DNA of 64,000 bases, taken from positions 7,812,001 through 7,876,000 of the forward strand of contig NZ_CP030050.1 in the NCBI RefSeq assembly GCF_015291705.1, in the 5' to 3' direction. This DNA comes from Bradyrhizobium arachidis (GTDB taxonomy: Bacteria; Pseudomonadota; Alphaproteobacteria; Rhizobiales; Xanthobacteraceae). The position numbers and the translations under genes were made by a program. Of this stretch, positions 1 to 64,000 are shown piece by piece. Each line of letters begins with the position of its first letter. The first letter of the stretch is position 1. The notes under the pieces are model-generated. The model ran no database searches. It had not been told where the DNA came from and saw nothing but the letters and a program-made list of their open reading frames with translations.

Positions 1-141
1 CATCCTGAGGTGCGAGGCTTGCGATGCGGATGCATCGCGAGCCGAGCCTCGAAGGATGCACGGCCGAGATGCAGCCGGGCCGTCCATCCTTCGAGGCTCC
101 CCATGCGGCGCCGTGCGCCACATGGCTCGCACCTCAGGATG
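1..141. repeat. Nested palindromic intergenic element
   Basis: Positions 1-16 and 126-141 are a perfect 16-base inverted repeat. Inside it, 44-58 and 85-99 form a second perfect 15-base inverted repeat. The nested layout would fold as a long double hairpin. It is the only copy of this family in the window, and I see no coding sequence in it. Confidence 0.8.
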
Positions 142-252
142 ACGGGGATGCGTCGCGAGCCCGGAACATTCCGCCACGGAACCGCCCCTCCGCTCGTCCG
201 TTAGCCCTCGACACCTGCACCAGAAGCAGAGCATCGAGCCGAGCATCAAACC

Positions 253-462
253 ATGTCGGACGCCTACGATTATTTCCGCGCGCATGCGATCGCCGCCGTC
301 CGTAAGGCGCGGGCGCTGCCGCCCGGGCGTTCCAAGCAGAAGCAGCGCACGGTGGCGCGGGTCTATCATCTGCTGTCCCGCGAGGCTGCGCTCGCGCCCA
401 ACGTCCATCACCTCGACGATTTCCGCGCGGCGCGGCGGCTGGAGCGGCAGATCGGCCGCTGA
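253..462 (+). CDS. Small conserved-type hypothetical protein
   Basis: This 69-residue basic protein starts MSDAYDYFRAHAIAAVRKAR and has no signal peptide or membrane segment. It is rich in Arg and Ala, and its middle (RSKQKQRTVARVYHLLSREA) looks helical and could bind nucleic acid or another protein. That role is a guess from composition only. No strong ribosome-binding site precedes the ATG. It stands alone between a palindromic element and the dehydrogenase-like gene. I recognise no named family. I keep it because the reading frame has native codon use and no larger gene competes for the stretch. Confidence 0.5.
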   Translation: MSDAYDYFRAHAIAAVRKARALPPGRSKQKQRTVARVYHLLSREAALAPNVHHLDDFRAARRLERQIGR

Positions 463-681
463 CCTCTCCATGCAAATTTGGCCGGCTGCCATTCCGCGGG
501 AATAGACATCCGCCGAGTTCCCTGGCGGTTGACCTTTTTACCGCCAACCAGTTGGATGCGCGCGCAACGAGGCACGACATTTCATCGTTGATCTGGAGAG
601 GTCGGCGATCAGGCCTGAGCCCGCGCGGGGTTTTTGGCGATCGGCGTTGGACGGTGCCGCAGAATTCGACAGGGGCGTCTC

Positions 682-1986
682 ATGACTTTTTCCAGCATCT
701 TCGCGCAGTTCGTCGCGTTACTCGGCGGCATCGCGCTGCAATGGCGCAAACTGTCGGGCACCGAGCCCGCGCCGGCCTGGGGCCAGACGCCCGCCATTCC
801 CGAAGCCAAGCCGCAAGGCGCGATCCCGACCCTGAAGATGCCGACCGCGCGCGGCTGGAGCGAGGGCCACAAGCCGACCGTCGCGCCCGGCCTCAAGGTC
901 AACGCATTCGCGAGCGGCCTCGACCATCCGCGCTGGATCGAGGTGCTGCCCAATGGCGACGTGCTGATCGCCGAAGCGACGCAGATCGCAGGTCCCCCGC
1001 GCAGCGTGTTTCACTACGCGATGCAGGCGACGATGCGGCGCGCCGCCGCGCTCGGCGTGTCCGCCAATCGCATCACGCTGCTGCGCGACAAGGACGGCGA
1101 CGGCGTCGCCGAAGTCCGCGGCGCCTTCATGGAGAATCTCAACCAGCCGTTCGGCATGGCGCTGGTCGGCGACACTTTTTACGTCGGCAACACCGACGGC
1201 GTGATGGCCTTTCCTTACGTCGCCAATGCCGACCGCATCACCGCGCCTGGCAAGCGGCTCACCACGTTCAAGCCGAGCGGCCACTGGACGCGCAGCCTGC
1301 TGGCAAGCCCCGACGGCAAGAAGCTCTATGCCGGCGTCGGCTCGCTCAGCAACATCGCCGAGATGGGCATGGAGGTCGAGGAAGGCCGCGCCGCGGTCTA
1401 CGAGCTCGATCTCGCCGCCGGCACGCATCGCATCTTTGGTGCGGGCCTGCGCAATCCCGTAGGCCTTGCGTGGGAGCCGAATACGAGCGTGCTCTGGACC
1501 GTCGTCAACGAGCGCGACGGCCTCGGCGACGAGACGCCGCCCGATTACCTGACCTCGGTGCGCGACGGCGGCTTCTATGGCTGGCCCTATTGCTACTGGG
1601 GCAAGACGGTGGACGACCGCGTGCCGCAGGATCCGGCGATGGTGGCCAAGGCGCTGCAGCCGGACTACGCGCTCGGCGGCCACACGGCTTCGCTCGGCCT
1701 GTGCTGGATGCCCGCAGGGACCCTGCCCGGCTTCGGAGACGGCATGGTGATCGGCCAGCACGGCTCGTGGAATCGCAGCACGCTGTCCGGCTACAAGCTG
1801 GTGTTCATCCCGTTCGCGAACGGCAAGCCGTCCGGCCCCGGTCGCGACATCCTGTCGGGATTCCTGTCGCCGGACGAGAAGGAATCCTACGGCCGTCCGG
1901 TCGGCGTCGTGATCGGCCCCGACAAGAAGTCGCTGCTGATGGCCGACGACGTCGGCAACGTGATCTGGCGCGTGACGGGCGCGTAA
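682..1986 (+). CDS. PQQ-dependent sugar (sorbosone/glucose) dehydrogenase-like beta-propeller
   Basis: The product is 434 residues. I chose the ATG at 682 because AGGGGC lies about 6 bases upstream; the open frame continues to 634 without a better site. A short hydrophobic N-terminus (about residues 3-18) suggests export or anchoring. The rest fits the sorbosone-dehydrogenase/glucose-dehydrogenase family: GLDHPRWIEVLPNGDVLIAEA-like first blade, LLRDKDGDGVAE, NQPFGMAL, FGAGLRNPVGLAWEP, RDGGFYGWPYCYWG and GQHGSWNRS. Family members oxidise sugars or aldoses in the periplasm using PQQ. The actual substrate cannot be read from sequence. The gene is monocistronic, and a palindrome follows its stop. 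Confidence 0.88.
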   Translation: MTFSSIFAQFVALLGGIALQWRKLSGTEPAPAWGQTPAIPEAKPQGAIPTLKMPTARGWSEGHKPTVAPGLKVNAFASGLDHPRWIEVLPNGDVLIAEATQIAGPPRSVFHYAMQATMRRAAALGVSANRITLLRDKDGDGVAEVRGAFMENLNQPFGMALVGDTFYVGNTDGVMAFPYVANADRITAPGKRLTTFKPSGHWTRSLLASPDGKKLYAGVGSLSNIAEMGMEVEEGRAAVYELDLAAGTHRIFGAGLRNPVGLAWEPNTSVLWTVVNERDGLGDETPPDYLTSVRDGGFYGWPYCYWGKTVDDRVPQDPAMVAKALQPDYALGGHTASLGLCWMPAGTLPGFGDGMVIGQHGSWNRSTLSGYKLVFIPFANGKPSGPGRDILSGFLSPDEKESYGRPVGVVIGPDKKSLLMADDVGNVIWRVTGA

Positions 1987-1999
1987 AGCTCTATTGTCT

Positions 2000-2050
2000 G
2001 AGCATGATCTTTCCGGAAAACCGCTTCACACTTTTCCGGATCATGCTCTA
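2000..2050. repeat. GAGCATGATC-family palindrome (copy 1)
   Basis: Inverted repeat with outer arms GAGCATGAT (2000-2008) and ATCATGCTC (2040-2048) and inner arms around CCGGAAAA/TTTTCCGG. It lies between two convergent genes and its right end contains the TAG stop of the minus-strand aspartate-dehydrogenase-like gene. Related copies lie at 23355 and 24225. Confidence 0.85.
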
Positions 2051-2881
2051 GGTCCCCACGCACAGCGTGGCGCGCTGCTTGCGCAGCAGCGCGATCACGG
2101 ACAGCGCGGTGATCATTCCCGTCTTGGGGTTCTCGGACGGAACGTTCTCGATGCCCATCGAGAACCGCGCCGAATCCGCCTCCACCTCGATGCGGTGAAC
2201 ATTGCGCGTCACGGTGGGGTCGGCCCAGACCTGCATCTGAGTGCGATCGGGCCCGATGCCCGCCAGCGACAGCGCAACAGCGACATTGACGTTCGCGGGG
2301 AAGCCCTTCGCCCCCTCGCGCGCGCTGCCCTCGAACAGTTTCAGCGGCTCGCGCAGATTATCGATGTCGATCTTGTTCTGGACGATGAAGGGCGCGCCTC
2401 TCAGGCCGTCGATCGGCTTGCGCGTCACCATCTTCACCGAATGGATGGTGCCGACCGCGGCGGCGTTGACGGCATCGAGGCCGATCAGTGCGCCGGTCGG
2501 CACGAGGATGCGGCCGCCATTGGCGCGGGCGAGATCGACGAGGTCGAAATTGTCGAGCAGGCCACCGACGCTGACCACGACCGCGGCTTTGCCCCGCTTC
2601 ACCGCGGGCTCGACGATGGAACGCAGATGATTGCTCGGCGCGCATTCGACCACGATGTCGGCGGCGTCGCCGAGCTGGTCGATGGGCATAACTTTCGGCG
2701 GGCGACGCACGCTGCTCAGAAAGGCCTGATGCTTGGCGGGATCGCGCACGGCCACCGCGGACAGCGCCAATCCTTCGATGCCCTGATCCAGCGCGGTCGC
2801 GATCTTGGTGCCGATCGAGCCCAATCCGGCGATGGCAACCTGCAACTCGTTCGGCGCTTTCGATCCAGTCATCGCATCCAC
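2048..2881 (-). CDS. Aspartate dehydrogenase-like oxidoreductase (NadX family)
   Basis: The product is 277 residues, normal for the family. An N-terminal Rossmann motif AIAGLGSIGTKIA (about residues 15-27) binds NAD(P). The later signature stretches VVVSVGGLLDN, PTGALIGLDAV and FPANVNVAVALSLAGIGPD are typical of the L-aspartate dehydrogenase family. Such enzymes turn aspartate into iminoaspartate or oxaloacetate plus ammonia, and some serve NAD synthesis. No nadA or nadC neighbour is present, so a catabolic role is as likely. It starts 28 bases after the LysR gene on the same strand, so the two are probably cotranscribed. Its stop codon lies inside the palindrome at 2000-2050. Confidence 0.85.
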   Translation of the reverse strand: MDAMTGSKAPNELQVAIAGLGSIGTKIATALDQGIEGLALSAVAVRDPAKHQAFLSSVRRPPKVMPIDQLGDAADIVVECAPSNHLRSIVEPAVKRGKAAVVVSVGGLLDNFDLVDLARANGGRILVPTGALIGLDAVNAAAVGTIHSVKMVTRKPIDGLRGAPFIVQNKIDIDNLREPLKLFEGSAREGAKGFPANVNVAVALSLAGIGPDRTQMQVWADPTVTRNVHRIEVEADSARFSMGIENVPSENPKTGMITALSVIALLRKQRATLCVGT

Positions 2882-2909
2882 CTTTGGTCCAAGCCTACGT
2901 CATAGCCCC

Positions 2910-3827
2910 TCACGCCTCCCGCGCATAGCGGCGCAGGCGCGCTTCCAGCACCGCCAGCATGGCATCGCGGGCGGGATCGCGCGAGCCGCGCAGCCAGGCG
3001 GCGGCAAGCGGCAGGCGGCCGACCGGGCCGTTCTGCCTCGGCCGCAGCGGCACGAAGCGCACGCCTGAGACCGCCATCCGCGTGGTCCAGCGCGGCACGA
3101 TGGCAACGCCGAGCCTGGTTGCCACCAAGTTGATGATGGTCTGCTTCTCGTCGGCGACCTGCACGATGCGCGGCGTCAACCCGGCCTGCTCGAACAGCTT
3201 GATCGTGAGGTCGTGGCTGTGCGGCCGCGAACGGCGGTCCGGCACCAGCATCGCCTCGTCGGCGATGTCGGCGAGCGTGATCGATTTGCGCGCGGCCAGT
3301 GCGTGCCGCTGCGGGAACGCAACGATGGCGGTCTCCTGGAGCAGATCGCGGAATTCGAGCCGCTTGTCCGCACGATCGGGCGGACGGACGAAGGCGAGAT
3401 CGAGCGCGCCGGTCAAAATCTTCGGCAGCAGCCGGACGGTCTTGTCCTCCAGCAGCTGCACCGCAATCTCCGGATGCCTGGCGCGGAAATCACGCAAGAG
3501 CGGCGGCAGGAGCCCGGCTGCCGCGCTGTCGATGGCGCCGACGCGGAGCCGCCGTGCAGCCCCTGCACGCGAGCGGTTGCGCAAATTGCTTTCGACCGCC
3601 TCGACCCTGGCGAGGATGGCGCGGGCATCGCGCAGCAGCGTCGTGCCGTCGTCCGTCAGCGACACCGCGCGCGTCGTCCGCGCGAACAGCCGCGTGCCGA
3701 GGTCTTCCTCCAGCAGCCTGATCTGCCGGCCGAGCGCGGAAGGCAGCATCTGGAGCTGCTGCGCCGCGCGGCCGAAATGCAGCTGCTCGGCCGCCGCCAC
3801 GAAGCATCGAAGCTGATGCAGTTCCAT
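2910..3827 (-). CDS. LysR-family transcriptional regulator
   Basis: This 305-residue protein has the usual LysR length. Residues 1-60 form the winged helix-turn-helix (MELHQLRCFVAAAEQLHFGR, then LPSALGRQIRLLEEDLGTRLF), followed by a linker helix and a periplasmic-binding-like effector domain from about residue 90. The N-terminus resembles the BenM/CatR branch, which often senses aromatic or organic acids. It is divergent from the MFS/tartrate-dehydrogenase pair and lies just upstream of the NadX-like gene. It therefore most likely controls one or both units. The shared control region (3828-4090) also carries a palindromic element. Confidence 0.92.
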   Translation of the reverse strand: MELHQLRCFVAAAEQLHFGRAAQQLQMLPSALGRQIRLLEEDLGTRLFARTTRAVSLTDDGTTLLRDARAILARVEAVESNLRNRSRAGAARRLRVGAIDSAAAGLLPPLLRDFRARHPEIAVQLLEDKTVRLLPKILTGALDLAFVRPPDRADKRLEFRDLLQETAIVAFPQRHALAARKSITLADIADEAMLVPDRRSRPHSHDLTIKLFEQAGLTPRIVQVADEKQTIINLVATRLGVAIVPRWTTRMAVSGVRFVPLRPRQNGPVGRLPLAAAWLRGSRDPARDAMLAVLEARLRRYAREA

Positions 3828-3853
3828 TTAAGGTCCTCACGTCCACACGCAGT

Positions 3854-3938
3854 CGTCATGCCCGGGCTTGTCCCGGGATCCACGTTCTTCGTGCCGCGGG
3901 GAAAGACGTGGATGGCCGGGACAAGCCCGGCCATGACG
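3854..3938. repeat. Palindromic element with CGTCATG ends
   Basis: CGTCATG at 3854-3860 pairs with CATGACG at 3932-3938. Inner arms around GGGCTTGTCCCGG and CCGGGACAAGCCC pair as well, and a smaller stem lies in the loop. It is in the divergent region between the LysR gene and the MFS gene. Confidence 0.85.
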
Positions 3939-4090
3939 CCGTGGAAGCACGCCCTGGCGAGGATTATATCATTTTTTTGTATAAACCAGCGCCAATTGAG
4001 TATGCCTCCTGCCCCCGCCTAGGCTTGCTGCTGGCATCGACCTTCCGGGTCCGCCGACACAACAACAAACCGGAACCTGAGGAGGCCAGG

Positions 4091-5389
4091 GTGGCGAGCG
4101 AGATTCAGACGCGCGTGCTGCGCAAGATCACCTGGCGCATCGTTCCCTTCATCATGCTGCTGTACTTCGTGGCCTTCATCGACCGCGTCAACATCGGCTT
4201 TGCCTCGCTGACGATGAACAAGGACATCGGCCTGTCGTCCGCGGTCTACGGCTTTGGAGCCGGCATCTTCTTCTGGGGCTATTTCCTGTTCGAGGTGCCC
4301 TCCAACATCATCCTGCACAAGGTCGGTGCGCGGATATGGATCGCGCGGGTCATGATCACCTGGGGTCTCGTCTCGGCCGCAATGGCGTTCGTGCAAGGGG
4401 CGACCAGCTTCTACATCCTGCGCTTCCTGCTCGGCGTCGCCGAGGCCGGCTTCTTCCCCGGCATCATCCTCTATCTCTCCTACTGGTTCCCGGCGCGCCA
4501 GCGCGCCGCGGTGACCGCGCTGTTCATGGCGGCCGCGCCGCTCTCGACGGTGCTGGGCTCGCCAATCTCAGGCGCGCTGCTGGAGATGGACGGTCTGCTC
4601 GGCTTCAAGGGCTGGCAATGGCTGTTCGTGCTCGAGGCGTTGCCGGCCGTGCTGCTCGGCTTCGTCGTGCTGGGCTTTCTCACCGATCGCCCCGAGAAAG
4701 CAAAATGGCTTGCCGAGGACGAGCGCCGCTGGCTGGTCGAGACCATGAATGCGGAGACCACCAGCAAGGCCGCGACCGCAAGCCACAGCATCTGGCGCGG
4801 GCTCGCCGATCCCCGCGTGCTGGCGCTGTCGCTGATCTATTTCGGCACCTCGGCCGGCCTCTACACGCTCGGCGTCTGGGCGCCGCAGATCATCAAGCAG
4901 TTCGGCCTGTCCTCGCTCCAGGTCGGTTTCCTCAACGCATTGCCGGCAACCGCCGCCGTCGTCGCCATGATCCTGTGGGCCCGGCATTCGGACCGCACCG
5001 GCGAGCGCACCTGGCACGTCGTGTGGGCCTGCCTGATTGCGGCCGCGGGCCTCGCCTATGCCGGACTTGCCGCGGGCGTCGTCGCCGTGCTGCTCGCGCT
5101 GACGCTCGTCAACATCGGCATCTCCTCGGCCAAGCCACCGCTGTGGAGCATGCCGACGCTGTTCCTGTCCGGCCCCGCGGCTGCCGCCGGCATCGCCACC
5201 ATCAACTCGATCGGCAATCTCGGCGGCTTCGTCGGCCCCGCCATGATCGGCTGGATCAAGGACCAGACCGGCAGCTTTGTCGGCGGGCTCTATTTCGTCA
5301 GCGGCCTGCTCGTTCTCTCCGCAGCCCTCACTTTGCTATTGTCGCGCGCAAAGACTGCGCCCGTCGAACCCGTCCCGCAATCCCACTGA
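4091..5389 (+). CDS. MFS transporter, anion:cation symporter (tartrate/organic acid) type
   Basis: I start at GTG 4091 because a clear GGAGG sits 5 bases upstream (4081-4085); the longer open frame to 3908 runs back into the palindrome. The 432-residue product has about 12 membrane segments. The first carries the signature PFIMLLYFVAFIDRVNIGFA, typical of the anion:cation symporter family that takes up tartrate, phthalate, glucarate and similar acids. The tartrate/D-malate dehydrogenase follows after 21 bases, which supports uptake of tartrate or D-malate. The divergent LysR regulator is the likely controller. Confidence 0.9.
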   Translation: MASEIQTRVLRKITWRIVPFIMLLYFVAFIDRVNIGFASLTMNKDIGLSSAVYGFGAGIFFWGYFLFEVPSNIILHKVGARIWIARVMITWGLVSAAMAFVQGATSFYILRFLLGVAEAGFFPGIILYLSYWFPARQRAAVTALFMAAAPLSTVLGSPISGALLEMDGLLGFKGWQWLFVLEALPAVLLGFVVLGFLTDRPEKAKWLAEDERRWLVETMNAETTSKAATASHSIWRGLADPRVLALSLIYFGTSAGLYTLGVWAPQIIKQFGLSSLQVGFLNALPATAAVVAMILWARHSDRTGERTWHVVWACLIAAAGLAYAGLAAGVVAVLLALTLVNIGISSAKPPLWSMPTLFLSGPAAAAGIATINSIGNLGGFVGPAMIGWIKDQTGSFVGGLYFVSGLLVLSAALTLLLSRAKTAPVEPVPQSH

Positions 5390-5410
5390 CACCCCAAACG
5401 GAGCATCTTC

Positions 5411-6484
5411 ATGCGCACCCATTCGATCGCAGCCATTCCCGCCGACGGCATCGGCCCCGAGGTGATCTCGGCCGGCGTCCGCGTGCTGGAGGCTCTCGCA
5501 AAACGCAGCGGCGACCTCGCCTTCAACGTCAAAACGTTCGACTGGGGCTCGGACTATTACAAGAAGCACGGCGTGATGATGCCGGCCGACGGTCTCGCCG
5601 AGCTGAAGAAGTTCGACGCGATCTATTTCGGCGCGGTCGGCGCGCCTGATGTGCCCGACCACATCACGCTGTGGGGCCTCCGCCTGCCGATCTGCCAGGG
5701 CTTTGACCAGTATGCCAATGTGCGGCCGACCAAGATTTTGCCCGGCGTCGCCTCGCCGCTGCGCAATGTCGGCGTTGGCGATCTCGACTGGGTGATCGTG
5801 CGCGAGAATTCGGAAGGCGAATATGCCGGCATGGGCGGCCGCGCCCACAAGGGCCTGCCGGAAGAGGTCGGCACCGAGGTCGCCGTGTTCACCCGCGTCG
5901 GCGTCACCCGCATCATGCGCTATGCGTTCCAGCTGGCCCAGTCGCGCCCGCGAAAGCTGCTGACCGTGGTGACCAAGTCGAACGCGCAGCGCCATGGCAT
6001 GGTGATGTGGGACGAGATCGCCGCCGAGGTCGCGACCGAATTCCCCGACGTCACCTGGGACAAGATGCTGGTCGATGCCATGACGGTGCGCATGACGCTG
6101 CATCCGAAGAGCCTCGACACCATCGTTGCGACCAATCTGCACGCCGACATCCTCTCGGACCTTGCCGGCGCGCTGGCAGGGAGCCTCGGCGTGGCGCCGA
6201 CCGGCAACATCGATCCGCAGCGCCGCTTCCCCTCGATGTTCGAGCCGATCCATGGCTCGGCCTTCGACATCACCGGCAAGGGCATTGCCAATCCGGTCGC
6301 GACGTTCTGGACCGGCGCGCAGATGCTCGAGCATCTCGGCGAGAAGGATGCGGCTGCGCGGCTGATGAAGGCGGTCGAGCGCGTCTGCGCGGCCGGCGTG
6401 CTGACGCCAGACGTCGGTGGCAAGGCGACGACGAAGGAAGTCACGGATGCCGTGATCGACGCGATTCACGGATCGAACTTGTAG
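5411..6484 (+). CDS. ttuC: Tartrate / D-malate dehydrogenase (decarboxylating)
   Basis: The 357-residue product is close to full length for tartrate dehydrogenase/D-malate dehydrogenase of the isocitrate/isopropylmalate dehydrogenase superfamily. Visible marks are IPADGIGPEVI at the N-terminus, LPICQGFDQYANVRP for substrate binding, ENSEGEYAGMGGR, TNLHADILSDLAGALAGSLG with the metal-binding aspartates, and EPIHGSAFDITGKGIANP for NAD binding. It oxidises tartrate or D-malate with NAD and can decarboxylate. GGAG lies 8 bases before the ATG. It forms an operon with the MFS gene. The symbols ttuC and dmlA are both used for this family; which substrate dominates is not decided by the sequence. Confidence 0.9.
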   Translation: MRTHSIAAIPADGIGPEVISAGVRVLEALAKRSGDLAFNVKTFDWGSDYYKKHGVMMPADGLAELKKFDAIYFGAVGAPDVPDHITLWGLRLPICQGFDQYANVRPTKILPGVASPLRNVGVGDLDWVIVRENSEGEYAGMGGRAHKGLPEEVGTEVAVFTRVGVTRIMRYAFQLAQSRPRKLLTVVTKSNAQRHGMVMWDEIAAEVATEFPDVTWDKMLVDAMTVRMTLHPKSLDTIVATNLHADILSDLAGALAGSLGVAPTGNIDPQRRFPSMFEPIHGSAFDITGKGIANPVATFWTGAQMLEHLGEKDAAARLMKAVERVCAAGVLTPDVGGKATTKEVTDAVIDAIHGSNL

Positions 6485-6620
6485 CGGACTGAGGAGCCGG
6501 CGGTCGAACCGACATCCGACGCCAAACTGGCGGGGCCTCGCGCGCGGGAGCGTCGAGCCCCCTCCATCAACTTCGCGATCCTCTATTCCACGAACTCAAA
6601 CGACCGCCCGCGGCCCCGCC

Positions 6621-7526
6621 TCACTGGACGCCATGGCGAGCGAAGTCATCGCCGATCTTGGCCTCGATGATCCTCGCTGCCGAGATGTCGCTGTCGCCGC
6701 CGGCTTGGTCACCCTGCCTGAGCTTGGCAAGTCCGCGCCCATAAAGCGCGCTTGCCAGCTTCGGCTCGACGCGCAACGCCGCATTATAGTCGTCGATGGC
6801 CGCGGCGAGTTGGCCCATCTTCAGATGGATCAGCGCACGCGAGTCGTAGGCCGCGGCACTGTCCGATCCCGACTGGAGCGCCCTGTTGCAGTCGTCGAGC
6901 CCGGCCTCGAGATTGCCGAGGGCGGCCCGTATCCAGCAAAGTCCACTCCAGGCAAGATTCGAATTCGGATCGAGACGAATCGCCTCGTCGAAGTCGCGCG
7001 CGGCGCGCTCGTACTCGTTCATCTTAATGTAGGCTTCGGCTCGGTTGACGAAGGCACCGCCATAGTTGGGATTGAGCTTGATCGCCTCGTCGAAAGCCTT
7101 CACCGCGACGTCATACGCCCCCTTCTTCAGATAGGCCACGCCGCGATTGTTGACCGGTTTGACGTAACCCGAGGCGAGCTCGATCGCCTGATCGAAATCC
7201 TTGATCGCGAGGTCGTACTCCGCCGTCACGACGTAAGCATTGCCGCGATTGTTGTAGGCGACGGCCAGCGCGTCCGCATTGGCCTCACCCGAACCAATGA
7301 GCGCCGTACAGCCGACGATCCTGGCTTGAGGCGGAACGTCCGCGCCGTTGCACAGTTCGATGCTCTTGAGATTGCTGTTTTCCTGCGGCTGTCGCGCCGC
7401 TGCCGGTGAGCCGACCAACAGCAAAACGAGGATGGTCGCCGCGCCGTCGATGAGAGCGCCCCTCATACTCATGTCCGTATCGGCTCCCACTGCAATGGAT
7501 GACGCAGCGCGGAATCGCTTCAGCAT
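6621..7526 (-). CDS. Exported tetratricopeptide-repeat protein
   Basis: About six TPR units fill residues 85-290, each with the A/G-x-A-Y-x-x-R-G pattern followed by YDLAIKDFDQAIEL-like helices. The N-terminus carries a signal peptide with core ILVLLLVGSPAAA, so the protein is probably periplasmic. The ATG at 7526 overlaps the FecR stop by 7 bases, which suggests translational coupling. Internal ATGs at 7472 and 7466 would place the signal peptide closer to the start and are real alternatives. TPR proteins are scaffolds; here the partner may be the FecR protein just upstream or the divergent FecR-VCBS protein. No enzymatic motif is visible. Confidence 0.85.
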   Translation of the reverse strand: MLKRFRAASSIAVGADTDMSMRGALIDGAATILVLLLVGSPAAARQPQENSNLKSIELCNGADVPPQARIVGCTALIGSGEANADALAVAYNNRGNAYVVTAEYDLAIKDFDQAIELASGYVKPVNNRGVAYLKKGAYDVAVKAFDEAIKLNPNYGGAFVNRAEAYIKMNEYERAARDFDEAIRLDPNSNLAWSGLCWIRAALGNLEAGLDDCNRALQSGSDSAAAYDSRALIHLKMGQLAAAIDDYNAALRVEPKLASALYGRGLAKLRQGDQAGGDSDISAARIIEAKIGDDFARHGVQ

Positions 7527-8203
7527 CCTCGGCAGATGGTCAGCTTGCGATTGGCTGCGTCTGCGGGCTGCTGCGGCGGGGCGGCTGCACGCTTCTTCAG
7601 CGCCTTGCTCTTGCCCTCTTCGATCAGAGTGGAGAATCTGGTGGAACCATCATCCTGGATTTCGATGTGCGGCGTGGTGCCTCGGATTCCCATGGTCGCG
7701 ACGGGCGTATCCACCTTCATGTCGCCGGTCTTGGCGACCTTGCCGGCAACAAACGTGGCCGTTCCCTTGGTCAGATTGAAAAACGTCGCATTCGACTTCC
7801 CCTCCGGCTCGTACACATACTCGTCCAACGTCATGCTAGCGTTGCTGGACAGATTGAACGACGAGCCATCGGTGAAGTTGATGCTGACCCGGCTGTCGAC
7901 CTCGGTTCGCACCACGTCGCCCAGATATACGACATCGCCAACCTTGGTTTGGCCGGCCTGATCGCCAAGGCTCGCCTGGACCACGACCGCACCCTTGTGC
8001 TCGATCGTGACCACGCCGGTGACGCGGATGACCTTACCGATGAGTTTTGGCGCAACATCCTGGACGGCGGGCTTCACAGAATCGACTTGCGCTTGCGCGG
8101 GCCCAGAGAGGGTACTTGCAAATACCCAAACGAAACCGGTCGCGAAAGCTGCAATCGTCTGTCTGCACATGACCCGCCATCTCCGAGAAGATCTCGTTCG
8201 CAT
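7520..8203 (-). CDS. Secreted FecR-domain protein
   Basis: This 227-residue protein has an N-terminal signal sequence ending near GPAQAQ (about residue 39) and one FecR domain at about residues 80-190. Visible FecR marks are GDVVRTEVDSRVSINFTDGS, then TKGTATFVAG and VDTPVATMGIRGT. It lacks the N-terminal cytoplasmic and TM parts of true FecR sigma regulators, so it is probably a free periplasmic FecR-fold protein and not an iron-signalling anti-sigma factor. ATG 8170 is an alternative start. It overlaps the TPR gene by 7 bases and is divergent from a giant protein with a similar FecR domain. Confidence 0.85.
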   Translation of the reverse strand: MRTRSSRRWRVMCRQTIAAFATGFVWVFASTLSGPAQAQVDSVKPAVQDVAPKLIGKVIRVTGVVTIEHKGAVVVQASLGDQAGQTKVGDVVYLGDVVRTEVDSRVSINFTDGSSFNLSSNASMTLDEYVYEPEGKSNATFFNLTKGTATFVAGKVAKTGDMKVDTPVATMGIRGTTPHIEIQDDGSTRFSTLIEEGKSKALKKRAAAPPQQPADAANRKLTICRGC

Positions 8204-8521
8204 GGCCGCGCGATGGGCTCTTTGAACCTCGGCGGCGCCCGCACGTCGTGCATCGCGGAATCTACCACCTGAAGCGGCCCCATGGACCAGCCTACAAATG
8301 GAGTACTCCTTTTGCGTTTTCCACCGTCGCGCCGGGGCGCTTAAGCTCGCAGGAAGGGGGGCCCTGCTCCTGGCTGGCCCCGCAGGGATCGAGTTTCAAA
8401 ACGTTTTCGGCGTGCAGGGCCCAATCAGCCGACGCCAGTGCATTCTGTTTCTGTGGCGTAGGCAAGACCAACAAGACTGCGGCATCGCGCTGAGCCAGAA
8501 TTGTCCAGCAGGCGAGGCCCA
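8204..8521. other. Divergent promoter region between FecR genes
   Basis: These 318 bases separate the start codons of the two divergent FecR-domain genes and must hold both promoters. Short open frames on both strands have no family resemblance and I do not call them. The one structured site is the near-perfect palindrome at 8296-8313. Confidence 0.5.
8296..8313. promoter_or_regulatory. Candidate operator: 18-base palindrome
   Basis: GGAGTACTCC at 8300-8309 is a perfect 10-base palindrome. It extends to 18 bases with A-rich and T-rich ends and only one mismatched pair (8299/8310). It sits between the two divergent FecR genes, about 210 bases upstream of the VCBS start. No regulator gene is adjacent, so its use as an operator is an inference. 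Confidence 0.35.
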
Positions 8522-11500
8522 ATGTTGGTTGCGTCCGGCGTTGAACTCTCGGATGAGGCCGTCGCGATCCCGCCTCACCAAATCATCGGCATCGTTCAGA
8601 CGGCGATTGGTCGCACAACTCTCACGCGAGACAACTCCGCGGCAATACAGGTCAGCGTTGGCGCCCCTGTCTGTCATGGTGACACAATCGAGACTGCCGC
8701 GGACGGACAGATCGGAATTCTGCTCGTCGACGGCACCGTCTTCAATCTCGCCGGCGGAGCCCGGATCGAGGTGAGCGATTTCGTCTACGATCCCAACGAC
8801 ACCGTGCGCGCGATCGTGCTTGCGGTGACCAGAGGAAGCTTTTCCTTCGCAGCCGGCCGGCTGGGCAGCGGCGGCACTCTGACGGTCGACACGCCGTTGG
8901 GAAGCCTTCGCGGCCGCTCCTATTCGAGCGGTTTCGGAATACTGACGCTTGCGGCGCTGACCTTCTCGATGATGCCGGACGCAAACGCCGCGGACCCCGA
9001 CGCCACATTCCTGGATGACGACAAGATCAATTACAAAGACCTTCAGCACGGCTCCTTCGAGCTCATCACCAAGGAGGCGGTGCCGCGACACATCATCGTC
9101 GAAGATCCCGGCGAGACCATCGTCCTGAACAGGATCGGCTCCTCGGTCAGGGTCGATCAGGTCGCCAATAGTGCTACGCGAATGGAGGAGTTGCAGTCGG
9201 CGCAACAGGACGTGCTCGCCAATCTCACGCGGGGGCCGACGGGATCGAGCACACCTCCTTTCGGCGATTCACTCTCGATTCAGCATATCAATTTCACGTC
9301 GCATGACTCGACTAGGCCGCAAGACCCGCTTCCGCCGTTGCCGCCGTTCGACATCCCTGTTCCCATCATCATACATACGCCGCCGTCTCTGGGCCTGCCC
9401 GCCGGACCGGTCGAAGTCGACACGATCCATTTCGACCAGTTCACCACGGCGAGCGGTACTTTCACGGCCAACAGTTCCGAGACCGGCGCCGTACTGGCCT
9501 TCGGCCTCAGCGGGGGAACAGCCGGCAGCACGACACTGAATGGGGTGACCTACAATCTTTCGCAGGCGGGTCCCTTTGGCACCCTTTTCCTGAACAGCAC
9601 GTCCGGCGCCTACGCCTTCGTTCCGAACAACGATGCAATCAACGCCCTGCAATCGCCGACGACGACGAGCTTCCTCATCACAGTTTCGGACGGCTCGCTC
9701 TCGGTGGGTCAGGCCTTCACGATCAACATCAACGGCGCCAACGACGCGGCTATCATCTCAGGCAACGTCAATGGCACGGTGGCGGAGGCAGGCGGTGCCA
9801 CCAATGCGGCGCCTGGCGCGCCAACGGCAACCGGCACGCTCACGGATGTGGACGTCGACAACCTGCCCAATACGTTCGCGGCGGTCAGTTCGCCGACCAT
9901 GAGCACGGGTGGCTATGGCTTCTTCACGATCACGGCAGCCGGCGTGTGGACCTACATGCTCGACAACACCAATCATGCGGTCCAGGCCCTCAATGTCGGG
10001 GACACCCTGACCGATACCTTGACGGTGACCAGCATCGACGGCACCCCGCAAGTCGTCACGATCACGATCCATGGCAGCAACGACGCCGCCATCATCTCCG
10101 GCACCGCCGCCGGTGCTGTTATCGAAGGCAGCTGCACCTCGCCCGGTACGTCGATCGCGACGGGCATGCTTGCCGATGTCGACGTCGACAATCCGTCCAA
10201 CACCTTCGTGGCGGCCGGCTCGCCGACGGCGAGCGTGGGCGGCTACGGCAGCTTTACGATGACAGCCGCCGGCGTGTGGACCTACACACTCGACAATGCC
10301 AACACCAAGGTACAGGCGCTCAACAACGGCCAGACGCTGACCGACAGCTTCACGGTAACCACGATCGATGGCACCGCACAGGTGGTGACGATCACCATCA
10401 ACGGCAGCAACGATGCGGCCGTCATTTCCGGACAGACGGCCGGCTGCGTGATCGAGGCCGGGGGCATCGCCAACGGGAAGCCCGGGACGCCGGTCGCCTG
10501 CGGTACACTGACCGACACCGATCCCGACAATCCGTCGAACACCTTCGTCGCGGTGAGCTCGCCCAAGCCGAGCGCAGGCGGCTTCGGCACCTTCACGATG
10601 ACGGCGTGTGGCACGTGGACCTACACGCTCGACAACTGCAACAGCACCGTGCAGGCGCTGAATGCCTGCGGCACGCTGACCGACACATTCACGGTGACGA
10701 CCATCGACGGTACGCCGCAGGTGGTGACCATCAAGATCTTCGGCACGAATGACGCCGCAATCATTTGCGGCACCACGACAGGCTCGGTGCTCGAGGCGGG
10801 CGCAATCTCACCCGGCAGGCCAGTCGCGGTTGGCACGCTCACCGATACCGATGTCGACAATCCGGCCAACAGCTTCACCGCCGTGACCTCGCCGACTGCA
10901 AGCGACTGCGGCTACGGCACCTTCACGATGAGCGCCACCGGCGTATGGACCTATACGCTCGACAACTGCAACAGCGTGGTCAACGCACTCGATGCCTGCG
11001 ATACGCTCCGCGATCATTTCACGGTGACAAGCATCGACGGCACCAAGCAAGAGGTGACGATCTCGATCCATGGCGCCAGCGACTGCGACCCCAACGACTT
11101 CGACAATCTGGCCACAGGGACGACCGTGGTATCGGATCCTCCGTTCGTCGGCGGGCCCCCCGGACACGATAGCATCGCTGATACGACGGCCGAGACCCTC
11201 CCCGTCGACCAGATCTCCGCGGCTCAAGCAGCCGACGCGAACCATAGCCTTGATGCCGGTCAAAGCCGGACCGGGCCGAGCGAGCATCCCGGCTCTTCCG
11301 ACTCGGCCGGGACTGCGACACCCGGCCTCTTGGAAGTAGCGAGCGTTTCGCCATTGGCGGACTTCAAGTTCGTCTTTGAGCAAATTGGAAAAGACGACAG
11401 CAACCATTCGATGTCGATCAGTCCGATCAGCACTGCAACCGAAAGTCATTCGGGACTGGAAGTTCCTTTCAGTACACCGGACGGCTTCCACTTTGCATCC

Positions 11501-11845
11501 GCCCAACACACCAACAGCGGCAAGGCTGCCGAGGCGCCTGGCGATGCGAGCGCCGCCGATACCGGGGGCGCGCTTGATATTCAGCTGCATTCCAAGGCCA
11601 ACGGCGCGTCTGGCTCAGAAGCAAATCCGCACGCAGCAGACAATTTTAAATTCCTGAATCCGGGTCACGAGAAATCGAGCACCGCCGTCGTGGACGATCT
11701 TCCGTCACCGTCCGATCAGCACGGACACGCGGGAGAGACCAAGGGACATGCTGACGCGGCGCCAATGACCGAGGCTTCGCATACGGACAATGGTGCTCAC
11801 AACGGACACGTCGACCATCCCGTGCAGCACGATCTCATCGTGTGA
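8522..11845 (+). CDS. Large FecR-VCBS repeat surface protein
   Basis: I start at ATG 8522 because GGCGAGG lies 4 bases upstream; the frame opens at TTG 8501. The 1107-residue product has no classical signal peptide. A FecR-like domain covers about residues 20-135 (GDTIETAADGQIGILLVDGT, then VDTPLGSLRG). It is followed by a hydrophobic stretch, an Ig-like segment (about 300-405) and four tandem VCBS repeats of 113, 110, 113 and 110 residues (DNA 9740-11077), each ending in a TVTTIDGTPQVVTITI-like strand and GSNDAA. The tail is Asp/His/Ser-rich. VCBS proteins are usually adhesins, often exported by type I secretion, but no such exporter is in this window. Repeats 3 and 4 are unusually rich in cysteine. 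Confidence 0.85.
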   Translation: MLVASGVELSDEAVAIPPHQIIGIVQTAIGRTTLTRDNSAAIQVSVGAPVCHGDTIETAADGQIGILLVDGTVFNLAGGARIEVSDFVYDPNDTVRAIVLAVTRGSFSFAAGRLGSGGTLTVDTPLGSLRGRSYSSGFGILTLAALTFSMMPDANAADPDATFLDDDKINYKDLQHGSFELITKEAVPRHIIVEDPGETIVLNRIGSSVRVDQVANSATRMEELQSAQQDVLANLTRGPTGSSTPPFGDSLSIQHINFTSHDSTRPQDPLPPLPPFDIPVPIIIHTPPSLGLPAGPVEVDTIHFDQFTTASGTFTANSSETGAVLAFGLSGGTAGSTTLNGVTYNLSQAGPFGTLFLNSTSGAYAFVPNNDAINALQSPTTTSFLITVSDGSLSVGQAFTININGANDAAIISGNVNGTVAEAGGATNAAPGAPTATGTLTDVDVDNLPNTFAAVSSPTMSTGGYGFFTITAAGVWTYMLDNTNHAVQALNVGDTLTDTLTVTSIDGTPQVVTITIHGSNDAAIISGTAAGAVIEGSCTSPGTSIATGMLADVDVDNPSNTFVAAGSPTASVGGYGSFTMTAAGVWTYTLDNANTKVQALNNGQTLTDSFTVTTIDGTAQVVTITINGSNDAAVISGQTAGCVIEAGGIANGKPGTPVACGTLTDTDPDNPSNTFVAVSSPKPSAGGFGTFTMTACGTWTYTLDNCNSTVQALNACGTLTDTFTVTTIDGTPQVVTIKIFGTNDAAIICGTTTGSVLEAGAISPGRPVAVGTLTDTDVDNPANSFTAVTSPTASDCGYGTFTMSATGVWTYTLDNCNSVVNALDACDTLRDHFTVTSIDGTKQEVTISIHGASDCDPNDFDNLATGTTVVSDPPFVGGPPGHDSIADTTAETLPVDQISAAQAADANHSLDAGQSRTGPSEHPGSSDSAGTATPGLLEVASVSPLADFKFVFEQIGKDDSNHSMSISPISTATESHSGLEVPFSTPDGFHFASAQHTNSGKAAEAPGDASAADTGGALDIQLHSKANGASGSEANPHAADNFKFLNPGHEKSSTAVVDDLPSPSDQHGHAGETKGHADAAPMTEASHTDNGAHNGHVDHPVQHDLIV
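9740..11077 (+). repeat. Four tandem VCBS-encoding repeats
   Basis: Repeat units begin at 9740, 10079, 10409 and 10748, each at the codons for Asn-Asp-Ala-Ala. Their lengths alternate at 339, 330, 339 and 330 bases. Units 1 and 3 share a longer loop (EAGG...PG.P.A.GTLTD), and units 2 and 4 share a shorter one (SPG...A.G.L.D). Confidence 0.85.
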
Positions 11846-11882
11846 GGCTGGCCGCGCAGCAAGCCCCGGATCCGCAGCGATG

Positions 11883-12818
11883 CTACCGCCGGCCTGGCGG
11901 CGCAGCCATGGCAGCGGCAGGCTCGGGCGGCGTCAGGTGGCGCGGGACGATGATGGTCTGGCCGGGCGTGAGCTGCGCGTTCTCGGCCAGCGAGTTGCTC
12001 TGCGCGAGCGTCCACAGCGGCACGCGGTTGGCTGCGGCGATGCTCTCCAGGGTGTCGCCGCGGCGTACCGGCACGCGCACCCCGCTGTCCCATAATTCGA
12101 CCAGCGTATCGCCCGGCACGAGATAGCGCAGCGGCACGGCATCGGCCTGGGTCTGCGGCGGAATGCGCGGCAGCTGCGTCACCATCTCGATGATCTGGCG
12201 ATGGATGTCGTCCGACTTCTCGATGTTGATATGCGAGACGCGCGCGTTTTCCTTAAGGTCGTAGCTCGCATAGTGACCGCGATAGCCGGGCACCGCCACG
12301 ACGTCGCCGCCGCCGAGCACGCTGTCGGACATGAAGATGTTGATGAAGCGCTCGACATTGAGTGGCACGTCGCCGGTCGCATGCGCGGGGTCGATGGCGA
12401 CCACGAGGCTGATCGGGATGTTCTCCTTGGCCGCCATCTCGGAGATCACGATCGAGCACAGCCCGCCCATGGAATGGCCGATCAGCACGATCGGTGCGGG
12501 GCTCTCCTTGTAGCTGGCGATGGCGCGGTTGCCGATCAGCCGGCAGATGGTGAATTCGTAGACGTCCGCCGAGAAGCCGGCCTTGGTCAGCTTCTCGCTG
12601 AGCCGGTCCATGCCGGTCGAGAAGATCGGGCCCATGGCGCCGCGGAACAGGTAGATTTTCGGCGGCGGCAGCGGCTCGAAGGGCGCGGCAGGCGGAGCGA
12701 CGGGTACGGCAGGGACCGCCGCAGGCTTAGACTTCGCCGGGGACGCAGCAGCCGCAACGGGATTCAAGGCGAGCAGCGCAAGCGCTGCCAGCACGACAAC
12801 TCGCCTCAAATCGATCAT
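11883..12818 (-). CDS. Exported alpha/beta hydrolase with C-terminal LysM domain
   Basis: I start at ATG 12818 (MIDLRRVVVLAALALLALNP), which gives a clean signal peptide; the frame continues upstream to 12902 without need. The product is 311 residues. After a Pro/Ala linker comes an alpha/beta-hydrolase domain (about 55-225) with the nucleophile elbow VLIGHSMGGLCS and an IDPAHA acid region. A LysM domain at about residues 245-300 (VRRGDTLESIAAANRVPLWT ... LTPGQTIIVP) would bind peptidoglycan. It could be a lipase or esterase held at the cell wall. It resembles the protein at 20004-20723, which lacks LysM. Confidence 0.82.
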   Translation of the reverse strand: MIDLRRVVVLAALALLALNPVAAAASPAKSKPAAVPAVPVAPPAAPFEPLPPPKIYLFRGAMGPIFSTGMDRLSEKLTKAGFSADVYEFTICRLIGNRAIASYKESPAPIVLIGHSMGGLCSIVISEMAAKENIPISLVVAIDPAHATGDVPLNVERFINIFMSDSVLGGGDVVAVPGYRGHYASYDLKENARVSHINIEKSDDIHRQIIEMVTQLPRIPPQTQADAVPLRYLVPGDTLVELWDSGVRVPVRRGDTLESIAAANRVPLWTLAQSNSLAENAQLTPGQTIIVPRHLTPPEPAAAMAAPPGRR

Positions 12819-12908
12819 CAGATCAGCAGTCCCACCACAGGAGGTATTACGCCCCTCCCCACGGGGGCTTAGTGACCACCGATTGGGTGGATTTTGGGGC
12901 ACGGAACC

Positions 12909-13271
12909 TCAATCGAACGAAGCCCATGGCTGGGCCTCGCAGGCATCCAGGATCACCGAACTCTGGATGCCCTTATAGGCATCATCGTCGAAAAAGACCG
13001 AATAGGCGGGCGGCCTGTCGCCTGACGGGCCGCGCTGCCTCAGGCAGACGAAATACGATCCCGGCCCGTGGTCGCTATGGCGGACGTCGGTTGTCTCGAG
13101 TCCGCCGGTCAGCTTGACCTCGGCAGCCGCTTTCTTGACGCCGTCCTGCAACGCCTTGGCGCCCGGCGGACGCGGAGGATGATAGGCAGGAGGCAGATTC
13201 GCGCTCGTTGCGCATCCCGCGAGCAACAGCGTCAGGACGGCGGACAAGGCCGCCGGAGACCGGCGCCTCAT
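12909..13271 (-). CDS. Small putative lipoprotein
   Basis: The 120-residue product begins with a signal peptide and a lipobox (LTLLLAGC, Cys at about residue 19), so it should be lipid-anchored in the envelope. The mature part is short and hydrophilic, with two further cysteines and the stretch GSYFVCLRQRG, reminiscent of small Rhizobiales lipoproteins of unknown function. Its ATG overlaps the stop of the upstream 84-residue gene (ATGA, 13268-13271), so the two are translationally coupled. I assign no function. Confidence 0.72.
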   Translation of the reverse strand: MRRRSPAALSAVLTLLLAGCATSANLPPAYHPPRPPGAKALQDGVKKAAAEVKLTGGLETTDVRHSDHGPGSYFVCLRQRGPSGDRPPAYSVFFDDDAYKGIQSSVILDACEAQPWASFD

Positions 13272-13522
13272 CCCTGGGTCAGGAAGAGATAGAGGCAGCC
13301 CGCGACGGTCGGCAGAAACGCGACCAGGGCCGTCATCCAGAAGCCGGGCTCGAGCATCGCCTCCTGATCATCCGTCTCGCCGGCCACACGCCGATCCGCG
13401 ACCGTGCGGCTCCACGCTTCGTCAGCCGTGAACAGGGGGACGCTCCTCGCTCGCGCATCGCGGCGCGCTGCGCTTTTGCGCAAAGCGCGCTCGGAAGGGC
13501 GTGTCGTTCCGGATGTCAGCAT
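13268..13522 (-). CDS. Small tail-anchored membrane protein
   Basis: This 84-residue protein has a basic N-terminal half (SERALRKSAARRDARARS) and one hydrophobic segment near the C-terminus (GFWMTALVAFLPTVAGCLYL, about residues 60-79), consistent with a tail anchor. Its stop overlaps the start of the lipoprotein gene by 4 bases, which is the main evidence that it is real. No family is recognised and its function is unknown. Confidence 0.6.
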   Translation of the reverse strand: MLTSGTTRPSERALRKSAARRDARARSVPLFTADEAWSRTVADRRVAGETDDQEAMLEPGFWMTALVAFLPTVAGCLYLFLTQG

Positions 13523-13579
13523 GTGATGTCTCTGATCGGCTATCGATGTGTTGAGCTCGGAGATCGGCGCGCAGCGGCA

Positions 13580-14467
13580 TTACTGCGTCAGCGGCTGCTC
13601 TGAACCCGGCCCGGGCGGCGACGCCGGGTCTGGACTGTTGGCCGGACTGTCCTTGGCGCCGGAATCCGTCCAGGCCGGCGGCAGGCCGAGCCCCTGCCCC
13701 GCAAGGCCGGTCAGGCCTGGAAAGCGCCCGAACGCCTCGCACGCGACGTATTTCGGTGCGCCGCCGAGCCGCACGGGAATGCTCTCCATCGGCGGCAGGG
13801 CAGCGATACCACCGAACGGCGACTCTCCGGTCGTGACCAGCTTGGCGAAGTCCGCGCCGAAATCGGCGGCGAGATCGTAGGCATCGCCTTCGTTGGCGAC
13901 GCGCGCGGAATTCGAGATGGAATTGGCGCTGCGCGCCCACACCATGGCTGCTTTCTGAAATCCGGCGAAGTCGCGCGCTTCCGCTTCGACCGACAGACTG
14001 CCGAGGCCGACCGGAAGCCGCGGCACCGGCACGGGTACGCCGGGAAGCGCGACGGTCTTGGCGATCGACAGGGCTTTCGACGCGCCGGAGGCAGTCGCGC
14101 TGGTCGGCGTGGCATGCGTCACCGTCGCCTGAACCGTGAGGTCGGCGTCGTCATCGTTGGAGACGATACGGAAGCGCTCGCTCAAGCGGAGACAAAGTTC
14201 GCGGCTGACGGCGTTGGCGACGAGGCGGCGCTCTTTGTCGTTCAGCGCAACGCCAGGGCGCGCAGGAAACGCGGTCGATGCGATCCGGATCGTCTTCGCC
14301 GCGAGCAAGTCCTTCTTGTTCATCCGGATCTGCGACCGCGTCACCAGTCCGTTCGCATCCGACATCCGGTCGTAGCTCCTGAGCGAGCCGGCCCGTTCGA
14401 GCGGCGCGGTCGCGCAGCCACCGAGCGCCAGCGCGACGCTCATCAGGGCCGTCCGTGGCAAGCGCAT
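13580..14467 (-). CDS. DUF3313-like lipoprotein
   Basis: I chose ATG 14467 (MRLPRTALMSVALALGGCAT), which gives a lipoprotein signal with Cys at about residue 18; GGGA is a few bases upstream. The frame opens further upstream, across the operator region. The product is 295 residues. The body has the layout of DUF3313-type envelope lipoproteins: a short-strand start (SLRSYDRM), a conserved RIASTAF region, RELCLRLSERFRIV, and a long Gly/Ala/Val central loop. The C-terminus is Pro/Ser-rich. It is divergent from a TetR-type gene, with an inverted repeat in the shared promoter, so it is probably repressed by that regulator. Confidence 0.75.
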   Translation of the reverse strand: MRLPRTALMSVALALGGCATAPLERAGSLRSYDRMSDANGLVTRSQIRMNKKDLLAAKTIRIASTAFPARPGVALNDKERRLVANAVSRELCLRLSERFRIVSNDDDADLTVQATVTHATPTSATASGASKALSIAKTVALPGVPVPVPRLPVGLGSLSVEAEARDFAGFQKAAMVWARSANSISNSARVANEGDAYDLAADFGADFAKLVTTGESPFGGIAALPPMESIPVRLGGAPKYVACEAFGRFPGLTGLAGQGLGLPPAWTDSGAKDSPANSPDPASPPGPGSEQPLTQ

Positions 14468-14490
14468 GGTCCCATTCCCGCATCGACGGC

Positions 14491-14514
14491 TTATTAGAGA
14501 GATTGCTCTAATAA
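14491..14514. promoter_or_regulatory. Candidate TetR operator 1
   Basis: TTATTAGAG (14491-14499) and CTCTAATAA (14506-14514) are perfect 9-base inverted arms with a 6-base spacer. The site begins 24 bases upstream of the lipoprotein start, a position where a bound repressor would block expression. Confidence 0.65.
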
Positions 14515-14548
14515 TCACTCTCACGCCCCGCAACACCCGGTCAACATA

Positions 14549-14568
14549 AATAGATGGAACTCTCTAAT
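14549..14568. promoter_or_regulatory. Candidate TetR operator 2 (imperfect)
   Basis: AATAGAT (14549-14555), a 6-base spacer and CTCTAAT (14562-14568) repeat the half-sites and spacing of the perfect site at 14491-14514; one arm carries two mismatches. It lies 48 bases upstream of the TetR start, suggesting autoregulation. Confidence 0.5.
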
Positions 14569-14615
14569 TTTGATTTTCTCGTGGCAAATCGTCGTGCTAA
14601 ACGGGGCGAGTGTGA

Positions 14616-15296
14616 ATGGAGATGTCCGATTTGAGGAAGGTCGATCCCGTCAAGCATGAGCAGAAGCGCCAGGAGATCCTCGGCGCGGCGATCCGCTGCT
14701 TCATCAGGGACGGCTTCCGCGGCGCCAGCACGACGGACATCTGCACCGAGGCCGGCATCAGTCCCGGCCACCTCTACCATTACTTTCCGAGCAAGGAGGC
14801 GATCATCGAGGCGATGATCGATCTGGGCGTTGCGCATGCGGCGGAGCGGTTTGAGAGGATTCTCGCGGCCGACGACGTAATCGAGGCGCTGCTCGTCGAC
14901 ATCGAGGACAACAGCCTGCGCTTTCGTCCCGCCCAAATCCTCAATCTGGATGGCCTCGCCGAGGCAGGCCGCAATCCGGACTTCGCCAAGATCATCGAAC
15001 GGCACACCGCGGCGGTCCGCCGCATGTGGAGCGACTTCCTGCGCCACGCGCAACAGCAGGGGCGGGTCGATCCAGGGCTGGATCCGGATGCGACGGCGAA
15101 CATCCTGATCGCCCTCATCGACGGATCCCGCGCCCTGCCGATCCGCAATCCCAAGCTGGATATCAAGCAGAGCGCGGCGCATCTGCGCACGATGCTGCTC
15201 CGCTTCCTGCGGCCAGCCGCGGCGCAGAGCACCGCGAGCAAGCCGCGCAGTCAAGGGACCAGTCGTCCGCTCAAGCTGGTCAGGAAGCGACCATAG
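14616..15296 (+). CDS. TetR-family transcriptional regulator
   Basis: The 226-residue product has a normal TetR helix-turn-helix at about residues 18-62 (RQEILGAAIRCFIRDGFRGA, TTDICTEAGISPGHLYHYFP, SKEAIIEAM). The remainder is the all-helical ligand and dimer domain, with a basic tail of about 30 residues. A second ATG follows two codons later at 14622. It is divergent from the DUF3313-like lipoprotein gene, and two inverted-repeat sites lie between them. It probably represses both genes. The ligand is unknown. Confidence 0.9.
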   Translation: MEMSDLRKVDPVKHEQKRQEILGAAIRCFIRDGFRGASTTDICTEAGISPGHLYHYFPSKEAIIEAMIDLGVAHAAERFERILAADDVIEALLVDIEDNSLRFRPAQILNLDGLAEAGRNPDFAKIIERHTAAVRRMWSDFLRHAQQQGRVDPGLDPDATANILIALIDGSRALPIRNPKLDIKQSAAHLRTMLLRFLRPAAAQSTASKPRSQGTSRPLKLVRKRP

Positions 15297-15338
15297 GGCA
15301 TCCCCTGCGGCGCGGCCTGCCGCAGCTGCGCGTCGCCG

Positions 15339-15953
15339 TCACTGCCGGCTCTTGAGCCTGTCGCGATGCGCGGCCTGCTTGGCGCGGTTGCCGCAGATCG
15401 CCATGCTGCACCATCGCCGCGCGCGCCTGCGGGTGTGGTCGGCGAACAGCATCGTGCAGTTATGGCCCTCGCACGCCTTCACGTCGGAAAAGTCTTCGTC
15501 GCAGACGAATTTCGCCATCGCTTCGCCGATAGGCAACAGCAGGGACTCCGGTGATCGCCAGCGCCGCGTCCTCTGCAGCGCAAGGCCTTCCTCACCATGG
15601 CGAGGCCCGACTTGCAGGAACGTCTCATCGCGCTCCAGGATGCCGTTCAACGGGCCAAGCTCGTGCAGCGCCTTCGCCGTCAGCGGCCGGCCCGCATGCT
15701 CCAGAACAAAGCCCCTGAACCACTCGCGCAAGGCGCGGGCCTGATCGGCGACCTCGTCGAGGTCGGCCGGTCTGGCGCGCGCCGTCAGCGCATCCAGCTC
15801 CTCCGGCAGCACCAGCTTCGCCTGCGCCAGCCAGTCGATCAGGCCATCGCCATCGTCGAGCCAATCGACGGGCGTATCGACTGGCGTCGCCACCGAGTTG
15901 AGGAAATCGAGGCCGAGCGAGTCGGCGATGAACATCGCGGGTGGTCTGTCCAT
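15339..15953 (-). CDS. CGNR zinc-finger (ABATE-type) regulator
   Basis: I start at ATG 15953 (MDRPPAMFIADSLGLDFLNS) because AAGGA lies 7 bases upstream. The product is 204 residues. The N-terminal part matches the stress-associated ABATE domain (SLGLDFLNSVATP ... DWL), and the C-terminus is a CGNR zinc finger: Cys in KACEGHNCTMLFADHTRRRA, then WCSMAICGNRAKQAAHR. Such proteins are presumed DNA-binding regulators. It is divergent from an alpha/beta hydrolase gene, and GTTAC-type repeats occupy the shared promoter. Confidence 0.85.
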   Translation of the reverse strand: MDRPPAMFIADSLGLDFLNSVATPVDTPVDWLDDGDGLIDWLAQAKLVLPEELDALTARARPADLDEVADQARALREWFRGFVLEHAGRPLTAKALHELGPLNGILERDETFLQVGPRHGEEGLALQRTRRWRSPESLLLPIGEAMAKFVCDEDFSDVKACEGHNCTMLFADHTRRRARRWCSMAICGNRAKQAAHRDRLKSRQ

Positions 15954-15991
15954 GAGCGGTCCTTGGCCCGTCGTGAGAAGGCAACCCTGTT

Positions 15992-16063
15992 GTAACCAGT
16001 AAAATAGCAATTGACAAGTTACTATCAACTTTCATAACCTGAATATGACGATTTAACAGGTTA
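15992..16063. promoter_or_regulatory. GTTAC/GTAAC repeats in divergent promoter
   Basis: Two inverted repeats lie between the CGNR regulator and the hydrolase: GTAAC (15992-15996) with GTTAC (16018-16022), and TAACCTG (16035-16041) with CAGGTTA (16057-16063). They form four related half-sites in 72 bases, a plausible target of the adjacent regulator. Confidence 0.45.
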
Positions 16064-16081
16064 CGTAAAATGGAGAGGGTC

Positions 16082-16933
16082 ATGACCCCGACGACCTACC
16101 GCACCGCAGACGTCGACGGCTTCAAGGTGTTCTATCGCGAGGTCGGCCCCAAGGGCGCGCCGAAGCTTTTGCTGCTGCACGGCTTTCCGAGCGCAGGTCA
16201 CATGTTCCGCGACCTGATCCCGCTGCTCGCGGACAAATATCATATCGTCGCGCCCGACCTTCCCGGCTTCGGCCAGTCCGACATGCCGCCGCGCCAGGAC
16301 TTCGTCTACAATTTCGAGAACATCGCGCATGTGATCGAGCGCTTCACCGAGGTGATCGGCTTCGACCGCTTCGCCATCTACGTCTTCGACTATGGCGCGC
16401 CGATCGGCTTCCGGCTCGCGCTCAGCCATCCCGAACGGATCACGGCGATCATCTCGCAGAACGGCAACGCCTATGAGGACGGCCTCAGCGACGGCTGGAC
16501 CCCGATCAAGGCCTATTGGCAGGACCCCTCGCCGGCGAACCGCGAGGCGCTGCGCGCCTTCCTCACGCCGGAGGCGACGCGCTGGCAGTACACCCATGGC
16601 GTCCCCGATCCGTCCCTGGTGTCGCCGGACGGCCAGAACCTCGACAATTTCTATTTGGCGCGCCCGGGCTCGGACGACGTGCAGCTCGACCTGTTCGGCG
16701 ACTACAAGAGCAACGTCGCGCTCTATCCGCTATTCCAGAGCTATTTCCGCACGCGCAAGCCGCCGTTCCTGGCGGTGTGGGGCAAGAACGATCCGTTCTT
16801 CATCCCGCCGGGGGCCGAAGCCTTCAAGCGCGACAATCCCAACGCGGTGGTTCAGTTCTTCGACACCGGCCATTTCGCGCTGGAAACGCATGCGCGAGAG
16901 ATCGCGGAGAGCATTCGCGCGTTCTTGAAATGA
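16082..16933 (+). CDS. Alpha/beta hydrolase, epoxide hydrolase/dehalogenase type
   Basis: I prefer ATG 16082 because GGAG lies 6 bases upstream; ATG 16070 is in frame. The 283-residue product has the oxyanion motif LLLHGFPSAGHMFRDL, then APDLPGFGQSDMP, and a nucleophile elbow VFDYGAPIGFRLAL in which an aspartate replaces the usual serine. The Asp nucleophile points to the epoxide hydrolase/haloalkane dehalogenase branch. The catalytic His is probably in FDTGHFALETH near the C-terminus. It would be cytoplasmic. Its substrate is unknown, and it is likely controlled by the divergent CGNR regulator. Confidence 0.87.
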   Translation: MTPTTYRTADVDGFKVFYREVGPKGAPKLLLLHGFPSAGHMFRDLIPLLADKYHIVAPDLPGFGQSDMPPRQDFVYNFENIAHVIERFTEVIGFDRFAIYVFDYGAPIGFRLALSHPERITAIISQNGNAYEDGLSDGWTPIKAYWQDPSPANREALRAFLTPEATRWQYTHGVPDPSLVSPDGQNLDNFYLARPGSDDVQLDLFGDYKSNVALYPLFQSYFRTRKPPFLAVWGKNDPFFIPPGAEAFKRDNPNAVVQFFDTGHFALETHAREIAESIRAFLK

Positions 16934-16977
16934 CGGGACATGCGCGCCGCGGCCTGTAGCAGCATCGCGGCGCCGCC

Positions 16978-17457
16978 CTAAAGCGGCAGCATCCGGTTCA
17001 AGAGCTCGAGCAGCGTGCGCTGCTCGGTCTCGGTGAGCGGCACCAGCATCCTCTTGTTGTAGGGCTCCGTCAGCTTTGTCCCCTCCTCAATCAGCTTTGC
17101 GCCCTTCGGCGTGAGCACGAGCTCGACGGCGCGACGATCGGACTTCGAGCGGTTGCGCTTGATGAAGCCGGACGATTCCAGCTCGTTCAGGATCTTGATC
17201 AGGTTGGGCAGGCGCAGCCGCAGCAGGCTGGCGAGGCTGCTCGGCGGCACGCCGGGATTGTCGCGGATGACGGCGAAGATCGCATAGGTCGCCGGCGTCA
17301 GGCCGAGTGCGGCGAACTCTTCATAGAAGCCCTCGAAGAACTTCAGCTGCGCGAGGCGCAGCATGAAGCCGGGCGTGCGCTGCAGCGCGCGCAGGTCCAG
17401 CGAACTTTCCGGCTGCGACGCGGATTTCGCTCCGGGTTTCCGAGTCTTCGAGCTCAT
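16978..17457 (-). CDS. MarR-family transcriptional regulator
   Basis: I use ATG 17457 (MSSKTRKPGAKS) over the TTG three codons upstream. The 159-residue product carries a winged helix with LTPATYAIFAVIRDNPGVPP, LASLLRLRLPNLIKILNELE and the wing NRSKSDRRAVELVLTPKGA, the classic MarR DRR-x-x-x-L-x-L-T-xx-G pattern. It is divergent from a solute-binding protein followed by a P450, and an inverted repeat of MarR type lies between. MarR proteins often respond to aromatic carboxylates, which fits the P450 type. Confidence 0.9.
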   Translation of the reverse strand: MSSKTRKPGAKSASQPESSLDLRALQRTPGFMLRLAQLKFFEGFYEEFAALGLTPATYAIFAVIRDNPGVPPSSLASLLRLRLPNLIKILNELESSGFIKRNRSKSDRRAVELVLTPKGAKLIEEGTKLTEPYNKRMLVPLTETEQRTLLELLNRMLPL

Positions 17458-17460
17458 GAT

Positions 17461-17484
17461 TCTCAATCCAAATTCTCAATCCAA
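17461..17484. repeat. Short tandem direct repeat
   Basis: TCTCAATCCAA occurs at 17461-17471 and again at 17474-17484, a 13-base period. It lies in the 5' leader of the MarR gene, immediately upstream of its start. Confidence 0.6.
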
Positions 17485-17510
17485 GGCTGGGCTGAATTGA
17501 CACTCTCAAA

Positions 17511-17533
17511 AATAGCTATAAAATATAACTATT
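17511..17533. promoter_or_regulatory. Candidate MarR operator
   Basis: AATAGCTAT (17511-17519) and ATAACTATT (17525-17533) are 9-base inverted arms with one mismatch and a 5-base spacer. The site is AT-rich in a GC-rich region and lies 38 bases upstream of the solute-binding-protein start, between the divergent genes. Confidence 0.6.
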
Positions 17534-17570
17534 ATTCAGCGGCACCAAGACCGCCTATGGGAGGGACAGA

Positions 17571-18779
17571 ATGAACAGCAAATTCCTGCACAAATTGTGC
17601 ATTTTGGCCGCGACGCTGACCGCCATGCCGGCATTCGCCCAGGACGTGGTGAAGATCGGCATCCTCAACGACCAGTCCGGTCCGTTCGCGAGCTATCAGG
17701 GCATCGGCTCGGTCGTCGCTGCCAAGATGGCGGTCGAGGACTACGGCGGTAAGGCCGCCGGCAAGCCGGTCGAGGTCGTCGCGGCCGACCACCAGAACAA
17801 GACCGACATCGGAATCGGCATCGCCCGGCGCTGGTACGAAAACGAGAGCGTCGATGCGATCTTCGACATTCCGAACTCGTCGATCGCGCTTGCGGTAGCC
17901 GGCATGAGCGCAGAGAAGAACAAGGTGTTCGTCGGATCGGGCGCCGGCACGGTGCTCCTGACCGGCGAGAAGTGCACGCCGAACACCGTGCACTGGACCT
18001 ACGACACCTATGCCTACGGTCGCGGCCTCGGCAAGGCGATCGTACAGCAGGGCGGCAAGAAGTGGTTCTTCATCACCGCCGATTACGCCTTCGGTCATGA
18101 TCTGGAGAAGCAGGCCGCGGAGGCTGTGAAAGCCTCCGGCGGCGAGGTGCTCGGCAGCGTGCGGCATCCGCTGGGAACGGCCGACTACGCCTCGTTCCTG
18201 CTGCAGGCGCAGGCTTCCGGCGCGAACGTCGTCGGCTTCGCCAATGCCGGCGACGACACCATCACGTCGATGAAGCAAGCCGCCGAGTTCGGGCTGACCA
18301 AGGACCACAAGCTGGTCGGGTTGATCCTCGGCATGAACGGCCTTCCCGCGCTCGGCCTGAAGTTTGCGCAGGGCGCGCAGATCATGAATCCGTTCTACTG
18401 GGATCTCAACGACGGCACGCGCGCCTTCGCAAAGCGCTTCGCCGAACGGATTCCGTCGAAGGCCTATCCCAACGACATGCAGGCCGGCGTCTATGCCTCG
18501 GTCATTCACTACCTCAAGGCGGTCGACAAGGCCGGCGGCGCCAAGGACGGCAAGGCCGTCGTCGCCGCGATGAAGGAGATGCCGACCGACGATCCGCTGT
18601 TCGGCAAGGGCTATATCCGCAAGGACGGACGCAAGATCCATCCGCTCTACCTGCTCCAGGTCAAGTCGCCCGAGGAATCGACGTCGAGCTGGGACCTGCT
18701 CAAGGTCGTCGCCACGATCAAGGGCGAGGACGCATTCCGCGCCGAGAGCGAAGGCCAGTGCCCTCTGACGAAGCAATAG
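17571..18779 (+). CDS. Branched-chain-amino-acid-type ABC solute-binding protein
   Basis: The 402-residue precursor has a signal peptide cut near MPAFAQ (about residue 24), and GGGAGG precedes the ATG. The mature protein is a type I periplasmic-binding protein of the LivK/HAAT group (VVKIGILNDQSGPFASYQGI, then VGSGAGTVLLTGEKCTPNTV and ANVVGFANAGDDTI). Members bind branched-chain amino acids, amides or aromatic acids. No permease or ATPase gene adjoins it, so it must use transporter parts encoded elsewhere. The P450 gene begins 14 bases downstream, so it probably delivers an aromatic substrate to that pathway. Confidence 0.9.
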   Translation: MNSKFLHKLCILAATLTAMPAFAQDVVKIGILNDQSGPFASYQGIGSVVAAKMAVEDYGGKAAGKPVEVVAADHQNKTDIGIGIARRWYENESVDAIFDIPNSSIALAVAGMSAEKNKVFVGSGAGTVLLTGEKCTPNTVHWTYDTYAYGRGLGKAIVQQGGKKWFFITADYAFGHDLEKQAAEAVKASGGEVLGSVRHPLGTADYASFLLQAQASGANVVGFANAGDDTITSMKQAAEFGLTKDHKLVGLILGMNGLPALGLKFAQGAQIMNPFYWDLNDGTRAFAKRFAERIPSKAYPNDMQAGVYASVIHYLKAVDKAGGAKDGKAVVAAMKEMPTDDPLFGKGYIRKDGRKIHPLYLLQVKSPEESTSSWDLLKVVATIKGEDAFRAESEGQCPLTKQ

Positions 18780-18793
18780 CAGCGGGGCTGACC

Positions 18794-19972
18794 ATGAGCG
18801 GCATTGCATCCAGTCCGGCCGATCCGTTTGCGCCTGACTTCCTGATGGAGCCCTATCCTGCCTATGAGGAGTTGCGCGCGCTCGGACCTGCGTTCGAATT
18901 GGAGCGATACGGCGTGTGGGCGATGGCCGGATATGCCGAGGTCGAGCCGGCCCTGAAGGACTGGCAGACGTTCATCAGCGGCGAAGGCGTCGGGCTCCAC
19001 GGGATGAATCCGGCGCTGCCACGACCGCTGACGCTCCAGATCGATCCTCCCGACCACGACAAGGGCCGCCGGGTGCTCGGCCGCACGCTCTCTCCCGGCG
19101 TCGCAAGGAAGCTGCGCGAGACGTTCCAGCGGGAGGCGGAGAAGAAGGTTGCGGAGTTGATCGACAAAGGCACGTTCGATGCCGTGACCGATCTTGCCGA
19201 AGCCTATCCGATGAAGGTATTTCCGGATGCGATCGGCATCCGGCCGGACGGCCGCGAGAAGCTCCTGGCGTGGAGCACGTTCGTGTTCAACAGCTTCGGG
19301 CCGGAGAACGAGATAGCCGCGGCGTCACGGCAGGAAGGCCTCGCCGCGCAGAGCTGGATCATGGAATGTTGCGCGCGGGATGCGCTACGGCCCGACAGCC
19401 TCGGCATGATGATCTACCAGGCGGCTGACGAGGGCGAGATCACCGAGCACGAGGCAACGCATCTGGTGCGGCCGTTCCTCACCGCAGGGATCGACACCAC
19501 CGTCAACGGCATCGGCAACACCCTGCTCGCGCTCGCAACGCATCCGGATGAATACCGCAAGCTTCATCACAAGCCTGAGCTGGCGCGCAACGCGTTCGAG
19601 GAAGGCCTGCGCTACGATTCACCGGTGCAGACGTTCTTCCGCAGCACCTCACGCGAGGTCGAGATCGGCGGCGGCGTGATTCCGGCGCATCGCAAGGTGC
19701 TGCTGTTCATGGCCTCCGCCAATCGCGATCCTGCGCGATGGGACAGGCCCGATCAGTTCGACGTCGAGCGGGTTGCGACCGGACATGTCGGTTTCGGAGC
19801 GGGCATCCACGCCTGCGTCGGCCAGATGATCGCGCGCCTGGAGGGCGAATTGATCTTCAGCGAGCTTGCAAGGCGCGTGAAGACCATCGAGCTCACGGCA
19901 GAGCCGAAACGCAGGCTCAACAATTCCCTGCGCGGGCTGGAGAGCATGCCGGTCCGGGTGACGGCGGCCTAG
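18794..19972 (+). CDS. Cytochrome P450, CYP199-like (aromatic acid O-demethylase type)
   Basis: I use ATG 18794; an in-frame GTG at 18758 would overlap the binding-protein gene. The 392-residue product has all P450 marks: I-helix FLTAGIDTTVNGIGNTLL, the ExxR helix EEGLRYDSP, and the heme loop FGAGIHACVG with Cys341. Stretches such as DLAEAYPMKVFPDA, ESPVQTFF-like QTFFRSTSREVEIGG and NNSLRGLESMPVRV recall CYP199A enzymes of Rhodopseudomonas and Bradyrhizobium, which demethylate 4-methoxybenzoate. The subfamily call is from memory of that family and needs alignment. No ferredoxin or reductase gene is adjacent. Confidence 0.88.
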   Translation: MSGIASSPADPFAPDFLMEPYPAYEELRALGPAFELERYGVWAMAGYAEVEPALKDWQTFISGEGVGLHGMNPALPRPLTLQIDPPDHDKGRRVLGRTLSPGVARKLRETFQREAEKKVAELIDKGTFDAVTDLAEAYPMKVFPDAIGIRPDGREKLLAWSTFVFNSFGPENEIAAASRQEGLAAQSWIMECCARDALRPDSLGMMIYQAADEGEITEHEATHLVRPFLTAGIDTTVNGIGNTLLALATHPDEYRKLHHKPELARNAFEEGLRYDSPVQTFFRSTSREVEIGGGVIPAHRKVLLFMASANRDPARWDRPDQFDVERVATGHVGFGAGIHACVGQMIARLEGELIFSELARRVKTIELTAEPKRRLNNSLRGLESMPVRVTAA

Positions 19973-20003
19973 GCCGCGTCACACGATCCGGCATGAGCGT
20001 GTG

Positions 20004-20723
20004 TCAGTTCCTCGCCGGAGCCGCAGCCGCCGCCGAGCGCGCAGGCCGCGGCCCGCCGGGTTCGGCGACCGGAGCCGCCGGGGCACGCGAGCGCGCAATC
20101 GCGGCATCGATCTCGGCGATGACGCGGCGCTGGATCGCCTCGCTCTTGTCGATCGAGATGTGGCCGACGCCGGTGCCGCGGACGTCGACATTGTCGAGCT
20201 TGCCGCGCAGGCCCGCCGCGGCCCGAACCGGCTCGCCGGGACCGTCGCCGATATAGATGTTGATGTAGCGCTCGGCACCGGTCGAGAGCCTGGTCTTGAA
20301 CACGGAGTCGAGGCCGATCGCGAGCTTCACGGGAACGCCGAGCTGGTTGAGCTTGGCGATCATGTCGGGCAGCGCGGTCGCGCCGGAGGAATGGCCGACC
20401 AGGATGATGGTCTTGAGGCGGCCGGCCCTGTAGGCGGTCGCGGCTTCATCGGCGAGCGAGGACCAGGACACGAAGTTGGCGACGGTCACCGGGATGCCCT
20501 GCGCCTGAAGCCGGGCGCCGATGGTGTCGAGCCCGAGCGAGAAGATGTTGAGCACGCCGCGGAGCAGGTAGACATGCGTGGTCGCGACCTGGGCCTGGCT
20601 CGGGGCCGCCCGGGCGGTGGTCGGGCTGATGGCAACAGCTGACAGCAGGAGCAGGCAGAGCGCCCACACGCGGAGGGCGGACAATTGGCTGGCGCCGGCG
20701 GTGTGACGGCCGTTCGGTCTCAT
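20004..20723 (-). CDS. Exported alpha/beta-hydrolase-like protein
   Basis: ATG 20723 is chosen for its AGGGAAA site 6 bases upstream and a good signal peptide (VWALCLLLLSAVAISPTTARA). The 239-residue product has TTHVYLLRGVLNIFSLGLD at the start of the mature domain, a nucleophile elbow ILVGHSSGATALPD and a conserved HISIDKSEAIQRRVI segment. The same three blocks occur in the LysM-tailed hydrolase at 11883-12818, so the two are paralogues. This one lacks LysM and ends in an Ala/Pro-rich tail. It is probably a periplasmic lipase or esterase; its substrate is unknown. Confidence 0.78.
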   Translation of the reverse strand: MRPNGRHTAGASQLSALRVWALCLLLLSAVAISPTTARAAPSQAQVATTHVYLLRGVLNIFSLGLDTIGARLQAQGIPVTVANFVSWSSLADEAATAYRAGRLKTIILVGHSSGATALPDMIAKLNQLGVPVKLAIGLDSVFKTRLSTGAERYINIYIGDGPGEPVRAAAGLRGKLDNVDVRGTGVGHISIDKSEAIQRRVIAEIDAAIARSRAPAAPVAEPGGPRPARSAAAAAPARN

Positions 20724-21010
20724 CGATGTTTTCCCTGGGGACGATACGCTTTGCGATTGGCCGGAATCGTAGCCACGGCCCGCTCGCAGACGCAACAAAG
20801 AGGCGCGTGAGCGGCGATCTTAGCGGCAAGCCGTGACCATCGCGCAACACTTGCTCGGAACCTGCCACTCAACCACCTGTTTTGAGGCCATTTTTCTCCG
20901 GGCAATTGCGACCGGGCAAGGGCATTCCTATCTCAGGGCACCGCTGACCCGCCTCCCGGCGGGTTCCAGCCTCCCTTCCCCAGCCTTTGCCCCTCAGCCT
21001 TGCGGCCATC

Positions 21011-21930
<920 letters not shown>

Positions 21931-21934
<4 letters not shown>

Positions 21935-22692
21935 ATCACCGCGCCATCCGCGCCATCTATCTGTTCGAAATGGCGCGCACCTGGCGCACGCTGCTGCAAA
22001 GCATCGTCTCGCCGGTGGTCTCGACCTCGCTCTATTTCGTGGTGTTCGGCGCGGCGATCGGCTCGCGCATCAGCCAGGTCGAGGGCGTCAGCTACGGCAC
22101 CTTCATCGTGCCGGGCCTGATCATGCTCTCGGTGCTGACGCAGAGCATCGCCAACGCTTCGTTCGGTATCTACTTCCCGAAATTCACCGGCACGATCTAC
22201 GAGATCCTGTCGGCGCCGATCTCCTATTTCGAGATCGTGCTCGGCTATGTCGGCGCCGCCGCGACCAAGTCAATCATCCTGGGCCTGATCATCCTGGCGA
22301 CAGCCGGCCTGTTCGTGCCGCTGCACATCCATCATCCGATCTGGATGCTGGCCTTCCTGGTGATGACGGCGGTGACGTTCAGCCTGTTCGGCTTCATCAT
22401 CGGCATCTGGGCCGACGGCTTCGAGAAGCTGCAGATGATCCCGATGCTGGTGGTGACGCCGCTGACCTTCCTCGGCGGCAGCTTCTATTCCATCGACATG
22501 CTGCCGGCGGGCTGGCGCACGGTCGCGATGCTCAATCCGGTCGTCTATCTGATCTCGGGCTTCCGCTGGAGTTTTTACGAGATCGCCGACGTCAGCGTGT
22601 CCGTCAGCATCGGCATGACAGTGGCGTTCCTGGTGGTCTGCCTCGCCATCATCTGGTGGATTTTCCGCACCGGCTACCGGCTGAAGAACTAA
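21931..22692 (+). CDS. ABC-2 type transporter permease
   Basis: The start is ATG 21931, overlapping the ATPase stop by 4 bases. The 253-residue product has six predicted membrane segments and the ABC-2 signature region ([20 protein letters not shown] ... [16 protein letters not shown]). It is of the NodJ/DrrB/YadH type and pairs with the upstream ATPase as a half-size exporter. A short palindrome 7 bases after the stop may act as a terminator. Confidence 0.92.
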
Positions 22693-22698
22693 CCTCTT

Positions 22699-22741
22699 CC
22701 GTCATTCCGGGGCGCCCGTAGGGCGAGCCCCGGAATGACGG
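22699..22741. repeat. GTCATTCCGGGG-family palindrome (short copy)
   Basis: CCGTCATTCCGGGGC pairs with GCCCCGGAATGACGG around a short loop with its own small stem. It lies between the permease stop and the convergent glycine-zipper gene, where the hairpin could stop transcripts from either side. Confidence 0.85.
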
Positions 22742-22749
22742 CCGTGAAC

Positions 22750-23073
22750 TCACCGATAGCAGTGGAAGCGGTGATAGCCGTCGTAATAGCCGCGGCAGTG
22801 GCGATAGTGACGGTGGGGAATGCCGAACACGCCTTCCACCGCGCCGACGGCGCCGCCGACGCCGGCGCCGACCGCGCCACCTACGACGCCGCCCACGGGG
22901 CCGGCGATGCGGTTACCTTCATACGAACCTTCCTGCGCGCCGCGCACGATGCCCTGGGCGTGGCCGGCGTGCGGCAGCGCCAACAGCGCGAGCAGGATGG
23001 CGGCAGCTGCGAACAGCAGGCGGGCAGGCAGACCGGCCGGCAGGGCTGCGGCGGCGATACGGGCTTTGTTCAT
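22750..23073 (-). CDS. Glycine-zipper envelope protein
   Basis: I use ATG 23073 (MNKARIAAAALPAGLPARLL); the frame opens further upstream. The 107-residue product has a signal peptide or TM segment (LLFAAAAILLALLALPHAGHA) followed by a glycine zipper (GPVGGVVGGAVGAGVGGAVG), which packs in membranes. It ends in a His/Tyr/Arg-rich tail (HRHYRHCRGYYDGYHRFHCY) that could bind metal. Small proteins of this design are common in Bradyrhizobium and lack a known function. Confidence 0.78.
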   Translation of the reverse strand: MNKARIAAAALPAGLPARLLFAAAAILLALLALPHAGHAQGIVRGAQEGSYEGNRIAGPVGGVVGGAVGAGVGGAVGAVEGVFGIPHRHYRHCRGYYDGYHRFHCYR

Positions 23074-23433
23074 CTTCGATCCCAAGGGGTGTTCGGCGGC
23101 GGACGCCGCCTGTCGAGGCAGGCGACAATCAACGTTCGAAGCGGCCAAATGGTTGCGCCTTTGTGACGAATTGTCGGCGTTGTGAATGCCCGTCCGCTCG
23201 CGAAAATGTCAGCATCGCAGCTCACCACGTGGCACAAAGCGGCCTTGCTTACATCACGCATCACGTTAACGATGGCTGGGCAGGCCGCTGGAACGAAAGC
23301 CGGATTGCAGGCATATTGCACGCCGGGGGACGGAGAGCCGCGGTGCTATTGTTTGAGCATGATCTTTCGGAAAACCGCTACACACTTTTCCGGATCATGC
23401 TCTAGCGTGAACAGGCCGGAGGCCAGACGTCAG
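23074..23433. other. Gene-free stretch before L,D-transpeptidase
   Basis: These 360 bases hold the promoters of two divergent envelope genes. The last third contains the second GAGCATGATC-family palindrome (23355-23405). A reading frame in phase with the downstream gene runs through it but crosses the palindrome and has no protein-like content. I see nothing else. Confidence 0.5.
23355..23405. repeat. GAGCATGATC-family palindrome (copy 2)
   Basis: This is nearly identical to the copy at 2000-2050: GAGCATGAT (23355-23363) pairs with ATCATGCTC (23394-23402), followed by TAG. It lies 29 bases upstream of the L,D-transpeptidase start, so it would be part of the promoter or leader. Confidence 0.85.
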
Positions 23434-24213
23434 ATGCGTTCATATTTAATCGCGTTCACTTCCCTGATGCTTTTGAGCGCGGGCACCGCGCACGCCAAGG
23501 TCGACATCACCGTCGACAAGGACAATCAGCAGATGACCGTCGTCGTCGACGGCGTGACCCGCTATCACTGGCCGGTGTCGACGGGCATCCCCTCGCGCGA
23601 GACGCCGAGCGGCGCCTTCCGCGCCTTCCGCATGGAAGAGGATCACTTCTCCAAGGAGTTCGACGACGCGCCGATGCCGCATTCGATCTTCTTCACCAAG
23701 GTCGGACACGCCATTCACGGCACCGACTCGGTCGGCCGTCTCGGCTCGCCGGCCTCGCATGGCTGCGTCCGGCTGTCGCGCCAGAACGCCTCGACGCTCT
23801 ACGCGCTGGTGCAGCAGCAGGGCGTGCTCAACACCACGGTGACGTTGACCGGCTCGGCGCAAGTGGCGCTGGCGCGCAACCCGCGCGGCCGCAATGCCAA
23901 TGCGGTCGCTCGCGCCCAGCAGCCGGCCGAAGAGCAATACGCCACCTCAGGCGATCCCGTGAATCTGGCGCCGCCGGCGCAACCCGCCCGCCGCTACATG
24001 CCGCAGGACGACAACTACATCTATCCGGCCGACGGCAGCGACACCGGCGCACGCTATCCGGCCCCGCGCTCTGCCGGCCGCCCGCTCTATGACGCGCAGG
24101 TTTATCAGCAGCAGCAGCCGCAGCAGTATTACAATCAGGGCTACGGCCAGCAGGGCTACTATCAGCAGCAGCCGCGGCAGTATTATCAGCCGCGCGGCTA
24201 CTATCAGAACTGA
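23434..24213 (+). CDS. L,D-transpeptidase with Gln/Tyr-rich tail
   Basis: ATG 23434 follows GGAGG by 11 bases and gives a signal peptide (MRSYLIAFTSLMLLSAGTAHA). The 259-residue product has a YkuD domain at about residues 22-140 with HAIHGTDSVGRLGSPASHGC; catalytic Cys111 and His109 are present. It would form 3-3 peptidoglycan cross-links or attach proteins to peptidoglycan in the periplasm. The last 45 residues are almost only Gln, Tyr, Gly, Pro and Asn (QQQQPQQYYNQGYGQQGYYQ), a low-complexity tail not needed for catalysis. Confidence 0.9.
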   Translation: MRSYLIAFTSLMLLSAGTAHAKVDITVDKDNQQMTVVVDGVTRYHWPVSTGIPSRETPSGAFRAFRMEEDHFSKEFDDAPMPHSIFFTKVGHAIHGTDSVGRLGSPASHGCVRLSRQNASTLYALVQQQGVLNTTVTLTGSAQVALARNPRGRNANAVARAQQPAEEQYATSGDPVNLAPPAQPARRYMPQDDNYIYPADGSDTGARYPAPRSAGRPLYDAQVYQQQQPQQYYNQGYGQQGYYQQQPRQYYQPRGYYQN

Positions 24214-24224
24214 CGTTGTTATTT

Positions 24225-24254
24225 GAGCATGATCCGGGTTCGGATCATGCTCTA
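24225..24254. repeat. GAGCATGATC-family palindrome (short copy 3)
   Basis: GAGCATGATC (24225-24234) pairs with GATCATGCTC (24243-24252) around an 8-base centre. It lacks the inner CCGGAAAA part of the two long copies. Its right end contains the TAG stop of the minus-strand M28 peptidase gene. Confidence 0.85.
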
Positions 24255-25508
24255 TCTGAACGCGGCCTCGCCGCGTTCGACGATCTTCCGCGCAGCATCG
24301 ACGAAGGCACGGGCGACCGGCTCGAGGATGTCGGCCCCGGTCGCAGCGAGATCGTCCGACGGAGTGTGGAACGTCCGATGGCGGCCGGCCATGCCAAGGA
24401 AATTGGCGTAGCCCGCTGCATGCACGTCGCGCAGCTCGCCGACTGCCTGCTTCTCCGTCACCAGACGTTTGGCATCGACCCTGGCGAAGGCCTCGTCGGT
24501 CAGCGCGACGGCCGATTTGCTCAGCACGAGGTAGCGCTCCTCCTCGGGCCGATCGGTGCGGGCTCCTTCCGCGAAGGCGTAGCAGGCGTTCGACGAGCCG
24601 AAGTGAATCCACGCCAGCGTCTCCTTCGTCGCCGGTGCGCCGTGCTTCAGGAACAGCTCCATGCCGCCATGGCCGATCTCATGGCCCGCGGTGGCGATGA
24701 AGACGAAATGCGCCGGCCATTTTTCCGCAGCGACGGTGCGCGCGAGCGCGAGGAAGTTGGCAATGCCGGGGCCGCGCTCGCAGACGCAGCTGTACCAGCC
24801 GGTCATCGGCGTGGAGACGACGATGGTCGGGCCGGTGCCGATCGCGGCGATGACGTTGCGGCCGGCAACATCGCGCTCGTAGTGGCCCTTGACGTCGAGG
24901 GTGACAGGCGCGCCCGACGCCAGCGCGCGCTCGAGGGTCGGGCGCGATCTGGCGCCGACCACGATCACCGGCACCGGCCAGGGCGTGTCCTCCTGAGTGA
25001 CGTTGTAGGCAAAACGGTCGTCGGCGGGATTGCCGATCGTCAGGAGGATGCCGGTGGGCTTCTTCGCCGCCGCCTCGCTGATCGCCGCGCGATGGGCGGG
25101 GCCGAGATAGGCGCCGCGATCGAACGGCAGGTCGAGCAAGAGGATCTTCCCGGCGACATCGCCATCGCGCGCGAGCGGCGCCGTGAGATGAAAGCTCGCT
25201 TTGTCTTCCGGCGGCCACCAGAATGGCGTCGCCTCCACGCGCGTGCCGCCGGCATCGACGCTGGCCTGCTCGACGACATATTGCCGGCCGAGCACGACGG
25301 GCTGGAAGCTGACGTCAAATCCCGCCTGCTTCATCTCGCCGGCGATCCAGTCCGCGGTGGCGCGGTCGCCGGGCGAGCCGAAGCGGTGCAGGCTGAAGGA
25401 GGCGTAGCGCGTGACGTCTTCGTAAAGACGAGCCCCCGAAAGCACATCCTTGGCTGCCGCCTGCCCAACCATGAGAACCGCCATCGCTGCGATCAAGATG
25501 CGCCGCAT
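24252..25508 (-). CDS. Exported M28-family metallopeptidase
   Basis: ATG 25508 follows GGGAGG and begins a signal peptide (MRRILIAAMAVLMVGQAAA). The 418-residue product has an early region with a PA-like insert (about residues 100-215) and an M28 aminopeptidase-like core. Zinc-site candidates are the TAGHEIGHGGMELF block and GRHRTFHTPSDDL near the C-terminus, the latter typical of M28 (HTPxD). A first aspartate ligand is less obvious, since the usual H-x-D is replaced by STPMTGWYSC; activity is therefore not certain. It is expected in the periplasm. Its stop codon is inside a palindrome. Confidence 0.82.
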   Translation of the reverse strand: MRRILIAAMAVLMVGQAAAKDVLSGARLYEDVTRYASFSLHRFGSPGDRATADWIAGEMKQAGFDVSFQPVVLGRQYVVEQASVDAGGTRVEATPFWWPPEDKASFHLTAPLARDGDVAGKILLLDLPFDRGAYLGPAHRAAISEAAAKKPTGILLTIGNPADDRFAYNVTQEDTPWPVPVIVVGARSRPTLERALASGAPVTLDVKGHYERDVAGRNVIAAIGTGPTIVVSTPMTGWYSCVCERGPGIANFLALARTVAAEKWPAHFVFIATAGHEIGHGGMELFLKHGAPATKETLAWIHFGSSNACYAFAEGARTDRPEEERYLVLSKSAVALTDEAFARVDAKRLVTEKQAVGELRDVHAAGYANFLGMAGRHRTFHTPSDDLAATGADILEPVARAFVDAARKIVERGEAAFR

Positions 25509-25755
25509 GTCTGTCCCTCCCGGAACCGATCTTCTTTTGCGAACCAGTTTCGCTGCTTCGCGGCCGTCGTCAACCGCCTCACCGACCAACATGCCGCTGC
25601 CTAAGGCAGCAAACCGGGTCAGCCTGGGCACGAATCGAGCAACCAAACGACGCAGGAAGGCAACAGTCCCCAACCTTCAACGCCGCGGCGTTTCGACCAA
25701 ATTGACAACCTTGGGGTCGCCCGTATTGTCTTTCCAATTGTTTCTGGGAAATGAC

Positions 25756-26010
25756 ATGACTCGCGAGCAGATTTCGGATTTCTGCGTTACCGCTTTGGCC
25801 AATATCCTGCGCATCTCGAAGGATCGGGTCGACACCGGCACCAAGTTCAACCGCCTCGGCCTCGATTCGGCGATGCTGGTCTATCTCATGATGGAGCTCG
25901 AGGAGAAGCTCGACCTCGAGCTGTCGACGGACGACTTTTACGACCATCCGACCGTCGAGGCCCTGTCGCGATTTCTCGCCGACAAGCGCGCGATCCGCAC
26001 CGCCGCCTGA
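25756..26010 (+). CDS. Acyl carrier protein of a Dlt-like cassette
   Basis: This 84-residue protein has GGGA 7 bases before the ATG. The motif LGLDSAMLVYLMMELEEKL contains Ser38, the expected 4'-phosphopantetheine site, and the C-terminal helix EALSRFLADK is normal for the fold. The acyl-AMP ligase gene follows after 25 bases on the same strand. It is therefore a dedicated carrier that receives the fatty acyl group from that ligase, the position held by DltC in the D-alanine system. It is not the housekeeping AcpP, which sits near fabF. Confidence 0.9.
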   Translation: MTREQISDFCVTALANILRISKDRVDTGTKFNRLGLDSAMLVYLMMELEEKLDLELSTDDFYDHPTVEALSRFLADKRAIRTAA

Positions 26011-26035
26011 GAGCGGCTGACACCGGCGCAGCCCA

Positions 26036-27730
26036 ATGGACAGCTTCCGCTCGCTCGTGGCGCTCCTGGCGCGGCGCGCCGCGGAGCAGGCTGACGACCG
26101 CGCCTATGTCTTCGTCTCCGATCGCGGGACGGAAGAAGCCGCCCTCACCTTCCGCCAACTGCATAACGCTGCAAGCGCGCTTGCGGCGCGCCTGGGTGCG
26201 GCCGCACGGCCCGGCGAGCGCGCCATCCTGGTGTTTCCGCCCGGCATCGAATTCATGGTGGCGTTCTTCGGCTGCCTGATGGCCGGCATCATCGCGGTGC
26301 CGATGATGATGCCTCGGCGAAACAGCGCGCGCGACGCCAGCGCCGCGATCCTCGCCAATTGCACGCCGGCGCTGGCGCTGACCAGCTCGGCCTTCGCGCT
26401 CCGCGGCGATCTGCAAACGCGGTTTACGCAGGACAACATCCGCTGGATCGAGGTTGATCTTGCCGCCGATGCCGCGGCGGCAGTCGATCTGCCCGAGCCG
26501 ACGGCCGATGACATTGCGTTCCTGCAATACACCTCAGGTTCAACCTCGGAGCCCAAGGGCGTGATGGTGAGCCACGCCAACCTGCTCGCCAATCTCGAGA
26601 TGATCCGGCTCGCGCTCGGCAACACCAGACAGTCGACCTACGTCAACTGGGTGCCGCTCTATCACGACATGGGGCTGATCTTGAACGCGCTGCAGGCGTT
26701 CTATGTCGGAGCTACTTGTGTGCTGATAGCGCCGAATGCCTTCATGCAGCGGCCGCTTGGCTGGCTCCGCGCGATCTCGCATTACCGTGCGGAAGTGGCG
26801 TGCAGTCCGAATTTCGGCTTCGATCTCTGCGTCAGCCGCTATCGCGCCGACCAGATGGAGGGCGTCGATCTCTCCTCGCTCAGGATCGCGCTGAACGGCG
26901 CCGAGCCGGTGCATGCGGACACCATCGAGCGGTTCGTCACGGCTTTCTCGCCCCACGGATTCGATCCGCGCGCGATCTATCCGGCCTACGGCATGGCGGA
27001 AGCCACGCTGCTGATCTCCGGCGGACGCCGCGGCGGCGGTCACGTCACGCGCAGCGTGAGCCGCGCCGCGCTCCAGGCGCATGGAGCGGAGGCGCCGTCC
27101 GGCGCGGACGACACGCAGATCGTCGTCGGCTGCGGGCGCGCGCTGGCCGGCGAGCGCATCGCGATCGTGGAGCCGGAGCAGCGGACGCGTCTGCCCGCCG
27201 ACCGCGTCGGCGAGATCTGGGTGAACGGCGCCAATGTCGCCCGCGCCTATTGGCGCAACGAAGGGAGCCGCGACGGGCTCAATGCGGAGATCTTCGGCGA
27301 GGACGGCCCGTGGCTGCGCACCGGCGATCTCGGCTTCCTCGATGCGAATGGCGAGCTGTTCGTCACCGGGCGGATCAAGGACCTCATCATCATCCGCGGC
27401 ATCAACCATTATCCGCAGGACATCGAGCGCACGGTGCAATCGCTCGACGGTGCTTTGCGCGAGAACTGCGGTGCGGCGTTCTCGGTGCCGGACGAGGGCG
27501 AAGAGACGCTCGTCATCGTGCAGGAGGTCGAGCGCACCGCGCGCCACACCATCGACATCGCCGAGATCAAGGGACGGATCCGCGAGGCCGTCGCCGACAG
27601 CCACGAGCTCTCCGCGCGCCACATCGCGTTGATCCGCCCCGGCAGCCTGCCGAAGACCACCAGCGGCAAGATCCAGCGCAAGCTGGCGCGCAGGCTGTGG
27701 CTCGACGGCGGGCTGGAGGAGATCGGCTGA
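26036..27730 (+). CDS. Fatty-acyl-AMP ligase (FAAL)
   Basis: The 564-residue product is a full-length ANL-family adenylating enzyme. It shows the ATP-binding loop YTSGSTSEPKG (165-175), WVPLYHDMGLI (205-215), YPAYGMAEATL (315-325), the hinge region LRTGDLGFL and DLIIIRGINHYPQDIE, and the catalytic Lys in PKTTSGKIQRK. The segment around VGCGRAL and the YHDMGL and GINHYPQDIE blocks are typical of fatty-acyl-AMP ligases rather than CoA ligases. It would activate a free fatty acid to acyl-AMP and load it on the adjacent carrier protein. It ends 7 bases from the convergent SGNH gene. Confidence 0.92.
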   Translation: MDSFRSLVALLARRAAEQADDRAYVFVSDRGTEEAALTFRQLHNAASALAARLGAAARPGERAILVFPPGIEFMVAFFGCLMAGIIAVPMMMPRRNSARDASAAILANCTPALALTSSAFALRGDLQTRFTQDNIRWIEVDLAADAAAAVDLPEPTADDIAFLQYTSGSTSEPKGVMVSHANLLANLEMIRLALGNTRQSTYVNWVPLYHDMGLILNALQAFYVGATCVLIAPNAFMQRPLGWLRAISHYRAEVACSPNFGFDLCVSRYRADQMEGVDLSSLRIALNGAEPVHADTIERFVTAFSPHGFDPRAIYPAYGMAEATLLISGGRRGGGHVTRSVSRAALQAHGAEAPSGADDTQIVVGCGRALAGERIAIVEPEQRTRLPADRVGEIWVNGANVARAYWRNEGSRDGLNAEIFGEDGPWLRTGDLGFLDANGELFVTGRIKDLIIIRGINHYPQDIERTVQSLDGALRENCGAAFSVPDEGEETLVIVQEVERTARHTIDIAEIKGRIREAVADSHELSARHIALIRPGSLPKTTSGKIQRKLARRLWLDGGLEEIG

Positions 27731-27736
27731 GCCGAC

Positions 27737-28747
27737 TCAGAAATCGATCTTTGCGCCCTGACCGTCTCGCAGGCTCGCGGCGATGCCTTGCTCAATCCTG
27801 CGCGCGATGGCCGCGCGGTAGTGGACGAGATCCGTAAAATTGGCGGGATCACGCGTCAACGCGTTGTCGACGCGATAGTCGACCAGGTTGCTGTTTGCGC
27901 GCCCGCTGACAATGGAGCGGAAGGCTTCCCTGCAAGCCGCATGAACTGCGGCGTCGCGCGTGCCGGGAACAGGCACGATCGTGTAGAAGGTCGGGGGCAT
28001 CACCAGCACGACCGCCACCTCGCGCGGAAATTTTCCGATCGCGGCGGCCAGCATGTCCGCGTACGGAAAATGATCCGTGACTTTGCCTCTGAACGGCGCC
28101 GCGTTCGCCGGCTCCGCAGCAGTCGGATGCTTCGCGCCGGGCGCCCATAGTTCTTCGTAATTCCAATAGCCATCGGCGCGGACCGGCTGGCGGGCGCCGC
28201 GAGCGATGGCGATACGTTGGAATGAGCGATCGAGCGCGGCCCAGGTGAAGAGATGGCCGAGCTGGCGCAATGTGCCGCCCTCATAAAGCCAGTACGGAAA
28301 TGGGTCCTTCGACAGAGGCAAGACCGCCTGGCTGCACCAGGGCTGATCGATCGAGAAGACGAGGGCGCGGATCGTCTGGTGGTGCCGGGCAAAGAAATCG
28401 AGAATCGCGAGATCGCCGCGCGGATCGGCGCCAGGCGCGACAAGCTGAACGAAGCGCAGACCCGTCGCCTTGTCCAGTCGCGCAGGTTCGAGCAGCTGCC
28501 CGGTCGAATTGCCTAGGATGGCGGAATCAAATTGCGTGTCGCGGGCTCGGCTTACATTGGCCGTCCAGGGATTGCGGTCAGCCACGCCGCGAATGGCGAA
28601 GGGACCAAAACGGCCGCTATCGTAGGGATCGACAAGGATCACGAGGGTCGCAATCAACGCCGCGCCCAGCGCGAGCGCGCCAAAGCAGGCCACGAGGCAA
28701 CGGCTCCATCCGGATGAGACGTCAGAACTGGAAGTAGACGAACTCAT
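27737..28747 (-). CDS. SGNH-like, one-TM partner of MBOAT acyltransferase (DltD-like role)
   Basis: The 336-residue product has one N-terminal membrane segment (about residues 17-39) and a periplasmic domain. AILGNSTGQLLEP (Ser81) looks like an SGNH block I, and TDLVHYR near the end (Asp306, His309) fits the block V Asp-x-x-His. These are my reading of weakly conserved motifs, not a database match. Its start overlaps the end of the MBOAT gene by 26 bases, so the two form one unit. DltD and AlgX/AlgJ hold the same position beside their MBOAT partners. It probably accepts or transfers the acyl group outside the membrane. Confidence 0.75.
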   Translation of the reverse strand: MSSSTSSSDVSSGWSRCLVACFGALALGAALIATLVILVDPYDSGRFGPFAIRGVADRNPWTANVSRARDTQFDSAILGNSTGQLLEPARLDKATGLRFVQLVAPGADPRGDLAILDFFARHHQTIRALVFSIDQPWCSQAVLPLSKDPFPYWLYEGGTLRQLGHLFTWAALDRSFQRIAIARGARQPVRADGYWNYEELWAPGAKHPTAAEPANAAPFRGKVTDHFPYADMLAAAIGKFPREVAVVLVMPPTFYTIVPVPGTRDAAVHAACREAFRSIVSGRANSNLVDYRVDNALTRDPANFTDLVHYRAAIARRIEQGIAASLRDGQGAKIDF

Positions 28748-30104
28748 GGCCCCCTCGTTCGCCGATCTGAATCAGCAAGGCAAGAATGCCGACACCGAGC
28801 AGGCCCGCCAGCACCACGTTCGGACGGCGGGTGAAGAAAGCCACGATGTCCTGGCTCGCCGGCAGCACGAACGCGAACAACGGCGCTGCGATCAGCGGCC
28901 ACAACTGTCCACCGCGTTCGAGCGGCAGCGGCGACAACAGCCCGGAGAAGACATGCCAGGCCGCCTCCACCGATCCCGCGCGAAAGATCACGCCGGTCGC
29001 GAGCACGAACAGCACCGTGAGCGCCCAGCCGAGCCATGACGGGCAGCGCGGACCATAGCGCCGCCACAGCGAACAAACGACCTGCGCGAGTCCGTGCAGC
29101 ATGCCCCACAGCACAAAGGTCCAGCTCGCGCCGTGCCACAGGCCGCACAGCGCCATCGTGATCAGCATCGCGCCGAAGAATTGCACCGGCAGAAAGCGCC
29201 GCGGCAACAGGCGCGAATTGACCAGTGGGTAAAACACGTAGTCGCGCAGGAACAGCATCAGGGTGATGTGCCAGCGCTGCCAGAAATCCTGGATGTTGGT
29301 CGAGCGCAGCGGCGCGTTGAAATTGTACGGCAGTTGCACGCCGAACAGCAGGCCAAGGCCGATCGCGATGTCCGAATAGCCGGAGAAGTCGAACAGGATC
29401 TGGAATGAGAAGCAGAAGGCGAGCCAGGCATCGCCGCTTGGAAGCGGCCCATGTGCTGCCGCCGCGTAGATCGGATCGAGCAGATGCGCGATGCTGTCGG
29501 CAATCATGATCTTCTCGAACAGGCCGAGCGCGATGAAGCTGGTCGCGATGCAGAACTGGCGCTGCCAGCCCGGCACGTAAACCTGCCTTCCGAACTGGTG
29601 CATCACCTCCGACCAGCGCGCCAGCGGCCCTGCAATCGCCTGCGGGAAGAAGGCGATGTAGAGCGCGTAGCGGTCGAGCGCGTAGAGCGGCGCCTTGCCG
29701 CGCTTCAGATCGACCAGGTACATGATGTGGTGGAAAGTGAAGAAGGAGATGCCGAGCGGCAGCCCGATGTCGAGCGCCGGCAGCGTGGTGCCGAGCACGA
29801 GGCCGACATTGGCGAGCAGGAAGTTGGCGTATTTGAACAGCGCCAGCACCGCAAGATCGAGCACGATCACCAAGGTCAGCACGGCCTTCCACTTCACCCG
29901 CCCATAGACGACCGAGGCGAGCCAGTTGATCGCGATCGAGGCGATCAGCAGCAGGATGAAGGACGGACTGCCCCAGGCATAGAAGGCGAGCGACAGCGCG
30001 ACCTGCACGCCGATGCGCAAATGCGGATAAGGATCGGCCAGGCGGTAGATCAGCAGTGCCGCCGGCAGGAAGACCAGGAGAAAGGGGTAGTCGTTGAACA
30101 GCAT
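28722..30104 (-). CDS. MBOAT-family O-acyltransferase (AlgI/DltB type)
   Basis: The 460-residue protein is polytopic with about 11 membrane segments. The MBOAT marks are present: GLPLGISFFTFHHIMYLVD (114-132), FFPQAIAGPLARWSE (152-166), FWQRWHIT (274-281) and CGLWHGASWTF with the catalytic His324. Members move acyl groups from a cytoplasmic carrier to an acceptor on the outer face, as AlgI does for alginate and DltB for D-alanine. No alginate or cellulose genes are nearby, but an acyl carrier protein and an acyl-AMP ligase are. The acceptor is unknown. Confidence 0.92.
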   Translation of the reverse strand: MLFNDYPFLLVFLPAALLIYRLADPYPHLRIGVQVALSLAFYAWGSPSFILLLIASIAINWLASVVYGRVKWKAVLTLVIVLDLAVLALFKYANFLLANVGLVLGTTLPALDIGLPLGISFFTFHHIMYLVDLKRGKAPLYALDRYALYIAFFPQAIAGPLARWSEVMHQFGRQVYVPGWQRQFCIATSFIALGLFEKIMIADSIAHLLDPIYAAAAHGPLPSGDAWLAFCFSFQILFDFSGYSDIAIGLGLLFGVQLPYNFNAPLRSTNIQDFWQRWHITLMLFLRDYVFYPLVNSRLLPRRFLPVQFFGAMLITMALCGLWHGASWTFVLWGMLHGLAQVVCSLWRRYGPRCPSWLGWALTVLFVLATGVIFRAGSVEAAWHVFSGLLSPLPLERGGQLWPLIAAPLFAFVLPASQDIVAFFTRRPNVVLAGLLGVGILALLIQIGERGGHEFVYFQF

Positions 30105-30151
30105 CGGGTCAAAGCCGCGCCATCACCGGCGCTCGCGCCGGTCGATGACGC

Positions 30152-31129
30152 TCAGCCCGTTTCCAGATCGGGTGCGGCATCGCCCGGCTGCCGCAGCATG
30201 CGCCGCGCGATCTTCTCCTCGCTCGGCACCTTGACGTCCCAGGCGAGCCCCGCCGCTTCCAGCGCGCGGATGAAGATGAAGCCGGGATCGAACTCGAACC
30301 AGCGCAGGCCAAAGGCCGCGGAATACGGAAAGGCATGGTGGTTGTTGTGCCAGCCCTCACCCCAGGCGAGCCAGGCCATCACACCGAGATTGCGGCTGTT
30401 GTCGTCGCGGGTGACGAAGGGCTGCGTGCCAAAGGTGTGCATGACGGAGTTGATGGCCGAAAAGGTCTGCTCGACCACGAACATGCGCACCACGCCGCCC
30501 CACAGGAAGCCGTTCAGCGCGCCCCACGGGCTCATGGTGACGAGGCCGCCGATCGCCGCCGGCAGCACCAGGCCGAGCACGACCCAGCTGTAATAGTAGC
30601 TGTTGACGGCGACCAGCCTGCGGTCCGCCATCAAGTCTGGCACGTAGTGCGCCACGTTGGGATAATCGTGCGCGATCATCCAGGTCAGGTGCGCGTGCAG
30701 GAAACCGCGCAAGCGGCCGAGCAGGCTGTCGCCATGCAGAAGCGGCGAGTGCAGGTCGCCGTCGTGATCTGACAATTCGTGGTGGCGCCGGTGCATCGCC
30801 GCCCAGGACAGCATCGAGCCGCGGCCGGCCATCGACCCCATGATGATCAGCATCGCGCTCACCGTCGTGGAGGTCGCAAAGGCGCGGTGGGTGAACAGGC
30901 GGTGATAGCCGACGGTGAGGCCGAGGCCGGTGATCAGCCAGAAGCCGAGGAACAGGCCGAGCTCCATGGCACCGATCGGCCGGACGAACAACAGCCCCAG
31001 CGCAGCCAGCGCGCCGAGGAAGGGCAGCACATCGAAAAGGATGAAATGCCGCCGCTGCATCTTATGAAAATGCCGGCTGCGGATGATGCGGTGATCGCGT
31101 TTCTGTGGCACGGGCGGATTCCAATGCAA
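30152..31129 (-). CDS. Fatty acyl desaturase
   Basis: The three histidine boxes of membrane di-iron desaturases are intact: HRLFTH (76-81), HRRHH (113-117) and HNNHH in WGEGWHNNHHAFPYSA. Four membrane helices flank them. It belongs to the acyl-CoA/acyl-lipid delta-9-type group. The frame opens at TTG 31129; GTG 31111, with GGA upstream, and ATG 31060 are possible starts, and none has a strong ribosome-binding site. It lies 47 bases upstream of the MBOAT gene on the same strand, so it may set the unsaturation of the chain that the cassette transfers, or act on membrane lipids generally. Confidence 0.88.
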   Translation of the reverse strand: MHWNPPVPQKRDHRIIRSRHFHKMQRRHFILFDVLPFLGALAALGLLFVRPIGAMELGLFLGFWLITGLGLTVGYHRLFTHRAFATSTTVSAMLIIMGSMAGRGSMLSWAAMHRRHHELSDHDGDLHSPLLHGDSLLGRLRGFLHAHLTWMIAHDYPNVAHYVPDLMADRRLVAVNSYYYSWVVLGLVLPAAIGGLVTMSPWGALNGFLWGGVVRMFVVEQTFSAINSVMHTFGTQPFVTRDDNSRNLGVMAWLAWGEGWHNNHHAFPYSAAFGLRWFEFDPGFIFIRALEAAGLAWDVKVPSEEKIARRMLRQPGDAAPDLETG

Positions 31130-31438
31130 TCATGAGTACATACAAGCCGGGCGGGCGCAACCCAAGCCGCCGCCTCAAGTTTCAACAGGTCCTGCCCATC
31201 GGGCCCTGGGCCCCGGCGGAAACCGGCAATTCCCTCACTTTTGCGAGAGAATCGCGCCTTCCGGCCGCGTGCAACCGGCCGGTCATCCAGCTGTAAAAAC
31301 CCCGCAATAGCGTCCGGCCCATTCATCGAGCCAGGACGGCTGGCGGGGAGTGTTGCGGCGCGCCCGGAATTTGTGCCGGGCATGATCCAAGCGATGGCCC
31401 CGCCCGCAGGATTGAGATCACCGGATGCGGAGACTGTC
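31130..31438. other. Divergent intergenic region, no gene seen
   Basis: These 309 bases separate the desaturase from a divergent hydrolase gene. I see no palindrome, protein-like frame or clear operator. It presumably holds both promoters. Confidence 0.4.
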
Positions 31439-32296
31439 ATGAAGCGAGGCATTGCCGTTTTCGCCTCAGCCGCGGCGCTGATGGCCTTCACCTATTTCGT
31501 TGCCGGCAAATGGGCGATCCACCACACGACCCTTGCGATGGCCGACATCCTGCGCGGCGACCGCGACGTGACCGTCGAGGTCTCGGTTCGCCGCGACCGC
31601 GAGATCCAGTCGATGGCCGAAATGATCGACCTGCCGGTCGTCATTCTCAGCCACGGCAACACGGTCAAGCATACCGAGTATTCGTTCCTCACCAACACAT
31701 TCGCCGCGCGCGGCTATCTGGTCGTGAGCATCCAGCATGATCTTTCGACCGACGATCCCATGGTGACCAAGGCCGGCGAGGAATATGTTGGACGCCGCTC
31801 GCAATACAATCGCGGCATCGCCAACATCCTGTTCACGATCGAGCGGCTCAAGCAGCTCTACCCGAATGCGGATTACCGCCATTTGACCCTGGTGGGGCAT
31901 TCGAACGGCGGCGACATCTCGATGTATTTCGCCAAGCTCCATCCGGAGCTGGTGAAGAAGGTCGTCACGCTCGACAATCTGCGCGTGCCCTTCGTCACCG
32001 ACGGCAGGGTCAAGATCCTGTCCTTCCGCTCCAGGGATCCGCAGTTCAAGCCCGATCCCGGAGTCGTGCCCGACGACGAGACCTGCGCCAAAGCGGGCAT
32101 CCAGGTGGTGAAGACCGAATTCCAGCACAACGATCTCAGCGACCGCGGCTCGGACCAGGTCAAGGGCTTCATCGAAGGCGCGGTGCACGACTTCCTCAAC
32201 GAGCTCGGCGAGGACGACAGCCCGTTCAACTTGCCGCGCCTGGGGAAGCCGCGGCCAACCATCGATCAGCTGGCGGCCGCGGTGCCGGAGCGCTGA
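31439..32296 (+). CDS. Membrane-anchored or exported alpha/beta hydrolase
   Basis: ATG 31439 has GGAG 6 bases upstream and begins a signal anchor (MKRGIAVFASAAALMAFTYF). The 285-residue product has an alpha/beta-hydrolase core: VVILSHGNTVKHTEYSFL as the oxyanion region, LVGHSNGGDISMYFAKLHP with the nucleophile Ser, and TLDNLRVPF as a candidate acid region. The chain resembles lipase or PAF-acetylhydrolase-like enzymes, but I cannot name the substrate. It is monocistronic and followed by a palindrome. Confidence 0.83.
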   Translation: MKRGIAVFASAAALMAFTYFVAGKWAIHHTTLAMADILRGDRDVTVEVSVRRDREIQSMAEMIDLPVVILSHGNTVKHTEYSFLTNTFAARGYLVVSIQHDLSTDDPMVTKAGEEYVGRRSQYNRGIANILFTIERLKQLYPNADYRHLTLVGHSNGGDISMYFAKLHPELVKKVVTLDNLRVPFVTDGRVKILSFRSRDPQFKPDPGVVPDDETCAKAGIQVVKTEFQHNDLSDRGSDQVKGFIEGAVHDFLNELGEDDSPFNLPRLGKPRPTIDQLAAAVPER

Positions 32297-32313
32297 GCGT
32301 GCGGCCTTGCGCC

Positions 32314-32431
32314 TCTCGTGCCCCGGACGCGGCGCAGCGCGTAGCGGTGCACTGCAGAGCCGGGGCCCATCTTTCTGGGTCCCGGCTCTGCGTCGCGTCA
32401 TTTCATGCCGCGCCGCGTCCGGGACACGAGA
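32314..32431. repeat. CTCGTGCCCCGGACG-family palindrome (copy 1)
   Basis: TCTCGTG at 32314-32320 and the CCCCGGACGCGGC that follows pair, with one mismatch, with GCCGCGTCCGGGACACGAGA at 32412-32431. The loop holds a second stem around GCAGAGCCGGGGCCC and GGGTCCCGGCTCTGC. It lies between convergent genes. The second copy is at 58591-58712. Confidence 0.82.
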
Positions 32432-32438
32432 GCCTCGA

Positions 32439-34718
32439 TCACTCCCCGTCCCTTATCCGCCGGTACAGCGCGCCCAAAATATTGGAATAATCGTCGGTCC
32501 AGACCCGCACCCTGTCGTCGGCTTCGGTTTCCTCCCATTGCTTGGAGGATGCGATCCTGCCGACGTCGTCCGCATCGCGCGCGGAAATGACGACGTCGGT
32601 GGAGAAGATGTAATCGGAATCGCGGCCCGAATCCTCGTTGTAGACCCAGCTCTTCAAATCGTTGGCGTCGGCGATGCCGACCACGACGGGCTCCAGATCG
32701 AGATGCCGGTTGGAGACGTGCATCACCACCGCGCCGTGCGGGGCGAGCTTGTCCTTGTAGATCTTCATCGCCTCTTCGGTCGCGAGGTGAATCGGGATCG
32801 CATCCGACGAATAGGCATCGACGATGATGAGATCGTAGGCGCCGTCGGGCTCCTTCGCGAAGGTCAGGCGTGCGTCGCCGATGACCGGCTTCAGGTCCGG
32901 CAGGCAGCTCGAGATGTAACGAAAATTCTTCGGATCCCGCGCCGCATCCACCATCGACTGGTCGATCTCGAAGAACTTCCAGTCCTCCCCTCGTTCGGCG
33001 GCGCAGGCGAGCGTGCCCGAGCCGACGCCGATTGCCGCGACCTTCAGCGGGCCGCCCTTGCGCTCGCGCATCGCGGTGACGGCCTGACCGATGCCGCCGT
33101 CCTTGTGATAGTAAGTGATCGGCTCCGGCCGGCCGGCGACGGGCGTGCCGTCATTGTTGAGGAAGCGCTCGGCGCCGTGGATGGTGGTGCCGTGCATCAG
33201 CACGTGGAAATAGCCGCCGGGCGTCACCACGATCTTGTGCACGCCGAAGAAGCTGCGCACCGTGGTGACGCGGCCCTCGTCCGCGGGATAAACGCGGATC
33301 AAGGCCAGCGCCAGCGCGACGGTGGCAAAGATCTTCCAGCGGTCTGCATTGAATGCCAGCGCCAGCAGCGCGGCGAGCACGCCGACGCCGCCGGCGACCC
33401 AGACGCGGTGATCCTCGAACCAGGTCGACAGATCACCCGTGGTGGTGGACGGCACAACCAGCGCGACCGCAAGCGCGGCGAGCACCAGCCAGTACCATTT
33501 GACGACACCGGCGAGACGCTCGCTGGCGGGCGGCCGGCACAGCGCGGCAAGCGCGACCAGGATCGGATATTCGGCGATCCATGAGAAGGTGAAGGGAGCA
33601 ACGAGACCGGCAAACAGCCCGCCGATCATGCCGCCGAACGACAGCGCGACATAGAAGCCGGTGAGATATTTGGCCGCCGGCCGGGTCCGCGCCAGCTCGC
33701 CATGACAGGCCATGGCGATGACGAAGAAGCAGAGCTGGTGCCCGCCGAGGGTCAGCAGCAGGTTCTGCTCGCCGCCGAATGCCAGCAGGACGATGACGCC
33801 CGCGATCGCAACCGGCTGGAGCATCAGCATCCATTTGTGGGGCAACAGCGGGCGCGACTGGAACACCACCACCCAGGTGAGCAGATACAGCGAGAGCGGC
33901 AGCACCCATAGCAGCGGCGCCGCCGCGACGTCGGTCGAGATATGCGCGGTGACGGCGATGAGCAGGCCGGACGGCACCGCGGCGAGGAAGATCCAGCGCA
34001 GCCGCGTCAGCAGACTCGGGGCCGGCGCATTGATCTCCTCGGTTTGCGCATCGACCACGGGAAGCTTCGGCGAGCGCAGCAGCAACACGCCGCAGCCGCC
34101 GATCAGCAGGATCAGCAGGCCATAGCCGGCGGTCCAGAACCGGTTCTGCGTGTGCAGCGTGAACATCGGCTCCAGCAGGAAGGGATAGGACAACAGCGCG
34201 AGGAAGCTGCCGATGTTGGAGGAGGCATAGAGGAAATAGGGATCGTGGCCGGCAGGATGGCCGGTGCGGACGAACCAGGCTTGCAGCAGCGGGTTGTTGG
34301 CGGCGAGCGCGAAGAACGGCAGGCCGATCGAGACCACGAACAGGCCGAGCAGCCAGAATGCGTAGCCCGACGCCGGCGGCTCGCCATAGGCAGAGGCGAT
34401 GCCGAGCGGCAGGGTGGCGAAGGCCGCGATCAGCAGCATCAGATGCACCACGACGGGAACGATGCGGTTCCTGACCTGCATCAACAGATGCGCATAGGCA
34501 TAGCCGGCAAGCAGCAGCGACTGGAAGAACACCATCGCCACCGACCACACCGCCGGCGAGCCGCCGAGCCGCGGCAGCACCATCTTCGTGAACAGCGGCT
34601 GCACCGAGAACAGCAACAGCGCGCTGACGAAGATCGCGGCGGTGTAGACCGTCAGCAGCAGCCGGTTGCGCGACGACGACGGCTGCTCCGTGGCGGCGGG
34701 TTGCACGATCGAATCCAT
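32439..34718 (-). CDS. Membrane-fused spermidine-synthase-like protein
   Basis: I start at ATG 34718 (MDSIVQPAATEQPSSSRNRL); the frame continues upstream through two palindromes. The 759-residue product has about 14 membrane segments (to about residue 515) followed by a spermidine-synthase-like Rossmann domain: VAAIGVGSGTLACAAERG, FFEIDQSMVDAARDP, VIGDARLTF and LIIVDAYSSDAIPIHL. Fused proteins of this layout are widespread but uncharacterised; polyamine synthesis is possible but unproven. The 5' leader contains a perfect 13-base-arm palindrome 17 bases before the start. Confidence 0.85.
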   Translation of the reverse strand: MDSIVQPAATEQPSSSRNRLLLTVYTAAIFVSALLLFSVQPLFTKMVLPRLGGSPAVWSVAMVFFQSLLLAGYAYAHLLMQVRNRIVPVVVHLMLLIAAFATLPLGIASAYGEPPASGYAFWLLGLFVVSIGLPFFALAANNPLLQAWFVRTGHPAGHDPYFLYASSNIGSFLALLSYPFLLEPMFTLHTQNRFWTAGYGLLILLIGGCGVLLLRSPKLPVVDAQTEEINAPAPSLLTRLRWIFLAAVPSGLLIAVTAHISTDVAAAPLLWVLPLSLYLLTWVVVFQSRPLLPHKWMLMLQPVAIAGVIVLLAFGGEQNLLLTLGGHQLCFFVIAMACHGELARTRPAAKYLTGFYVALSFGGMIGGLFAGLVAPFTFSWIAEYPILVALAALCRPPASERLAGVVKWYWLVLAALAVALVVPSTTTGDLSTWFEDHRVWVAGGVGVLAALLALAFNADRWKIFATVALALALIRVYPADEGRVTTVRSFFGVHKIVVTPGGYFHVLMHGTTIHGAERFLNNDGTPVAGRPEPITYYHKDGGIGQAVTAMRERKGGPLKVAAIGVGSGTLACAAERGEDWKFFEIDQSMVDAARDPKNFRYISSCLPDLKPVIGDARLTFAKEPDGAYDLIIVDAYSSDAIPIHLATEEAMKIYKDKLAPHGAVVMHVSNRHLDLEPVVVGIADANDLKSWVYNEDSGRDSDYIFSTDVVISARDADDVGRIASSKQWEETEADDRVRVWTDDYSNILGALYRRIRDGE

Positions 34719-34734
34719 GAAAGCTCCGGCAAAA

Positions 34735-34777
34735 GCGTTTTCCAGCGAAGCGGGCACCGGTTCGCGCTGGAAAACGC
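34735..34777. repeat. Palindrome in the 5' leader of the spermidine-synthase-like gene
   Basis: GCGTTTTCCAGCG (34735-34747) and CGCTGGAAAACGC (34765-34777) are perfect 13-base inverted arms. The element lies just upstream of the minus-strand start at 34718 and would form a hairpin in that mRNA leader. Confidence 0.85.
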
Positions 34778-34889
34778 GTCGAATAACTCCCCCGGCGGGC
34801 GCCGGACCGCGCGCAATGGAGCACACCGCGCCTGAACGGGCAATAAAGGGGCACGTGATGTTGCAGCGTGGAATGCTTGATATAGAGAT

Positions 34890-34989
34890 GTCATTCCGGG
34901 GCGATGCGCAGCATCGAACCCGGAACCTCGAGATTCTCCGGTGCGGAGCCCGCACCATAGTTCGATGCTGCGCATCGCCCCGGAATGAC
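34890..34989. repeat. GTCATTCCGGGG-family palindrome with 29-base arms
   Basis: Positions 34891-34919 and 34960-34988 are perfect inverted arms of 29 bases, from TCATTCCGGGG inward. This is the longest perfect palindrome I found in the window. It ends 13 bases upstream of the FAD oxidoreductase start. Confidence 0.9.
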
Positions 34990-35001
34990 GCCAGAGACAT
35001 C

Positions 35002-36612
35002 ATGACCGAAACCGACGTCGTCATCATCGGCGCTGGCCATAATGGCCTCACCTGCGCGGCCTATCTCGCGATGACAGGTCTGCGCGTGCGCGTGGTCGAG
35101 CACCGCAAGGTGGTCGGCGGGGCCGCGGTCACCGAGGAGTTTCATCCTGGTTTCCGCAATTCGGTCGCCGCCTACACGGTGAGCCTGCTCAATCCGCAGG
35201 TGATCCGCGACTTGGGCCTCGCCGAGCAGGGCCTGCGAATCGTCGAGCGGCGCGCGCAGAATTTCCTGCCCGCGCCTGATGGCAGCTATCTCCTCACCGG
35301 CGAGGGACGGACCAAAGCGTCGGTCGCACGGCTGAGCGCGCATGATGCGGAGGCGCTTGACGGCTTCTCGCGCGAGCTGGAGGACATCGCCGACGTGCTC
35401 AGGCAATTCGTGCTGCGCGCACCGCCGAACCTGCTCGACGGTTTCGGCCCGAACGCGATCCGCGAGGCCGTCAACGCATTGCAGAGCGCCAACATCCTGC
35501 GCGGGCTCACATTGGAACAGAGCCGCAGCCTGCTTGACCTCTTCACCCGCTCGGCCGGCGAGATGCTGGACGAGCGCTTCGAGCATGATCTGGTCAAGGC
35601 GCTGTTCGGCTTCGATGCCATCGTCGGCAATTACGCCAGCCCCTACGCCGCCGGCTCGGCCTATGTGATGCTGCACCACGCCTTTGGCGAGGTGAACGGC
35701 AAGAAGGGCGTCTGGGGCCACGCCATCGGCGGCATGGGTGCGATCACGCAGGCGATGGCGCGCGCCGCGCAGAGCCGTGGTGTCGTGATCGACCTTGATG
35801 CCGGCGTGCGCGAGGTGATCGTCGAGCGCGATCGGGCCGTCGGCGTGGTGCTGGAGAACGGCACGACCATTCGCGCGAAATACGTCGCGGCCAACGTCAA
35901 TCCAAAGCTGCTCTACACGCACCTGATCGCGGCCGATGCCCTGCCTCAGGATTTCCTCGCCCGTATCAGGCATTGGAAGAACGGCTCCGGCACCTTCCGC
36001 ATGAATGTGGCGCTGGACCGCCTGCCCTCCTTCACGGCGCTGCCTGATGATGGCGATCACCTCACCTCCGGCATCATCATCGCGCCAAGCCTTCCCTACA
36101 TGGACCGCGCGTATCTGGATGCGCGCGCGCAGGGCTGGAGCAGGTCACCCGTCGTCGAGATGCTGATCCCCTCGACGCTCGACGACACGCTCGCGCCGGA
36201 AGGCAAGCACGTCGCCAGCCTGTTCTGTCAGCATGTCGCGCCGGAGCTGCCCGACGGAAAGTCCTGGGACGACCATCGCGACGAGGTCGCCGATCTCATG
36301 ATCGCGACGGTGGATAACTATGCGCCGGGCTTTGCGGCAAGCGTGCTCGGCCGCCAGATCCTGTCGCCGCTCGACCTCGAACGGCAGTTCGGCCTCCTCG
36401 GCGGCGACATCTTCCACGGCGCGCTGACCCTGAACCAGCTGTTCTCGGCGCGGCCGATGCTGGGCCATGCCGATTATCGCGGCCCCCTCAAGGGCCTCTA
36501 TCATTGCGGCTCCGGCGCCCATCCCGGCGGCGGCGTCACCGGCGCCCCCGGCCACAACGCGGCGCAGGCGATCCTGAGGGATCACCGCTCGCTGTTCGGA
36601 AGCCGTGGATAG
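35002..36612 (+). CDS. FAD-dependent oxidoreductase, phytoene-desaturase/PYROXD2-like
   Basis: ATG 35002 follows AGAGA by a few bases. The 536-residue product begins with an FAD-binding Rossmann motif (VVIIGAGHNGLTCAAYLAMT), followed by EHRKVVGGAAVTEEFHPGF, and ends with the second FAD stretch YHCGSGAHPGGGVTGAPGHN. This layout matches the CrtI-like NAD(P)/FAD oxidoreductases, closest to the PYROXD2 group. No carotenoid genes adjoin it, so a carotenoid role is unlikely. Its substrate is unknown. The stop codon overlaps the first of a set of DnaA-box-like 9-mers. Confidence 0.88.
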   Translation: MTETDVVIIGAGHNGLTCAAYLAMTGLRVRVVEHRKVVGGAAVTEEFHPGFRNSVAAYTVSLLNPQVIRDLGLAEQGLRIVERRAQNFLPAPDGSYLLTGEGRTKASVARLSAHDAEALDGFSRELEDIADVLRQFVLRAPPNLLDGFGPNAIREAVNALQSANILRGLTLEQSRSLLDLFTRSAGEMLDERFEHDLVKALFGFDAIVGNYASPYAAGSAYVMLHHAFGEVNGKKGVWGHAIGGMGAITQAMARAAQSRGVVIDLDAGVREVIVERDRAVGVVLENGTTIRAKYVAANVNPKLLYTHLIAADALPQDFLARIRHWKNGSGTFRMNVALDRLPSFTALPDDGDHLTSGIIIAPSLPYMDRAYLDARAQGWSRSPVVEMLIPSTLDDTLAPEGKHVASLFCQHVAPELPDGKSWDDHRDEVADLMIATVDNYAPGFAASVLGRQILSPLDLERQFGLLGGDIFHGALTLNQLFSARPMLGHADYRGPLKGLYHCGSGAHPGGGVTGAPGHNAAQAILRDHRSLFGSRG

Positions 36613-36714
36613 GCCTGTGGATGGGCTGTGGACAGGCCGTTGGCAAAGCTGTGACAGACCGGCAGGCACCCCTCGCTGCAAGTCGGGCAAACCCTGTTGA
36701 AAGGCCGTGGATAA
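36604..36714 (+). other. Cluster of DnaA-box-like 9-mers
   Basis: Four 9-mers resembling TGTGGATAA lie in the same orientation: 36604-36612 (7 of 9 matches), 36616-36624 (7), 36627-36635 (7) and 36706-36714 (8). The first three are 11-12 bases apart. The rest of 36613-36903 has several more GGATA words and no gene. Whether DnaA binds is untested; usual alphaproteobacterial oriC neighbours are absent. Confidence 0.4.
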
Positions 36715-36903
36715 GCTGGGGGACGACCGGCGGGATAACGGCGTTGACAGCGTCAGGATAAGAACGGGATAGGCTGTGGCTTTCCTGTGAGAAGCAGCCC
36801 CCAAAACGACCTCGCCCGCCAGAGGGCAATTCCCCCAGCGGGCGGTTGTCGAATTGACTGTCTATGAAGATAGGTGCCCCCGCTGGGAAATAGGAGGCGG
36901 AAA

Positions 36904-37068
36904 TTACTTCAAGGAGCTGCTAATCGAACCGAACTTCTCGTTCATCGTGGTGCCGAGACCGTTCACCACGGTGATGATCGCGAGCGCAATACCGGCCGCA
37001 ATCAGGCCGTATTCGATCGCGGTCGCACCCGATTCATCGGACCAGAACTTCAAAACCATGGACTTCAA
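36904..37068 (-). CDS. Flp-type pilin prepilin
   Basis: I start at TTG 37068 (giving MKSMVLKFWSDESGATAIEY) because GGAGG lies exactly 6 bases upstream; ATG 37059 is three codons downstream with a poor site. The 54-residue product is a Flp/Tad pilin: the prepilin peptidase site is SG followed by ATAIEYGLIAAGIALAIITV, with the conserved Glu at mature position 5, and a short polar tail. It would form a type IVb adhesion pilus, but no cpa/tad genes are here, so the machinery is elsewhere. Confidence 0.9.
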   Translation of the reverse strand: MKSMVLKFWSDESGATAIEYGLIAAGIALAIITVVNGLGTTMNEKFGSISSSLK

Positions 37069-37222
37069 GATTCGCCTCCGTTTCCATTTCAAGCTGTGTT
37101 GGTCAGCCCCAACATCCGCAAATCTACGGGGCGCAACCTGCAGTCGGGTTAATCGGCGAATTGCAAGTTGTACGGAAATTTGGAACAAAAGTTCCAAAAA
37201 TTGAACCTGACGGAACCCTAGG

Positions 37223-38110
37223 ATGCAGCCTTCCCCCACCCACCGCGCTAGCTTTTCGCTTGCCGACGAGGCCTCGGCAAAGCGCGTTGTCGATGTGCTC
37301 ACCGAGGTGTTCTTCGAGGGCGATGCGGCGGTCGCGGCGTTCGAGCGGCCGGACGGACGATGGGACGTCACGCTGCATTTCGCCGACGCGCCGGATCAGG
37401 AATTGTTGCGCGAACTCGTTGCAACTTCAGCAGGAAATGAGATCGCCGCGACTCTCGTCTTCGATACGGTCGAAGCCAAGGACTGGGTCAAGGCGAGCCT
37501 GGAAGATCTCGTCCCGGTGCCGGCCGGACGCTTCGTGGTGCACGGCAGCCACGACCGCGACCGCGTCGCGCCGAACAAGCTCAAGATCGAGATCGAGGCG
37601 GCGCTCGCCTTCGGCACCGGCCACCATGGCACCACCCGCGGCTGTTTACTGTTGCTTGACCATGTCCTGAAGAGTTCCGGGCCACGGAACATTCTCGACC
37701 TCGGCACCGGGACCGGCGTGCTCGCCATCGCGGCGGCGAAGGCGCTGCATCGCGCGGTACTGGCCTCCGATATCGACCCGCCCTCGGTGCGGGTGGCGGC
37801 CGAGAACGCGGCGCTGAACGAAGTCGGCACCTGCGTCCGGGTGATCCGCGCGACCGGCTTTGCCGCACCCGATTTTGCCAAATCCGGCCCGTTCGACCTG
37901 GTGCTGGCCAACATCCTTGCCAATCCGTTAAGGCAACTGGCCGGGCCGATGGCGCGGCACCTGGCGCCCGGCGCCCGCGTCATCCTCTCCGGCCTGCTCA
38001 CGCACCAGGCTCCCGCCGTGATCGCCGCCTACCGCGCGCGCGACCTCGTGCCGCTCAGGCATCTACGGATCGAGGGCTGGAGCAGCTTGTTGCTGCGGAA
38101 GGTGGGGTAA
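37223..38110 (+). CDS. prmA: Ribosomal protein L11 methyltransferase
   Basis: The 295-residue product has the SAM-binding core of PrmA: LAFGTGHHGTTRGCLLLLD, ILDLGTGTGVLAIAAAK, ASDIDPPSVRVAAENA and the catalytic LANILANPL. It methylates lysines and the N-terminus of ribosomal protein L11 in the cytoplasm. The N-terminal substrate-recognition domain (about residues 1-100) is present. It is monocistronic and divergent from the Flp pilin gene. Confidence 0.95.
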   Translation: MQPSPTHRASFSLADEASAKRVVDVLTEVFFEGDAAVAAFERPDGRWDVTLHFADAPDQELLRELVATSAGNEIAATLVFDTVEAKDWVKASLEDLVPVPAGRFVVHGSHDRDRVAPNKLKIEIEAALAFGTGHHGTTRGCLLLLDHVLKSSGPRNILDLGTGTGVLAIAAAKALHRAVLASDIDPPSVRVAAENAALNEVGTCVRVIRATGFAAPDFAKSGPFDLVLANILANPLRQLAGPMARHLAPGARVILSGLLTHQAPAVIAAYRARDLVPLRHLRIEGWSSLLLRKVG

Positions 38111-38120
38111 GCGAGATGAC

Positions 38121-38210
38121 GTAGGGTGGGCAAAGCGAAAGCGTGCCCACCATCTGTCGCCGCTGGAGAAAGATCGTGGGCACGGCGCTTCGCGCCTTTG
38201 CCCACCCTAC
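38121..38210. repeat. GTAGGGTGGGC-family palindrome (copy 1)
   Basis: GTAGGGTGGGCAAAGCG (38121-38137) pairs with CGCCTTTGCCCACCCTAC (38193-38210) with slight offset, and GCGTGCCCAC with GTGGGCAC inside. Its right end contains the TAG stop of the minus-strand 61-residue gene. The second copy is at 59957-60032. Confidence 0.85.
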
Positions 38211-38392
38211 GAAACTTCGCCCGGCTTCTCGTCCCGTTGCATCGCGCCCTCGCCCTGCAAGGCGCGCCTGGCGCGGCGTTCGGCGAAACGATCGATCAAT
38301 TGGCTGATGAGGCCGCGCGGCTTCTCAGGCTGGGTTTCGGCCGGGGCGCGGCGGACCGGCGGCGTGATCTTCTCAAACGTGAACGCTGGCAT
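38207..38392 (-). CDS. Small hypothetical protein
   Basis: The 61-residue protein starts MPAFTFEKITPPVRRAPAET and has a central amphipathic, basic helix (LISQLIDRFAERRARRALQG). No signal or TM segment is seen. Its stop codon lies in the palindrome at 38121-38210, so its C-terminus (about EVS) may have been set by the repeat. It is convergent with prmA and divergent from aminopeptidase P. I recognise no function. Confidence 0.55.
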   Translation of the reverse strand: MPAFTFEKITPPVRRAPAETQPEKPRGLISQLIDRFAERRARRALQGEGAMQRDEKPGEVS

Positions 38393-38580
38393 CGTGTGTC
38401 CCCTCGCCGTTGAGATGAACCACTTGCTCGAATTTCCCTGTTATCCGGACGAAGCGCAACTGCTGCATCCTGTACTCCACTCAATTCGAATGGCAGATTT
38501 TCAAGCACAGTCCATGCCAGATGCGGCGCAATTGCGTCCGCATTGCGGACCGATCCCCATGGTCCTAGATTGAGCCCATC

Positions 38581-40410
38581 ATGTTCGAAGCACACTTCCA
38601 GACATTCGAGGAACCTGAAGCCGGCGTCGCATTGACGGCGCGCCTGGCCGCGCTCCGTGAAGAGCTCGCCCGCCGCAAGCTGACCGGCTTCATCGTTCCG
38701 CGCGCTGACCAGCAGCAGAACGAATATGTGGCCCCGTCGGAGGAGCGCCTCGCCTGGCTGACCGGCTTTACCGGCTCGGCAGGCTTGGCCGTGGTGCTGA
38801 CGCACGAGGCCGCGGTGTTCGTCGACGGCCGCTACACCATCCAGGCCGCCAAGCAGGTCGACGCCAAAGCCTGGGCGGTGGAGTCTCTGGTCGATCCGCC
38901 CCCGGAGAGCTGGGTGTCGGCGCACCTGAAGGCGGGCGATCGCCTAGGATTTGATCCGTGGCTGCACACTTCTGCGGCAGCCGAGCGCCTCGCGGCGGCC
39001 TGCGCCAAGGCCGGCGCCGAGCTGGTCGCCGTCGACAGCAATCCGGTCGATGCGATCTGGCAGGACCGGCCGCAGCCGCCGCTCGCGCCCGTCGCCGTCC
39101 ACGGCCTGCAATATGCGGGGACCGCCGAGGCTGCGAAGCTCGCGCAGATCAGGAGCGAGATCGACAAGCTCGGGGTCGACGCGCTGGTGCTGTCCGACAG
39201 CCATGCGGTGGCCTGGACCTTCAACATCCGCGGCGCCGACGTCGCCCATACGCCGCTGCCGCTGTCCTATGCGCTGGTGCCGAAGGACGGCCGTCCCACC
39301 ATCTTCATCGACCACCGCAAGCTCTCGAATCTCTCGCGCGATCATCTCGAGCAGTCCGCCGATGTGCGCGAGCCCGACGCGATGGCGCCGACGCTGATGG
39401 CGCTCGCCAAGAGCGGCGCGGCGATCGCGCTCGACAATGCCACCGCAGCTGACGCGCTGAGCCGATTGATCGCGAGCGCCGGCGGCAAGCCGGTGCGCGG
39501 CAACGATCCGATCGCGCTGCTCAAGGCAGTCAAGAACGCGACCGAGATTACCGGCACGAAAACGGCCCATGTCCGCGACGCCGTGGCGCTGGCACGCTTC
39601 CTCGCCTGGGTCGACCGGGAGGCCGGAAGCGGCAAGCTCACCGAGATCGACGCCGTCGAGGCGCTGGAGACCTTCCGGCGCGACACCGGCGCGCTGAAGG
39701 ACGTGTCGTTCCCAACCATCTCCGGAACGGGGCCGAACGGCGCCATCGTGCATTACCGCGTCACCCGCAAGAGCAACCGGCGCATCGCGCCGGGCGATCT
39801 CCTGCTGATCGATTCCGGCGCGCAATATGAAGACGGCACCACCGATGTCACCCGCACCATGGCGGTGGGCGAGCCGACCGCCGAGATGCGCGACCGCTTC
39901 ACCCGCGTGCTGCGCGGCCATATCGCGATCGCGCGCGCCGTGTTTCCCGATGGCACCACCGGCGCGCAGCTCGACACGCTGGCGCGGCAATATCTCTGGT
40001 CCGCCGGCGTCGATTTCGAGCACGGCACCGGCCACGGCGTCGGCAGCTATCTCAGTGTGCATGAAGGGCCGGCGCGCATTTCCAAGCTCGGCACGACGCC
40101 GCTGAAGCGCGGCATGATCCTCTCCAACGAGCCCGGCTACTACAAGACCGACGGCTTCGGCATCCGCATCGAGAACCTCGAGCTCGTCGTCGCCGCCGAC
40201 ATCAAGGGCGCCGAGAAGCCGATGAACGCGTTCGAGACGCTGACGCTGGCGCCGATCGATCGCCGGCTGATCGATGTGGCGATGCTGAGCCGTGACGAGC
40301 TCGACTGGCTCAACGCCTATCATGCGCGCGTGCGGGCCGAGGTGCGGCCGGCACTGGACGAGGCGACGAAGGCGTGGCTCGACCAGGCGACGGCGGAGCT
40401 GAAGGCGTAG
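38581..40410 (+). CDS. pepP: Xaa-Pro aminopeptidase (M24B, aminopeptidase P)
   Basis: The 609-residue product is of the long, three-domain aminopeptidase P type. Two creatinase-like N-terminal domains cover about residues 1-310. The C-terminal pita-bread domain carries the metal ligands: two Asp in IDSGAQYEDGTTDVTRT, His in GTGHGVGSYLSVHEGP, Glu in SNEPGYYKTDGFGIRIEN and a last Glu in that stretch. It removes N-terminal residues next to proline in the cytoplasm. The ATG follows directly after a short spacer, and a palindrome follows the stop. Confidence 0.94.
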   Translation: MFEAHFQTFEEPEAGVALTARLAALREELARRKLTGFIVPRADQQQNEYVAPSEERLAWLTGFTGSAGLAVVLTHEAAVFVDGRYTIQAAKQVDAKAWAVESLVDPPPESWVSAHLKAGDRLGFDPWLHTSAAAERLAAACAKAGAELVAVDSNPVDAIWQDRPQPPLAPVAVHGLQYAGTAEAAKLAQIRSEIDKLGVDALVLSDSHAVAWTFNIRGADVAHTPLPLSYALVPKDGRPTIFIDHRKLSNLSRDHLEQSADVREPDAMAPTLMALAKSGAAIALDNATAADALSRLIASAGGKPVRGNDPIALLKAVKNATEITGTKTAHVRDAVALARFLAWVDREAGSGKLTEIDAVEALETFRRDTGALKDVSFPTISGTGPNGAIVHYRVTRKSNRRIAPGDLLLIDSGAQYEDGTTDVTRTMAVGEPTAEMRDRFTRVLRGHIAIARAVFPDGTTGAQLDTLARQYLWSAGVDFEHGTGHGVGSYLSVHEGPARISKLGTTPLKRGMILSNEPGYYKTDGFGIRIENLELVVAADIKGAEKPMNAFETLTLAPIDRRLIDVAMLSRDELDWLNAYHARVRAEVRPALDEATKAWLDQATAELKA

Positions 40411-40752
40411 CGCGCGTGCCGGAGCACGACGCATAGCTCTACGCGATTTGCGCAACGCTCCCGCTTCACCACAGCTGTCATGCCCCGCGAAGGCGGGGGC
40501 ATCCAGTACTCTGCGGCCGCTCGATTCAATCACGACTGCCTCTGGAATACTGGATTCCCCGCCTTCGCGGGGAATGACAGCGAAGATGCGGCACGAACGC
40601 ACAACATCTCGACACGCGCGCCCCGTAGAATAACGGCCTGCGCACGGTCTCATCACCACCGTCCCGAAATCCGAATAGCCGCATTCCGAAACGCCGATAT
40701 CCGTCTTGCGTGAGCACGCTACAGTCGATTCGACTTCGAAAGACGGACGACA
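40411..40752. other. Intergenic region with one palindromic element
   Basis: These 342 bases contain the palindrome at 40475-40580 and about 170 further bases leading to the MFS gene. Short open frames here follow the repeat and are not convincing. No operator stands out. Confidence 0.45.
40475..40580. repeat. GTCATGCCCCGCGAAGGCGGGG-family palindrome (copy 1)
   Basis: CTGTCATGCCCCGCGAAGGC pairs with GCCTTCGCGGGGAATGACAG, with a second stem in the loop near ATCCAGTACT and TACTGGAT. Related copies are at 42071 and 57300. Confidence 0.85.
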
Positions 40753-42033
40753 ATGCACGGCATGATCAGCAGGCCGCCGGATGCGGCAACGAAGAACATC
40801 GCGACCTCGCGCGTGGTGTTGCTGTTGCTGGTCGTCATGACCGGGATCGCGCCGATATCGCTCTACATCCTGGTTCCGGCACTGCCGGTGCTGGCGACGA
40901 CGTTCGGGCGCGACATCTCGATCGCGCAGATGACGGTGTCGCTCTACATGGTCGGCATCGCGATGTCGCAGCTCATCATGGGGCCGCTGTCCGACAAGTT
41001 CGGCCGGCGTCCGGTGCTGCTTGGAGGCCTCGCGCTGATGGTCGCAGCGAGCATCGCCTGCATCTTCGCCGAGACCCTGCCGCAACTGATCGCAGCGCGC
41101 TTCTTCCAGGCGCTGGGCGGCGCCTCCGGCATGGTGATCAGCCGCGCCATCATCCGCGACGTCTACGAGCGCGACCGCGTTGCCTCCATGATCAGCCTCG
41201 TGGTTGCCGCCCTGATGATCGGCCAGATGGTCTCGCCGCTCACCGGCGGCCTGATCGAGACCGCGTTCGGCTGGCGCGCCATCTTCTACGCCGTCACGAT
41301 CGGCGCGATCGCGGTCGCCGTCGGCATCGCGATCGCATTGCCGGAGACGCGCCGCGACCGCGCAGTCGGCAGCGGCGGCTTTCGCAGCGACGTCGGCACC
41401 CTGATCAAGAGCCGCGCATTCATCGGCTATGTGATGTGCCAGGTACTGGCGTCGCAGATCATCTTCACCTTCGCCGGTGGCGGCCCATATATCGTGGTCA
41501 CGCAGATGGGCCGGACCAGCGCAGAATACGGCGCCTGGTTCGCTACGACCGGCTTTGCGTATCTCGTCGGCAATTTGCTCTGCGTGCGCTTTGCGCCGCG
41601 GCACTCGCTGGAGAAACTGATCTGGTTCGGTCTCGGCCTGCAGCTGTGCGGCAGCCTGCTGAACCTGCTGTTCAGTTTCACCGGCTGGAACGAGGCACCG
41701 GCCTGGCTATTCGGCACGCAGATGATCGTGATGGTCGGCAATGCCTTCGTGATGGCGAACTCGGCCGCAGGTGCCATCAGCATCCGCCCCGAAGCAGCCG
41801 GCACCGCATCAGGCGCGATGGGCTTCCTCCAGCAGGGCATCGGCGCGCTGATGTCGCAATTCGGCGCCTATCTCGGCGGCCATTCAACAACGACGCTACC
41901 GCTGACCTCGGCAGTGCTGGCGATCTCGCTGCTCTGTGCTTGCATGATGATCTTCGTCGTCCCCCGCCGCGAGGTGGTGGTGAGCGAGACGCTGATCGAG
42001 CAGGCGGAAGAGGAAGAAAGCGGAATGATGTAG
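40753..42033 (+). CDS. MFS multidrug/efflux transporter (Bcr/CflA type)
   Basis: The 426-residue product has 12 membrane segments. The motif A loop GPLSDKFGRRPVLLGG and the start LYILVPALPVLATTFGRDIS are typical of the DHA1 drug-efflux group, Bcr/CflA branch. It would export drugs or metabolites with proton antiport. A second ATG four codons downstream is possible. It stands alone between two copies of the same palindrome family (40475 and 42071). Confidence 0.9.
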   Translation: MHGMISRPPDAATKNIATSRVVLLLLVVMTGIAPISLYILVPALPVLATTFGRDISIAQMTVSLYMVGIAMSQLIMGPLSDKFGRRPVLLGGLALMVAASIACIFAETLPQLIAARFFQALGGASGMVISRAIIRDVYERDRVASMISLVVAALMIGQMVSPLTGGLIETAFGWRAIFYAVTIGAIAVAVGIAIALPETRRDRAVGSGGFRSDVGTLIKSRAFIGYVMCQVLASQIIFTFAGGGPYIVVTQMGRTSAEYGAWFATTGFAYLVGNLLCVRFAPRHSLEKLIWFGLGLQLCGSLLNLLFSFTGWNEAPAWLFGTQMIVMVGNAFVMANSAAGAISIRPEAAGTASGAMGFLQQGIGALMSQFGAYLGGHSTTTLPLTSAVLAISLLCACMMIFVVPRREVVVSETLIEQAEEEESGMM

Positions 42034-42070
42034 CCGTCGCTGTGGGCGACGGCAGTCCCAACACCCTCGG

Positions 42071-42174
42071 TGTCATCCCCCGCGAAGGCGGGGGGATCCA
42101 GTACGCCGCGGCTTGTCCGCATCCTCGCGCTGTCTTTGGAATACTGGATCGCCCGGTCAAGCCGGGCGATGACA
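42071..42174. repeat. GTCATGCCCCGCGAAGGCGGGG-family palindrome (copy 2)
   Basis: TGTCATCCCCCGCGAAGGCG pairs with CCGGGCGATGACA, with the inner ATCCAGTA and TACTGGAT stem. It lies between the convergent MFS and ligA genes. The arms are less perfect than in copy 1. Confidence 0.8.
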
Positions 42175-42201
42175 TCGGAGTAGGTGGAGAGTGAATTGCA
42201 C

Positions 42202-44760
<2,559 letters not shown>

Positions 44761-44766
44761 GGAGTC

Positions 44767-44844
44767 CTTCCGGGATGGTCCGAAGGACCAGACCCGGAAT
44801 CTCAAGATTCCGGGTTCGATGCTTTGCATCGCCCCGGAATGACG
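44767..44844. repeat. GTCATTCCGGGG-family palindrome, right of GIY-YIG gene
   Basis: CTTCCGGG at the left pairs with CCCCGGAATGACG at the right. The left half is nearly the same, base for base, as that of the copy at 44375-44454; the right half differs. The element starts 7 bases after the GIY-YIG stop. Confidence 0.85.
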
Positions 44845-44855
44845 GTGGAAACAGA

Positions 44856-46529
44856 CTACGCCGTCGCTGCCTTGAGCAACCTCTCCGCGGCGGCCCTCGC
44901 CTCCGCGGTGATCTCCGCTCCCGCCAGCATCCGCGCGATCTCCTCGCGGCGGTGGTCGGCGGCGAGCGCATTGACGCGGGTGGCGACGCGCTTGCCCTTG
45001 TCGAGGGCGTCCTTGGAGATCAGCAAATGCTGGTCGGCGCGGGCGGCGACCTGCGGGGCGTGGGTCACGGCCATCACCTGCACCTTGCCGGCGAGGCGCG
45101 CCAGCCGCGCGCCGATGGCGTCCGCGACCGCACCGCCGACGCCGGTGTCGATCTCGTCGAAGACGAGCGTCGGCGCCGAGCCGCGGTCGGACAGCACGAC
45201 CTTGAGCGCCAGCAGGAAGCGCGACAGCTCGCCACCGGAGGCGACCTTCATCAACGGCCCCGGCCTCGTGCCCGGATTGGTCTGTACCCAGAACTCGACG
45301 CGGTCGAAGCCTTGCGGGCCTGGCGCCGCCTCGTCGGTCTCGACCTGGGTCATGAACTTGGCGCGCTCGAGCTTGAGCGGGGCGAGCTCAGCGTTGACGG
45401 CCTTGTTGAGCTTCTCCGCGGATTTCTGCCGCGCCAGCGACAGCTTCTTGGCGGCAGCCGCATAACGCGAATCGGCCTCGATCGCGGCCTGCTCCAGCTT
45501 CTTGAGCTGCGAGGCGCCGGCATCGATCAGCACGACGTCGGCGGCATATTTGGCGGCCAGCGCAGCGAGCCCATCGACCGGCGTCGAATATTTGCGGGAT
45601 GCGGCGCGGAGTGCGAACAGCCGCTCCTCGATGCGTTCGAGCTCGGCCGGATCGAAATCGGTTGCGGCAAGCGCAGCCTGGAGATGCTGGTCGGCTTCCT
45701 CCAACGCGTTGATCGCGGTGTCGATCGCCCGCACGGCAGGCTCGACCAGCGCCGGCGAGTTCACGCCGCGACGTTCCAGCCGGCGCACCGCGGCCGACAG
45801 TGCCGCAACCGGCGAATGATTGCCACCGACGGCCTCCTGCGCCTCGCGCAGATCGGAGGCGATCTTCTCGCCCTGCATCATGGTGGTGCGGCGCGAGGCC
45901 AGCGCTGTCTCCTCGCCGTCCTTGGGCGCGAGCTGCTTCAATTCGTCGGAGGCATGGCGCAGATAGTCGGCCTCGCGCGCGGCGCGCTCCATGCCGGCGC
46001 GGTGCACTTCCAGCGTGGTGTTGGCGGTGCGGCGGGCCTCCCAGAGCGCTTCGACTGCGGCGACGTCCTTCTCCAGACCGGCGAAGGCATCGAGCAGGCG
46101 GCGGTGGGTGGCGGCATCGACCAGCGCACGCTCGTCGTGCTGGCCGTGGATCTCGACCAGGGCGGCACCGACCGCCTTCAGCGTCTGCACGCTGATCGAC
46201 TGGTCGTTGATGAAGGCGCGGGTGCGGCCGTCGGCGAGCTGCACCCGGCGGAGAATCATCTCGCCGGTGTCTTCCAGGCCGTTCTCGGCGAGGATCTTTG
46301 CTGCGGGGTGATTCTTGGGGACATCGAACACGGCGGTGACCTGCCCCTGCTCCGCGCCGTGACGCACGAGGCCGGCATCGCCGCGGCCGCCGAGCGCCAG
46401 CGCAAAGGCATCGAGCAGGATGGATTTGCCCGCACCGGTCTCGCCGGTCAAAACCGCAAGGCCAGTGGCGAATTCGATATCGAGCCGTTCGATCAGGACG
46501 ATGTCACGGATCGACAGACGCGCCAGCAT
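44856..46529 (-). CDS. recN: DNA repair protein RecN
   Basis: The 557-residue product is an SMC-like ATPase. The N-terminal Walker A is GETGAGKS (29-36), a coiled coil spans about residues 150-360, and the C-terminal ABC part has SGGELSRFLLALKVVL, then TLVFDEIDTGVGG as Walker B. It holds double-strand-break ends during recombination. It is the last gene of the minus-strand unit and follows bamD after 25 bases. SOS (LexA) control is common for recN, but I see no LexA box. Confidence 0.95.
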   Translation of the reverse strand: MLARLSIRDIVLIERLDIEFATGLAVLTGETGAGKSILLDAFALALGGRGDAGLVRHGAEQGQVTAVFDVPKNHPAAKILAENGLEDTGEMILRRVQLADGRTRAFINDQSISVQTLKAVGAALVEIHGQHDERALVDAATHRRLLDAFAGLEKDVAAVEALWEARRTANTTLEVHRAGMERAAREADYLRHASDELKQLAPKDGEETALASRRTTMMQGEKIASDLREAQEAVGGNHSPVAALSAAVRRLERRGVNSPALVEPAVRAIDTAINALEEADQHLQAALAATDFDPAELERIEERLFALRAASRKYSTPVDGLAALAAKYAADVVLIDAGASQLKKLEQAAIEADSRYAAAAKKLSLARQKSAEKLNKAVNAELAPLKLERAKFMTQVETDEAAPGPQGFDRVEFWVQTNPGTRPGPLMKVASGGELSRFLLALKVVLSDRGSAPTLVFDEIDTGVGGAVADAIGARLARLAGKVQVMAVTHAPQVAARADQHLLISKDALDKGKRVATRVNALAADHRREEIARMLAGAEITAEARAAAERLLKAATA

Positions 46530-46554
46530 GGAACCAGATTTCCTAGCCGAGGAC

Positions 46555-47442
46555 CTACAGACCTATCTTCTTGAAGGTCCGGCTGATCCAGGACCCCTGA
46601 TTCTCGCTCGGTTCGAGACCGCCCGATTTTACAAGATTATAGGCGTCCTTGTACCAGCGGCTGTCAGGAAAATTGTGGCCGAGCACGGCGGCCGCGGTCT
46701 GCGCCTCGCCGACGATGCCGATCGCCATATAGGCCTCGGTGAGGCGGAATAGCGCCTCCTCGACGTGGCGCGTGGTCTGGTACTGCGTCACGACGGTCTT
46801 GTAGCGGTTGATCGCCGCGGTGTAGTCGCGCTTCTGCGCGTAGTAACGGCCGACATTCATTTCCTTGCCGGCGAGCTGGTCGCGCGCACCCTCGATCTTG
46901 GCCTTGGCCGAGGTCGCATATTCCGAGTTCGGATATTTGCGCACCACCTCTTCGAGCGCGGCGATCGCCTTCTCGGTGCGGGCTTGGTCGCGGCTGACGT
47001 CCGGAATCTGGTCGTAATGGGAGGCGGCGATCAGGTACTGCGCATAGGCCGCGTCCGGGCTGCCGGGATGCAGCGTGACGTAGCGGGTGGCGGCACCGAT
47101 GCAGCCGTCAAAGTCGCCGCCCTGGTAGGAGGCGTAGGCCGACATCAGCAGCGATTTGCGGGCCCAGTCGGAATAAGGATGCTGGCGGTCGACCTCTTCG
47201 AACTTCTTGTTCGCCGCCTTCATGTCCTTCTTTTCGTTCATGAGGTACAAGCCCTCATTGTAGATCTTGTCGGCGGGCTCCTCGACGAAGGTGTCGTCCT
47301 TGGCGGTGAACTTGTCCCAGAGTGCGCCGGTGCCGCAGCCGGCCAGCGGCAGCGCGAGCAGGATGAAGGTGGCGGCGTGAAGCAGCCCGCGGGCGCCAGA
47401 CGAGACCGAGAGATATCCGCGCGTCATACGCTGTGCCGACAT
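46555..47442 (-). CDS. bamD: Outer membrane assembly lipoprotein BamD
   Basis: ATG 47442 (MSAQRMTRGYLSVSSGARGL) gives a lipoprotein signal with LPLAGCG; the frame opens upstream at 47538. The 295-residue product has five TPR-like units (NEGLYLMNEKKDMKAANKKF, KSLLMSAYASYQGGDFDGCI, AYAQYLIAASHYDQIPDVSR). It is part of the Bam complex that inserts beta-barrel proteins in the outer membrane. It lies downstream of lpxC, a usual alphaproteobacterial order. Confidence 0.94.
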   Translation of the reverse strand: MSAQRMTRGYLSVSSGARGLLHAATFILLALPLAGCGTGALWDKFTAKDDTFVEEPADKIYNEGLYLMNEKKDMKAANKKFEEVDRQHPYSDWARKSLLMSAYASYQGGDFDGCIGAATRYVTLHPGSPDAAYAQYLIAASHYDQIPDVSRDQARTEKAIAALEEVVRKYPNSEYATSAKAKIEGARDQLAGKEMNVGRYYAQKRDYTAAINRYKTVVTQYQTTRHVEEALFRLTEAYMAIGIVGEAQTAAAVLGHNFPDSRWYKDAYNLVKSGGLEPSENQGSWISRTFKKIGL

Positions 47443-47687
47443 GAATTTAAGACCTGACGCCCTGTGATGCGGTGCCCGCCAGCCCATGAACCCGGTCATG
47501 GGCGCGAAATGTGACCGTGGTGCCTGCCATGCGACCACGCAGGAGTAACCGAAAAACGATCGCTAACCCACCCGATAGGCAGGCATTCCGCCCGGATTAA
47601 GGCGAAATTGCCGCAATGCTAGCGGATCATGGTTACCAGGAGTTTCCCGGGGAAAAGGCCGCCGCGCACCCGCGACAACAGGTCTGT

Positions 47688-48650
47688 TCAGGACACGTCC
47701 GGCCCGTAGGCCGCAGCGATCCGGCCGCCGACGATGCCGCGGCCGACTTCGCCCAGGGGACGCGCGGTGCGGCGAGCCGCCTCGCCCTCGACGACGCGCC
47801 AGGCCGTACGGTCGGCAAGCAGCGCGGTCAGGACGGCATGGTTGAGCTTGTGGCCGCCGCGAACCGAACGGTAGGCGCCGAGCAGCGGCAGGCCGGCCAG
47901 CGCGAGGTCGCCGATCACGTCCAGCACCTTGTGGCGGGCGCATTCGTCGGCGTAGCGCAGGCCTTCGGTGTTGAGCAGCCGCTCCTCGTCGAACACGACG
48001 GTGTTGTCGAAGGAGGCGCCGAGGGCGTAGCCCGCGCTCCAGAGACGGGCGACATCGCACATCAGGCCGAAGGTGCGGGCGCGGCCGACTTCGCGGCGGA
48101 AACGTTCCGTGCTGAGCTCGAAGGAATAGCTCTGCTGGCCGATGACGGGATTGGTGAAGTCGATCTCGACTTCGGCACGGAATCCGTTGGCATAGGGCCG
48201 GATCTCGCCGAAGGAGTCGCCGATCTTGACCGAGATCGGCTTCAGAACCTGGATGAAGCGGCGCTGCGCCGGCTGGGTGACGATGCCGGCCTGGTCGATC
48301 GCCGCAATGAAGGCCGCCGCGCTGCCGTCCATGATCGGCACTTCCGGTCCGTCGATCTCGATGGTGGCGTTGTCGACGCCCATGCCCCGCAGCGCAGCAA
48401 GCACATGCTCGGCGGTGGACACCAAAGGACCGCTGCGGTCGCCGAGGACGGTGGCGAAATCGGTTGCGATCACCTGCTCGGCGGTCGCCTGAACTTCGCG
48501 GTCACTTCCCTCAAGGCCGGTACGGACAAAAATAAAACCCGCGTCGACAGGCGCAGGCCCGAGCGTGAGAGTCACGGGAAGACCGGAGTGAACGCCTACG
48601 CCTGCCACGGTGGCTTGCGCGCGAAGCGTTGTTTGCCGGCTAAATTTCAT
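47688..48650 (-). CDS. lpxC: UDP-3-O-acyl-N-acetylglucosamine deacetylase
   Basis: The 320-residue product has the LpxC marks: TTLRAQATVAGVGVHSGLPV, the zinc-binding STAEHVLAALRGMG, ARTFGLM, and HKVLDVIGDLALAGLPLLG with His and Asp ligands. It carries out the first committed step of lipid A synthesis in the cytoplasm. It lies 364 bases downstream of ftsZ, beyond a terminator, so it must have its own promoter. Confidence 0.96.
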   Translation of the reverse strand: MKFSRQTTLRAQATVAGVGVHSGLPVTLTLGPAPVDAGFIFVRTGLEGSDREVQATAEQVIATDFATVLGDRSGPLVSTAEHVLAALRGMGVDNATIEIDGPEVPIMDGSAAAFIAAIDQAGIVTQPAQRRFIQVLKPISVKIGDSFGEIRPYANGFRAEVEIDFTNPVIGQQSYSFELSTERFRREVGRARTFGLMCDVARLWSAGYALGASFDNTVVFDEERLLNTEGLRYADECARHKVLDVIGDLALAGLPLLGAYRSVRGGHKLNHAVLTALLADRTAWRVVEGEAARRTARPLGEVGRGIVGGRIAAAYGPDVS

Positions 48651-49014
48651 CAGGAATCCGCCCCACTACGACCCACTGCGACTTATACTAGACCCACTTG
48701 GCCGGCCAGTGCCGACGGTTGCGAATCTCCGTATCCCCAAGTCACGGCAAACCATAGTTGCTGCCTCAAACAGCGCCAACTCACGCTTTTTTACCGATTG
48801 TTACCCCAAACCTGCCGTATTCGCGCCAAGGCTTAACCAAATTGCGCCGGAGTTTCGAGCCGATATCGGCAGTTTTACTGAACCACCGAATAAGTAATTA
48901 ATGATTTAAAATCAGTTGTTTGGCTGCGCAATCCGGGCATGCACGGGAGAAAAGGAAAGGTCCCGGCAAGCTTGCTGCCGGGACCTTTTTTCGTCTGCCC
49001 TATTGTAACAATCC
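48651..49014. other. ftsZ-lpxC intergenic region
   Basis: These 364 bases contain the terminator at 48956-48991, an AT-rich stretch near 48880-48915 and the lpxC promoter, whose exact boxes I cannot fix. No coding frame is convincing. Confidence 0.5.
48956..48991. terminator. Rho-independent terminator after ftsZ
   Basis: AAAGGTCCCGGCA pairs perfectly with TGCCGGGACCTTT around the loop AGCTTGC, a 13-base GC-rich stem. T-runs lie on both sides: TTTTTT on the plus strand and TTTCCTTTTC reading on the minus strand. It ends the ftsZ transcript 24 bases after its stop and separates it from lpxC. Confidence 0.85.
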
Positions 49015-50805
49015 TCAGGTCGCCTGCCGCCGCAGGAAGGCCGGGATATCAAGATGGTCGTCACCCTGTGGCGCCGGCGCAACAGGCGCCGGGCGGCCAT
49101 GCATGTCCAGACCCTGCGGCGCGGGACGGCGCGCATACTCCGATACCGGCTCGCTGGCCGCGATCTGCTGCGCCACGCTCTTCTGCGAACGGCGATCGGG
49201 CAGCGGCGGCATCGCGGGACCGGCGGTGCGGGCGGCGACCGGCGGCTCGCTCTCCTCGTCGCGGCGGCCGAGGCCGACATTGGCGAGTCGCTGGAGCAGC
49301 GACAGGCGGCTCTTCTGCGGGGTCTCCTCCTCGACCTCGCCGCGGGCCTGGCGAAGCTCGGCCTGGGCCGGCATCGGCAGTTCCTCGAGGCGCGGCATCC
49401 GCGGCGCACGGACCGGCGGGCGCTCGGCCTGCGGCGGGATGAAGTTTTCCGGCGTCATCGGCTCCTGCATCGCCATCGGGGCCTGCTCAGGCTCCGGGAA
49501 CAGGGTCGGCTTCTGCGCGATCGGGCGCACTGTGACGTCACCATAGGTCTGCGGCGCCTGCGGCACATCGGAGACGGCGGCGGCGATGGCGGCGAGCGCG
49601 GCGCGCTCGACATTCGCACGCGGCGCGGCCGGGGCGGCCGCAACCGGAGCGGCGGCCGGGATCTGCGCTTCCAGCTTCTGGGCGCGTTCGGCCAGGCGCT
49701 GGTTGTCGGCGCGGAGCCGCGCGGTGAGGTCGGCGAGACGGCTCTCGGCAGCGGCGGCCGGAGCGGCAGGAGCCTGCTGCACCTGCGGCGCGGCGTTCGC
49801 GACGGGAGCGGAGGTCGCCTGGCTGTTGCGGGCGATCGCGGCTTGCTCGATGCCGGTGGCGACGACCGAGACGCGGATCAGGCCGTCGAGCGCTTCGTCG
49901 AAGGTGGCGCCGACGATGATGTTGGCGTCCTGGTCGACTTCCTCGCGGATGCGGGTCGCGGCTTCGTCCACCTCGAACAGCGTGAGGTCCTTGCCGCCGG
50001 TGATGGAGATCAGGAGGCCCTTGGCGCCCTTCATCGATGAGTCGTCGATCAGCGGGTTGGCGATCGCGGCTTCCGCGGCGGTCAGCGCGCGCTTGTCGCC
50101 GGACGCTTCGCCCGTGCCCATCATCGCCTTGCCCATTTCCCTCATCACCGCCCTCACGTCGGCGAAGTCGAGGTTGATCAGGCCTTCCTTGACCATCAGG
50201 TCGGTGATGCAGGCAACGCCGGAGTAGAGCACCTGGTCGGCCATCGCGAAGGCGTCGGCGAAGGTGGTCTTCTCGTTGGCGACCCGGAACAGGTTCTGGT
50301 TCGGGATGATCAGGAGCGTGTCGACGACCTTGTGCAGCTCGTTGATGCCGGCTTCGGCGGTGCGCATGCGGCGGCCGCCTTCGAAGTGGAACGGCTTGGT
50401 CACGACGCCGACGGTGAGGATGCCCATGTCGCGCGCGGTCTTGGCGATCACCGGAGCAGCACCCGTGCCAGTGCCGCCGCCCATGCCGGCGGTGACGAAC
50501 ACCATGTTGGCGCCCGAGAGATGGTCGCGCAGCTCGTCGATCACCTCTTCCGCCGCCGCGGCGCCGACGTTCGGCTGCGAACCTGCGCCGAGGCCTTGGG
50601 TGACCGCAGTGCCCATCTGCACGATGCGCTGCGCCTTCGACATCGTCAGCGCCTGCGCGTCGGTGTTGGCGACCACGAAGTCGACGCCCTGCAGGCCCGC
50701 CGTGATCATGTTGTTGACGGCGTTGCCACCGGCGCCACCGACGCCGAACACGGTGATCCGGGGCTTCAGTTCGTGAATATCAGGAACATTGATGCTGATG
50801 GTCAT
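49015..50805 (-). CDS. ftsZ: Cell division protein FtsZ
   Basis: The 596-residue product has the tubulin/FtsZ GTPase signature [14 protein letters not shown] (108-120) and the usual N-terminal [18 protein letters not shown]. The GTPase core ends near residue 325. A Pro/Ala/Gln-rich linker of about 250 residues follows, and the C-terminal peptide [12 protein letters not shown] binds FtsA and other partners. It forms the cytoplasmic Z ring. It is the last gene before the terminator and follows ftsA after 87 bases. Confidence 0.97.
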
Positions 50806-50892
50806 GGTTGCCTCTCGATCACGCGCGCGTGGGTTCGCCCCGGCCGGTGGCCGCGGGAGTTGGTGAAAATCGGGAATTGCGGAAATGAGTCA

Positions 50893-52215
50893 TCAAAAGC
50901 CCTCGCGTAGCCATCGTCCGACCTTTCCGAAATAACCGCCGGTCCCTGTCTTGACCTGCTGCCGCGTATGCCGCGGTTCGACATGTTCGAGGTGAACATA
51001 TTGAGGGTAGACGAGAAGTCCGGCCGGCACCGCGAACGCGGCGTTCTTCGCCTCGTTGGGCAGCCGGCCGAAACCGAGCGGACGACCGACCCGCACGGGC
51101 CGGCCGAGAATCTGGGTGCCGAGTTCGACAAGACCGGTGAGCTGCGAGGCGCCGCCCGAGAGCACGACGCGACCGTTGGGCTCTGAGGCGAAGGGCGAAT
51201 CCTTCAGCTTGTCCCGAACCATTTCGAAGACTTCCTCGGCACGGTGCTTGACGATGTTGGCGATGGTGGCGCGGGAGACGATCTGCGGCAGATCCTGCTC
51301 GTCACCGGCTGTCGGTACAGACATCAGCTCACGCGAGTCCGATCCGCCGGTGATGACGGTCCCGTATAACGTCTTGATTCGCTCGGCATCGGCAATGGTC
51401 GCGGAGAGTCCGCGCGCGAGATCCATCGTGATGTGTTGCCCGCCGACCGCAAAACCGGCCGCATGCACGAAACGTCCGCCGGAATAGACCGCGATGGTGG
51501 TGGTGCCCGCGCCCATCTCGACCACGGCGGCGCCGAGATCGGCCTCGTCGTCGGTCAGCACGGAAAGACCGGCCACATAGGAGCTCGCCGCCATGGCTTC
51601 GACGTTGATGTGGCAGCGCTCCACCGCCAGCATCAGGTTCCGCGCCACGGTGGCGTCGCAGGTGACGACGTTCATGTCGACGCCGAACTGATGCGCGACC
51701 ATGCCGCGGGGATCACGGATGCCCTTGACGCCGTCGAGCGTGTAGCCGACCGGCAGCGCGTGCAGCACGGTGCGGCCTTCGCCGGTGGCGTGGCGCATGC
51801 CGGTGGAGGTGACGCGGCTGACATCGGCCGGCGTCACGGCGCCGCCGCGGATGTCGGCGGCGGCTTCGACCAGCTGGCCGGAGAGCCGGCCGCCGGAGAC
51901 CGACAGCAGCACGGAGTCCACCCGCACCTTGGCCATTTTCTCGGCGAGCCCGACGGCCTGGCGCACCGCCTGCTCGCATTCGCCGAGATCGATCACCGCG
52001 CCGGCCTTCATGCCGCGCGACTGGATCTGGCTGTAGCCGATCAGCTCCACCGCATGGGTGCGGCCGCGCAGCGCGTCGCTCGGCGGCGACGGCTTCAGCC
52101 GCGCGATCATGCAGGCGATCTTGCTGGTGCCGATGTCGAGGCAGGCGACGAGGCCGCCGCGTTTGTGCGGCATCGGGCGCGTCTTCGGCGTCTGGTTGCG
52201 ATCAAGACCGGTCAT
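50893..52215 (-). CDS. ftsA: Cell division protein FtsA
   Basis: ATG 52215 overlaps the ftsQ stop by 4 bases (ATGA); the longer open frame to 52650 is a shadow inside ftsQ. The 440-residue product is an actin-like ATPase (ACLDIGTSKIACMIARLKP, EMGAGTTTIAVYSGGRFVHA, VVLSGGASQLTGLVELG) with an amphipathic C-terminal helix (KVGRWLREGF) for membrane binding. It anchors FtsZ to the membrane. Confidence 0.97.
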   Translation of the reverse strand: MTGLDRNQTPKTRPMPHKRGGLVACLDIGTSKIACMIARLKPSPPSDALRGRTHAVELIGYSQIQSRGMKAGAVIDLGECEQAVRQAVGLAEKMAKVRVDSVLLSVSGGRLSGQLVEAAADIRGGAVTPADVSRVTSTGMRHATGEGRTVLHALPVGYTLDGVKGIRDPRGMVAHQFGVDMNVVTCDATVARNLMLAVERCHINVEAMAASSYVAGLSVLTDDEADLGAAVVEMGAGTTTIAVYSGGRFVHAAGFAVGGQHITMDLARGLSATIADAERIKTLYGTVITGGSDSRELMSVPTAGDEQDLPQIVSRATIANIVKHRAEEVFEMVRDKLKDSPFASEPNGRVVLSGGASQLTGLVELGTQILGRPVRVGRPLGFGRLPNEAKNAAFAVPAGLLVYPQYVHLEHVEPRHTRQQVKTGTGGYFGKVGRWLREGF

Positions 52216-53240
52216 GCGGCGTCCCCGGCCTTTTTCTTCTTCTTGTCCTTGAACTGCTCCTCGCGCGCCTTGGCGGCGTCGTCGGACAGCTGCACTACCA
52301 GGCGATCGGGCAGGCGCATGTCGACGGCGACGATGTCGCGGGAGAACAGCCTGTCCTCCTTGTCGAGCCGGGACAGCATCGCCAGCGCGTTGCCGACGTC
52401 CTGCTCGGGCAGGCGGATGTCGAGGCCGTCCTTGAGCCTCAAATTCCAGCGCCGCTCGCCGACATAGATCGCGGCCTTGGTCACCGAATTGATCTGCGGA
52501 TAGCGCGCCAGCAGCGCCAGGAAATCGCGCGCCTGGGTGTCGGCGCCCTTGCCGACCACGAGCGGCAGCGCCAGGAAGCGGCGCGAGACATAGGGTTCGA
52601 GCACGGCGCCGTCGTCGGCGATCACGGAGAGCCGGCCGGCCTCCTGCCACAGCGCGAACGCCTGGCGCTCGGTGATGTCGATCATCAGCCGGCCCGGATA
52701 GAGCTTCAGCACGGTCGCATCAGCGATCCAGGGATTGGCCTTGAGCTTGTCGCGCACCGCGTCGGCATCGAGGAACAGCAGCGAGGAACGGCCGCTGACG
52801 CCGCCGATCGCGAGGATCTCGTCCTGGGTGAGCTGCTTGCGGCCGTTGATCGCGACCGAGGTGATGCGGAAGCCGGCGGAATTGGCCAGCGCGTTGCGGG
52901 CATCGCTGACCGCGGTGATGAAATCCTGGAGATGGCCGCCCTTGACGATGCCGAAGCCGCAGCTTCCGAGCAACAGCACCACGGTCATGGTGAGCCCGAC
53001 CCGGCGCGGCAGATAGCGCTCGACCAGCGCGACCACACGCGGCGGGGGCTCGCGCTCGACGACCGGCTTGGACTTGGCCTTGGTCCTGATCTTGTCCTGG
53101 GCGGCAGCGCGAGCTTCGGCCCGCTTGTCCTGCACCCACTCGCGCAGAAGCACGACCGCTCCGATAGCGGCCGCCTTCAGGTCAGCTTGGGGCCTCAGCG
53201 ATCTGAAAAGCGACCGGGTGAGGCTTCCTGCACCATCCAT
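52212..53240 (-). CDS. ftsQ: Cell division protein FtsQ
   Basis: The 342-residue product is long for FtsQ because of a basic cytoplasmic part of about 80 residues. One TM segment follows (VGLTMTVVLLLGSCGFGIV), then the POTRA domain (FRITSVAINGRKQLTQDEIL) and FtsQ domain (NPWIADATVLKLYPGRLMID). The C-terminus has a Lys run. It links divisome parts in the periplasm. It lies 348 bases after ddl, so a promoter may lie between. Confidence 0.95.
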   Translation of the reverse strand: MDGAGSLTRSLFRSLRPQADLKAAAIGAVVLLREWVQDKRAEARAAAQDKIRTKAKSKPVVEREPPPRVVALVERYLPRRVGLTMTVVLLLGSCGFGIVKGGHLQDFITAVSDARNALANSAGFRITSVAINGRKQLTQDEILAIGGVSGRSSLLFLDADAVRDKLKANPWIADATVLKLYPGRLMIDITERQAFALWQEAGRLSVIADDGAVLEPYVSRRFLALPLVVGKGADTQARDFLALLARYPQINSVTKAAIYVGERRWNLRLKDGLDIRLPEQDVGNALAMLSRLDKEDRLFSRDIVAVDMRLPDRLVVQLSDDAAKAREEQFKDKKKKKAGDAA

Positions 53241-53588
53241 TGCACGAGCTCGTCAACAGTTAGCCCGCGACATCGCGCGGGTCCTGGCGAACATGACGTC
53301 TCGGACTTGCCGGGCCGGGTGCTGGTCTTCAGCAGAAGAAACCTCTCCCGTTCAAAGCGTTCGCTGGAGGTGACATCACCAGGACAGCTCACGCGCCGGC
53401 AGCCAAAACGCCATATGCGCCGCCAGCGTTAACCTTCGGATGTCCTGGTAAACAAAAGGTAAACTTCGTTAACGCGGGATGCTTTTTGCCCCACGATATC
53501 TGGCATTTATGCCGCGATGTCCGGCATTTTACCGGATTCGGACCCCAAACCGGGCCATTTCGGCCGTTCGGCCGTTAACCAGTCCTAA
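53241..53588. other. Intergenic region between ddl and ftsQ
   Basis: This 348-base gap is unusually long for the dcw cluster. It contains TTAAC and TTTACC words (53428-53473) and a partial CtrA-like word TTAACCAGTCCTAAT near 53574. It probably holds a promoter for ftsQAZ. I see no gene. Confidence 0.5.
53428..53473 (-). promoter_or_regulatory. GTTTACC repeats upstream of ftsQ
   Basis: Read on the minus strand, GTTTACC occurs twice (53458-53464 and 53447-53453), one helical turn (11 bases) apart, flanked on each side by GTTAAC (53468-53473 and 53428-53433). The set lies 188-233 bases upstream of ftsQ. No known factor is assigned. Confidence 0.35.
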
Positions 53589-54575
53589 TTATTTTCGCGC
53601 ACCCCGCTCCGCGAGCTCGACCAGGCCGCGCAGGAAGTCGACGAACGCGATGCCTTCGGCTTTCAGCGCCTTGGGGTAGAGCGAGGACTTGGTCAGCCCG
53701 GGCAGCGTGTTGGTTTCGAGATAGACGAGGCCCCTCTCCGAGACGATGAAGTCCGAGCGGGAGTAGCCGGTGCAGGACATCGCCCGGTGCGCCAGCATCG
53801 CCTGCTCCTTCAGCGCGGCGGTGATCTCGGGCGCGAATCGGCCGGGACAGATCTCCTGGGTCGACTTCAAAAGATATTTTGCCGCGTAGTCGAAATTGCC
53901 CTCGCCCGGAATGATCTCGATCGGCGGCAGCGAGATGATCGACCCATCGGGGCGCTCCAGCACGCCGCACGTCGCCTCGACGCCGGCGATGTAGGGCTCG
54001 ATCACATATTCTTCGTGCTTGGCGGCGTTGCGGACGGCGACGAGGTCCTGTTTGGCGTTGACGAAGATCAGGCCGTAGCTCGAGCCATCTCGGGCGGGTT
54101 TTGCGATCAGCCGACCATATTCGGCAAAGGCTTCGTCGATGGTCTCGAGCGCAATGTTGGCCGGCGGCGTCACGCCGCCGAGCGCGGCGAAATGCTTGGC
54201 CGCGATCTTGTCGAAGGCGAGATGCGAGGAGGCCGAGCCCGAGCCGGTGAACGGCACGCCGCGCGCCTCGCACATCACCTGCAATTCGCCGTTCTCCGCG
54301 CGCCCGCCATGCAGGCCGAGCACCAGCACGCGGCCTTCGGCCTTGGCCTGGTCGAGCGCCTGCGCCAGCGGGATGCCCCGCGTGCCGGGCTTGAACTCGT
54401 CCTCGAACGGACGGGCATGTTCGAGCAGCTGCTTGGACTGCACCACATGCACCTTGTCCTCGACGTCCCACCACCAGAGATCGGCCTCGGGCAGCGCCTG
54501 ATGCAGCGCCTGGGCCGAGGCGACCGAAACCAGACGCTCGCGGTTGGAGCCGCCGAAGAGGATGGTGATGCGCAT
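53589..54575 (-). CDS. ddl: D-alanine--D-alanine ligase
   Basis: The 328-residue product has the ATP-grasp fold of Ddl: ILFGGSNRERLVSVASAQAL at the N-terminus, GLHGGRAENGELQ, GVPFTGSGSASSHLAFDK, VEATCGVLE, ARDGSSYG and the metal-binding YLETNTLPGLT. It makes the D-Ala-D-Ala of peptidoglycan. The central block has Asn where many Ddl enzymes have Asp in GEDG. Its place in the dcw cluster supports the call. Confidence 0.93.
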   Translation of the reverse strand: MRITILFGGSNRERLVSVASAQALHQALPEADLWWWDVEDKVHVVQSKQLLEHARPFEDEFKPGTRGIPLAQALDQAKAEGRVLVLGLHGGRAENGELQVMCEARGVPFTGSGSASSHLAFDKIAAKHFAALGGVTPPANIALETIDEAFAEYGRLIAKPARDGSSYGLIFVNAKQDLVAVRNAAKHEEYVIEPYIAGVEATCGVLERPDGSIISLPPIEIIPGEGNFDYAAKYLLKSTQEICPGRFAPEITAALKEQAMLAHRAMSCTGYSRSDFIVSERGLVYLETNTLPGLTKSSLYPKALKAEGIAFVDFLRGLVELAERGARK

Positions 54576-54597
54576 GTTCTCAGTTACCTATCTGCTT

Positions 54598-54696
54598 CGT
54601 CATTCCGGGATGCGCCGCAAGGCGCAGGCCCGGAATCCATAACCACGATCGTGAGTATGGATTCCGGGCTCTCGCTTCGCGAGCCCCGGAATGACG
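54598..54696. repeat. GTCATTCCGGGG-family palindrome between murB and ddl
   Basis: CGTCATTCCGGG (54598-54609) pairs perfectly with CCCGGAATGACG (54685-54696). The inner stem pairs CCCGGAATCCATA with TATGGATTCCGGG. It lies within the cotranscribed dcw genes, between the murB stop and the ddl start. Confidence 0.88.
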
Positions 54697-54700
54697 ATGA

Positions 54701-55618
54701 TCATGAAACCCCGATCCGCTTGATTTCCCAGTGTAGCTCAATTCCGGAATTCGCCTTCACGCGTTCGCGCACGGTCTCGCCCAGCGTCTCGATGTCGTGC
54801 GCGGTGGCATCGCCGGTGTTGATCAGGAAATTGCAGTGCATCTCCGAGACCTGCGCGCCGCCGACGCGCAAGCCGCGGCAGCCGGCGGCGTCCACCAGCT
54901 TCCAGGCGGAATGGCCGGGCGGGTTCTTGAAGGTCGACCCGCCGGTCTTCTCGCGGATCGGCTGCGCGGTCTCGCGGTGGGTCTGCACCTCCGCCATCCG
55001 CGCGCGGATCGCTTCGGCGTCGTTGATCTCGCCGCGGAAGCGCGCGGAGGTGAAGATGATGGAGGGATCGACACCGCTGTTGCGGTAGACGAACTTCATC
55101 TCGGCGTTGGAGAAGGTGTGCTTGGTGCCGTCGCGCCCGACGCCGCGCGCCTCGATCAGCACGTCCTTGGTCTCGCCGCCATTGGCGCCCGCGTTCATGC
55201 GCAGCGCACCGCCAATCGTGCCGGGAATACCGAAGTAGAATTCGAGTCCGCCGATATTGGCGCTTGCTGCAACTTCCGCCACGCGCTTGTCGAGCGCGGC
55301 AGCGCCCGCGGTGACGATGTCGCCATCCGCAGTCGCCTCGCCAAAGGCACGCGGCGCGAGACGGATCACCACGCCGGCAATGCCGCCGTCGCGCACGATC
55401 AGGTTGGAGCCGACGCCGACGACATAGACGGGAATGTCGGACGGAAGATGCGCGAGGAAGTAAGCGAGATCGTCCTCGTCGGCGGGCGTGAACAGCACCT
55501 GCGCCGGACCGCCGACGCGAAACCAGGTCAGCTCGGCGAGCGACTGGTTGGCGAGCAGCCGACCGCGGAGGTCCGGCATCGCGGCTTTGAGCGAGGGGGT
55601 GATGTCGGGAAAGCTCAT
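54701..55618 (-). CDS. murB: UDP-N-acetylenolpyruvylglucosamine reductase
   Basis: The 305-residue product is a type I MurB: FAD motif [60 protein letters not shown] and the catalytic Ser/Glu region [20 protein letters not shown]. It reduces UDP-GlcNAc-enolpyruvate to UDP-MurNAc with NADPH in the cytoplasm. It lies downstream of murC after a repeat-bearing gap. Confidence 0.96.
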
Positions 55619-55688
55619 GGCGTGCTGACCGACGTGCGAGCTGCGATGAGACTGCGTCGGGCAACATTGTCCGTCAGCGCCCGCGACC

Positions 55689-55837
55689 TACCCCTCTCCC
55701 CAACGGGGGGAGGGAGCCCGACCAGCGTGCTCACCTCACCTGGCGCCGCAGCTGCCCTCTGAGCTTTTGTGAGAGTCAGGGAGGCATCGGCGGATGGGTT
55801 CCCTCCCCCCTTGCGGGGGAGGGTTAGGGAGAGGGGT
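55689..55837. repeat. ACCCCTCTCCCC-family palindrome between murC and murB
   Basis: ACCCCTCTCCCC (55689-55700) pairs with GGAGAGGGGT near 55828-55837, and GGGGGGAGGGAGCCC with GGGTTCCCTCCCCCC lies inside. The element fills most of the 263-base murC-murB gap. Confidence 0.8.
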
Positions 55838-55881
55838 GGCCACACGGGCGGTGATCGATGATGGCTCGACATCCGCGCGCC

Positions 55882-57285
55882 CTACTCCAGCGCCTTCAAC
55901 TGGTCCGGCAATGCATACGCCCATTGCGTGATGTTGCCCGCGCCAAGGCACACGACGAGATCGCCGGACTTCGCCAGTCCCTTGACGATACCCGCGAGCT
56001 CCGGCGCTCCCGGCAGCGGCACCACCTCGCGATGCCCATGCGCACGCAGGCCCGCGACGAAATGATCGCGATCGATGCCTTCGATCGGCGCTTCGCCCGC
56101 GGCATAGACGTCGGCAACCACCACGGCGTCCGCATCATTGAAGCAGGTGCAGAATTCCTCGAACAGCGATTGCAGGCGGGTGTAGCGATGCGGCTGCACC
56201 ACGGCGATGACCTTGCCGTTGCTGGATTCCCGCGCCGCCTTCAGCACAGCTGCGATCTCGACCGGATGATGCCCGTAATCGTCGATCACGGTGACGCCGT
56301 TCCACTCGCCGGTCTTGGTGAAGCGGCGCTTGACGCCGCCGAAGCCGGCGATCGCCTTGCGGATCTCCTCGTCCGACACGCCGAGCTCGCGCGCGACGGC
56401 AATGGCAGCGGTCGCATTTGAAGCATTGTGGCGGCCGGGCATCGGCAGCATGAGATCGGCTATCTCATGCACCGCCCCTGTCTTGCGATCACGAAACGCG
56501 ACCTTGAACTTGGAGCCACCGCCCATCGGGGTCAGGTCGAGCAGCCGCGCATCGGCCTGCGGATTCTCGCCGTAAGTAATGATCCGGCGATCCTCGATCT
56601 TGCCGACGAGGTTTTGTACGACGGGATGATCGATGCACATCACGGCAAAGCCGTAGAACGGCAGGTTCTCGACGAAGTTTCGGAACGCGTCCTGCACGGC
56701 GTCGAACGTCTTGAAGTGATCGAGATGCTCGGGATCGACATTGGTGACGATGGCGACATCAGTCGGCAGCTTCAAAAATGTGCCGTCGCTCTCGTCGGCT
56801 TCCACCACCATCCAGTCGCCGGCGCCAAGCCGGGCGTTGGAGCCATACGCATTGATGATGCCGCCATTGATCACGGTGGGATCGAGCCCGCCGGCATCGA
56901 GCAGAGTTGCGACCATCGTGGTCGTCGTGGTCTTGCCATGCGTGCCTGCAATTGCGACGCAGCTCTTCAGCCGCATCAGCTCGGCCAGCATCTCCGCGCG
57001 GCGCACCACGGGGATGCGCCGCTCGCGCGCCGCCATCAGTTCCGGATTGTCGCGCTTGATCGCGGTGGAGACCACGACGACCTCGGCGCCATCGACATTC
57101 TCGGCCTTGTGGCCGACCGAGACCTTCGCGCCCTTCTTGCGCAGCCGGTCGAGATTGTAATTGTCGGCGGCATCAGAGCCCTGCACGGTATAACCGAGAT
57201 TGACCAGCACCTCGGCGATGCCGCTCATGCCGATCCCGCCGATCCCGACGAAGTGGATGGGTCCGATCTCGCGCGGCAGTCTCAT
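55882..57285 (-). CDS. murC: UDP-N-acetylmuramate--L-alanine ligase
   Basis: The 467-residue product has the N-terminal UDP-binding motif [20 protein letters not shown], the ATP loop [15 protein letters not shown] (about residues 112-126), [15 protein letters not shown], and the C-terminal [20 protein letters not shown]. It adds L-Ala to UDP-MurNAc in the cytoplasm. Confidence 0.97.
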
Positions 57286-57299
57286 ATGGTTTCCTTGGG

Positions 57300-57398
57300 G
57301 TCATCGTCCGCGAAGGCGGGCGATCCAGTATTCCGCGACGCCTGAGATTCAAATCAGCTGCGTCGTATACTGGATGCCCCGCTTTCGCGGGGCATGAC
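57300..57398. repeat. GTCATGCCCCGCGAAGGCGGGG-family palindrome between murG and murC
   Basis: GTCATCGTCCGCGAAGGCGG pairs with CCGCTTTCGCGGGGCATGAC, with the inner ATCCAGTAT and ATACTGGAT stem. It is the third copy of the family found at 40475 and 42071 and lies 14 bases upstream of the murC start. Confidence 0.85.
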
Positions 57399-57435
57399 AA
57401 GGGGCTTTTTTGGCCATTCCGGGGCGGAACGGGCG

Positions 57436-58536
57436 TCAGATTCCTGCGACTTTGACCACCAGATCGGCCAGCCGCTCGGCGGCATCGAGCCGGCCTGCCC
57501 CTTTCGCCGCGGCAGCCATGGCGGCAAGACGCGCGGGCTCGGCGCCGAAGGCGGAGATCTCGGATGCCAGCCGGTCCGAGGTGAACTCGGTCTGCGGGAT
57601 GCGGATCGCGCCGTCGACATTGGCCAGCACGCCGGCATTGGCGAACTGGTCCTGGTCGATCGAGCCCGGCAGCGGCACCAGGATCGAGGGCCGACCGATC
57701 GCGGCGAGCTCGGCCACGGTGCCGGCGCCGGAGCGCGACACCACCAGATGGTTGGACGCGAGCCGCGCCGGCAGATCGGTGAAGAACGGCGCGAGCTCCA
57801 CCTTGATCTTGAGCTTGTCGTAGACCGCGCGCACGCGGGTCATGTCCTCGTCGCGAACCTGCTGGGTCAGGATCAGCCGGCTCCACAACGACGACTCCAG
57901 CCGTTCGATCGCACCCGGCACGATGTCGGCCATGATGCGCGCGCCCTGGCTGCCGCCGACGACGAGCAGCCGCAGCGGGCCGTTCGGTTCAGGCGCGACA
58001 TACGGCACGGCGGCCGCGGCGAGGATCGCCGGCCGCATCGGCGTGCCGACCGTCGTGGTCTTGCCCGCCAGAGCCGGATCGCGATCGAGCACGCCGGGCA
58101 AGGACGTCGCGATGGCACGGACGCGGCTCGACAGAAACCGGTTGGCGCGGCCGAGCACGGCGTTGGCGTCGTGGATGATGCCGGGCACGCCTGCGAGCTT
58201 TGCAGCGACCAACGGCGGCAGTGTCGGATAGCCGCCGAAACCGACGACGGCGACCGGCTTCAGGCGCTTGATCAGGCGATACGCAGACAGCGTGCCGGTG
58301 GCGAGGGTGAGGCCGGCATAAGCGAGCTGAAACGGATTGCGGCCGCGCGCGGTCTCGCTGGCCACGACGTCGATCATGTCCTTGCTGAACAGCCCGCTAT
58401 AGCGCAGCGCGCGCTCGTCGGTGACGAGACGGACGCGAAAGCCGCGCCGGATCAACTCGACGCCGAGCGCCTCAGCCGGAAACAGATGGCCGCCGGTGCC
58501 GCCCGCGGCGAGAAGAATCAGGGGGGAGGTGTCCAT
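57436..58536 (-). CDS. murG: UDP-GlcNAc:undecaprenyl-PP-MurNAc-pentapeptide GlcNAc transferase
   Basis: The 366-residue product has the GT28 marks: ILLAAGGTGGHLFPAEALGV at the N-terminus, GFGGYPTLPPLVAA, IHDANAVLGRANRFL, VVGGSQGARIM and SRSGAGTVAELAAIGRPSIL. It converts lipid I to lipid II on the cytoplasmic face of the membrane. It lies downstream of ftsW, with a palindrome between. Confidence 0.97.
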   Translation of the reverse strand: MDTSPLILLAAGGTGGHLFPAEALGVELIRRGFRVRLVTDERALRYSGLFSKDMIDVVASETARGRNPFQLAYAGLTLATGTLSAYRLIKRLKPVAVVGFGGYPTLPPLVAAKLAGVPGIIHDANAVLGRANRFLSSRVRAIATSLPGVLDRDPALAGKTTTVGTPMRPAILAAAAVPYVAPEPNGPLRLLVVGGSQGARIMADIVPGAIERLESSLWSRLILTQQVRDEDMTRVRAVYDKLKIKVELAPFFTDLPARLASNHLVVSRSGAGTVAELAAIGRPSILVPLPGSIDQDQFANAGVLANVDGAIRIPQTEFTSDRLASEISAFGAEPARLAAMAAAAKGAGRLDAAERLADLVVKVAGI

Positions 58537-58590
58537 GGCAAATAGTCTTACAAGGACTTTTTCGTCATTGCGAGCCGGCTACACGGTGCA

Positions 58591-58712
58591 CGTGCCCCGG
58601 GCGCAGCGCAGCGCGCCGCATCTTGCGGCGTGGTGCGCTGCTGAACCGGGGCCCATGGCTGCCACATTTCTGGGTCCCGGCTCTGCGCTCCGCTGCGCTG
58701 GTCCGGGACACG
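58591..58712. repeat. CTCGTGCCCCGGACG-family palindrome between ftsW and murG
   Basis: CGTGCCCCGG (58591-58600) pairs with CCGGGACACG (58703-58712) with one mismatch. The central stem of the copy at 32314-32431 is also present (CCGGGGCCCATGG ... TGGGTCCCGG). It fills most of the 183-base ftsW-murG gap. Confidence 0.82.
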
Positions 58713-58719
58713 AGACCTG

Positions 58720-59871
58720 TCACGCGTAGCTGCGCATCGCCTCGGCGCGGCCGCTGGCCTCGACCTCGGTGCGCGGGCGCAGCCGCGTCAACGCGAGCAT
58801 CATGCCGACGCCATAGGCGAGCGACACGATCGAGGAACCGCCATACGAGATGAACGGCAGCGTCATGCCCTTGGCGGGGATGAGCTGCAGGTTCACCGAC
58901 ATGTTGATCGCCGCCTGCACGCCGAACAGGATCGCAAGGCCAGACGCCGCGAAGCGCGAGAACATGTCCTCATTGGCATAGGCGCGCGACAGCGTGCGGA
59001 TGACGACGAAGGCGAACAGCGCCAGCATCGCAAGGCACAGGATGATGCCGAACTCTTCGGCTGCGACCGCGAACACGAAGTCGGTGTGGCTGTCCGGCAG
59101 GCTGCGCTTGGCAATGCCCTCGCCCGGCCCGAGGCCGAACCAGCCGCCGTTGTAGAAGGCTTCCATGGCGGTATCGACCTGGAAGGTGTCGCCGGAGGCC
59201 GGGTTCATGAAGCGCTTGATGCGCCCCGCCACGTGAGGAACGAACAGATAGGCGCTGAACAGGCCGGCCGCGGCAGCACCCGCAAGGCCGAACACCCAGA
59301 TCATGCGCATGCCCGCGATGAAGAACAGCGAGCCCCACACCATCAGGATCAGCATGGTCTGACCGAAGTCGGGCTCCATCACCAGCAGCGACACCAGCAT
59401 CAGCAGCAGCACCAGCGCCATCGAGGTCGCCGGCATCTCCGGCCGCTTGGTCGATTCCGCGAACAGCCAGGCGGCGATGACGACGAAGGACGGCTTTGCG
59501 ATCTCGGAGGCCTGGATGTTGACGCCGAGCAGCGTGATCCAGCGCCGCGAGCCCTTGACCTCCGGGCCGATCGCCAGCGTCAGCACGATCAGGATGATGC
59601 TGGCCGCGAAGATGATCAGCGCACTGCGGCGGATCGACCGCGGCGACAGGAAGGACACCCCGAGCAGCACCAGGCAGGACGGGAGCAGGAACATCACATG
59701 GCGGCTGAAGAAATGGAACGGATCGAGCCCGATGCGGGTCGCAACCGGCGGGCTCGCCGCCAGCGACAGGATCACGCCGGTGAGCATCAAGGCCAGGATG
59801 GCGCCCATCAGCGGCTTGTCGACGGTCCACCACCACTCGGAGAAGGGGGTGCGTTCTTCACGGGAGAGCAT
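58720..59871 (-). CDS. ftsW: Lipid II polymerase FtsW
   Basis: The 383-residue product has 10 membrane segments of the SEDS family. Visible marks are GSRRWITLLGVNIQASEIAK, PDFGQTMLILMVWGSLFFIAG-like PDFGQTMLILMVWGS, YNGGWFGLGPGEGIAKRSLP, DSHTDFVFAVAAEEFGII and MTLPFISYGGSSIVSLAYGV. It polymerises glycan strands at the septum with FtsI. Confidence 0.97.
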   Translation of the reverse strand: MLSREERTPFSEWWWTVDKPLMGAILALMLTGVILSLAASPPVATRIGLDPFHFFSRHVMFLLPSCLVLLGVSFLSPRSIRRSALIIFAASIILIVLTLAIGPEVKGSRRWITLLGVNIQASEIAKPSFVVIAAWLFAESTKRPEMPATSMALVLLLMLVSLLVMEPDFGQTMLILMVWGSLFFIAGMRMIWVFGLAGAAAAGLFSAYLFVPHVAGRIKRFMNPASGDTFQVDTAMEAFYNGGWFGLGPGEGIAKRSLPDSHTDFVFAVAAEEFGIILCLAMLALFAFVVIRTLSRAYANEDMFSRFAASGLAILFGVQAAINMSVNLQLIPAKGMTLPFISYGGSSIVSLAYGVGMMLALTRLRPRTEVEASGRAEAMRSYA

Positions 59872-59956
59872 GGGCGGCCGCTTTCGGACAGAGGTCCGCC
59901 CATTGGTCGCCGAGGTTGGTTACCGGGGGGTTAAGGAAACGCGGATGATTGGAATT

Positions 59957-60032
59957 GTAGGATGGGTAGAGCGAAGCGAAACCCATCAATTCCGCTGGAG
60001 CGATGGGTTTCGCTTTGCTCTACCCATCCTAC
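59957..60032. repeat. GTAGGGTGGGC-family palindrome between murD and ftsW
   Basis: GTAGGATGGGTAGAGC (59957-59972) pairs with GCTTTGCTCTACCCATCCTAC (60012-60032), and GAAACCCATC with GATGGGTTTC lies inside. It ends 6 bases from the murD stop. Confidence 0.87.
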
Positions 60033-60037
60033 GCGCC

Positions 60038-61435
60038 TCACACCACCGGCTTCACACCCGGCAGCGCCTGCACGAGCTCGCGGAACTTGGTGCCGCGGAT
60101 CTCGAAGTTGCGGTACTGGTCGAAGGAGGCGCAAGCCGGCGACAGCAGCACGACTGCATCGTTAAGGCCCGATGCCTCCGCATCGCGCGCGGCGTGCTCG
60201 ACGGCAACGTCAAGGGTCTGGCTGATCTCGTGCGCGACCGAGCCGAGCGTGCCGGAAAACTCCTGCGCGGCCTCGCCGATCAGATAGGCTTTTCGGATGC
60301 GCGGGAAATAGCCGGTCAAGCTGGTGATGCCGCCCGCCTTCGGCTTTCCGCCCGCGATCCAAAAGATGTCGGCGAAAGACGACAGCGCATGCGCGGTGGC
60401 GTCAGCGTTGGTGCCCTTGGAATCGTTGACGAACAGCACATTGCCGCGGCGGCCGACCTGCTCCATGCGATGCGCAAGGCCCGGAAAGCTGCGCAGGCCC
60501 TTTTGCAGCACATCGAGGCTGATGCCCATTGCGAGCGCAGCAGCGGCCGCGCAAGCCGCGTTCTGCGCGTTGTGCTGGCCGCGCAGCGATCCGATGCCGC
60601 CGAGCTTTGCGACTTCGCTGCGCGCGCCGCCCGCGGTGCGCACGATGGTGCCGTGCTCGACATGGATGCCCGAGGCGAGCGGATTCCTGACGGAGATGCG
60701 CACGACGTTCTTGCCGGCACGGTCGAGCCGGTCGGCGATGTCGCGGCAATAGCCGTCGTCGACGCCGACGATCGACGTGCCACCGGACTGCACGCCCGCA
60801 ACGAGACGCTCTTTCACCGCAGCGTAGTGCTCGATGGTGCCATGACGGTCGATATGATCCTCGCTGACATTCAGCAGAATGCCGACGGAGGGATCGAGCG
60901 AGGGCGTGAGGTCGATCTGGTAGGACGACATCTCGATGACGTGGACGCGGCCCATGCGCGGCGGTTCCAGCGACAGGATCGCGGTGCCGATGTTGCCGCC
61001 CATCTGGGTGTCGTAGCCCGCGACCTTGGTCAGATGCGCGATCAGCGCCGTCGTGGTCGACTTGCCGTTGGTGCCGGTGATGGCGACGAACGGCGCGTTC
61101 GGCGCATGGCGGCGGCGCTCGCGGCAGAACAGCTCGATGTCGCCGATCACCTCGCAGCCTGCCTCTTGCGCCTTCAGCACGCTCCAGTGCGGCACCGGAT
61201 GAGTTAGCGGCACGCCGGGCGCGAGCACCAGCGCGGCAAAATTCGCCCAGGACACGTTGCGCAAGTCCGCGGTGATGAAACCGGCCTGCGCCGCCTTGGC
61301 GACGTTCTCGGCATTGTCGTCGGCGGCGATCACCTCGGCGCCGCCCGCTTTCAGCGCATGGCAGGAGGCGAGCCCCGAGCCGCCGAGGCCGAACACCGCG
61401 ACCGTCTTGCCGGCGAAGGATGTGGCGGGGATCAT
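60038..61435 (-). CDS. murD: UDP-N-acetylmuramoyl-L-alanine--D-glutamate ligase
   Basis: The 465-residue product has [20 protein letters not shown] at the N-terminus, the ATP motif [42 protein letters not shown], and [20 protein letters not shown]. It adds D-Glu in the cytoplasm. It lies 10 bases downstream of mraY and is probably translationally linked. Confidence 0.97.
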
Positions 61436-61445
61436 CGCGGTTCCA

Positions 61446-62549
61446 TCACCGCAGCTTCAGCGTCGAGAGACCGGCGAGCGCCAGCATCACGGAGATGATC
61501 CAGAACCGGATCACGATCTGCGGCTCGGTCCAGCCGAGCTGCTCGAAATGGTGATGGATCGGCGCCATCCGGAAGATGCGCTTTCCGGTGAGCTTGAACG
61601 ACACCACCTGGACGATGACGGAGACCGCCTCCAGCACGAACAGGCCGCCGATCACCGCGAGCACGATCTCGTGCTTCACCGCGACCGCGATCGCGCCCAG
61701 CATGCCGCCAAGCGCGAGCGAGCCGGTGTCGCCCATGAAGATCGAAGCTGGTGGGGCATTGAACCAGAGGAAACCGAGACCGGCGCCGAGTAGCGCACCG
61801 CACAGCACCGCGAGCTCGCCGGTGCCCGCGACATATTTGATCTGGAGATAGTCGGCGAACACCGCGTTGCCGGCGAGATAGGCGATCATCGCGAAGCTCG
61901 CGGTCGCGATCATCACGGGCACGATGGCGAGGCCGTCGAGGCCGTCGGTGAGGTTCACCGCATTGCCGGCGCCGACGATGACGAAGGCGCCGAACACGAC
62001 GAAGAACCAGCCGAAATGCAGTACGGTGTCCTTCAGGAACGGAATCGTCAGCGCGGTCGAGGCGGGATCGCGGTTCAGCCGCACCAAGGCATAGCAGGCG
62101 ACCAGCGCGATCGCCGCCTCGATCAGCAGGCGCAGCTTGCCGCCGAACCCGGTCGTGGTCTGCTTGGTCACCTTGAGGTAGTCGTCATAGAAGCCGACGA
62201 AGCCGAAGCCGAGCGTCACCGCCAGCACGATCCAGACATAGGGGTTGAGCGGATTGGCCCACAGCACGGTGCCGACCGTGAGGCCGGACAGGATCATCAG
62301 CCCGCCCATGGTGGGCGTGCCCTTCTTGCTGAGATGCGATTGCGGGCCGTCGGTGCGGATCGGCTGGCCCTTGCCCTGGCGGATGCGCAAATGATCGATG
62401 ATCCACGGCCCGAACAGGAACACGAACAGCGCGCCGGTGACGATGGCGCCGCCGGTGCGGAAGGTGATGTAGCGGAAGACGTTCAGGACGGTGCGCACCG
62501 CACCGAAACTCGGAAATGTGTTGGAGAGCTCGATCAGCCAGTAAAACAT
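61446..62549 (-). CDS. mraY: Phospho-MurNAc-pentapeptide transferase
   Basis: The 367-residue product has about 10 membrane segments. Catalytic motifs are [49 protein letters not shown] and [20 protein letters not shown], followed by [16 protein letters not shown]. It makes lipid I from UDP-MurNAc-pentapeptide and undecaprenyl phosphate. Confidence 0.98.
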
Positions 62550-62720
62550 TCAGACGGTCCTATGGGGCCTTGCGCACGCGATCTTGAGCTTGTTCTCGGC
62601 CCTTCACCTCGACTCACCGTGCCTCACGCGTATTCGCTGGTCTTCATGGGTCGGGCGACCTCTGGGAAAACGATCCGCGCCGCAAAAGGTGGGATTCGGG
62701 AACAGCGCCTTCCAAGCAGT

Positions 62721-64000
62721 TTACGCCTTTGCCTGCAAGGCGGCCACTAGGCCCGGCACAAACTTGTTGACCCAGAACATCTTCTTGCTGCCCTTGACAA
62801 CCACGACATCGCCTGCCTTCAGCAGGTTCGCGACCTCGGCCGGCTTCAGCGTGGCGGGATCGTCGTGCCAGCCCAGGTTTTTTCCTGCCGGCAGCAGCTC
62901 GTAGAGGTGGCGCATCAAGGGGCCGACGCAATAGACGCCGTCGATGCCTTCGAGATGCTCGGCAAGGCCGGTGTGATAGCGAGGTGCGTCATCGCCGAGC
63001 TCGAGCATGTCGCCGAGCACCGCAATGCGGCGGCCGCCGGTCATGCTGCGCGCCTGCAGGCTTTGCAGCGCAGCAGCAACGCTGGCCGGATTGCCGTTGA
63101 AGCTGTCGTCGATCACGGTGACGCCGCCGACCATTTGCTCGACGCCGCGGCCGGTCATGATGCCGACCCGGTCGAGCTTGATCGCAAGCGTCGCCGCATC
63201 GAGGTTCGCGGCGCGGATCGCAGCGAGCGCGGCGAGCGCATTGTGCACGCGGTGCGGCGCGCCCGGCGTCAGGCTGAAGGCGATCTCCTTCTTGCCGATC
63301 ATGGCGACGATCTGCCAGCTCTCGCCATGCGGCGCGTGCGCGACCTCGTGCACCTCGGCATGCTCGCCGAAGCGCACCACCTTGCCCTTCCATTCGGACG
63401 CCTTGAGCCCGGCAGGCAGCACCAGCACGCCGTCCTCGGGCAGGCCGAGCGCGATCGACACCTTCTCGCGGCGGATGGCTTCGAGCGAGCCGAGCTTCTC
63501 CAGATGCACCGGCTGGACGTTGACGACGAGCGCGACCGTCGGCCGCGTCAGCTCGCTGAGCCGCGCGATCTCGCCGGTCTGGTTCATGCCCATCTCGACG
63601 ACCCAGAGGCTGGCATCTGGCCGCGCGTTGCACAGCGTCAGCGGCACGCCCCAGAAATTGTTGAAGCTCGCCGGGCTCGCATAGGCATTGGGATAAGCTG
63701 CCAGAAATTCCTTGGTGCTGGTCTTGCCGGCGCTGCCGGTGAGGCCGATCACGGGCCCATTGAAGCGTGCGCGGGCGGCACGCGCGAGGCCCCAGAGGCC
63801 GTCGATCAGCGTGTCCTTCACGATGATCTGCGGAATGCGGATGCCCGCGATCTCGTGCGGCACGATCATCGCCACCGCGCCGGAAGCTTCCGCCTTGTCG
63901 GCGAACTCCCAGCCGTCGCGCCCGCTGGCGAAGGCCGAGACGAAGCCGCCGCTCGGCGTGCCGCTCAGCGCGACAAACAGGCTGCCCGGCTTCACCAGGC
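62721..64000 (-). CDS. murF: UDP-N-acetylmuramoyl-tripeptide--D-alanyl-D-alanine ligase (5' end cut by window)
   Basis: At least 424 residues are present and the reading frame is open to the window edge, so the start lies outside. The N-terminal KPGSLFVALSGTPSGG follows the usual DSR region, which is missing. The ATP motif GLTGSAGKTSTKEFLA, NFWGVPLTL, VVEMGMNQTGEIARLSELTR and VIDDSFNGNPASVAAALQSL are clear. It adds D-Ala-D-Ala to make the pentapeptide. A gap of about 170 bases separates it from mraY. Confidence 0.96.
   Translation of the reverse strand, partial: LVKPGSLFVALSGTPSGGFVSAFASGRDGWEFADKAEASGAVAMIVPHEIAGIRIPQIIVKDTLIDGLWGLARAARARFNGPVIGLTGSAGKTSTKEFLAAYPNAYASPASFNNFWGVPLTLCNARPDASLWVVEMGMNQTGEIARLSELTRPTVALVVNVQPVHLEKLGSLEAIRREKVSIALGLPEDGVLVLPAGLKASEWKGKVVRFGEHAEVHEVAHAPHGESWQIVAMIGKKEIAFSLTPGAPHRVHNALAALAAIRAANLDAATLAIKLDRVGIMTGRGVEQMVGGVTVIDDSFNGNPASVAAALQSLQARSMTGGRRIAVLGDMLELGDDAPRYHTGLAEHLEGIDGVYCVGPLMRHLYELLPAGKNLGWHDDPATLKPAEVANLLKAGDVVVVKGSKKMFWVNKFVPGLVAALQAKA

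Follow-up and report, generated by a model that had tools for sequence, protein, structure and literature searches.

A five-gene cassette in Bradyrhizobium as a probable carrier-fed relay of fatty acyl groups to the cell envelope

The window analyzed here is a stretch of 64,000 nucleotides from Bradyrhizobium arachidis, whose genome comprises 9.87 Mb in a single contig. An earlier note, made from the sequence of the window, had described an acyl carrier protein (ACP) with Ser38, a fatty acyl-AMP ligase (FAAL), an SGNH-like protein with one transmembrane segment, an MBOAT acyltransferase with His324 and a desaturase in one block, with ACP and FAAL on the opposite strand from the other three. 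Open reading frame (ORF) calls, Pfam searches and a structure model of the SGNH protein confirmed this five-gene cassette (Table 1). ACP and FAAL are transcribed rightward, and SGNH, MBOAT and desaturase leftward, with a 26-base overlap between the MBOAT and SGNH genes. Pfam scores were 57 bits for PP-binding (cut-off 20.8), 232 bits for AMP-binding (29.9), 68 bits for MBOAT (27) and 75 bits for FA_desaturase (29.7). The start codon called for the desaturase is TTG, and the true start may lie a few codons downstream, because orthologues align only from residue 3-11 onward. Among named records, the closest SGNH genes belong to five Bradyrhizobium assemblies and one Bradyrhizobiaceae assembly.

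Table 1. Genes and sites of the cassette and its flanks (positions within the window)
Feature	Position	Strand	Basis
ACP, 84 aa; GLDS with Ser38 (codon 25867-25869)	25756..26010	+	Pfam
FAAL (fatty acyl-AMP ligase), 564 aa	26036..27730	+	Pfam, NCBIfam, solved-chain matches
SGNH-fold transferase, one N-terminal helix (residues 12-39)	27737..28747	-	structure model
SGNH invariant residues	28505-28507 (Ser81 codon); 27821-27832 (Asp306 and His309)	-	locus alignment
MBOAT acyltransferase, 460 aa; His324 (codon 29133-29135)	28722..30104	-	Pfam
FxYxxF acyl-shuttle motif at MBOAT C-terminus (FVYFQF, residues 455-460, Tyr457)	28725..28742	-	
MBOAT residues 284-312, matching DltB horizontal helix HC	29169..29255	-	alignment with DltB chain
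MBOAT Val295-Asn296, diglycine position of other relatives	29217-29222	-	
Membrane fatty acid desaturase, 325 aa	30152..31129	-	Pfam
Left flank gene, L,D-transpeptidase-like, kept in non-carriers	23182..24213	+	reading
Right flank gene, 870-aa ORF, kept in non-carriers	32439..35051	-	

The distribution of the cassette was followed in a sample of 79 Bradyrhizobium genomes, each gene being searched separately. Close orthologues of SGNH (at least 47% identity), MBOAT (at least 66%), FAAL (at least 70%) and desaturase (at least 75%) occurred in the identical set of 10 genomes, and the ACP, sought beside FAAL, adjoined it in all 10. Two genes with 10 carriers each would coincide by chance about once in 1.4e12; the block is therefore passed on as a whole, and the co-occurrence in related genomes that the earlier note had proposed to look for is borne out. 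The 69 non-carriers contain weaker MBOATs (at most 46%) in 56 genomes and FAALs at 37-42% in 15, in 12 cases within open frames of more than 3,000 residues; desaturase homologues outside the 10 carriers reached at most 41%. The arrangement of the five genes is the same in each of the 16 Bradyrhizobium cassettes examined, the desaturase frame being broken in one (L034). Two genomes of another genus in the same family (L039, L040) carry ACP-FAAL and SGNH-MBOAT without a desaturase, which is thus not essential to the cassette. In 18 of 18 non-carriers checked for an empty site, with genomes of one to about twenty contigs, the flanking genes lie together, 0.2-4.5 kb apart, with none of the five genes between them. 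The cassette stands at another site in G047 (L032), beside a fragment that reads as terminase-like and a second MBOAT-SGNH pair, and the contig of G015 (L029) is too short to judge the site.

The ACP contains the motif GLDSAM in 18/18 loci of the lineage. Judged by solved chains, the FAAL sequence is nearer to FAALs than to acyl-CoA ligases, with one exception among the NCBIfam models. The top three solved chains (482-480 bits) carry the name Polyketide synthase, which we take to be a FAAL domain; chains named fatty-acid--AMP ligase or fatty acyl-adenylate ligase scored 316-231 bits, some named Acyl-CoA synthase, presumably FadD32-like, scored 333-249 bits, and the first plain CoA-ligase-like chain followed at 107 bits. 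The NCBIfam search of FAAL gave no model at its cut-off. Below cut-off, AMP-ligase models scored 452-339 bits and the next CoA ligase 182, the exception being PRK07768, named long-chain-fatty-acid--CoA ligase, which stands amid the AMP-ligase models at 356 bits.

Comparison with genomes outside the lineage points to a composite origin. Four genomes from a different family (L063-L066) hold FAAL-ACP-desaturase clusters with no MBOAT match or annotation. Desaturase relatives at E 1e-60 or better are encoded on four plasmid records (Rhodococcus opacus, Pseudonocardia alni, Thalassospira marina and Polaromonas sp.), all within FAAL-ACP-desaturase clusters without MBOAT, with a methyltransferase after the ACP in four of four and a P450 in three. 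At the same threshold, 8 of the 387 genomes searched across the order had a desaturase match, namely three with the cassette, four of family f41 and G395 at 40%. Since the nearest outside kin examined adjoin FAAL and ACP, the desaturase is part of the FAAL-ACP donor arm, in agreement with the role in shaping the chain that had been ascribed to it. MBOAT-SGNH pairs that have neither this FAAL nor this ACP are common across the order: among 18 stretches recovered with an SGNH profile, 13 had an MBOAT match and none matched FAAL, ACP or desaturase, and six further loci (L041, L043-L047) are alike in this, although L043, which has no ACP, contains a remote acyl-activating enzyme (27%) at a distance of about 5 kb. 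More distant relatives of either half are thus found on their own, and the cassette was assembled from two older modules. The refuting case named in the earlier note, that the two pairs occur independently in most relatives, receives a mixed answer: such wider relatives are separate, but the pairs stand together in all 18 loci compared within the lineage. Cassette FAALs form a single clade (support 100/99), and their sister (98/95) is the FAAL of a FAAL-ACP pair (L062) in G304, a genome with no SGNH match whose contig stops 0.3 kb behind the ACP; one clade with L062 next to it would fit a single joining of the two modules.

In Gram-positive Dlt systems, D-alanine is activated inside the cell, borne by a carrier protein and passed through the membrane to the surface. 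Against NCBIfam, the cassette ACP scored 17.3 bits with the DltC model (cut-off 68) and the MBOAT 172.5 bits with the DltB equivalog TIGR04091 (cut-off 375), and the DltC docking residues Met36, Val39 and Glu40 are only partly matched in the ACP (Ala39, Val42, Tyr43). The MBOAT, with His324 invariant in 12/12, is DltB-like in its structure model, plus two extra C-terminal helices (395-413 and 430-449). Its C-terminus, modelled at pLDDT <50, ends in 18/18 loci with FxYxxF, which a passage of PMC12148441 defines as an acyl-shuttle motif. The SGNH protein belongs to no Pfam or NCBIfam family; its fold is visible in the structure model by structural alignment, and its NS and DxxHY motifs are present in 18/18 loci. 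AlgX and AlgJ were not among the 50 matches listed for the model, an absence that excludes nothing. Together, these proteins have what marks an MBOAT-SGNH system: an MBOAT domain with the catalytic His, FxYxxF behind the helices, and an SGNH partner with Ser and Asp-x-x-His. The MBOAT thus departs from a simple DltB: as in PatA, additional helices near the C-terminus precede a Tyr shuttle of its own. Of the Dlt-like machine proposed earlier, the supply half alone is Dlt-like, whereas the transferase half belongs with the Pat/Alg systems.

We then compared the site at which DltB meets its carrier. The DltB residues touching DltC are Met302, Val305, Ile306, Met309, Lys312 and Arg317, as listed in a passage of PMC11035591; all six letters agree with the aligned DltB chain, so the register of the alignment is sure. 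Val295-Asn296 of the window MBOAT stand at DltB Val305-Ile306. In a first set, diglycine (GG) was lacking there in 18/18 FAAL-linked MBOATs and present in 25/25 others. The comparison was extended after this difference had been seen: of 20 further MBOATs, 18 could be aligned, 15 with GG (one by eye) and three without. Next to those three, and to seven GG-free MBOATs found later, lie an FkbH-like gene and an ORF encoding an ACP. The non-redundant set, from which five rows with a repeated segment were excluded, comprises 78 MBOATs, 53 with diglycine, always exactly at the Val305-Ile306 position, and 25 without. An ACP gene was located within 5 kb of all 25 MBOATs lacking diglycine and of 1/53 having it, in that case the ACP of a neighboring cassette. 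Fisher's test gave 1.5e-19, a value that does not represent as many independent observations, as the tree holds only 3-4 independent changes. Four diglycine changes are needed, three of them on well-supported branches and practically all in the expected direction, on a tree with meeting long branches, and they are too few for a sign test. Two aligned DltB sequences, likewise carrier-fed, have no GG.

These counts depend on how ACPs and MBOATs were collected. A first ACP profile, trained on the FAAL side and applied over 4 kb, detected an ACP at 16 of the 25 diglycine-free MBOATs and overlooked L040, owing to distance, and eight FkbH-side ACPs; the second, applied over 5 kb, included three FkbH-side ACPs (L139, L141, L142) and finds those three by construction. 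Three of five FkbH-side ACPs pass Pfam PP-binding, with no match for L140 and L141, and two of three FkbH-like proteins match FkbH_N, with no match for that of L142. Forty MBOAT stretches were hand-picked from non-cassette places, and some have short one-sided flanks of 19 to about 2,000 bases (e.g., L173, L184, L158, L084, L087), where the absence of an ACP weighs less. Two of the 20 extension loci, as well as L042, L079-L082, L090 and L160, were left out because they gave no alignment across HC.

The FkbH-ACP loci would constitute a second carrier-fed MBOAT class, in which the FkbH-ACP arm presumably supplies a C3 acyl group. By analogy with PatA, proteins with GG would use acyl-CoA. We lean, if only slightly, towards a general class of carrier-fed Gram-negative MBOAT-SGNH systems with at least two supply arms, FAAL-ACP for fatty acyl and FkbH-ACP for small, perhaps glyceryl, groups, whose donor would be legible from helix HC, diglycine standing for acyl-CoA and side chains for a carrier.

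The SGNH protein offers a hint about the acceptor. Two SGNH types, 46-51% alike, exist among partners that are alike at 78-88% for FAAL, 82-90% for MBOAT and 89-100% for ACP, and the SGNH and partner data sets reject each other's grouping (p 0.0002 and 1e-57). The SGNH gene was thus swapped a single time in loci that retained its partners; several exchanges were considered and rejected, as the trees require only one. If SGNH picks the acceptor, one donor arm would serve two acceptors, and variable surface glycans would fit this better than a constant lipid. Periplasmic cyclic glucan was considered and set aside: ACP-FAAL follow the glucan exporter gene chvA within about 40-50 bases in the two other-genus genomes, a weak hint only, given that chvA is single-copy in 20/20 family genomes searched and lies apart from the cassette in the Bradyrhizobium carriers among them.

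Based on these data, we favor, with reasonable confidence, a carrier-fed trans-membrane fatty-acyl relay running from FAAL to ACP, MBOAT, SGNH and an envelope acceptor; the five-gene arrangement, its joint inheritance, the motifs and the link between HC and ACP are observed, and the chemistry, chain and acceptor are put forward as a proposal. Family and gene order suggest that FAAL would adenylate a free fatty acid and load the Ser38-phosphopantetheine of the adjoining ACP. The desaturase would then introduce a double bond into the chain, probably in its ACP-bound state, given the association of relatives of this desaturase with FAAL and ACP in unrelated clusters. From DltB, PatA and the ACP-linked change in HC, acyl-ACP is predicted to dock on the cytoplasmic helix HC of MBOAT, side chains replacing the diglycine, after which His324 would transfer the chain to Tyr457 in the FxYxxF tail of the same protein. 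In the periplasm, the chain would be taken over by Ser81 of SGNH and delivered to an envelope molecule, with a glycan as the most likely recipient. The division of labor suggested in the earlier note is supported as a reading: the acyl group would be activated and loaded on its carrier inside the cell, cross the membrane by way of MBOAT and be handled by SGNH outside.

An unlikely alternative is that two unrelated neighbors share the site, FAAL, ACP and desaturase making a secreted or membrane lipid in the manner of JamABC and MBOAT-SGNH being an ordinary polysaccharide O-acetylase fed by acetyl-CoA. Wider relatives of the halves are indeed found apart, including the FAAL-ACP-desaturase clusters without MBOAT; however, the genes are all-or-none in the 79 genomes, both halves stand together in 18/18 loci compared, the cassette contains no polyketide or peptide synthase, an adjoining alpha/beta hydrolase recurs in only 1/13 further cassette loci (L026), and loss of the HC diglycine accompanies the ACP gene. 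We consider it quite improbable that the carrier brings a non-fatty acid (hydroxy, aromatic or terpenoid) and that the desaturase acts elsewhere. FAAL-like enzymes may accept carboxylates other than fatty acids, the two other-genus loci lack the desaturase, and other MBOATs lie beside FkbH-ACP; against this, AMP-ligase chains and models head the FAAL matches, PRK07768 excepted, and a desaturase accompanies all 16 Bradyrhizobium cassettes, one with its frame broken, and FAAL-ACP clusters elsewhere. Very improbable, finally, and rejected as the main reading, is that the cassette is the missing ligase joining a C35 hopanoid acid to the very-long-chain fatty acid of lipid A: a passage of PMC5613085 names the C35-attaching enzyme as still to be identified, and such a ligase would have to activate a bulky carboxylate and perhaps also transfer it outward, but only 10/79 genomes carry the cassette, whereas the same passages report hopanoid-lipid A for BTAi1 and ORS278, strains that may themselves carry it, and, going by a title cited there, for Bradyrhizobium species, no hopanoid gene was recognised among the neighbors examined, and the desaturase would have no role.

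If the fatty-acyl relay is correct, a long-chain acyl group, beyond acetyl and D-alanyl, would be relayed outward by a Gram-negative MBOAT-SGNH pair with a dedicated ACP. This would contradict a printed passage of PMC12148441 according to which, Dlt apart, MBOAT/SGNH pathways have no carrier, the evident reason being their use of acyl-CoA. It would also provide a two-residue marker predicting the donor type of uncharacterised MBOATs and predict that legume symbionts and soil bacteria have surface molecules with lipid attached; should the carrier-fed class be real, envelope glycans with fatty-acyl and glyceryl esters, hardly looked for, would be expected.

In the openly licensed literature searched, we found no description of Dlt-type supply joined to a Pat/Alg-type transferase, nor any paper naming MBOAT and fatty acyl-AMP ligase together. 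In the FAAL review PMC11837247, a term search found neither MBOAT nor polysaccharide nor outer membrane; among the 12 of 63 matches listed, PMC10143770 on aeruginosins alone combines FkbH, MBOAT and acyl carrier protein, and its passages assign FkbH and MBOAT to separate portions of a peptide. JamA and its desaturase are described in a passage of PMC11837247, and the cassette resembles JamABC-type starter modules in combining FAAL, ACP and a membrane desaturase (in 16/16 Bradyrhizobium cassettes, not in the two other-genus loci); in contrast, no polyketide or peptide synthase follows, the MBOAT-SGNH pair replacing the assembly line. With PatA-PatB and AlgI-type O-acetylation it shares an MBOAT with extra C-terminal helices and FxYxxF and an anchored SGNH partner, and differs in having a carrier protein and ligase and in lacking the HC diglycine. 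Compared with Dlt (DltA, DltC, DltB, DltX, DltD), FAAL stands in place of the D-alanine enzyme, a desaturase is added, and the shuttle tyrosine, which in Dlt is on the separate microprotein DltX, is on a tail fused to MBOAT. We regard the cassette as a variant of the MBOAT-SGNH type with a Dlt-like mode of operation and do not assign it to the Dlt family.

The SGNH gene of the cassette (window 27737-28747) has been swapped for one of another type while its partner genes stayed. When the window was compared with loci L034, L036-L038, L060 and L061, this gene was 46-51% identical; the cassette partners were at least 78% identical. In one of these carriers, L034, the desaturase frame is split into two overlapping pieces (7018-7979), and the remaining four cassette genes match over their length. 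At L032, in genome G047, the cassette lies at a different site, adjoining a terminase-like fragment, and is also adjoined by a second MBOAT-SGNH pair that carries the diglycine typical of MBOATs without a nearby ACP gene.

Features at the compared loci
Feature	Locus and position	Remark
ACP-FAAL immediately following (downstream) chvA/ndvA, which encodes a glucan exporter	L039:5620-7713	
ACP-FAAL directly downstream of chvA/ndvA	L040:13655-15974	
Alike clusters of desaturase, ACP, methyltransferase, P450 and FAAL	L063-L066, L114, L116, L118	
FkbH-like protein, ACP and MBOAT genes together	L139, L140, L141, L142, L143, L144, L169, L181, L182, L183	other Bradyrhizobium genomes
MBOAT, 405 aa, adjoining FkbH and ACP, without FxYxxF tail	L140:8835-10052	
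MBOAT, 405 aa, adjoining FkbH and ACP, without FxYxxF tail	L182:3331-4548	

The exporter assignment in L039 scored 909 bits against a cut-off of 733. The tabulated desaturase-FAAL clusters, several of which also contain a thioesterase, are common to Alphaproteobacteria and Actinomycetota, plasmid-borne ones included.

The ten FkbH-ACP-MBOAT loci apparently constitute a second carrier-fed MBOAT class, in which the group moved is perhaps glyceryl. On reading, most of them also encode a putative SGNH-type protein; the single one submitted to Pfam gave no match. The C-terminal acyl-shuttle tail, FxYxxF, was present in 6 of the 8 FkbH-linked MBOATs checked. Since the proteins of L140 and L182 lack it, they may, by analogy, share the need of DltB for a separate shuttle peptide.
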